Assembly: GCA_021801385.1 (NCBI GenBank)
Contig: JAJYYC010000014.1
Span: 1 to 33,370, forward strand
Direction: 5' to 3'
Length of the DNA stretch: 33,370 nt
Source: Microcaldota archaeon
GTDB taxonomy: Archaea; Micrarchaeota; Micrarchaeia; Micrarchaeales; Micrarchaeaceae
Part shown: piece after piece, positions 1-33,370 of the stretch
Layout: every line of letters begins with the position of its first letter
Numbering within the stretch: the first letter of the stretch is position 1
Program-made: the position numbers and the translations under genes
The notes under the pieces: model-generated
Database searches by the model: none
The model's input: the letters and a program-made list of their open reading frames with translations, nothing else
Told to the model about the DNA's origin: nothing

Positions 1-103
1 GGTGCAACCTGTTCAGCGTCTCCGTTATGTCCGAGCGCACGTTTACGCGCCCCCTTATGCGTACAATCGCAACTAGTTTGTCATTTATGCTGTCATCCTT
101 CAT
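1..103 (-). CDS. rpl30: Ribosomal protein L30 (uL30), N-terminal part, truncated by window edge
   Basis: Minus-strand translation MKDDSINDKLVAIVRIRGRVNVRSDITETLNRL... matches the uL30 N-terminal motif (LAVIRIRGRV.VR.DI..TL). In-frame alternative ATG at 130. TATA-like TATAAATA upstream on the minus strand (~147-154). Not in the ORF track. Confidence 0.85.
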   Translation of the reverse strand, partial: MKDDSINDKLVAIVRIRGRVNVRSDITETLNRLH

Positions 104-220
104 AAAAACACGCACTGTAATGTGTAACATTATGGGGAACAGTTATTTATACCTAAGCGCCAAGCCATGTGGTTCATAATCAGCAGGTTCAAAGGCAATT
201 CCTAGGTCAGGTTCAATATC

Positions 221-880
221 TCATCGTTTCTTCATTCTCAAATCGCTTGACGGACATAGATCTATAAGCGCGCATCTTCCGCACTCTTTTCGCCTGGCCT
301 TGCAGGTATCCCTTCCTAATGCTATGAAAAGGTGGTTGACATTGCCCCATTCCTTTTGCGGAACAAATCTCATGAGTCTCCTTTCTATAACCTCTGCGTT
401 CTTCGTTCTATATCGGAAAAGCCTCATCGATACTGTTATGCAGTGCGTATCAACAGCAATTCCGTAATTCTTACCGAAATAATTCGCCAGAACCACGTTA
501 GCCGTCTTCCTGCCGACGCCAGGCAGCATAAGCATGCTGTCCATATCATTCGGCACCGTGCCGCAGAAATGCTCAGATATATATCTGGCGGAGCCGATTA
601 TGTTTTTTGCCTTGCTCCTGAAAAGGCCGATGCTACTTATGTAAGGATATAGCTGTACGGGCCTGAGATGAACGTAACTTTCAATATCAGGATATCTCCT
701 GAAAAGGCCTGGCGTAACCTTATTTACCTGTGCGTCCTGCGCCTGTGCGGAAAGCATAGTCGCGACAAGCAGCTCCCACGCATTGCTATGGTTGAGCGAG
801 GTGCGCATCTCACGCCTGTACCTGCGCTTTAACCTTGCTATCACTTCAGCAATCCAATATTCAGCGCTTCGTTTCGACAT
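221..880 (-). CDS. nth: Endonuclease III (HhH-GPD DNA glycosylase/AP lyase)
   Basis: LPGVGRKTA HhH with catalytic Lys, VDTH catalytic Asp, C-x6-C-x2-C-x5-C Fe-S loop at the C-terminus. Confidence 0.93.
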   Translation of the reverse strand: MSKRSAEYWIAEVIARLKRRYRREMRTSLNHSNAWELLVATMLSAQAQDAQVNKVTPGLFRRYPDIESYVHLRPVQLYPYISSIGLFRSKAKNIIGSARYISEHFCGTVPNDMDSMLMLPGVGRKTANVVLANYFGKNYGIAVDTHCITVSMRLFRYRTKNAEVIERRLMRFVPQKEWGNVNHLFIALGRDTCKARRKECGRCALIDLCPSSDLRMKKR

Positions 881-1010
881 TCTAATACCTTAAATGTGTT
901 CATCACTTTTAGATGTCTATTGCATCTATATCCTATAATAAAATCTGTTAAGAGGATTAGTCTCATGAACGATATAATGGTCATAAATATTTATACAGTT
1001 ATTTATCTTC

Positions 1011-1664
1011 ATGCCAAACACGACGCTTGCAAGGGATGAGGCTTCCAAGCTTGCATGTGCGCTATCAGACGCATACAAGGATGTTCACTATTATCTCAAC
1101 TTCAAGACGCCAATAGACCTTTTAGTTGCGGCGATAATCTCTGCCCAGACAAGGGACGAAACAGTTAATGCGATCACACCCGCGCTATTCAAAAAATACA
1201 AAACCGCGAAAGATTATGCGAGTGCGCAGCCATCGCAGCTCGCAAAGGACATATCAAAGGTATCCTTCGCAGGGAATAAGGCAAAAAACATCATTTCGGC
1301 TTGCAGAACGATCGTCGATGAATATGGCGGCGTTGTGCCTGATAATATAGATGCGCTTGTCTCTCTGCCAGGAATAGGGAGAAAGACCGCAAACACAATA
1401 CTGATAAATGCGTACGGCAAGGTCGAAGGAATACCTGTGGATACCTGGGTGATAAAGCTCGCTCCACGCCTCGGCCTTAGCGCAAACACAAAACCCGAGA
1501 AGATAGAAGAGGACTTGGAGGCTGTAGTGCCAAAAGCGCTGTGGGGCAGGTTCGCATATGTGCTGAAGGCTCACGGCAAATCGATCTGTGGGAAGGTCCC
1601 TGAATGCAGCAGATGTCCAATAGAAAAAATGTGCCCCAAGAACGGAGTGGCAAAGCGTGCGTAG
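1011..1664 (+). CDS. nth: Endonuclease III paralog (HhH-GPD DNA glycosylase)
   Basis: LPGIGRKTA HhH, VDTW around catalytic Asp, CGKVPECSRCPIEKMC Fe-S loop. Confidence 0.93.
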   Translation: MPNTTLARDEASKLACALSDAYKDVHYYLNFKTPIDLLVAAIISAQTRDETVNAITPALFKKYKTAKDYASAQPSQLAKDISKVSFAGNKAKNIISACRTIVDEYGGVVPDNIDALVSLPGIGRKTANTILINAYGKVEGIPVDTWVIKLAPRLGLSANTKPEKIEEDLEAVVPKALWGRFAYVLKAHGKSICGKVPECSRCPIEKMCPKNGVAKRA

Positions 1665-1665
1665 C

Positions 1666-2910
1666 ATGAAAATAATCGCAGACCTGCAGATACATTCAAA
1701 ATATGCGAGAGCCACATCAAAAGATCTGAGCCTTGCTAACCTTGAGAAATATGCGCGCATAAAGGGTATCGGCCTGCTCGGAACAGGCGATTTCCAGCAT
1801 CCGAAGCATTATAACGATATAAAGGAATATCTCAAAAAAGAGAGAGACGGCATACTTTATTCTGAAACAGGGTTTCCGTTCCTCTGGCAGACCGAGGTTA
1901 GCCTGATGTTCAGCCAGGGCGGAAAACGCAGGGCGGTGCATCTGCTGGTCTATGCCCCTGATGGCAAAACCGCGGACATGATAATAGAATATCTTGGATC
2001 CAAAGGGCGGCTCGACTATGACGGCAGGCCTATATTTGGGATCAGCTGCAGGGATCTCGTCAAGGATCTCACCTCAATCAACGAGATGATAGAGATAGTG
2101 CCCGCGCATTGCATGACTCCATGGTTCGGGGTGTTCGGCAGCGATTCGGGTTTTGACTCGCTTGCAGATTGCTTTTTGGATCAGACTAACAAGATACACG
2201 CGGTGGAGTCAGGCATGTCCGCAGACCCATCGATGCTATGGAGGTTTGACGAAGAGATGAATATCGTAAGCTTCTCAGATGCACACAGCTTCTGGCCATG
2301 GCGCATAGGCAGAGAGGCGACAATATTCGAAGTGAAAAAGCTGACGTACAATAATATAATAGGCGAGATCCGTTCTGGCAACATAGCCGGCACCATTGAG
2401 ACATACCCAGAATACGGAAAGTACCATTACGACGGGCACAGGGCATGCAAGATCAGCTGTTCGCCAGAAGAGACGAGAAGGCTCAAAGGTTTATGCCCTG
2501 TCTGCGGAAAACAGCTCACAATAGGGGTAGAATACAGAGTAGAACAGCTAGCAAGGAGGGATCCAGGTTACACCCCTAAAAACGCGAAGCCGTTCTATAA
2601 GCTGTTGCCATTGCATGAACTGATATCGTTTGTCATAAAGTCGCCATTGGCGAGCAAACGTACATGGGCGGTCTACAACGATCTGATAGGCAAGCTTGGC
2701 AACGAATTCCATATACTGATCGATTCGAGCGAAGAGGATCTCAAAAAAGCAGGAGCTGACCCTATGCTGGTGCAGATGATACTTCTGAGCAGAAGCGGCG
2801 AGCTGCGCATAAAACCCGGATCCGACGGCGAGTACGGCATAATAGAAGCATCAGAGTCTAATCATGTGCCGCCAAATACGGCAAATGCATCGCAGAGACA
2901 CCTGTTCTAG
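1666..2910 (+). CDS. Endonuclease Q-like PHP-domain protein (TIGR00375 family)
   Basis: MKIIADLQIHSKYARATSKDLSLANLEKYARIKGIGLLGTGDFQHP N-terminus and CPVCGKQLTIGVEYRVEQLA zinc region are typical of EndoQ. Start refined to the ATG at 1666, just after the nth2 stop. Confidence 0.88.
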   Translation: MKIIADLQIHSKYARATSKDLSLANLEKYARIKGIGLLGTGDFQHPKHYNDIKEYLKKERDGILYSETGFPFLWQTEVSLMFSQGGKRRAVHLLVYAPDGKTADMIIEYLGSKGRLDYDGRPIFGISCRDLVKDLTSINEMIEIVPAHCMTPWFGVFGSDSGFDSLADCFLDQTNKIHAVESGMSADPSMLWRFDEEMNIVSFSDAHSFWPWRIGREATIFEVKKLTYNNIIGEIRSGNIAGTIETYPEYGKYHYDGHRACKISCSPEETRRLKGLCPVCGKQLTIGVEYRVEQLARRDPGYTPKNAKPFYKLLPLHELISFVIKSPLASKRTWAVYNDLIGKLGNEFHILIDSSEEDLKKAGADPMLVQMILLSRSGELRIKPGSDGEYGIIEASESNHVPPNTANASQRHLF

Positions 2911-2917
2911 TGGTGCA

Positions 2918-3391
2918 ATGGCAAAAAAGAGAACCGCGGTAGCTTTCGGGTCATTCGACATAATACACCCGGGTCATATCCATTATCTTAAGGGAGCCGC
3001 AAGGTATGGGAGACTAACTGTCGTGGTGGCACGAGACAGCACCGTACGCATGCTCAAAGGCGCAGATCCGGCGATGGATGAACGGTCGCGAGCAAAAATC
3101 GTAGGCGCGATAAAGTTTGTTGACGATGTAGTGATCGGAAGCAAGATTAGCAGACCAGAAGAGCTGTACAAGATATTAATTGAGATAAGGCCAGACACGA
3201 TAGTGTTGGGGTATGACCAGAAGGTCGATATAAGCAGACTGAATGCGTTCCTGAAAAAGAACGGGTTAAAGTCGAGGGTGGTCAGGATTTCTCCATACAA
3301 AGCAGAGAGATTCAAGAGCTCAAAAATAAAACAGCACATAATTCGTATCTCACTAACACGGCAATCTGTCGATCCCGCACATAACGCATAA
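2918..3391 (+). CDS. ribL: Cytidylyltransferase-fold protein, FAD synthase RibL-like
   Basis: GSFDIIHPGHIHYLKGAARYG nucleotidyltransferase HxGH motif and LGYDQK; start refined to ATG 2918 (MAKKRTAVAFGSFD). Confidence 0.8.
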   Translation: MAKKRTAVAFGSFDIIHPGHIHYLKGAARYGRLTVVVARDSTVRMLKGADPAMDERSRAKIVGAIKFVDDVVIGSKISRPEELYKILIEIRPDTIVLGYDQKVDISRLNAFLKKNGLKSRVVRISPYKAERFKSSKIKQHIIRISLTRQSVDPAHNA

Positions 3392-3423
3392 AAGTGTTGA
3401 TATCATAATACAAGTGTGATAAT

Positions 3424-3786
3424 ATGGGTCAATTAGAGAAACCAGTATCAAAGGACATGAGCACAACAGACATCGGAACGCTACCAGGCACAATTTCTAT
3501 AATGAGGAGAGGTTCATCTTATTCGGTTGTGATACGAGCGCTGCAGATGGTTGAGCCTTTCAAAGTGGTTGTGACTAACAGAAATACAGGAATGCCATTC
3601 GAGGAACATGGTAATAAGGGCGATTATCTCGTGCAGTATCAAAACTCTAGCGGTGAACAGGTGAGGTGGATTCTGCCAAAGTCCGTTGTAGAAGGACAAT
3701 ACACTGTCATAAACCCAAGACAGCCGGTGCAGAGACAAAATCAGAATTCTATACTAAGGCTGGCTGAGGACGCAAGGGCAAATTAA
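3424..3786 (+). CDS. Hypothetical protein (120 aa)
   Basis: Open ORF with spaced upstream region; contains a GDYLVQYQNSSGEQVRWILPKSVVE segment weakly reminiscent of PGDYG-type domains. Confidence 0.6.
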   Translation: MGQLEKPVSKDMSTTDIGTLPGTISIMRRGSSYSVVIRALQMVEPFKVVVTNRNTGMPFEEHGNKGDYLVQYQNSSGEQVRWILPKSVVEGQYTVINPRQPVQRQNQNSILRLAEDARAN

Positions 3787-3903
3787 GCCAAAACATTAAA
3801 TCCGTTTTTATGCTCTGGAGCTAGATTTTCGCGAAATCCTGAAATCTGATTTGCTAGCTTTGCGGTGTATAGAACATCGCACTTGTCGTAGTAATTTCTG
3901 AAA

Positions 3904-3927
3904 TGGGCCCGCGGAGAATCGAACTCC
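3904..3927 (-). repeat. 24-bp direct repeat copy A: tRNA-Val 3' end fragment (putative att scar)
   Basis: tgggcccgcggagaatcgaactcc is identical to 5411-5434, the T-arm/acceptor 3' end of tRNA-Val(TAC). No matching tRNA 5' half around 3928. Confidence 0.9.
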
Positions 3928-3946
3928 AGTCTTCCACAAAGCATTG

Positions 3947-3986
3947 ACGGGCATGACGGGATTTGAACCCACAACCCCGAAAAGAG
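3947..3986 (-). other. tRNA 3'-half-like fragment (T-arm, CATGCCC acceptor strand, G discriminator; possible long variable arm)
   Basis: Minus strand ...GGGGTTGTGGGTTCAAATCCCGTCATGCCCG: T-stem GTGGG/CCCGT around TTCAAAT, then CATGCCC-G. Preceding AGCTC(TTTTCG)GGGTT could be a Ser/Leu-type variable arm (boundary approximate). No GGGCATG-type 5' acceptor strand within several hundred bp upstream on that strand. Confidence 0.6.
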
Positions 3987-4289
3987 CTTTTGTTTCCGTG
4001 TCCCTATGGGACAAAAATTCATCCACTACTCCGTTAAGATGAATTTTATGGAAACAACGAAAATGTATACCTGCAAGGATTGCTGATATGGGAGCAAATT
4101 TCCCATTAGTGAATGGGAACAGGAAGACTGCCGACAAAGTCGTCAGGAAGCACGACTTGAAAGTCGTATACGCCGTTTGCTATACGGCATAATAATCGGA
4201 GGAAGCATCTCATTCTCTATACTCGTGATGCAGATAATCGCGTGGCTCAAGCACTTTTAAGTGCGCGCGGTGTCCGCTATAAATAAAGG

Positions 4290-4679
4290 TTAACGTTTCC
4301 ACTCTTTAATATGGGGACTGAAATCAAGTTGATAATCAGGGATTCCTAAAGTAAGTCCATAGGCAGTTGCATTATTATATTGCTCTTTGCTTGACCTGTC
4401 GATGTAAAAGACCTTGTTTCTGAAAATAATGAAGTGATGTGTATCATTCTCGAAATCGGCATACCAATTATGCTTTGAATCGAGTGAATTGCTCAGTTTT
4501 TTGGCAATCTCTTTGGCTTTGTTATCTTGAATCTCTATGGTATCAAGAGTCCATTGTTTAACCCAAGGCGTCTTGTGTTCTGGTGTGGCTTTCTCTATCT
4601 TCTTCTGCGTAATCTTGACCTCTTTTAAGACTGATTTGTCTTCAAGGCTTTCTTCTACTATAACTCCTATGAAAGTCAT
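4290..4679 (-). CDS. Hypothetical protein (129 aa), island gene
   Basis: Single ORF, contains WYADFENDTHHFIIFRNKVFYIDRSSKEQYNNATAYGLTLGIPDYQLDF; 10-bp gap from the co-oriented upstream ORF. Confidence 0.75.
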   Translation of the reverse strand: MTFIGVIVEESLEDKSVLKEVKITQKKIEKATPEHKTPWVKQWTLDTIEIQDNKAKEIAKKLSNSLDSKHNWYADFENDTHHFIIFRNKVFYIDRSSKEQYNNATAYGLTLGIPDYQLDFSPHIKEWKR

Positions 4680-4689
4680 GATAAGAACC

Positions 4690-5070
4690 TCAATTTACTA
4701 GATTAATCGGTTTCCATTTTATGAAAGCTTCTATGTTATCAATTAATATATCGTAGCTTTTCTTTATTCCGTAATTGGTCTTGTAAGCTATATGTGGCGT
4801 CAATAAGACCTTTTCATTATTTCTGAACTTTGTATATTCTGGTGATTTGTAATCACTATTATCCATTGCAGCACCAGCTAGATTTTTTTTCAATGCTTCG
4901 AGTAAAGCTTCGCTGTCGTAAAGCTCAGGAGGTGAGATAGTTACAAAATATGAGCCTTTTCGCATCAAGGAAAATTCCTTTTTGCCTATTATTCCTTTGG
5001 TTTCATCTGACAATGGTAATGCACAAAAGAGCACATCTGAGACCAATTCTTTTATTTCCATATCATTCAA
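4690..5070 (-). pseudogene. Truncated D-isomer 2-hydroxyacid dehydrogenase (C-terminal part of the NAD-binding domain only)
   Basis: SDVLFCALPLSDETKGIIGKKEFSLMRKGSYFVTISPPELYDSEALLEALKKNLAGAAMD...VLLTPHIAYKT...NIEAFIKWKPINLVN aligns by eye to the family; the usual RG-x-x-V-D is PPELYD, and the N-terminal half of the protein is missing. Confidence 0.75.
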
Positions 5071-5122
5071 AACATATTTGTTAAATAGAATGATAAATCT
5101 ATCTAATGTAATTCATAAAAAT

Positions 5123-5266
5123 ATGAGCAATCAAAGTATAAATCATGCCAGAGCTGCACAGGAACGACAAGATAAAGATAATAATTGCTTTGCTAGTGTT
5201 ATAGGCGGACTAATTTTCTTTACTGCTATAACGGTGATTCTTCTGTTTATTGGAGACTTAGGCTGA
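5123..5266 (+). CDS. Small predicted membrane protein (47 aa)
   Basis: ATG 5123 gives MSNQSINHARAAQERQDKDNNCFASVIGGLIFFTAITVILLFIGDLG with one clear TM segment; the longer track ORF from 4982 overlaps an antisense gene. Confidence 0.45.
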   Translation: MSNQSINHARAAQERQDKDNNCFASVIGGLIFFTAITVILLFIGDLG

Positions 5267-5410
5267 GTATGGCTAAAGTATTTCCAACAAGGAGATAAGC
5301 CATTCAAAGTTGGGAATGTAACTGTAAAGATGACACACGGAGTGAGAACTCCGAAAAGGATGCCTCTTACGTTCGGTTCCGAATCCCGAACTATAGAGAG
5401 ATTTGCTGAG

Positions 5411-5482
5411 TGGGCCCGCGGAGAATCGAACTCCGATCCCCAGCGTGTAAGGCTGGTATCTTAACCATTGGACCACAGGCCC
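5411..5482 (-). tRNA. tRNA-Val (anticodon TAC)
   Basis: Minus strand GGGCCTG acceptor pairs with CGGGCCC; anticodon arm CCAGC-CTTACAC-GCTGG; T-arm CGGAG-TTCGATT-CTCCG; discriminator A. Confidence 0.93.
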
Positions 5483-5692
5483 CGACTATCATTTACTTAT
5501 ACTACTTATAATTTCTTTGCTTATTGCGTGCCCAAACAAAATGAATGTTTTACCTGTTTATTGCATCAGAAGAAAAATCTAATCTTAATCTATTTGTGCC
5601 ATCAAGATATGTAATCTGTCCTACCTGAACACAAGCTTTAAATAGGTTTAGATACGCAGTCATACTAAGGATTTGGTATACAGGTAAAATAA

Positions 5693-5803
5693 ATGGCAGC
5701 ATTGGTGCACGCGAATCAGGTCAAGTGGACGACAATTATAGCGGACGCATCAATCTCATCATACAGGCCATTTATGCTTAACATGCCTGTATGTGCCTCA
5801 TAA
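5693..5803 (+). CDS. Possible small protein (36 aa)
   Basis: ATG ORF MAALVHANQVKWTTIIADASISSYRPFMLNMPVCAS, ~50 nt downstream of a TATA-like tttaaata (~5637-5644). Confidence 0.25.
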   Translation: MAALVHANQVKWTTIIADASISSYRPFMLNMPVCAS

Positions 5804-6177
5804 CGCTCATAAAAAAATCTTTTTGGGTGGTTATGGTGGCACGATTGGTTTATGGTAGAACAGAAAAATTTGCTTTCGGCGAGCGCGAGCGTCTGATAAT
5901 ACTTGAGATAGGTAACGACCGAATAGACAGTGCATCAAGCTTCGTTGAGTATATATCATCTGAGTACAGCATATCACGCAGCTCTGTTTGGTACACATTG
6001 AACTCGCTGAAGGACAAAGGCATAGTGCATTTTGCGGATCGGTTCAGCATGGGGGAGCCGCTTGTACTGACCGATACAGGCCTAGGTGTATTGCCTGGTA
6101 TCAGGTCAAAGCACGAACGCCAAGTACCAGATCATTCTATTGTGATGTTAAACAGAACTGGTCAGATGAGCGTATAG
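5791..6177 (+). CDS. Winged-helix DNA-binding protein
   Basis: VEYISSEYSISRSSVWYTLNSLKDKGIVHFADRFSMGEPLVLTDTG is a typical wHTH pattern. True start probably internal (ATG ~5833, MVARLVYGRTEKF). Confidence 0.7.
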   Translation: MCLITLIKKSFWVVMVARLVYGRTEKFAFGERERLIILEIGNDRIDSASSFVEYISSEYSISRSSVWYTLNSLKDKGIVHFADRFSMGEPLVLTDTGLGVLPGIRSKHERQVPDHSIVMLNRTGQMSV

Positions 6178-6197
6178 CCTGGGGTTGGATTGGTTTC

Positions 6198-6226
6198 GGG
6201 CCGGCTGGATACCGGCCCTTTTTTTT
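6198..6226 (+). terminator. Hairpin plus T-tract (intrinsic-terminator-like)
   Basis: gggccgg-ctggata-ccggccc followed by tttttttt, just after the wHTH gene stop at 6177. Confidence 0.75.
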
Positions 6227-6254
6227 CCTTAGCTGACACTAATAAAAATTTATA

Positions 6255-6274
6255 GGGCGTGCATTTGCACGCCC
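6255..6274. repeat. Perfect 9-bp inverted repeat (GGGCGTGCA-tt-TGCACGCCC)
   Basis: Exact palindrome directly downstream of a TATA-like aaaaatttata (6244-6254). Confidence 0.8.
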
Positions 6275-6479
6275 CCTTGGTGGGAACTGGGCCGTAAAAG
6301 AAGCAGAACACTCTATCTATACGAAGGCATTATAGATATAGGTTATTACATAATATGCTGAAATTTTATGTTAAAATGCTCAATAATATTTAAATTAAAT
6401 ATGTTAAATTTACTATTTTTACTTATTTGTTCTTAAAATAATACATAGTTATATAAAATATAATCACTAAATAAAACAT

Positions 6480-7799
6480 ATGTCTGACATACCTATGGAG
6501 GTGCGCAACACGTTCATGCGCCTTAAAGGCGAATACCCTTTTTACATAGCGCTTGCAAGGATAAACAGAAGATATTATGTTTATAGGAGGACCAGCAGGT
6601 GGGATCCAGAGGCTCACAAACCCAAAAGTGTATCCGAATATCTTGGCAGCATAGACATATCAGGCGACTTTCATGAAAAAAAGCGCACCGCACCGCAGAA
6701 TATCCTAAAACCAGAGCATACGATACAGAAGATAGAGCTTGACGCTAAAGAGACACAGATACTAAAATGCATCACGCAGAATGCAAGGATGACGCGTGCA
6801 AGAATGGGTGAGATTGCAGGCGTGTCTGTGCGTTCTGCAGATACAATGCTGCGCCGGATAGAGCGCAATTATGGTGTAAGATACGGGTGCAAGTATGACC
6901 ATACAAAATTTGGCTATTCATCCTATCTCCTTCTGGTAAGATCCGAAAAGGAACCACCTCCAAGAGAGGAGATGATAAGGGCGCTGTCCGACAATCCAAG
7001 AGTCCAGTTGGCTGCAGTCACCAAAGGCAGGTATTCCATAATAATGTACATTCTAGCTGAGGACACAGAGGCGATAGACAAGCTGATACGTGGCATCAGG
7101 AAATCTAATCCGTTCCTTAATTTCCCATCAAGATGGTACATAACACCTGCCTCATTAAGCTATTCCTCTATACCTCTACGCGACATATTTTTCGACCTCA
7201 TAAAAGAGAGAGTATGGAAACGCAGCAGGGCATTTCCAAGGAGGGAGCGAGGCATGTTCCTGACGAGCGAATACGCGGTTATGCGTGAACTCAACGCAGA
7301 TTCGTCGCAGCCATTCTCAGAGATAGACAAGAAACACGGGCTGAAGCAGGGTAACGCCCGAAATGCATACGAGCATCTTTTGGAACGAGGGCTCATCCAA
7401 ACCACCGCATCGCTAATCAAAATACCGATAAAGTACAATGGCATCATAATCGTGCGCATAATAAACCAAAAGGGGTTTCTGGAACGTCGCAACATGTTGA
7501 TGCGCCATATTTGCGATGACGAAAAGATGGTGCCTAATAGGTTCTCGTATATTGCGGATCTATATACTCCTGACGGAATAATATTCATAATGCCTGTATT
7601 CAATGATGGCGAGCTTGAATCCGAAACCACGCGGCTGCAGAACTTGATGGGCGGTGTAAGCACAGAATCTATTGTGATAACAGATCTGTTCATTGGGCAA
7701 TTCAATTATTCTAAACTAGACGTCAAGCACACCACACAGCACATCATGCTCGAAAAAAGAAATGAGATAGAACCTTCAGAGAAGATAGATTATAGCTAG
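6480..7799 (+). CDS. Multi-HTH (Lrp/AsnC-like) regulator with transposase-like N-terminus
   Basis: ILKCITQNARMTRARMGEIAGVSVRSADTMLRRIERNYGVRYG is an AsnC-type HTH, followed by ligand-domain-like repeats; N-terminal RRYYVYRRTSRWDPEAHKPKSVSEYLGSID resembles a segment seen in archaeal/IS transposases. Confidence 0.7.
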   Translation: MSDIPMEVRNTFMRLKGEYPFYIALARINRRYYVYRRTSRWDPEAHKPKSVSEYLGSIDISGDFHEKKRTAPQNILKPEHTIQKIELDAKETQILKCITQNARMTRARMGEIAGVSVRSADTMLRRIERNYGVRYGCKYDHTKFGYSSYLLLVRSEKEPPPREEMIRALSDNPRVQLAAVTKGRYSIIMYILAEDTEAIDKLIRGIRKSNPFLNFPSRWYITPASLSYSSIPLRDIFFDLIKERVWKRSRAFPRRERGMFLTSEYAVMRELNADSSQPFSEIDKKHGLKQGNARNAYEHLLERGLIQTTASLIKIPIKYNGIIIVRIINQKGFLERRNMLMRHICDDEKMVPNRFSYIADLYTPDGIIFIMPVFNDGELESETTRLQNLMGGVSTESIVITDLFIGQFNYSKLDVKHTTQHIMLEKRNEIEPSEKIDYS

Positions 7800-7856
7800 T
7801 GTTGGCTGCTGCATATTTAGCACTTATTACAAAAATATCATAGCTACGGTAATTCA

Positions 7857-9062
7857 ATGTTGGGAATATCAGAACGCAGCAAGTACTCTATAAATCCCAT
7901 AGAGGAAACAAACTCTGCGGTGAAGCTGCTCGAGCTCTCAGGCAAAAAGATAACGAAGCTAAACATAGGCGATCCCGCCAAATATTTCCGCACTCCGCAG
8001 TACATCATAGATGCGTATATCTCAGCGCTCAAGGATGGAAAGACCTCATATACGACAGCCGGAGGCTTATATCCGTTAAGGGAGGCGGTTGCGGCAGAAT
8101 ACAAAGAATCAGGCGCAAACGCGGACGATGTAATAATCACTAGCGGCGTCTCGGAAGGGTTGATGTTTCTCAACAGCATAGTCATAAATGAGGGCGATTC
8201 TGCGATGGTCATGAGGCCCTATTACTCGATGTACAACTCTTTCCTTCAGACAATGGGTGGCATACCAGTAGATATGAATCTAGATGAGCAAAACGGTTGG
8301 AAGCTCGACATCGAAGGCGCTTCAAAAGCGGCGCACTCTTCCAAACGCCTGAAGTACATGATAATTGCAAACCCGAACAACCCTACTGGGACTGTGTTTG
8401 GGCGAAACGACCTCTCCGAGCTAGTCGACATAGCAAATGATAATGACATAGTGATAGTCTCTGATGAGATATATGACCATCTGGTGTTCAAAGGCCAAAA
8501 GTTTACGAGTTTGGCTGATGTCGCTAAAGGCACGCCGCACATCATACTAAACGGCGCATCGAAGGCGCTTGCGGCGACCGGTTTCAGGATAGGTTATGCA
8601 CTGATACCAGAACATGACAAGGCATCAGACGCGATAAGGGAGAAGTTCATAGAATACAGCACAATGCGTCTTTCTGCAAACACTCCGGCACAATATGCCG
8701 TCCTATCAGGGCTGACAGAAAGATCAGAGCGCGAGCGGTTCGTAAAACATATGGTCAAGGAGGTTGAGGATAGATGCGATTACGCATCGAAGCTCATAAA
8801 TGAGAGCAAGTACATGAAGGTGGTTCCGCCTAAAGGCGCGTTCTACCTGTTCCCGAAAGTCGACTTCAAGTCGTTGTCAATCAAAGACGACAAAGAACTT
8901 GTGGATTTGCTGCTCAAACGCGAGCTGATACTTCTATCAAGAGGGAGCGGTTTCGGAGCGGCATCCCACATAAGGATAGTGGGGCTTCCGGAAAAAGAGA
9001 TACTTGGCGATGCGATCTCAAGGATAGATGCGTTTCTTGGTAAAAACAGGCGTGCGCGCTAG
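7857..9062 (+). CDS. Class I/II aminotransferase (Asp/Ala aminotransferase-like)
   Basis: NPNNPTGTVF, VSDEIYDHLVF and GASKALAATGFRIGY PLP-binding motifs. Confidence 0.93.
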   Translation: MLGISERSKYSINPIEETNSAVKLLELSGKKITKLNIGDPAKYFRTPQYIIDAYISALKDGKTSYTTAGGLYPLREAVAAEYKESGANADDVIITSGVSEGLMFLNSIVINEGDSAMVMRPYYSMYNSFLQTMGGIPVDMNLDEQNGWKLDIEGASKAAHSSKRLKYMIIANPNNPTGTVFGRNDLSELVDIANDNDIVIVSDEIYDHLVFKGQKFTSLADVAKGTPHIILNGASKALAATGFRIGYALIPEHDKASDAIREKFIEYSTMRLSANTPAQYAVLSGLTERSERERFVKHMVKEVEDRCDYASKLINESKYMKVVPPKGAFYLFPKVDFKSLSIKDDKELVDLLLKRELILLSRGSGFGAASHIRIVGLPEKEILGDAISRIDAFLGKNRRAR

Positions 9063-9327
9063 TCGCGCAAAGCGATGCGCTTCTAATTTGGAAGGTTTTC
9101 ATATGGTGGTAATAACCATGGGAATCTATTATGCGCAACAGATAACAAACAAACCTTCATTCTGTATTATTGTCTGATGATTGACAGTTTAGATCAGGCC
9201 GCATATTCCTATCCTCTTGATGTGCTATCATCATGCAATGCCAATTTGGATCATCTGAATTTTCCGAGCTCAAGCGCGCAAAACCAAAATATATAATACT
9301 ATAATGCGAGTTAATGACGGTGTAAAG

Positions 9328-10233
9328 ATGAGCCAAAAAACCGCAATCTGGATGGATGGGAAGTTTTCAGAATCCGCAGATGTTCCTGTTCTCACTCATT
9401 CACTGCAGTACGGAAGCGGAGTTTTTGAGGGCATAAGGGCGTACAGCTCGAAGGATGGAGTATCAATATTCAGGCTTTCGGATCACATCAAACGGTTTCT
9501 CAATAGCGCGAAAATATATTCGATGGAGTTGGGATATGGGCAGAAGGATCTCGAAGAGGTTGTAAAATCATTAGTTAAGCGGAGCGGACTAGCATCATGT
9601 TACATAAGACCATTCGCATTCTACAACGACCACAACATAGGTTTATCGACTGAAGGCAAGAAGGTCAGCGTGTTCATCGCAGCAGTGCCGTTCGGCGCAT
9701 ATTTCGGAGCGGGAAAGGAGAAAGGAATATCATGCAAGATCTCCTCATGGCACAGGATAAACTCTATGATTTTGCCGCCAGAAGCGAAAGGGAGCGGAAA
9801 TTATGCGAACTCTGTACTTGCGAGCAGCGAAGCGAAGGCCTCTGGAGCGGAAGAAGCGATACTCATGTCCGGAAACGGATACGTCGCGGAAGGGCCGGGC
9901 GAAAATATTTTTATCGTGAAGGATGGTAAATTATTGACGCCATCAAAAGACGCAGACATCCTACTTGGCATAACCAGAGATACAATAATAAAGATCGCGG
10001 AAAACTCCGGGATTGTGGTGCATGAACGCAACATACACAGGGAGGAGCTCTACACATGCGAAGAGGCGTTCTTTTGCGGAACAGCCGCAGAACTTACTCC
10101 CATAGTCAGAATAGATTCGAGAAAGGTCGGAAACGGAAGACCGGGCCCTATAACCAAGATGCTCTCAGAAAAATATTCTGCAGTGGTAACGGGCAATGAT
10201 GCTGAGTTTAAGGGCTGGCTGTACTACATATGA
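9328..10233 (+). CDS. ilvE: Branched-chain amino acid aminotransferase (class IV)
   Basis: IWMDGKFSESADVPVLTHSLQYGSGVFEGIRAY and GYVAEGPGENIFIVKDGKLLTP. Start probably ATG 9328 rather than 9304, given an AT-rich TATA-like sequence at ~9288-9300. Confidence 0.92.
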   Translation: MSQKTAIWMDGKFSESADVPVLTHSLQYGSGVFEGIRAYSSKDGVSIFRLSDHIKRFLNSAKIYSMELGYGQKDLEEVVKSLVKRSGLASCYIRPFAFYNDHNIGLSTEGKKVSVFIAAVPFGAYFGAGKEKGISCKISSWHRINSMILPPEAKGSGNYANSVLASSEAKASGAEEAILMSGNGYVAEGPGENIFIVKDGKLLTPSKDADILLGITRDTIIKIAENSGIVVHERNIHREELYTCEEAFFCGTAAELTPIVRIDSRKVGNGRPGPITKMLSEKYSAVVTGNDAEFKGWLYYI

Positions 10234-10267
10234 TTGTAGTTGTTTTCCTTCCATGCTAAATTTTCAC

Positions 10268-10624
10268 TCACAGAAGCTTGAGCCCGCGCGTGAGCATGTC
10301 TATCTCGTTGCTCTTCCAAGGCCCCACTCCAAGAGCAGTCTTTGTGCCTGGCGGTATCTCGGTCAGGCCCGCGTCTGAAACCAGCGCGCATGGTATCTTT
10401 TTGAACCTGAACGCCTCCATGAACTTCCTAAGCGCATCTTCTCCTTCCACCTTGAGCACTATCTTCTTTTCTCCGGTCTCGAGCCATTCCTTTGCGATCT
10501 CCTTGTGGGCTTTCTCCGCTTCAAAGTAGCTCATCAGCGAGGCGTGCGCCACCTGTGCAGCTGTCTTGCCCTTGCCCATCTCAAGGTCAGATCTCACTAT
10601 TATCACCTGCTTTATCTCCTCCAT
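10268..10624 (-). CDS. pth2: Peptidyl-tRNA hydrolase, Pth2 family
   Basis: QVIIVRSDLEMGKGKTAAQVAHASL... and PPGTKTALGVGPWKSNEIDMLTRGLKLL. Confidence 0.95.
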   Translation of the reverse strand: MEEIKQVIIVRSDLEMGKGKTAAQVAHASLMSYFEAEKAHKEIAKEWLETGEKKIVLKVEGEDALRKFMEAFRFKKIPCALVSDAGLTEIPPGTKTALGVGPWKSNEIDMLTRGLKLL

Positions 10625-10705
10625 CGCACATTATTATCATGATAGCCTTAAATTCCATCGCATCATTAAAGGGTATAAATCTTAATCACCAATATTGTTT
10701 GTGGT

Positions 10706-11857
10706 ATGGTGATAAGCCAATCGTCTGCAACGTTTGTAAGGAGCCTGATAAGCAAATACTACGCCGATGCTAAAGACCTCTCTCCCAAGGAGATGGCGCG
10801 GCGCGAGTTCGGCTTCGGCGACTTCGAACGGAAGATATCCTTTAGGCACTTCACCTTTTCAACATGGCCTAGGTTGCGCGAATACCTTGTTGCAAATGCG
10901 CCACCGTTTATATCAATATCAACCGCATATTACGACAGGCCAGATGGCCGCCCCATGGAGGCTAAAGGTTGGCGCGGCGCCGAGCTCATATTCGACCTCG
11001 ATGCGAGCGACCTGAAACTTAAATGCGCATCAGAGCATGGCAGGTCATGGGTCTGTAATGATTGCCTATCCGCAGTGAAGGCGGAGACGACAAAACTTGT
11101 CGAAGAGTTTCTGATTCCTGACTTCGGCTTCAGCGAAGGGAGCATAAGCATAAACTTCAGCGGCAACCGCGGGTATCATGTGCATGTAAACGATCCAGAA
11201 ACATTCAAAATGGGATCTGCTGAAAGGACCGCGATAGCCGACTATATAAAAGCGACAGGCATAGACCTCAGGTTCTTCTTTCCTAACATGGGAGTAAGGG
11301 GCAAACGGCTCGACGGCCCAAAACCCACTGACAGCGGATGGGGCGGAAAGCTAGCACGCGGCGTCATCGGCGCGCTTAATTCTGGTGAAGACGCGCTTGT
11401 GGCGATGGGCATGGAACCCAAGACCGCACGACTGCTCTACAGGAAACGCGCAGACGTGATAATAGGTATAACAACCGGAAATTGGGACAAGGTGAACGTG
11501 CCAAAGAAGGCTGAGTTCTGGGCCGGAGCTCTCGCCGCGATATCTGTCAAAAATTCCGACTCTATAGACAGGAACGTGAGCACCGATATCCATCACCTGA
11601 TACGCCTGCCTGACACGATACATGGCGATACCGGCCTGCTCGCCAAGAATGTGGGTGGTTTGGGTGGATTGGAGAGATTCGAACCGATGCGAGATGCGGT
11701 GGTTCTCAAAGGCGATCCTATAACGGTCGAAATAGCGAAGAGCCCAGTGTTGGAAATACTTGGCGAACGATTCGGTCCTTACGATAAGTCAGTCCAAGAG
11801 CTGCCGCTGCATGCAGCTATCTATTTGATGTTGAAACGCGTCGCCGATATGCGCTGA
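10706..11857 (+). CDS. priS: DNA primase small (catalytic) subunit PriS
   Basis: ELIFDLDASDLK catalytic Asp motif, NFSGNRGYHVHV, and HHLIRLPDTIHGDTGL are PriS signatures. Confidence 0.95.
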   Translation: MVISQSSATFVRSLISKYYADAKDLSPKEMARREFGFGDFERKISFRHFTFSTWPRLREYLVANAPPFISISTAYYDRPDGRPMEAKGWRGAELIFDLDASDLKLKCASEHGRSWVCNDCLSAVKAETTKLVEEFLIPDFGFSEGSISINFSGNRGYHVHVNDPETFKMGSAERTAIADYIKATGIDLRFFFPNMGVRGKRLDGPKPTDSGWGGKLARGVIGALNSGEDALVAMGMEPKTARLLYRKRADVIIGITTGNWDKVNVPKKAEFWAGALAAISVKNSDSIDRNVSTDIHHLIRLPDTIHGDTGLLAKNVGGLGGLERFEPMRDAVVLKGDPITVEIAKSPVLEILGERFGPYDKSVQELPLHAAIYLMLKRVADMR

Positions 11858-11978
11858 TATGCTTTTGCGCAGTTTTGCAACTCATCCGCTGTGCTTTTGC
11901 AAATGCAGATAATTTACTCTTAAATCCGAAGTGACATGATAGCTTTTTATCCCTTCCATTCACATTATTATTGATCGG

Positions 11979-13199
11979 ATGGCTGAGCGAATACTTGTTC
12001 TGAACGTTGATATCGACAACGACCTCTATCGCAAGACAAAGCTCAGCGGACCAATTATCGGCAGGATAGATAACCTGCGTGCCGCATCGAAGCTTGCGCT
12101 CTCTGATCCTCAGGACAGCGACTCCAACGCGATGTTCGAAGCGGTCAGAAAATACGATGAGCTCAAGAAAGCGGGAAGGTCGGTCGCGATAGCGACGATA
12201 ACCGGCGCAGAGGACGAAGGCTATGCGGCAGACGCAGAACTCGTCAGGCAGGTGGATATGGTCATAGAGCGCCTAAAATGCGAAAGCTGCGTGCTCGTCA
12301 CAGACGGAAGCAGCGACGCGCGTATCGTGCCGCTGCTCAAGAACAGGATAAAAATCAATAGCATAGACATAGTCAGGATAAAGCAGGCAGAGGCGCTCGA
12401 AAGCGCATACTTCACTGTGCTCGAGAAGCTCAAAGAGCCGCATTATGCCAGAATCGTTTTCGGGATACCTGCGCTGATACTGCTGCTCTTCGGCATCAGC
12501 TATTACTTCAACCTCGGATGGGAGCTTCCTGTGCTGCTCATTGGCATATACCTTGTGATCAAGGCGTTCGGTCTTGAGGAGTCGCTGATACGCTCATTCA
12601 AGGGATTCGGGTTCAGCATAGACCGCATAAGCTTCATATTCTATACGGCATCTATCATATTTTTCATCATAGCACTGCTGGTCGCATCGGCCAACTACAT
12701 CAAGTTTGCCCCTGCCGAAAATGGCTATCTGGTCGCTTATTCTGCGGCCGCAGAAGGATTCATAGCGATATTCCCGCTATGCCTAATACTCTATCTTGTA
12801 GGTAGGATAATAGACCTTGAGACGAGGCGCCTGAGATATCGGGCGATATCACAGGGCATATACATAGGATATTCCATCATTGCGCTTGCGCTGCTTTACC
12901 TTACGACATCATGGTTTGTCGGGCAGATATACTTCTGGCAGTTCCTGCTATACAGCTTCGTCGCGATCGCCGTAGGGTACATGCTCTCTCTGTTCACGGT
13001 CATGTTGAAGCGAAGGGTGATACGCCGCACGAAGATGAACGGTAAGAGAGTGATGACGGATATAGGCTCTTACGTCGGCAAGGTGGCTGATGTTGACCCC
13101 AGAAGGGGCATAATCTTCGTCAAGACCAACTACGGCAACGTGATAAAGTACGAGATAGACCGCATCACCACAGTATCCGACAGCATAGTAATAAAGTGA
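11979..13199 (+). CDS. DUF373 family membrane protein
   Basis: ERILVLNVDIDNDLYRKTKLSGPIIGR N-terminus and multi-TM region consistent with archaeal DUF373. Confidence 0.85.
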   Translation: MAERILVLNVDIDNDLYRKTKLSGPIIGRIDNLRAASKLALSDPQDSDSNAMFEAVRKYDELKKAGRSVAIATITGAEDEGYAADAELVRQVDMVIERLKCESCVLVTDGSSDARIVPLLKNRIKINSIDIVRIKQAEALESAYFTVLEKLKEPHYARIVFGIPALILLLFGISYYFNLGWELPVLLIGIYLVIKAFGLEESLIRSFKGFGFSIDRISFIFYTASIIFFIIALLVASANYIKFAPAENGYLVAYSAAAEGFIAIFPLCLILYLVGRIIDLETRRLRYRAISQGIYIGYSIIALALLYLTTSWFVGQIYFWQFLLYSFVAIAVGYMLSLFTVMLKRRVIRRTKMNGKRVMTDIGSYVGKVADVDPRRGIIFVKTNYGNVIKYEIDRITTVSDSIVIK

Positions 13200-13351
13200 T
13201 CTTTTTCGTACAGCAACCACTTCAATAAGGCTTTTATTATGTGTTGGCAGAATACTATTCGGCAACCGCTAGGACTGGCAGAGTATGCCGATTCCATGCC
13301 AAAAATGCCATGACAAAACAGTATGTTGTAAATAGGCAAAGGTTTAAATTC

Positions 13352-13648
13352 ATGCACGAGTATAATAATAAAAACATAGTCCTGCACGAACTGGTAGGTC
13401 TAGAAGCCAGAGTCCTGGATTCAAAAGACCACGATCAGATCGGTATAAGCGGACGTGTAGTGATGGAGACGAAAAATCTCCTTTACATAAAATCAGGGAA
13501 AAGCATAAAGCTCATACCAAAACTTCCCACTGTATTCGCCTTCAGCGACGGTGTCGGCACATACAGGGTTGTAGGTTCTGAGATATGCTTTGGCAGCGCG
13601 GAACGCACCGCCAAGGCCCTAAGGTTTTACAGCAAAAGAAATGTTTGA
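13352..13648 (+). CDS. rnp1: Ribonuclease P protein component 1 (Rpp29/Pop4)
   Basis: HELVGLEARVLDSKDHDQIGISGRVVMETKNLLYIKSGKSIKLIPK, located directly upstream of S17 as in many archaea. Track ORF begins at 13241; start ambiguous. Confidence 0.88.
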   Translation: MHEYNNKNIVLHELVGLEARVLDSKDHDQIGISGRVVMETKNLLYIKSGKSIKLIPKLPTVFAFSDGVGTYRVVGSEICFGSAERTAKALRFYSKRNV

Positions 13649-13676
13649 CGGAAAATGAAAAACAAAGGTTGATTGT

Positions 13677-13970
13677 TTGGAATGCACTGATGAAAAATGC
13701 CCGGTACACGGCCATCTTAAGACCCACGGGAACGAGATAGAGGGTATCGTTGTCAGCAGCAAGCCATCTAAGACAGTTATCGTACAGCATGCTTACACCA
13801 CTTTCCTTGGCAAGTATGAGCGTTCGCTCAGAAAGACCTCAAGGATAGCGGCTCACGCCCCTGAATGCATGGGTGTTTCTACTGGCGATGCGGTCACGAT
13901 CTCGGCTACAAGAAGGCTGAGCAAGACAAAGTCGTTTGTGGTCACAAAGGTGGCGAAGGCAGATAAGTGA
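13677..13970 (+). CDS. rps17: Ribosomal protein S17 (uS17), TTG start
   Basis: CPVHGHLKTHGNEIEGIVVSSKPSKTVIVQHAYTTFLGKYERSLRKTSRIAAHAP. Confidence 0.95.
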   Translation: MECTDEKCPVHGHLKTHGNEIEGIVVSSKPSKTVIVQHAYTTFLGKYERSLRKTSRIAAHAPECMGVSTGDAVTISATRRLSKTKSFVVTKVAKADK

Positions 13971-13979
13971 GGTGTTGAT

Positions 13980-14381
13980 ATGAAAGGCCTTGCAACAAAG
14001 ATATCGAAAGGGCTCATTCCGAGCTCTGTGCTCACATGCGCTGACAATAGCGGCGCACGCACACTGATGATTATAAACAGGTTAGGTAAGGGCGGTGCCA
14101 CAAAAGGAAGGTACACCAGCTCCGGAGTAGGTGATATAGTCATAGCGAGCGTAAAGTCGGGAACGCCGCAGTACATCAAGAAGAAGGTCAGGGTCGTTAT
14201 CATAAGGCAGAAGAGTCCGATGAGGAGGTCAAACGGCATGCGCGTTAGGTTCGAAGACAACGCAGGCATACTCGTGTCAGATGCGAACCTTGCGATAGGC
14301 ACAGAGGTAAAGGGCGCAATGGCCAGGGAGGTCGTGGAGCGCTACATAAAGCTCGCGGGCATAGCCTCTAGGGTGGTATGA
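13980..14381 (+). CDS. rpl14: Ribosomal protein L14 (uL14)
   Basis: LTCADNSGARTLMIINRLGKGG... and MRVRFEDNAGILVSD. Confidence 0.96.
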   Translation: MKGLATKISKGLIPSSVLTCADNSGARTLMIINRLGKGGATKGRYTSSGVGDIVIASVKSGTPQYIKKKVRVVIIRQKSPMRRSNGMRVRFEDNAGILVSDANLAIGTEVKGAMAREVVERYIKLAGIASRVV

Positions 14382-14842
14382 TGAATCCTGAAAGCTCTAA
14401 GCCGCGCATGCAACGTTTTTACAGATACAACGCTCCGCTTCATGCGAAGCAGCATTTTGTGCATTCCCATGTTGACAAAGAGCTAAAGAAGCGCCTCGGA
14501 ATAAGCGTACGTTCAATACGGGTCGCAGAGGGCGACACGGTCAAGATAATGTCAGGATCAAAGAGGGGATCAACCGGAAAGGTATCCGGCGTAAACCTCT
14601 CACGCGGCAGGATAACCGTATCAGGCGTAAAACGCAAGAACGCAAAGGGCAAAGAGATGTTTGTATCGATAAGCCCAAGCAATGTTTATATAACTGAACT
14701 TAACCTGACTGATACGTTCAGGGCCGAGAGGCTCAAGCTGCAGGTGCAGCCAAAGCCCGCGAAGGCGGTCGACGCCGCGCCTAAGGAAGAGCCCAAGCAA
14801 ACAGAGAAAGAGGCTGAAAAGATTTCAGAGAAAGAGGAATGA
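14378..14842 (+). CDS. rpl24: Ribosomal protein L24 (uL24)
   Basis: KRLGISVRSIRVAEGDTVKIMSGSKRGSTGKVSGVNLSRGRITVSGV; 4-nt overlap with L14. Confidence 0.95.
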   Translation: MMNPESSKPRMQRFYRYNAPLHAKQHFVHSHVDKELKKRLGISVRSIRVAEGDTVKIMSGSKRGSTGKVSGVNLSRGRITVSGVKRKNAKGKEMFVSISPSNVYITELNLTDTFRAERLKLQVQPKPAKAVDAAPKEEPKQTEKEAEKISEKEE

Positions 14843-15510
14843 TGTTTATGGCAGAAAAAGGAAACAGCAGGTATATGAAGAGGCTGAGCACACCGAATTT
14901 CTTCGGAGTGGCGCGCAAGCGCATAAGGTATACCAAAAAGCCCAACCCTGGAAGGCACACGATCGAAAGGTGCGTGAGCCTCTCGCTTGCGGTCAAGATG
15001 ATGGGCGATGCGAGCACCACATCGGAATCGGACAAGGCGATAAAATCCGGCGAGGTTAAGGTCAACGGCAACGTCATAAATGAACCTAAGTATCCTGTCG
15101 GGCTCAGCGACACCATAACCGCAGGAGGTAAGTCGAATCACATATGGATAAATGCTCAAGGCAAGATATCGCTCTCAGATGCGACCAGCCACACCGTATA
15201 CAAGGTTGTGGGCAAGTATGTGGCACCTAACGGCAAGCAGATGATAAGGCTACATGACGGCAGCATACTCCACTCGAAGGCCAAGATATCGGTCAATGAT
15301 TCTGTAGTGTTGAAAGACGGCAAGATCGAAAAGGAGATCGCGCTGCACGACGGAGCATCATGCGAAATAATAGACGGCGTACATGTGGGTACAAAGGGCA
15401 AGGTGGTCCAGCTCAACAAGGGTACGATGCACAAGCCAAGGACAGCGGTTATAGAGGGCAACGGCGTAAGGTTCGAGACGCCGGTTAGGAACATCATAGT
15501 GGTTCAATGA
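14839..15510 (+). CDS. rps4e: Ribosomal protein S4e
   Basis: KRLSTPNFFGVARKRIRYTKKPNPGRHTIERCVSLSLAV... S4 domain plus KOW-like C-terminus. ATG 14845/14848 are alternatives. Confidence 0.94.
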   Translation: MMFMAEKGNSRYMKRLSTPNFFGVARKRIRYTKKPNPGRHTIERCVSLSLAVKMMGDASTTSESDKAIKSGEVKVNGNVINEPKYPVGLSDTITAGGKSNHIWINAQGKISLSDATSHTVYKVVGKYVAPNGKQMIRLHDGSILHSKAKISVNDSVVLKDGKIEKEIALHDGASCEIIDGVHVGTKGKVVQLNKGTMHKPRTAVIEGNGVRFETPVRNIIVVQ

Positions 15511-16025
15511 CCATGAATGAGATAATAATAAACAAGTTGGTAATCAACATAGGCACCGGTAACGACTCGAATCTCCAGCCAAATGCAAAACGCCTGCTCG
15601 AGATCATAACCGGAAAGAAGCCAGCGGATGAGATATCAAAGAAGAGGAACCCCTCATTCAAGATAACCAAGGGCCAGAAGATAGGAGCGTTCGTTACGTT
15701 AAGGGGCAAGGCGATAGCGCCTGTGCTCACAAGGCTTCTCGATGCGAGAAACAACCACATACCAGAATCTTCCATATCAGGAAATGCGATGAGCTTCGGA
15801 ATAAAGGAGTACATCGACATAAGCGGCCTGAAGTATGACCCGAAGGTGGGCATGTTAGGCATGAACGTGAACATATCATTTAAACGCAAGGGTGCAAGGG
15901 TCGCAGAGCGCAAACGCAAGCAAGCGTATGTTCCTGGGTACCACCGTGCGATAGAGAAGAATGACATCATCACATTCATGCATGAAAAATTCAAGGTTGA
16001 CACAAACGAAGAGGGTGCGGTCTGA
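15507..16025 (+). CDS. rpl5: Ribosomal protein L5 (uL5)
   Basis: INKLVINIGTGNDSNLQPNAKRLLEIITGKKP...RNPSFKITKGQKIGAFVTLRG. Confidence 0.95.
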   Translation: MTMNEIIINKLVINIGTGNDSNLQPNAKRLLEIITGKKPADEISKKRNPSFKITKGQKIGAFVTLRGKAIAPVLTRLLDARNNHIPESSISGNAMSFGIKEYIDISGLKYDPKVGMLGMNVNISFKRKGARVAERKRKQAYVPGYHRAIEKNDIITFMHEKFKVDTNEEGAV

Positions 16026-16192
16026 TGGAATTCAAGGATGCTAAGATGGATAACAAGTATAAGGGCAAGGGCACGAGAAAGTGCAGGCTTTGCGGAACAG
16101 CTAGGGGGCTTATAAGGGCTCACAAGCTATACATCTGCAGGCGATGCTTCCGTGATTCTGCGAAGAGCATAGGTTTTACTAAATACGGTTGA
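16025..16192 (+). CDS. rps14: Ribosomal protein S14 (uS14), zinc-binding type
   Basis: 55-aa ORF missing from the track: MEFKDAKMDNKYKGKGTRKCRLCGTARGLIRAHKLYICRRCFRDSAKSIGFTKYG with two CxxC pairs; ATG overlaps the L5 stop. Confidence 0.95.
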   Translation: MEFKDAKMDNKYKGKGTRKCRLCGTARGLIRAHKLYICRRCFRDSAKSIGFTKYG

Positions 16193-16196
16193 TCTG

Positions 16197-16577
16197 ATGG
16201 ACAGGTTTGCAGATGCGATTAATACAATAAAGACCAACGAACGAATGGGTCGTGAGGAGTGCGTGATAGACTCCACAAAGCTGCTCAAGGGCGTGATGGA
16301 GCTCATGAAGAGAGAGTCATACATCAAGGACTTTGAGGAGATCAAGGAGGGCAAGTTCATGAAGATCAAGGTCAGGCTATCAAAGAAGATAAACGGCATG
16401 GGCGTGGTAAAACCAAGGCACGCGGTGAAGAAGGACAAGATGCAGAAATATGAGTCGCGATACATACCGAGCAAGGACTTTGGCATACTTGTGCTCGCGA
16501 CACCTCAAGGCCTCATGACCAACAGAGAGGCGCGTGCAAAGATGACCGGCGGAAGATTACTGTTATATGTTTATTGA
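16197..16577 (+). CDS. rps8: Ribosomal protein S8 (uS8)
   Basis: DRFADAINTIKTNERMGREECVIDSTKLLKGVMELMKRESYI... and GILVLATPQGLMTNREARAKMTGGRLLLYVY. Confidence 0.96.
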   Translation: MDRFADAINTIKTNERMGREECVIDSTKLLKGVMELMKRESYIKDFEEIKEGKFMKIKVRLSKKINGMGVVKPRHAVKKDKMQKYESRYIPSKDFGILVLATPQGLMTNREARAKMTGGRLLLYVY

Positions 16578-17107
16578 TATGGTGTTTGATGATGGATGTT
16601 AAGCTGCCTGATGGCGTGAAGGCCGAAGTGAAGGGCGACACACTCATAGTCACCGGCAAACTCGGCTCCAACACGAGGCGTTACAACAATGTGCTGCTCG
16701 AACTGAGCGTAGGCAATGGCGCAGTCACAATCAAGCCAACAAAGGCCAAGAAGCTCGCATACAAGGCGCAGATCTCAGAGAAGTCATTGGCGAAGGAGAT
16801 AAATAACGACATAGAAGGCGTGTCAAAGCACTACGAACGCAACATGAAGACCGTCTATGCGCACTTCCCGATAAACGTAGAGGTCAAGGATAACGTTGTA
16901 AGGATAAACAACATAATCGGCGAAAGGGTTCCAAGGCTCTCCAAGATAGTCGGCTCCACAAAGGTGGAGGTCAAGGGCCAGAATGTAAGGATATACGGAA
17001 CCAGCTTGGACGACGTCACACAGACTGCCGCTAACATAAGGACCGCATGCGTCATGCGCAAGAAGGACACGAGAGTGTTCCAGGACGGTCTATATTTTGA
17101 GGTATGA
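16574..17107 (+). CDS. rpl6: Ribosomal protein L6 (uL6)
   Basis: VKLPDGVKAEVKGDTLIVTGKLGSNTRRY...GTSLDDVTQTAANIR; operon position. Confidence 0.95.
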   Translation: MIWCLMMDVKLPDGVKAEVKGDTLIVTGKLGSNTRRYNNVLLELSVGNGAVTIKPTKAKKLAYKAQISEKSLAKEINNDIEGVSKHYERNMKTVYAHFPINVEVKDNVVRINNIIGERVPRLSKIVGSTKVEVKGQNVRIYGTSLDDVTQTAANIRTACVMRKKDTRVFQDGLYFEV

Positions 17108-17469
17108 TCATGGAGTATAAAAAACCGCACCCTAAATTCAACGTGCCAAACTTCGGCGCAAAGTCGAGGTCAAGGGTAAAGGCGCGTTGGCGCAAGCAGC
17201 GCGGAATAGACAGCAAGAAGCGCATAAAGAAGAGCTTCATGGGCGCAGAGCCTACGATCGGATACAGGAATCCCGAGTCGTTGCGCGGTGTTCGCGAGAA
17301 CGGCATGCGCATCCTTTTGGTGCACAACACCAAACAGATAGAGGCGGCGCTTGCGGAAGGGAAGACGTTCGATGTTACGATTGGAAAATCCGTTTCGGCG
17401 CGCAAACGCGTAGCGATAACTGGCTTTGCAAAGTCGAAAGGGCTTGATGTGACTAACGGTGCATATTGA
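17104..17469 (+). CDS. rpl32e: Ribosomal protein L32e
   Basis: HPKFNVPNFGAKSRSRVKARWRKQRGIDSKKRIKKSFMGAEPTIGYRNPESLRG. Confidence 0.95.
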   Translation: MIMEYKKPHPKFNVPNFGAKSRSRVKARWRKQRGIDSKKRIKKSFMGAEPTIGYRNPESLRGVRENGMRILLVHNTKQIEAALAEGKTFDVTIGKSVSARKRVAITGFAKSKGLDVTNGAY

Positions 17470-17936
17470 TGAGCGTTAAACTTACAAGAAGGATAGCCGC
17501 TGAGGTCATGGGCAAAGGCATCAGCAAGGTCAGGATAAAGGCAGATGCGCTCAAGGATGCACAGACCGCGATAACAAGGGAGGACGTTCGCGCGTTGGTT
17601 TCAAAGGGCAGCATATATGCGGTCAAGAGCAAGCACAATGAGAGCACATATTCAAAACTCCTCGCAGAAAAGCGCACCAAGGGGCGCGGCCGCGGACAGG
17701 GCAGGAGAAAGGGTACTAGGAAGGCGCGTCAGGGACTGCAATACCAGAAGAAGATACGCGGACAGAGGCGCGTGCTACATGTGCTCAAGCACGAGCTCGA
17801 CAATGAAACGTTCAAGAAATACTACAGGCTGGTCAGGGGAGGCAACTTCGCCACAAAGGCGTCACTGCTTAACCACATGGTTGCAGGTGGCATAAAGATA
17901 GATCAGGAAAGGTTTGAGAAATTGAGACATCTGTGA
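17466..17936 (+). CDS. rpl19e: Ribosomal protein L19e
   Basis: LTRRIAAEVMGKGISKVRI...KGRGRGQGRRKGTRKAR... Confidence 0.95.
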   Translation: MMSVKLTRRIAAEVMGKGISKVRIKADALKDAQTAITREDVRALVSKGSIYAVKSKHNESTYSKLLAEKRTKGRGRGQGRRKGTRKARQGLQYQKKIRGQRRVLHVLKHELDNETFKKYYRLVRGGNFATKASLLNHMVAGGIKIDQERFEKLRHL

Positions 17937-17940
17937 TACT

Positions 17941-18465
17941 ATGTACAGAATGATAAGAAGGAGAAAAAGATCCGCTGAGACAGACTACAAGAGCAGGATA
18001 GCACTGTTGAAAGGCGGCATGCCTAGGATCGTGGTCAGGAGGAGCAACCGCAGCATCACAATGCAGGTTGTTGAATATACTCCTGATTCTGATAAGGTCA
18101 TCGCAATGGCGCACTCATCAGAGCTGCGCAAGATGGGTTGGGAGCCACGATGCAACATACCGACCGCATATCTTACCGGCGCACTGCTTGCGAAGCGGTG
18201 GAACGGCGAATCTGTGCTTGATATAGGTCTGTATAAGCCGGTCAAAGGATCCGTGGTGTTCGCAGCAGCAAAGGGCGCGATAGACGCGGGCATGAAGCTT
18301 AAGGCAAACGTGGAATTCGATGAGTCGAGGATGCGCGGTGCCCACATAGAGTCATATGCGAAGGCGGGAGCGCAATTCAACGGATATTCGAAGGCGGGTT
18401 TCAATCCCTCCTCAATTCAGGAGAAGTTTGAGGCCGCAAAGAAAAAGATAATGAGTGGTGCATAA
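17941..18465 (+). CDS. rpl18: Ribosomal protein L18 (uL18)
   Basis: RMIRRRKRSAETDYKSRIALLKGGMPRIVVRRSNRSITMQVVEYTPDSDKVIAMAHSSELRKMGW. Confidence 0.95.
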   Translation: MYRMIRRRKRSAETDYKSRIALLKGGMPRIVVRRSNRSITMQVVEYTPDSDKVIAMAHSSELRKMGWEPRCNIPTAYLTGALLAKRWNGESVLDIGLYKPVKGSVVFAAAKGAIDAGMKLKANVEFDESRMRGAHIESYAKAGAQFNGYSKAGFNPSSIQEKFEAAKKKIMSGA

Positions 18466-18467
18466 TA

Positions 18468-19148
18468 TTGGCTTTTGAAAAAAAGAAAGGCAGGTTCGGC
18501 GATAGGGACAGGGAGCATGAGAAGGAGCGATTTAACATAGCCGCATGGGAACCAAAGACCCAGCTCGGCAAGGACGTTAAGGAGCGCAAGATAACAACAA
18601 TAGAACAGGTATTTCATGACGGCCGCACAATACAGGAGCCGGAGATAATGGACGCGCTCATACCGGACATAAAGAATGAGATAATCGAGATCATAAGCGT
18701 ACAGAGGATGACAAAGAACAACAGGAAGGCAAAGTACCGTGCGACAGCGGTGGTCGGCGACAGGAACGGACATGTCGGTGTAGGAGCAGGCAAGGATATA
18801 GAGGTCAAGGCCGCGATAGACAGCGCGATAGTCGACGCGAAGCGAAAGATAATGCCCGTGATGATGGGATGCGGATCATGGCAGTGCGCTTGCGGTACAA
18901 AGCACAGCCTGCCGTTCATGACTAAAGGAAGGTGCGGCAGCGTTGAGGTAATAATAAAACCGGGTCCGCGAGGACTTGGGGTAGTGGCGAGCGAACCGAT
19001 GCGCAAGGCATTGGAGCTCGCAGGTGTCAAGGACGTATGGACGTTCTCAAGGGGGCGCACAAGATCGAAGTACAATTCGGTGATGGCTCTCTACAGGGCA
19101 TTGGGCAACATAACGCTGATGAAGAACCTCAAGGAGGAGACGGCCTGA
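18468..19148 (+). CDS. rps5: Ribosomal protein S5 (uS5), apparent TTG start
   Basis: KNNRKAKYRATAVVGDRNGHVGVGAGKDIEVKAAIDSAIVDAKRKIMPV... and GRTRSKYNSVMALYRAL. Confidence 0.95.
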   Translation: MAFEKKKGRFGDRDREHEKERFNIAAWEPKTQLGKDVKERKITTIEQVFHDGRTIQEPEIMDALIPDIKNEIIEIISVQRMTKNNRKAKYRATAVVGDRNGHVGVGAGKDIEVKAAIDSAIVDAKRKIMPVMMGCGSWQCACGTKHSLPFMTKGRCGSVEVIIKPGPRGLGVVASEPMRKALELAGVKDVWTFSRGRTRSKYNSVMALYRALGNITLMKNLKEETA

Positions 19149-19152
19149 TAAT

Positions 19153-19788
19153 ATGGATGAATTAGTTGTGCCGGGGCAGCGAATCGCCGCTGAAGAGGAG
19201 TTCAAGCCAGGCCAGAACACCTATGTTGAAGAGGGCGTGATATACTCGTCCGCATACGGGGTTCTCAGGCCGCACGAAGGCACCATCAACGTCGAGAACG
19301 CTGGAAGGGCAATACGCCTTGTCGATAAAGGCATGACGGTCATAGGCAGAGTTACTGACGACATGCGAAGCGTGATATTCGTAAGTATAGACCCGATAAC
19401 CATGGGTTCGAAAGAGTATCTGGCATTGAAGGACGGGAAGATAATACCTGACCGGCCAAGGCCCGGAGCTAGACCTATGCGCATGCACGGCGTGAGAGAG
19501 AATAGCTTTGCGGAAACAAAATTCGTAGAGGAAAAGAAAGATAGCCCGGTGGGAATAGGCGACACGATCATCGCAAAGGTGCTGTTTAACGACAAGGACT
19601 CATACACGTTAGGGATACGCGGCGACGAGTTTGGAGTCATAAATGCGAACTGCGACATGTGCGGGGAGCGCATGGGGTATGACGCCGAGCGCGGCATGCT
19701 GGTTTGCGGAAGCTGCGGCAGAAGGCTAAGGCGTAAGGTCAGCATATTTTACAATGACCCCAAGCATATAAAGGATATGTTTTCATAA
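19153..19788 (+). CDS. csl4: Exosome RNA-binding subunit Csl4
   Basis: VVPGQRIAAEEEFKPGQNTYVEEGVIYSSAYGVL, S1-like region, C-terminal zinc ribbon CDMCGERMGYDAERGMLVCGSCGRRLRRK. Confidence 0.9.
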   Translation: MDELVVPGQRIAAEEEFKPGQNTYVEEGVIYSSAYGVLRPHEGTINVENAGRAIRLVDKGMTVIGRVTDDMRSVIFVSIDPITMGSKEYLALKDGKIIPDRPRPGARPMRMHGVRENSFAETKFVEEKKDSPVGIGDTIIAKVLFNDKDSYTLGIRGDEFGVINANCDMCGERMGYDAERGMLVCGSCGRRLRRKVSIFYNDPKHIKDMFS

Positions 19789-19803
19789 TCTATCGGTGTA
19801 TCT

Positions 19804-20070
19804 GTGAAGATAAAAGTGCTCAAGGACGAAAAGCAGGAACTAATCATAGAATTCGAGACGAAGGATTTCACCATACCGGATGCAATAGCGGATGAGCTGC
19901 TCGATGACAGCAGCGTCGAATACGCCGGAGCCACAAAGGAGTACAGGACCGTGAGCAACCCAACCTTGAAGATTGTCGGAAAGAAGCCGAAGGAGAGTCT
20001 GGTCAACGCGATGGAACGGATCGTGGAAAACGTAGCAGATCTGAAGATACCGCACCGCGGAAAGAAGTGA
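19804..20070 (+). CDS. rpoL: DNA-directed RNA polymerase subunit L (Rpb11-like), GTG start
   Basis: MKIKVLKDEKQELIIEFETKDFTIPDAIADELLDDSSVEYAGATKEYRTVSNPTLKI. Confidence 0.9.
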   Translation: MKIKVLKDEKQELIIEFETKDFTIPDAIADELLDDSSVEYAGATKEYRTVSNPTLKIVGKKPKESLVNAMERIVENVADLKIPHRGKK

Positions 20071-20107
20071 TACTTTTTATTCTAAAGGTAGCGCAAGCGA
20101 TAGACAG

Positions 20108-20842
20108 CTAATAGTCAAGTATAGAGCGCTGCCGTATCTTTTCAAGCGTCGCCCATCTGTTGCGTATGTGCTGGTCCAGCTTCGGATTGCCCAGATTCGC
20201 CCTTATCATCTCGATTGTTTCCGCATCTGAAGGGTATCCTGAGCCTATCTTGATGCGCAGCTTGCGTTCAAGCCTTTCGATCTCTGCGTCCCTTGCAACC
20301 TTTGCTATTATACTCGCAGCAGAAACCACCGGATAACGCACGTCAGCCTTGTGCTCCGCAACTACTCTTGTGAATTCAACCCCGGCGGGGCGCTTTGCGG
20401 ATTTTATGCCGCTGACCCTAGTGGGTTTAGTGCTATACATACCGAACCGTTCGCCGAAACGTTCAGGTATCACATCAGGAGAGTCCAAATATATTGTATG
20501 TACGTTTAGGTTTATCTGGTCAAAGAGGGAGGAGAAATGCTTTGCCTCGAGCTCGTTTAACGATATCCTGTTTGCCATCGCATCATTGATCTCGGATGGC
20601 AGTATCATATCGAATCTCGCATCCTCTGCGATGTCCATAATCTCATTATAGATCCTGCTGCGTCGCTTTGCGCTAAGGAGCTTGGAGTCCCTAACGCCTA
20701 TATCTGAAAGCCGCTTTATGCTGCTCTGCTTGACCGCCACAATACTTACAACGAGCGGCCCAAGCAGCGCTCCACGGCCTGCTTCATCGGCACCGCATAG
20801 TATTATGCGATCACCAGGATCAGAGGTTCTTTCTGTCAACAA
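20108..20842 (-). CDS. rnhB: Ribonuclease HII
   Basis: CGADEAGRGALLGPLVVSIVAV, IYLDSPD, VVAEHKADVRYPVVSAASIIAKVARD, GSGYPSD. Confidence 0.95.
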   Translation of the reverse strand: MLTERTSDPGDRIILCGADEAGRGALLGPLVVSIVAVKQSSIKRLSDIGVRDSKLLSAKRRSRIYNEIMDIAEDARFDMILPSEINDAMANRISLNELEAKHFSSLFDQINLNVHTIYLDSPDVIPERFGERFGMYSTKPTRVSGIKSAKRPAGVEFTRVVAEHKADVRYPVVSAASIIAKVARDAEIERLERKLRIKIGSGYPSDAETIEMIRANLGNPKLDQHIRNRWATLEKIRQRSILDY

Positions 20843-21071
20843 CGATGTAGTCGTTTACCGCCATCACAGCGTCGAAGTTTACCTTGATGTTCTCGTCCTC
20901 TCCAGTCATCTTGCTTGCCACAGCGCTGTCAGGATCAGGTTCAACAAGTATCGCCGTTATCTTACCAGTCAGCTTGCTTACATCAGCATCAACAAACTTA
21001 CCCAGATCAAAACCGTCGTTAGTTACGACCTTCTTTCCTACCAACTGCTTGGCGATTATGAATTTTACCAT
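20820..21071 (-). CDS. PRC-barrel domain protein
   Basis: IIAKQLVGKKVVTNDGFDLGKFVDADVSKLTGKITAILVEPD; overlaps the rnhB start. Confidence 0.85.
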   Translation of the reverse strand: MVKFIIAKQLVGKKVVTNDGFDLGKFVDADVSKLTGKITAILVEPDPDSAVASKMTGEDENIKVNFDAVMAVNDYIVVDRKNL

Positions 21072-21217
21072 ATAGCCACCTTGACATACATCATTTAATC
21101 AATAAGCTTATTAAACCATATCCTCAGCGACGGATAAAGAGTTACTGTGGACAGAACGCTCTAATCGGAAGTTAATTAAGCATAAGCTTTATAAAGTTAA
21201 AGCTTTATAATAATGGC

Positions 21218-21547
21218 ATGGATGTTTTCTATGCTCTCGCCGAACCAAGGAGGCGCAAGATAATAGAGCTGCTCGCTCTAAACGGGCAGCTGAGCGCAAC
21301 AGAGATATGCAATGACTTTGAGATAACAGCCCAAGCGGTATCGCAGCATCTCCGCGTACTCCTGGAATCAGGATTGCTGAAGATGGAACGGAACTCACAG
21401 AAGAGGATATACAGCATAAACACTGCAAAGGTGTCCGAGATAGAGGATTGGGCGCGCAGGATAGATTCTACTTGGAATGAGCGGTTCGACGTGCTGGAGA
21501 GCGTGCTTGAGTCGGAGATGAAGGCGATTAAAAAAAGAGGACGATGA
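21218..21547 (+). CDS. ArsR-family winged-helix regulator
   Basis: MDVFYALAEPRRRKIIELLALNGQLSATEICNDFEITAQAVSQHLRVLLESGLL. Confidence 0.92.
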   Translation: MDVFYALAEPRRRKIIELLALNGQLSATEICNDFEITAQAVSQHLRVLLESGLLKMERNSQKRIYSINTAKVSEIEDWARRIDSTWNERFDVLESVLESEMKAIKKRGR

Positions 21548-21675
21548 CATGGACGAAAAAGAAGTGGTCAAAAAGACCGACGAGACTCAGTCTGCGGCGG
21601 TTCATTGGCTGGCATGGATATCGGATGGAAACAAAGAATAGACAAGCTGGGTGCGTTTGTCGAAGGATGACGCGC

Positions 21676-22992
21676 TCATCTGAATATGCGTATTCTTACT
21701 ATCTTCCTGTTCTTGTCCTCTATCAGTGCGTAGTAAGCGACAATCAGCAGCAGTATCATCGCTATCCCGAAGACCAGCGCCTCCTTAGGCATACCTGCGA
21801 AGAACACGAGCAGCATCGATATGCTGAGTATCGGCAGGTACGGATAGAGCGGCATCAAGAACGGTGAGCGCTTGCCGAGCCTCCTGAAATGTATGACGTC
21901 AAATCCTACTATCATGTAGTTGAACATAAGACCGAAGTTCGCTATCGATGCGATCACGTAGATGTTTCCCGCAAACAGAACAACTATCCCGATCAGAGCA
22001 GAGACGAGTATGCCGTTGACTGCGGCATCCTTGCGCCTGTCATACGCTCTGAAGTAACGAGGCAGCAATCCATCGACGCTCATCTGGTATAACGCCCTAG
22101 AAGAGGTGAGTATCATCGCTATGGTTGCAGATGCGGTCGCCACCATCGCTCCAATATCAACAACGCCGAGCAGCCAGACTGGCGCACCCGCATACTTGAG
22201 CGCATTGGAGAGCGGGTCAGCGGATATCTTGTATGCCCCTGTTGGCATCAGGAGCAGCATCGCAAACACCACTAGCGTGTAAACGATGATGCTTATTCCT
22301 ACAGCGAGCAGTATCGCTCTTACATAACCCTTGGAGCCGTTGTTTATCCTGTCGGTCAATGATGATATCGCCTGGAATCCAGAATATGCGAAGAACACCG
22401 CTATGCTCGCTGCGAATATCCCGCCAAGCAGCCCGCCACTAGGAACGGCAAACGAGATGTTGGCGAATGCATGAAGATGGGAAAACGCGAGATATAATGC
22501 GAATCCAATGAACATAATGAGTATTCCGATCTTTATTATGACAAGGTAAAGGTCCGCCTCTGCGGCCTTCTTTACGCCAAGTATGTTGACGCCTGACAGT
22601 ATTGCGATTATGCCGATCGCAATCGGTATCGCATATCCTGACGAGATGCCGAAGAAGCTTGCAAAATAGGATCCGAAACCCAGCGCGATAGCGCCTATCG
22701 CGGTCGCAAGGGAGATATACCTGAGTATGCCTGTGATGAACCCCAGTTCGCTGCCCATCGCCTCATATGTATAAGAATATGATGCGCCCTTGACATGCGG
22801 CATAAGGGAGCCTAGCTCGCCGAGCTCAAGCGCGATGATCAATGCAAGTATCCCTACGAGCGCGAAAGCGACAAGCGAATATGCTCCGGCAAGCGCGATC
22901 GCAGTGCCGCTGAGTACGAATATGCCTGCGCCTATGATCGCCGCAAGGCCTACCGATGCGCCTACGCCAACGCTTATCTTATTGCCAGCCAT
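21676..22992 (-). CDS. APC-superfamily amino acid permease
   Basis: GASVGLAAIIGAGIFVLSGTAIALAGAYSLVAFALVG..., ~12 TM segments. Confidence 0.92.
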   Translation of the reverse strand: MAGNKISVGVGASVGLAAIIGAGIFVLSGTAIALAGAYSLVAFALVGILALIIALELGELGSLMPHVKGASYSYTYEAMGSELGFITGILRYISLATAIGAIALGFGSYFASFFGISSGYAIPIAIGIIAILSGVNILGVKKAAEADLYLVIIKIGILIMFIGFALYLAFSHLHAFANISFAVPSGGLLGGIFAASIAVFFAYSGFQAISSLTDRINNGSKGYVRAILLAVGISIIVYTLVVFAMLLLMPTGAYKISADPLSNALKYAGAPVWLLGVVDIGAMVATASATIAMILTSSRALYQMSVDGLLPRYFRAYDRRKDAAVNGILVSALIGIVVLFAGNIYVIASIANFGLMFNYMIVGFDVIHFRRLGKRSPFLMPLYPYLPILSISMLLVFFAGMPKEALVFGIAMILLLIVAYYALIEDKNRKIVRIRIFR

Positions 22993-23065
22993 TCAAATCA
23001 TGATGCGAAGAAAAAATAAAAAGCCACATATCTCTCTTAATATCCTGCGACCAAAATAGATACGA

Positions 23066-23158
23066 GGGTCTGTGGCGCAACTTGGATAGCGCACCCGGCT
23101 TCGGACCGGGCGGTTGCGGGTTCAAATTCCAAAAAGGATGAAAATCCCGTCAGACCCG
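23066..23158 (+). tRNA. tRNA-Arg (anticodon TCG) with 18-nt intron in the T-loop
   Basis: GGGTCTG/CAGACCC acceptor, GCGC D-stem, CCCGG-CTTCGGA-CCGGG anticodon arm, T-arm GCGGG-TTCAAA(T)...CCCGT interrupted by ~18 nt (23127-23144 or 23128-23145). Confidence 0.92.
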
Positions 23159-23292
23159 ATCAATGCTTATTACAGCGCAAGCCGCTATCGAATACAATCG
23201 CATCAGCGCGACAATGGCTGCCAAAACCAAGACTGCTTTACAACTTCATTTTTGGCATAATCCTTTCTATTTAATCCCTAAACCATACTTTT

Positions 23293-23616
23293 CTATTTGC
23301 TCTCTAAATTCAACGAGTTTATGCGCACAGCGCGTCCATGTGCGCCTATAACGTTCGGCCTGAGCAGCACCCTGCCGGTTCTGGCCCTCTTCACCCCCTT
23401 CCTTGCGATAATCAGCCTGCGCATTTTTGCGTTCCTTGCGAGCACCACATCGGATCGCTTTATCGTCCTTGTTCTGCCCGCATGGTTGGCGTATGTCGCA
23501 GCAAGTTCAACCAGATGGTCAGCAGTTTCCTTAAGTTCCTTCTCAAGGCATATGACTGCGCGCTCGTTCACCTTCTCTGCGCCGGCCTCTCTGATGAACT
23601 GTTCAACATCATACAT
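23293..23616 (-). CDS. Archaeal histone-fold protein with basic C-terminal extension
   Basis: VEQFIREAGAEKVNERAVICLEKELKETADHLVELAATYANHAGRTRTIKRSDVVLA is histone-like. Start placed at ATG 23616 because a TATA-like TATTTAAA lies at ~23670-23677; longer ORF begins at 23715. Confidence 0.85.
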   Translation of the reverse strand: MYDVEQFIREAGAEKVNERAVICLEKELKETADHLVELAATYANHAGRTRTIKRSDVVLARNAKMRRLIIARKGVKRARTGRVLLRPNVIGAHGRAVRINSLNLESK

Positions 23617-23740
23617 GCTGAAGGTTCTCTTCCCCAATGTATCCCCGGGATTGATTGGTTGAGCTCCTTTTAAATACATCAGTTTGCAAATGATTAGTGG
23701 CACTCCGCATATCAAAGGCGAGGGCTATAAAGGTTTTTTT

Positions 23741-24589
23741 ATGGCACTGAGAGCAGGTTTTCACATGTCGATATCCGGCGGGCTAAGGCGCGCCCCTGAA
23801 GCCGCCCGTTCATTAGGCTGCGGCGCATTTCAGATGTTCGCAACAAACTCCAGATCATGGAAACTCAGACCTTTGGGCGACAATGAAGCAGACGAATTCA
23901 TCGAAGCGAAGAAGGGGCTTGCCTCATTCGTGCATCTGCCGTATCTTTGCAACCCATCATCGCCAAATCCAAGCGTCAGAAAGCTTACGCTGTCATCTAT
24001 ACGCGGCACGATGGACCTATGCAACACTCTTGAGATAGACGCCGCAGTGATTCATATCGGTTCGCATCTTGGTTCTGGAAAGGAGAAAGGGATTGAGGCC
24101 GCTTCCGAGATGATAGGATCCGCACATGACGCATCATGGAGCACACGACTGCTTTTGGAGAATTCCGCAGGATACAATAACAGCGTAGGGTCTAAATTAG
24201 AGGAGATAAAAACGATCATGGAGCTGTCAGGTTCACACGCCGGCGTCTGCATAGACACCTGTCATGCGTTTGCCGCCGGGTATGAGCTAAACACCGTATC
24301 CGGAGCGCGCGCATTCGCGAAATCCATACGCGATAACTTCGGCGGCATAGGCCTAATCCATCTGAACGACTCTAAATACGGATTGGGTTCGGGGCTTGAC
24401 AGGCACGAACAGATCGGTAATGGCAAAATAGGTGCAGAGGGTTTCGCAAACCTCTTTGCTAATAGGGAATTCACCTCCGGCTCTGCGATAATAGAGGTGC
24501 CTGGCGGGGAGATCGAACTGCGAGAGAACCTTTCGGTGCTATCGCATCTGCTCTCAAAATGCGGCGTGAGCCTCAAAGGACCAGACTGA
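23741..24589 (+). CDS. nfo: Endonuclease IV (AP endonuclease)
   Basis: AGFHMSISGGLRRAPEAARSLGCGAFQMFATNSRSW, VIHIGSHLGSG, LLLENSAG, GVCIDTCHAFAAGYEL, LIHLNDSKYGLGSGLDRHEQIGNGKIG. Confidence 0.96.
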   Translation: MALRAGFHMSISGGLRRAPEAARSLGCGAFQMFATNSRSWKLRPLGDNEADEFIEAKKGLASFVHLPYLCNPSSPNPSVRKLTLSSIRGTMDLCNTLEIDAAVIHIGSHLGSGKEKGIEAASEMIGSAHDASWSTRLLLENSAGYNNSVGSKLEEIKTIMELSGSHAGVCIDTCHAFAAGYELNTVSGARAFAKSIRDNFGGIGLIHLNDSKYGLGSGLDRHEQIGNGKIGAEGFANLFANREFTSGSAIIEVPGGEIELRENLSVLSHLLSKCGVSLKGPD

Positions 24590-25571
24590 TGACTATCTGC
24601 ACCAAAATCAATACGAGCGGTATCGATATGTTGTCATCAATAGGAATGGTCGAGCTCTCTACAACCGCTAGTATGCCTGCAAGCAATATACCGTACGGAC
24701 CAAGCAAAAACAATCCGAAAGCGGCAGATATGATGAAGAACGTTAACGTCCCTGCGTAGCTCTTATATTTGTTATAAGGCAGGCGCTTCGACTTGTAAAA
24801 CGATACTCCTGCTATTGTTGCGAGCGCATCCCCTATGACGAGCGAAGCGACACCGAAGAGCGCCATCTTGAATGGAAGGAAACCAATTATGAGCGCAACT
24901 CCCGCTGCAAGCCTCATCGCGCCGCGCCCATATTCTGCGCCGCGCCTCTCAAATTTCGAAAGCCTGTTGTATAAAGAGCCGCTCTTTGACGCCCCGATTA
25001 TGCTGTTTGTTGCATAAAGTGCGAGTATCGCGAAGAATATAAGGTATCTGTATACGCCTGTGAGCAGCATCAGCGCGACTAAGAACAATCCTATCGCAAA
25101 CTGCAACACATCCCTTCTTACCTCTATCTTTGGACTGGATTTCATGCCCTCATGGTCGCGCTTTCCTAACGCGTCCCTATAGAGCACGCCAACAACCATG
25201 CCGACGCCGAATGCGCCTATCGCATAGTAACCAGGGGTAAATTCTGCTAGGTATATGATTGATCCGTAGAGCGCTAACAGAGACAATGCGACGAACTCTA
25301 ACGGCCGCTTAAGGTATGTGAGTGCGAGTATTGTTGATACGCCCGCAACCTCTGTAAGCAGAAGCACGCCGTTGTGTGTCATTCCCGGAAGGAAAGGGGC
25401 AGCAAGCATCATCACAACCACCGATACGAGTATCGGCAGCATGTCAATGCCTTTCTTATGGCCAAAAGACCTTATGATATGTACGAGTATGGCAAACAGC
25501 GCCACCGCGCTGAACACTGTAAAATACAGTTGCAGTACCATATACAGACCTAAATTACTGATATTACCCAC
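24573..25571 (-). CDS. Dolichol kinase/phosphatidate cytidylyltransferase-like membrane protein
   Basis: C-terminal VIGDALATIAGVSFYKSKRLPYNKYKSYAGTLTFFI...GILAVVESSTIPIDDNISIPL is typical of the SEC59/VTE5-like CTP-kinase group. Confidence 0.75.
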   Translation of the reverse strand: MGNISNLGLYMVLQLYFTVFSAVALFAILVHIIRSFGHKKGIDMLPILVSVVVMMLAAPFLPGMTHNGVLLLTEVAGVSTILALTYLKRPLEFVALSLLALYGSIIYLAEFTPGYYAIGAFGVGMVVGVLYRDALGKRDHEGMKSSPKIEVRRDVLQFAIGLFLVALMLLTGVYRYLIFFAILALYATNSIIGASKSGSLYNRLSKFERRGAEYGRGAMRLAAGVALIIGFLPFKMALFGVASLVIGDALATIAGVSFYKSKRLPYNKYKSYAGTLTFFIISAAFGLFLLGPYGILLAGILAVVESSTIPIDDNISIPLVLILVQIVISLVL

Positions 25572-27397
25572 GCAGCAGCTATAAACCCTAGCATTATGAG
25601 AAGTGGCACCGCTATCCTAAGGAAACCGTAAACCGCGCGAGCAGTTGAGATAATGCCATCCATGCTGTTTGGCCCCCAGACCCTGAATTTTTTCATCACA
25701 GTCCTGCGATAGTAAGGAACTACAGGTTCAACATCTGCCAATGCGGACCTAACCGCTTTGATTGCGAGGCTAGACAGCCTGTCCTTGTCGGTCTTGCTGC
25801 CTATCACATTATCGGCCTCTGAACCGAGCGAGTTTACCGCATGAGTGTCTGTCGTGCAGACCTCACACGAAACCTTGCACGCTCTTTCGACCTTAGCTAT
25901 TATGTGTGTCCTGACTGAGGGCATCATATTGTTGCCGTTTATGAATATCAATGCCCTAGTGAAGCCGTTGTAATTGAATACCATCACATTCATCTTGCCT
26001 TCGGCAAGGTCGTCAGGTTGGCCGAGCCTTTCGTAGATCTCAGTGTTGGCGACGCCTATGCGGATCGCTCTGCTGCTATAGGTTGGCTTTCCAAGTTTCT
26101 TCACCGCAGATATGTATTCGTTCGCATACTCTGAACCGAATCGCACGCCGTTGAGTTCTGCGGCAGGCGCGCTTTCGAATCTGGAGTTGTGCGCATCTAT
26201 GAGAACAGCTGGATTGGATGACATCTCAAGCATCTCACGCAGCATCAGCGCGACAGAGGGGTCAAAGTCCTCGGTTATTCGCGGAGCCCTAGTGAACAAT
26301 ATGAGGGAGACCCTCCCGATGCCCACTTTAGATATGTTGGCATGCCCCGACTTTGAAGTCGTATAAGAGAGATGGCCATCGGCCTTTTTGCCGTTTGAGA
26401 CGCCATCGTCAAGCGCAGACCTGACATATTTGTACTGCGCGCTAGATATCGGATTGTTATCCATATTGACCGGCTTGTGCATTATGAATCCCGGAACCCC
26501 ATATTTGCTGTTTACATGCTTCTCAAGCATATGCGGAAAATCGCTCCCGCCGATCGTTCCGGAAGGGCCATAATGTATATTGGGCGCGAAAAGCACGGCT
26601 TTGATCTTGCCATTCCTCTTACGTAACGTTATTGTGTCACAGTCGATATCCTCATGCTTGCCAAATTTGGATCCGCCAAACGGCGCGTTGGCGCTCGCAT
26701 CGAACAGCCAGTTCTGCAGCATCTGAATGAATGCGTCGAAGCTGTGGAATCCATAGTTCTTGCGGTATGGCCTGTCGACAATAAATATTATCGCATAGCT
26801 GACAAGCAGGAATACAAACACGCCCGCATAAAGCTTAACGAGCAGCAGATTGAATGGCGTAGCAAGCGACACTATTCTGCTGCTGTACGGAACATAAAGA
26901 AGGATGTTCAACGTTGGCTGTATCAGCGCGAGCGCTATTACGCTGCCCTTGTTCCTGCCAAGCAGTATCTTATTCGTGAAGAACCACCATCCGAACAGGC
27001 TCGCATCTCCAAGCAGTATGATTAAGCCGGCGAGCGAATAGCTGTGACTTAATATGTATGCGATTGAAGAGAACAGTATGAATATGGAATAGGACACAGT
27101 GCTTATTATCGTGACAAACGAGAGGTATTTCGCATCCACGCGCCTGTTGAGCGCCTTCATGCCGAATATGGTGAGAAATGCTGGGAGCATTATGACAATT
27201 ATCCCTGTGAGCGCGCCGTTTGCTAGTATATAATCGGTATTCGATACTATCGAGGTGTAGTTGAGTAGCGCCGTAGCGGCGATGCCCATCACAAGGCTTA
27301 TCGCAAGAAGAAGAATCATCTGCACCTTAGCGCTTGGCAACCCAAAAGAGAACGGGTTTATCGACGCGAGGAAGTCTGCATCCTTCTTGACAGACAT
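25550..27397 (-). CDS. DUF2070-like archaeal membrane protein (615 aa)
   Basis: N-terminal multi-TM region, then FAPNIHYGPSGTIGGSDFPHMLEKHV and a C-terminal TM. Confidence 0.75.
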   Translation of the reverse strand: MSVKKDADFLASINPFSFGLPSAKVQMILLLAISLVMGIAATALLNYTSIVSNTDYILANGALTGIIVIMLPAFLTIFGMKALNRRVDAKYLSFVTIISTVSYSIFILFSSIAYILSHSYSLAGLIILLGDASLFGWWFFTNKILLGRNKGSVIALALIQPTLNILLYVPYSSRIVSLATPFNLLLVKLYAGVFVFLLVSYAIIFIVDRPYRKNYGFHSFDAFIQMLQNWLFDASANAPFGGSKFGKHEDIDCDTITLRKRNGKIKAVLFAPNIHYGPSGTIGGSDFPHMLEKHVNSKYGVPGFIMHKPVNMDNNPISSAQYKYVRSALDDGVSNGKKADGHLSYTTSKSGHANISKVGIGRVSLILFTRAPRITEDFDPSVALMLREMLEMSSNPAVLIDAHNSRFESAPAAELNGVRFGSEYANEYISAVKKLGKPTYSSRAIRIGVANTEIYERLGQPDDLAEGKMNVMVFNYNGFTRALIFINGNNMMPSVRTHIIAKVERACKVSCEVCTTDTHAVNSLGSEADNVIGSKTDKDRLSSLAIKAVRSALADVEPVVPYYRRTVMKKFRVWGPNSMDGIISTARAVYGFLRIAVPLLIMLGFIAAAWVISVI

Positions 27398-27405
27398 CAG
27401 AGCCC

Positions 27406-28113
27406 CTATTTTCCGAGACGGCGTTCCCTTGACGCATAAGAGCGCATCGCACGGTTAAGGTCGCGCCGCTCAAAGTCCGGCCAGTATTTGCGCGAGAACC
27501 AGAGCTCGGAGTAGCTCGCCTGCCATGGAAGGAATCCGGAAAGGCGGCGTTCGCCAGAAGTTCTTATTATCATATCAACATCAGGTATCTCAGCAGACCT
27601 TATCATCGAGCCAAAAGACTTTTCATCAGGTTCGGCGTTGTTGCGCTCAGCGGTTCTAGCCCCGTATAATATATCTTCCCTGCCGCCATATCCGATCATG
27701 AGATTTATCGTGAACTCTTTGTATCTTGCAGTCTTGCGCTCAAGCGATGCGAGCGCATCGCGGACCTTCTGTGGCACCTTGCTCATGTCTCCGACAATCC
27801 TTATTCTCGCATTGTTCTCGCTGAGAATCCTGAATATCTCGGGGTCGTTCGCCGCCTTCTGGTATAGCGCATATAATATTGCGAGCTCGCCAGCGCTCCT
27901 GTTCGCTATGTTTTCAGTCGACAGCGCCCATACGCTCAGCGTCTTGACACCCATGCGCTTCGCCCAGATGCCGAATGATATGAATTTTTTTATCCCGTTC
28001 TGGTAGCCGTTTATGATCGACATGCGGTTGCTTTTCGCCCACCTTCTGTTTCCGTCAGGTATAAGCGCCAGGTGTGCGGGTACGATGCGATGCCTTTGTT
28101 TGCTCCTTATCAT
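27406..28113 (-). CDS. uppS: Polyprenyl diphosphate synthase (cis-prenyltransferase, UppS-like)
   Basis: PAHLALIPDGNRRWAKSN, LSVWALSTENIANRS, IIRTSGERRLSGFLPWQASYSELWF. Confidence 0.95.
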   Translation of the reverse strand: MIRSKQRHRIVPAHLALIPDGNRRWAKSNRMSIINGYQNGIKKFISFGIWAKRMGVKTLSVWALSTENIANRSAGELAILYALYQKAANDPEIFRILSENNARIRIVGDMSKVPQKVRDALASLERKTARYKEFTINLMIGYGGREDILYGARTAERNNAEPDEKSFGSMIRSAEIPDVDMIIRTSGERRLSGFLPWQASYSELWFSRKYWPDFERRDLNRAMRSYASRERRLGK

Positions 28114-28189
28114 CTCTGAACACCACTACGTTTATAGATTACATGCCTCTGTTTAAATACATTCGCAGGTGCAGAATCTATAAAAACTG

Positions 28190-29560
28190 TCACGATGCAG
28201 TGACCGTAGTTACTGTATGTATCCCATCAGATCCTGAGACTGCTATGGTGTAGTTCTCCCCAGGTTCCGATGTTATACTGACAATTCCGTTGCCATGGGA
28301 GATTATGCCGTTGAATGTGAATGTCTTGGATGCGCCAGCTGCTATTGTGTATCCTGGTGCGTTCTCGGCGCTGTCAGACGCGGCGAACTGGAATGGAAGG
28401 TAGAGTGTACCGTTCTGGTTCACGAGCAGGTTTAATGCATCTGCGTGGTCATTCTGATAGCGCATCGGACCAGACCCAATGGAGTTTTCATTTTCATTGC
28501 CTTTGGCATTAACCCCGGCAAGCCCGCCGTTGTATATGTGCAATGTCGCATTCGCGCTTTCATTGAGCGAATTAGAACTTTCAGCAGAGGAATTCATCTC
28601 TGCTGTGGTGTTCATATATAGCTTCATCGGGTCATCGTAACCGCCGATGATGCCAACTACCGCATTGCCTCTTCCATCAGCTCCTATGCTATTCACGATC
28701 TCATCTACAGACGTGTTGACGCTTGCGTTTGCGTGCACGCCAGGTATATTCATGTTTATTGTGTAGCTGCCAAACACTAGGATGTGGTTTATCGTTACGC
28801 TTGAATTGGAGACATCATTAACTGTAACTGATATGCTTGTATAGCTGCCTGAACTGATTATGTTAGCTGATGATATGCTTATGTTGGCGCGAGCGTGCTC
28901 AAGGTCCTTTCTATAATTGCTTCCGAGCCCGATCCGTTCTCCAACTCTCCGTACTGTCACTCCGCCTATGCTGACCGCCTTTATTGAAGGGACCATAATA
29001 TAATCGGTGGTATTCCCTGTGGTTTCTATTGAGACGATTGTGGGAGAGAAGTCCAGAAGCAATCCTCCTGTGGAGTTGACAACGCCGCCGCCTACGATGT
29101 GCGCCTCAACCGTAGAGTTTGGAAGAGTCACATTGCTCGTTACGCCGTTGACGACTATGTTGGCAGATGCGACCATGAATTTGACCGCGCTCACCACTGT
29201 ATTAGCAGAAAGGTTTGCACTTCCTATCACTGTAGTCGCATTGACGAGGCCGATAAGGTTGATTGCGCCGCTGCCTGTCGCGTTAATCCAGATGCCGTTT
29301 TTTGTCTGGACCATGACTGACGTATACGCTATAGTAAGTGCAGAGGTGCCGCTTGGGACATGCGGCGGGTCTGTCAGCAGGACAGGTACCTGTTGCGATG
29401 AGTTTGATTGGGATGAAGCTGCTGACTGTTGAGATGATGTTTGCTGAGTCGTCTGCACCGATGTGCTGGCACGCTGGACAGAATGGCTGGAGAGCAGTAT
29501 TAATGCCCCAGCAACTACGAGCAGAACAACAACGCCTATAATGGCAGGTACGGTTTTCAA
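28190..29560 (-). CDS. Secreted/membrane-anchored surface protein (456 aa)
   Basis: N-terminal TM (MKTVPAIIGVVVLLVVAGALILL), Ser/Thr/Gln-rich linker, then Asn/Val/Thr-rich beta-type sequence with many N-x-S/T sites. Confidence 0.75.
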   Translation of the reverse strand: MKTVPAIIGVVVLLVVAGALILLSSHSVQRASTSVQTTQQTSSQQSAASSQSNSSQQVPVLLTDPPHVPSGTSALTIAYTSVMVQTKNGIWINATGSGAINLIGLVNATTVIGSANLSANTVVSAVKFMVASANIVVNGVTSNVTLPNSTVEAHIVGGGVVNSTGGLLLDFSPTIVSIETTGNTTDYIMVPSIKAVSIGGVTVRRVGERIGLGSNYRKDLEHARANISISSANIISSGSYTSISVTVNDVSNSSVTINHILVFGSYTINMNIPGVHANASVNTSVDEIVNSIGADGRGNAVVGIIGGYDDPMKLYMNTTAEMNSSAESSNSLNESANATLHIYNGGLAGVNAKGNENENSIGSGPMRYQNDHADALNLLVNQNGTLYLPFQFAASDSAENAPGYTIAAGASKTFTFNGIISHGNGIVSITSEPGENYTIAVSGSDGIHTVTTVTAS

Positions 29561-29670
29561 TTATAACACCAATATATTCTAAACGCAACAGTATTTATGA
29601 CTTACCTAATCGGGTTCTATTATTGCTGGTTGCTAATGATTAAATACAAAAAGGCTAAGACTTGCAAGGC

Positions 29671-30171
29671 CTACCACGGAACATCCTTTAGCTTCATCAT
29701 ATGGGCTATGAGGTTTGTGAGCGGGTGCATGATTCCAGTTAATAAGAAAATGAAAACCAAGCCTAAGAACGTCGGTGCACTGCCATAAGGCAATGCAAAC
29801 AGAAGCGCAAAAATGAAGAAACCGTACTGGTCAAGCAGCGGCACAGGCCTGCCAGAACCTATACTATACTGCCTTTTTAGGAAGCTCCCTGCCAGGTCGC
29901 CGGCGTTCGCCCCTATTGTTAAAAGTATCGATACAGGGAGCATCCACGGTATGAATACTGATTCTATCGCGCCAGCAGCGATGCCGGCTATGATGCTTGA
30001 AGCTGTGCCGCGGATCGTCTTATGATCTCCAAATATTCGCTTGCCCCTGAAATGCCTTTTCATGTCAAGCGGAGACTTGCCGCCGAATATGACGGGCGCG
30101 CCGTTTGCCGCATAAGCCGGAAAGATGTACAGTATTGGGTATATTACAATACTATATAGTGCTCCTGCCAA
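29671..30171 (-). CDS. carS: CDP-archaeol synthase-like protein (DUF46 family)
   Basis: YAANGAPVIFGGKSPLDMKRHFRGKRIFGDHKTIRGTASSIIAG...GANAGDLAGSFLKRQ. Confidence 0.9.
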   Translation of the reverse strand: MAGALYSIVIYPILYIFPAYAANGAPVIFGGKSPLDMKRHFRGKRIFGDHKTIRGTASSIIAGIAAGAIESVFIPWMLPVSILLTIGANAGDLAGSFLKRQYSIGSGRPVPLLDQYGFFIFALLFALPYGSAPTFLGLVFIFLLTGIMHPLTNLIAHMMKLKDVPW

Positions 30172-30175
30172 AAGA

Positions 30176-31972
30176 TTACCCGACCACCGCTTTGATGCGC
30201 CGCACTCCTGCCGCGACAGGCTCCTGTTTGGTTATCCTGAACCTGACCAGCTCGCCAGTGTTTTTGACATGAGGCCCGCCGCATATCTCTCGTGAGAAAA
30301 CGGTTTCGCCCTTCGCTATCGTATAGACCTTTACGCGCTCCTCATAGCGGTCATCGAAAACACCCTGTGCGCCAAGCCGTTTCGCCTCCTCCACACTCAT
30401 CGTCTCGAACGACACATCGGCATGTTGATTAATCACCATATTGACCCACTCTTCAATCTTACTCACCTGCTCATCTGTTAGCTTAGAATTGTAATTGAAA
30501 TCGAAGCGCAGCCTCTCAGCAGTTATGTTAGAGCCCATCTGGTGGATTGTGGGATCAACCACCCTTCTGAGCGCCTCATTGAGCAGGTGCGTAGCGGTGT
30601 GCAGCTTTGTGGTCTCCTCGCTATGGTCTGCGAGTCCGCCCTTGAATTTCTGTTCAGCGCCCTTTCTCGAAAGATCCTGGTGCTCCTTCATAAGAACGTT
30701 GAAACCATCCGAATCGACCTCGAATCCGCGCTCTTTGCACATATCAATCGTTATCTCCAACGGGAATCCGAAGCTCTGGAATAGGTCGAACGCGCTCTTC
30801 GCATCAAGACGCTTGGAACCAGATTTCTTGATCGAATCTAGCATGCGCTCAAGGAGCCTTATGCCGTTTACGAGCGCGACAGAAAACTTATCCTCTTCGA
30901 TGTCAAGCTCAGCAAATATGCGTTCGCTGTTCCTTACAAGCTCAGGATACTGTGCCCCCATCACCTCCACAACTACCTTCGCTATATCTGTGCAGAACCT
31001 TCTGTTTATTCCTAGGCTTCTCGCATGAGTTATCGCGCGCCTTATGAACCTGCGCAATACATAACCTTGGTCAACATTGCTTGGCACCACCTTGCTGTCG
31101 TCTCCTAGAATCATGACCGCCGCGCGCAGATGGTCTGTGACTATGCGTGCATTCCTGTCGTTCCTATCTGTTCCGCTGTTTGATATCAATATTACCTTAT
31201 CAAGTATCGGGGATATGCTATCGCATTCATAGACATTATCAGAACCGTTCAGCACCGCAGCTGTGCGCTCAAGGCCCATTCCTGTATCTACGTTCTTCTG
31301 CGCGAGTTCGCTGAACTTGCCGTCGGCCCCTTTGTTGTACTGCATGAGCACATCATTCCATATCTCGCAGAACGGTCCTCCGTGGCTAGATAATTTTGAG
31401 AACTCCTCTGTGCTGCTCTCCTGTATATCCTTTGAATGATAGAACATCTCGGTGTCGGGTCCGCATGGGCCTGTCTCGCCAGCAGGCCCCCACCAGTTGT
31501 CGCTCTTGCCAAGGAAATGTATCCTGCTTCTTGGCATGCCTAGCCGTTCCCATATGCTTGCAGCGTCTTCATCCCGTGGGGCATCGGAGTCGCCTGCGAA
31601 GCAGGTGACGCTGAGGCGTTCTATCGGTATTCCGATGACCTTTGTCAGGAACTCGAAGCTCATCGATATCGCTTCCTCCTTGAAATAATCCCCGAGCGAC
31701 CAGTTGCCGAGCATCTCGAAGAAACTGAGGTGCCATGAATCGCCTACGTCGTCGATATCGCCGGTTCGTATGCATTTCTGCACGCTGCATAGCCGCTTTC
31801 CGTTCGGATGCTGCTCGCCAAGCAGGTAAGGGACGAGCGGATGCATGCCCGCTGTTGTGAACAGCACGCTCGAGTCATTCTCCGGTATGAGCGAGGCGCT
31901 CGGTATGAGTTTATGGCCCTTGCTCTGGAAGAATTCAAGATATTTGCTTCTTAGTTCGGAACTCTTTATCAT
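30176..31972 (-). CDS. alaS: Alanyl-tRNA synthetase, short form (catalytic + editing regions, no C-Ala domain), bacterial/CPR-like
   Basis: MIKSSELRSKYLEFFQSKGHKLIPSASLIPENDSSVLFTTAGM..., GDSWHLSFFEMLGNWSLGDYFKEEAI, HTATHLL and ICGGPHVKNTGELV...AAGVRRIKAVVG then stop. Start refined to ATG 31972. Confidence 0.92.
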   Translation of the reverse strand: MIKSSELRSKYLEFFQSKGHKLIPSASLIPENDSSVLFTTAGMHPLVPYLLGEQHPNGKRLCSVQKCIRTGDIDDVGDSWHLSFFEMLGNWSLGDYFKEEAISMSFEFLTKVIGIPIERLSVTCFAGDSDAPRDEDAASIWERLGMPRSRIHFLGKSDNWWGPAGETGPCGPDTEMFYHSKDIQESSTEEFSKLSSHGGPFCEIWNDVLMQYNKGADGKFSELAQKNVDTGMGLERTAAVLNGSDNVYECDSISPILDKVILISNSGTDRNDRNARIVTDHLRAAVMILGDDSKVVPSNVDQGYVLRRFIRRAITHARSLGINRRFCTDIAKVVVEVMGAQYPELVRNSERIFAELDIEEDKFSVALVNGIRLLERMLDSIKKSGSKRLDAKSAFDLFQSFGFPLEITIDMCKERGFEVDSDGFNVLMKEHQDLSRKGAEQKFKGGLADHSEETTKLHTATHLLNEALRRVVDPTIHQMGSNITAERLRFDFNYNSKLTDEQVSKIEEWVNMVINQHADVSFETMSVEEAKRLGAQGVFDDRYEERVKVYTIAKGETVFSREICGGPHVKNTGELVRFRITKQEPVAAGVRRIKAVVG

Positions 31973-32868
31973 CACAACACCGTCTTCTGCGGCCACCAGA
32001 CCTTGCACTCGTTTCCGAAGAATGCGCATCTGTTGCATTTCCATTTCTCGGATTCAGGAACAGGGTTTGCTGCGCGCTCTTTATTCCAGTATTTTAATAT
32101 ATGTGTTATAATCTCTTGTGCAGCCTCATCGCTGTATTCGAATCTGTATGTATCAATCTCATCGCGCGTTGACTGGTCTATGTAGCGTATCTTCACGGTG
32201 TTGCTCAGGCTGCCTATGGACCTGTATTTCAGGAAGAACGCATCTGTCATCGCGCTGAAACTATGGAGCTCTTCCGGAACGCCGATCGCGCGCAGCTGCA
32301 TAAGGAATTCATTGCTCATGACAAGCCTGTCTATCCCATAACTCATCACGAAGTTGGATTCCGCATACGAGCCGCTGCATATATCATCAAGCATCTTCCT
32401 GTAGACCATAAGCTGAACCCTGTTGCTGTTGAGCTGGGAGTCTGACGGTTTCTTAGGGTTGGCTGTGGTCTTATCGTCAAGCAGAACGACCTTGCCATCC
32501 TCCATCTGCAGCTGGTCTATCCTGCCTACGAGCTTGTAGCCGTTGATCGATCCATATATCTGTATCTCGCGTCCGCGCTTCTTCTCCATGAGCGAGCTGA
32601 GCGAGAGCCAGCTCGTGTAGAGCGACTTATACATGAAGTCAGAGTAGTTGCGCGGTTCGAGCATCACAGGTACGTTTACCTCATCTTCAAGCGCTTCGTG
32701 TATCGCCTTGCCCTTCTTGATCTCCTTTGTTATCTTCTCCCCGAAACGGTAGCGCAGCTCCATCTGCTTCTCGCACCAGTACTGCGATGAGATGTCAGAT
32801 ACCTTTATGCTCGTCTTGCCGAGCTCTTGAAGCATGTTCTGCATAAAACGCACACAACCAAAACGCAT
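31972..32868 (-). CDS. EXO5/Cas4-like PD-(D/E)XK nuclease with probable Fe-S cysteines
   Basis: QYWCEKQMELRY, GKAIHEALEDEV, GRIDQLQMEDGKVVLLDDKTT, QLMVYRKML, C-terminal CNRCAFFGNEC. Confidence 0.8.
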   Translation of the reverse strand: MRFGCVRFMQNMLQELGKTSIKVSDISSQYWCEKQMELRYRFGEKITKEIKKGKAIHEALEDEVNVPVMLEPRNYSDFMYKSLYTSWLSLSSLMEKKRGREIQIYGSINGYKLVGRIDQLQMEDGKVVLLDDKTTANPKKPSDSQLNSNRVQLMVYRKMLDDICSGSYAESNFVMSYGIDRLVMSNEFLMQLRAIGVPEELHSFSAMTDAFFLKYRSIGSLSNTVKIRYIDQSTRDEIDTYRFEYSDEAAQEIITHILKYWNKERAANPVPESEKWKCNRCAFFGNECKVWWPQKTVL

Positions 32869-33075
32869 TCAGATATCTATATGGAAACTATAAATAACTT
32901 CCAAGTCTGCCTAAGCATAAAAGTGCAAGGCACGCCAAAATCCAGAATCAGGATGCGCAAACACCATTTAATAGAATGCAGAATCTTTCAAATTAAAAGA
33001 AGTGCTATTTTTTAGCGCAGGTTATAGAAACATCAGTTATTTAAGTATAGGCACACATGTACTTAACGTGGTTGC

Positions 33076-33370
33076 ATGAGAGCCCAATCAGCTGTCGAAT
33101 ACCTTATGACATACGGATGGTCAATACTAATAGTCGCAGTTGTTATCGCATCACTGATACTGTTGGGCGTATTCAACTCTGGCAACACCGGAACAAGTTC
33201 ATGCCTTGCCACACCAGGATACAGCTGCACAAACCCAACATTGTACGCATCAGGATCACTAATAACAAAAATAGGACAGGTGAGCACACAAGCGATCACA
33301 ATAACCGGTACCGCATGCACCAAAAACAATACCGTTACTTCGATAACTCCTGTCTCTACAAATGCGACTC
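33076..33370 (+). CDS. Class III signal peptide/type IV pilin-like protein, truncated by window end
   Basis: ATG 33076: MRAQSAVEYLMTYGWSILIVAVVIASLILLGVFNSGNTGTSSCLATPGYSC...; open to the window edge, so absent from the track. TATA-like ttatttaagtata at ~33036-33048. Confidence 0.85.
   Translation, partial: MRAQSAVEYLMTYGWSILIVAVVIASLILLGVFNSGNTGTSSCLATPGYSCTNPTLYASGSLITKIGQVSTQAITITGTACTKNNTVTSITPVSTNAT

What the first reader, a model, noticed from the sequence alone, without database searches (positions are those of the whole stretch)
3904..5434. ~1.5 kb island bounded by exact 24-bp duplications of the tRNA-Val 3' end, without a visible integrase
tgggcccgcggagaatcgaactcc occurs at 3904-3927 and at 5411-5434, the latter being the 3' end of an intact tRNA-Val(TAC). 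This is the classic attL/attR layout of tRNA-targeting integration. The enclosed DNA is more A+T-rich and carries two co-oriented short genes and one tiny TM ORF, but no tyrosine recombinase. It may be a minimal element mobilised in trans, or the remains of a larger one.
Basis: partly seen in the sequence, partly recalled or inferred. Interest (0 to 1): 0.72.

Follow-up and report, generated by a model that had tools for sequence, protein, structure and literature searches.

The report
Dead integrated element, two tRNA-derived landing sites
This 1.5-kb island is the decayed remains of a small mobile element that inserted at the end of a valine tRNA gene in a Micrarchaeota archaeon, and the landing-site sequence inside its broken recombinase gene still carries copies of two different tRNA ends, a possible record of how such elements change targets.

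Summary
In detail: the 24-bp repeat is exact, occurs only at 3904-3927 and 5411-5434, and the right copy is the 3' end of an intact tRNA-Val(TAC). Relatives explain it. Candidatus Micrarchaeota carry many 1.7-11 kb elements with SSV-type ("suicidal") tyrosine recombinases: attP lies inside int, and integration into a tRNA gene splits it into a tiny IntN and a large IntC. Rejoining the halves restores one frame in 16 of 18 elements (0 of 36 control frames). In the window, 4026-3904(-) is an IntN and 5410-5273(-) is a probable IntC stub (weak alone); the catalytic part is gone. Left of 3904 lies a relic of a second, different integrase (83% over 105 bp), so at least two elements used this tRNA. 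Unexpectedly, the IntN holds two tandem tRNA 3' halves, Arg then Val, 44 nt apart. The same 44-45-nt chains recur in one integrase clade. There, catalytic domains 96-97% identical sit at tRNA-Arg(GCG), Arg(CCT) and Pro(CGG), and the leftover core lies on the side expected if one attP had several alternative cores. The island is a remnant; the tandem-core attachment site is a new variant. The known SSV-type Pfam domain (PF16795) was not found in these integrases.

The parts
5410..5482 (-). intact tRNA-Val(TAC), the attB gene, restored by the integrated 3' end
   Evidence: ARAGORN; Rfam RF00005 62.8 bits over 5411-5482
5411..5434 (-). attL core: tRNA-Val T arm, 3' acceptor strand and discriminator
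   Evidence: exact 24-bp match to 3904-3927
5273..5410 (-). probable IntC stub of element A: start of the large integrase fragment; catalytic domain deleted
   Evidence: frame set by IntN stays open through the core for 45 more codons; best local match is the IntC start of L181, same clade, colinear; score 36, reached by 6/200 shuffles and 3/200 window controls. Suggestive alone
5123..5266 (+). small ORF, 47 aa, one apparent membrane span
   Evidence: ORF list and sequence; function unknown
4690..5070 (-). C-terminal fragment of a D-2-hydroxyacid dehydrogenase
   Evidence: PF02826 E=6.9e-19, profile positions 92-178/178; 80% identical to part of a 302-aa ORF in G082
4290..4679 (-). gene of unknown function, 129 aa
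   Evidence: 17 of 164 genomes of the order match, none of the three other same-genus genomes; best 73% in G082 of another family
3904..4026 (-). IntN of element A: GTG start, VDEFLSHRDTETKALFGVVGSNPVMPVNALWKTGVRFSAGP
   Evidence: 123 nt open in frame; tblastn match of an intact integrase N-terminus, E=3.9e-4; layout as in L182 MARKDTRRTLSVLPSKVAGSNPVMPATAMTGIRVQISATP
3948..3972 (-). core 1: tRNA-Arg(NCG)-type 3' end, not used here
   Evidence: 1 mismatch in 25 to Micrarchaeota tRNA-Arg 3' ends; 3-6 mismatches to the four tRNA-Arg of this genome compared
3904..3927 (-). core 2 = attR: tRNA-Val 3' end, the site used
   Evidence: exact copy of 5411-5434; 44 nt from core 1
3801..3903 (-). relic of the IntC start of a second, Val-targeting integrase (element B)
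   Evidence: blastn 83% over 105 bp to L219, E=3e-21; 80% over 101 bp to L247 (at tRNA-Val(CAC)), E=9e-18

Best explanation
The island is the remnant of a small integrative element (A) of a Micrarchaeota family whose tyrosine recombinase gene contains its own attP. A inserted by recombination between the tRNA-Val 3' end and the second of two tandem tRNA-derived cores (Arg, then Val) in the 5' part of int. This rebuilt tRNA-Val(TAC), left a short IntN with both cores at the far end (4026-3904), and put IntC next to the tRNA. A then lost the catalytic part of int and most of its cargo. It had inserted between the tRNA and an older integrase relic (B), now about 100 bp. Shown by sequence: repeat, IntN, tandem cores, B relic, family architecture. 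Inferred: that the right stub is IntC, the order of events, and that cores 1 and 2 were alternative landing sites.
For: Repeat and tRNA. Family: 59 of 60 relatives match part of the region, mostly tRNA genes and their 3' ends; integrases sit directly 3' of tRNAs with the frame open through the tRNA end; 166 named relatives, the 80 listed nearly all Ca. Micrarchaeota. IntN plus IntC rejoin in frame in 16/18 elements against 0/36 control frames. Tandem cores 44-45 nt apart, none in resampled DNA. Integrases 96-97% identical at Arg(GCG), Arg(CCT), Pro(CGG); the Pro core is unused in L181, and Arg core 1 is left in the IntN of L182. B relic. IntN similarity. Composition. Tandem elements at one tRNA are seen elsewhere, as at tRNA-Ala in L164.
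Against: The right stub alone is weak (p about 0.015-0.03). The window's IntN has no ATG in the proposed frame, only GTG. The shared core is 24 bp, shorter than the 40-50 bp reported for suicidal integrases (PMC8371274). No empty site with the same flanks was found. No attP circle was found: viral contigs gave one distant hit (25%), and no read data were available.
Confidence: 0.85

Rival explanations
1. A still mobile mini-element: both 24-bp cores are intact, so a related integrase from a superinfecting element could excise and move the island in trans.
For: Perfect repeats; an integrase-less 3.9-kb segment bounded by tRNA-Arg(CCG) 3' copies in L161; trans excision of elements with split integrases is reported (PMC8371274).
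Against: Only decayed integrase pieces in the 77% of the genome available; truncated cargo; no second copy known.
Confidence: 0.15
2. The left copies are gene halves of split, trans-spliced tRNAs (Nanoarchaeum type), not attachment sites.
For: The pieces are 3' halves and the organism is a DPANN archaeon.
Against: An intact tRNA-Val(TAC) is present; the halves lie inside integrase reading frames and at element ends in relatives; they are chained head to tail at 44-45 nt. Pairing leaders and 5' halves were not searched for.
Confidence: 0.03
3. A chance or segmental partial duplication of the tRNA-Val 3' end unrelated to integration.
For: None beyond the short repeat.
Against: Integrase fragments at the left end and probably at the right, Arg core beside it, foreign composition.
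Confidence: 0.02

Closest known systems
SSV-type (suicidal) integrase elements: SSV1, pTN3, pT26-2
   Same: attP inside int; integration at a tRNA splits int into IntN and IntC; direct repeat of a tRNA piece at the far end
   Different: Found in Micrarchaeota; PF00589 but no PF16795 match, whereas PMC8371274 assigns known suicidal integrases to PF16795 and a single origin; very short IntN (mostly 27-28 aa); in one clade several tRNA halves in tandem; the window copy is dead
pNOB8-type (classical) archaeal integrases at tRNA genes
   Same: tRNA 3'-end targeting
   Different: the integrase gene stays intact on integration; here it is split
Tycheposons and other small tRNA-linked elements of marine bacteria (recalled, not searched)
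   Same: small cargo elements bounded by a tRNA and a partial tRNA copy
   Different: bacterial; no relation was tested

Membership tests
SSV-type / suicidal archaeal integrase elements | attP within int, so integration splits int into IntN and IntC | tested here: met
   16/18 relatives rejoin in frame; the window halves also rejoin in frame, though its IntC stub is short
SSV-type / suicidal archaeal integrase elements | target is a tRNA gene, rebuilt intact | tested here: met
SSV-type / suicidal archaeal integrase elements | Phage_integr_3 domain PF16795 (PMC8371274) | tested here: not met
   all 20 integrases scanned match PF00589, none PF16795 at E<=1
SSV-type / suicidal archaeal integrase elements | catalytic R-H-R-H-Y domain | tested here: met
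   met in relatives (alignment); absent in the window element
SSV-type / suicidal archaeal integrase elements | recombination activity at the att cores | not testable with these tools
   needs an assay
Split (trans-spliced) tRNA genes | no intact gene for that tRNA; separate halves with complementary leaders | tested here: not met
   intact tRNA-Val(TAC) present; leaders not searched

The most novel reading that the evidence does not exclude
Tandem arrays of tRNA 3' halves inside suicidal integrase genes act as multi-target attachment sites. One integrase can use whichever core matches an available tRNA gene, each retargeting adds a core, and the array records past targets. Here the host's tRNA-Arg(TCG) is closed to core 1 by sequence differences and a T-loop insert, so the element used core 2.
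Probability: 0.35. Interest if true: 0.82.

Novelty: new variant of a known kind. Interest (0 to 1): 0.6.

Why it matters
How suicidal integrases change target is discussed as an open problem (PMC8371274), because the att site is also protein-coding sequence and the proposed model is chimerism between integrated copies. Tandem tRNA halves in one reading frame, with near-identical integrases at the matching tRNA genes, suggest a simpler and testable route. The family also suggests that integrase-gene-splitting elements are common in Micrarchaeota and may have arisen outside the known PF16795 group. The T-loop inserts in host tRNA-Arg(TCG) give a concrete place to test the Randau and Soll idea (cited in PMC4090602) that tRNA introns block integration.

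Tried and rejected
(1) Cassette array (integron-like), suggested by two IntN copies around a VOC gene in L052: rejected; each site is an ATG-IntN-tRNA 3' end of the split-integrase type. (2) Post-tRNA motif ACGACGACAAAA as a host RNA or terminator: rejected; it codes the first residues of IntC. (3) The dehydrogenase-DUF pair as proof of an element in G082: not accepted; there the genes lie 1.6-3.8 kb past tRNA-Arg(TCG) behind what looks like a chromosomal purK-type gene (named by eye), with no att copy. (4) Empty site in G001-G003: not found. (5) attP in viral contigs: none close. (6) Right stub by blastn/tblastx alone: not significant.

Full report
Observation. The 24-mer is exact at 3904-3927 and 5411-5434, with no other match up to 3 mismatches and none in 100 shuffles. 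The right copy ends an intact tRNA-Val(TAC). The segment between is the most A+T-rich and most k-mer-deviant stretch of its length in the window.

What the left copy is. In tRNA sense (minus strand) the order is: tRNA-Val, 5410-5273, cargo, 4026-3904, then 3903-3801. A search of 60 relatives showed the sequence around the left copy recurring next to tRNA genes. Tyrosine recombinase genes (PF00589) lie directly downstream of many tRNA genes there, with the reading frame running through the tRNA 3' end. Larger stretches revealed far-end copies of the same tRNA ends, many preceded by a short ATG reading frame. Rejoining that short frame (IntN) with the tRNA-adjacent frame (IntC) gave one open frame with a start in 16 of 18 elements, against 0 of 36 in the wrong frames; element sizes in this set were 1.7-9.1 kb, and one in G052 is 11.1 kb. 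This is the split, or suicidal, integrase architecture known from SSV1, pTN3 and pT26-2 (PMC8371274). A scan of named genomes returned 166 relatives; of the 80 kept nearly all are titled Candidatus Micrarchaeota, a few Marsarchaeota, Nanoarchaeota or bacterium MAGs.

The window as such an element. Minus strand 4026-3904 reads VDEFLSHRDTETKALFGVVGSNPVMPVNALWKTGVRFSAGP. It is matched by an intact integrase N-terminus (E=3.9e-4) and has the layout of the IntN of L182. Continuing across the core into the tRNA-adjacent DNA, the same frame stays open for 45 codons (LSKSLYSSGFGTERK...) and resembles L181 (FKSSVYGSGFKTRGK) and L182; the DNA score is reached by 6 of 200 shuffles and 3 of 200 window controls. 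I treat the stub as probable, not proven. The catalytic domain is absent. Left of the core, 3903-3801 is 83% identical over 105 bp to the IntC start of L219 and 80% to L247, an integrase at tRNA-Val(CAC). L219 and L247 group together in the tree, apart from the clade of L180-L187. So a second, different element once used the same tRNA. Tandem insertions of this kind occur at tRNA-Ala in L164.

Tandem cores. The IntN holds a tRNA-Arg(NCG)-type 3' end (3948-3972, 1 mismatch in 25) and the Val 3' end, 44 nt apart. Scanning all held loci for tRNA 3' ends on one strand gave neighbour spacings of 44 or 45 nt in 18 cases (redundant loci included; 13 distinct pairs printed, 11 of them at 44-45), with no pair in resampled DNA. 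Examples: Arg-Lys-Val in L183, Arg-Val after intact tRNA-Arg in L048 and L091, a four-member chain in L057. The telling set is L181, L182 and L184: catalytic domains 96-97% identical sit at tRNA-Arg(GCG), tRNA-Arg(CCT) and tRNA-Pro(CGG). L181, inserted through core 1, keeps an unused core identical to the tRNA-Pro(CGG) 3' end on its IntC side. L182, inserted through core 2, keeps Arg core 1 on its IntN side. These are the two outcomes expected of one attP with alternative cores. Elsewhere in the tree target amino acids are mostly stable within clades (Leu, Glu, Ala, Val). That the cores are used as alternatives in one molecule is inferred, not shown.

Why Val here. Core 1 has 3 to 6 mismatches to the four tRNA-Arg 3' ends of this genome that were compared, and the tRNA-Arg(TCG) at 23066-23158 has an 18-nt insert in its T loop. 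Such inserts occur in 20 of the 24 same-family tRNA-Arg(TCG) sequences displayed and in none of three from the other family. This fits a closed core-1 target but is confounded by phylogeny.

Cargo. The 129-aa gene is patchy (17 of 164 genomes; absent from the three other same-genus genomes) and is closest to G082 of another family (73%); the dehydrogenase fragment is also closest there among the loci compared (80%), where the dehydrogenase ORF is full length (302 aa) and a roughly 0.9-kb hydrolase-like region intervenes. This suggests arrival from another Micrarchaeota lineage, as inference.

Function now. Most likely none as a mobile element: only decayed relatives of the integrase remain in the available 77% of the genome, at tRNA-Asp (two stops) and tRNA-Glu. 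Trans mobilisation is possible but unsupported.

Known or new. It works like SSV-type elements. By the PF16795 criterion it is not a member of the described group; the closest solved structures by sequence are XerA-type. Library searches found no paper describing this Micrarchaeota family or tandem att cores; the library is incomplete, so this is not proof of novelty.

Noticed in passing
window 23066-23158(+), insert 23126-23143: tRNA-Arg(TCG) with an 18-nt insert in the T loop, missed by ARAGORN and below the Rfam cut-off. T-loop inserts of variable length occur in most same-family relatives shown, not in the three of the other family; possibly a noncanonical intron.
   Followed up: partly
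L294 (G000:C7:4327-4542) and L111 near 7530-7640 (G000:C25): Other decayed integrase relics in the window's genome, just downstream of tRNA-Asp(GTC) (two stops) and tRNA-Glu(TTC).
   Followed up: partly
L161:50-4036: A 3.9-kb segment bounded by tRNA-Arg(CCG) and an IntN with the same tRNA end, without integrase: another int-less element.
   Followed up: no
L052:1478-2043: Two IntN/tRNA-Arg copies flank a single VOC (glyoxalase-like) gene: stacked far ends of two elements.
   Followed up: no
L181:10096: ARAGORN calls a tRNA-Cys that is only the second core of a tandem array, so such arrays can create false tRNA annotations.
   Followed up: partly
window about 4139-4260(+): Open frame without a clear start, ending in a single apparent membrane span (EARLESRIRRLLYGIIIGGSISFSILVMQIIAWLKHF), similar in kind to the 47-aa ORF at 5123-5266.
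   Followed up: no
L048 and L091 integrase 5' regions: Further T-arm-like repeats (GCGGGTTCGGGGTGCG and similar) recur within IntC after the cores; they may be older, worn cores or integrase-binding repeats.
   Followed up: no
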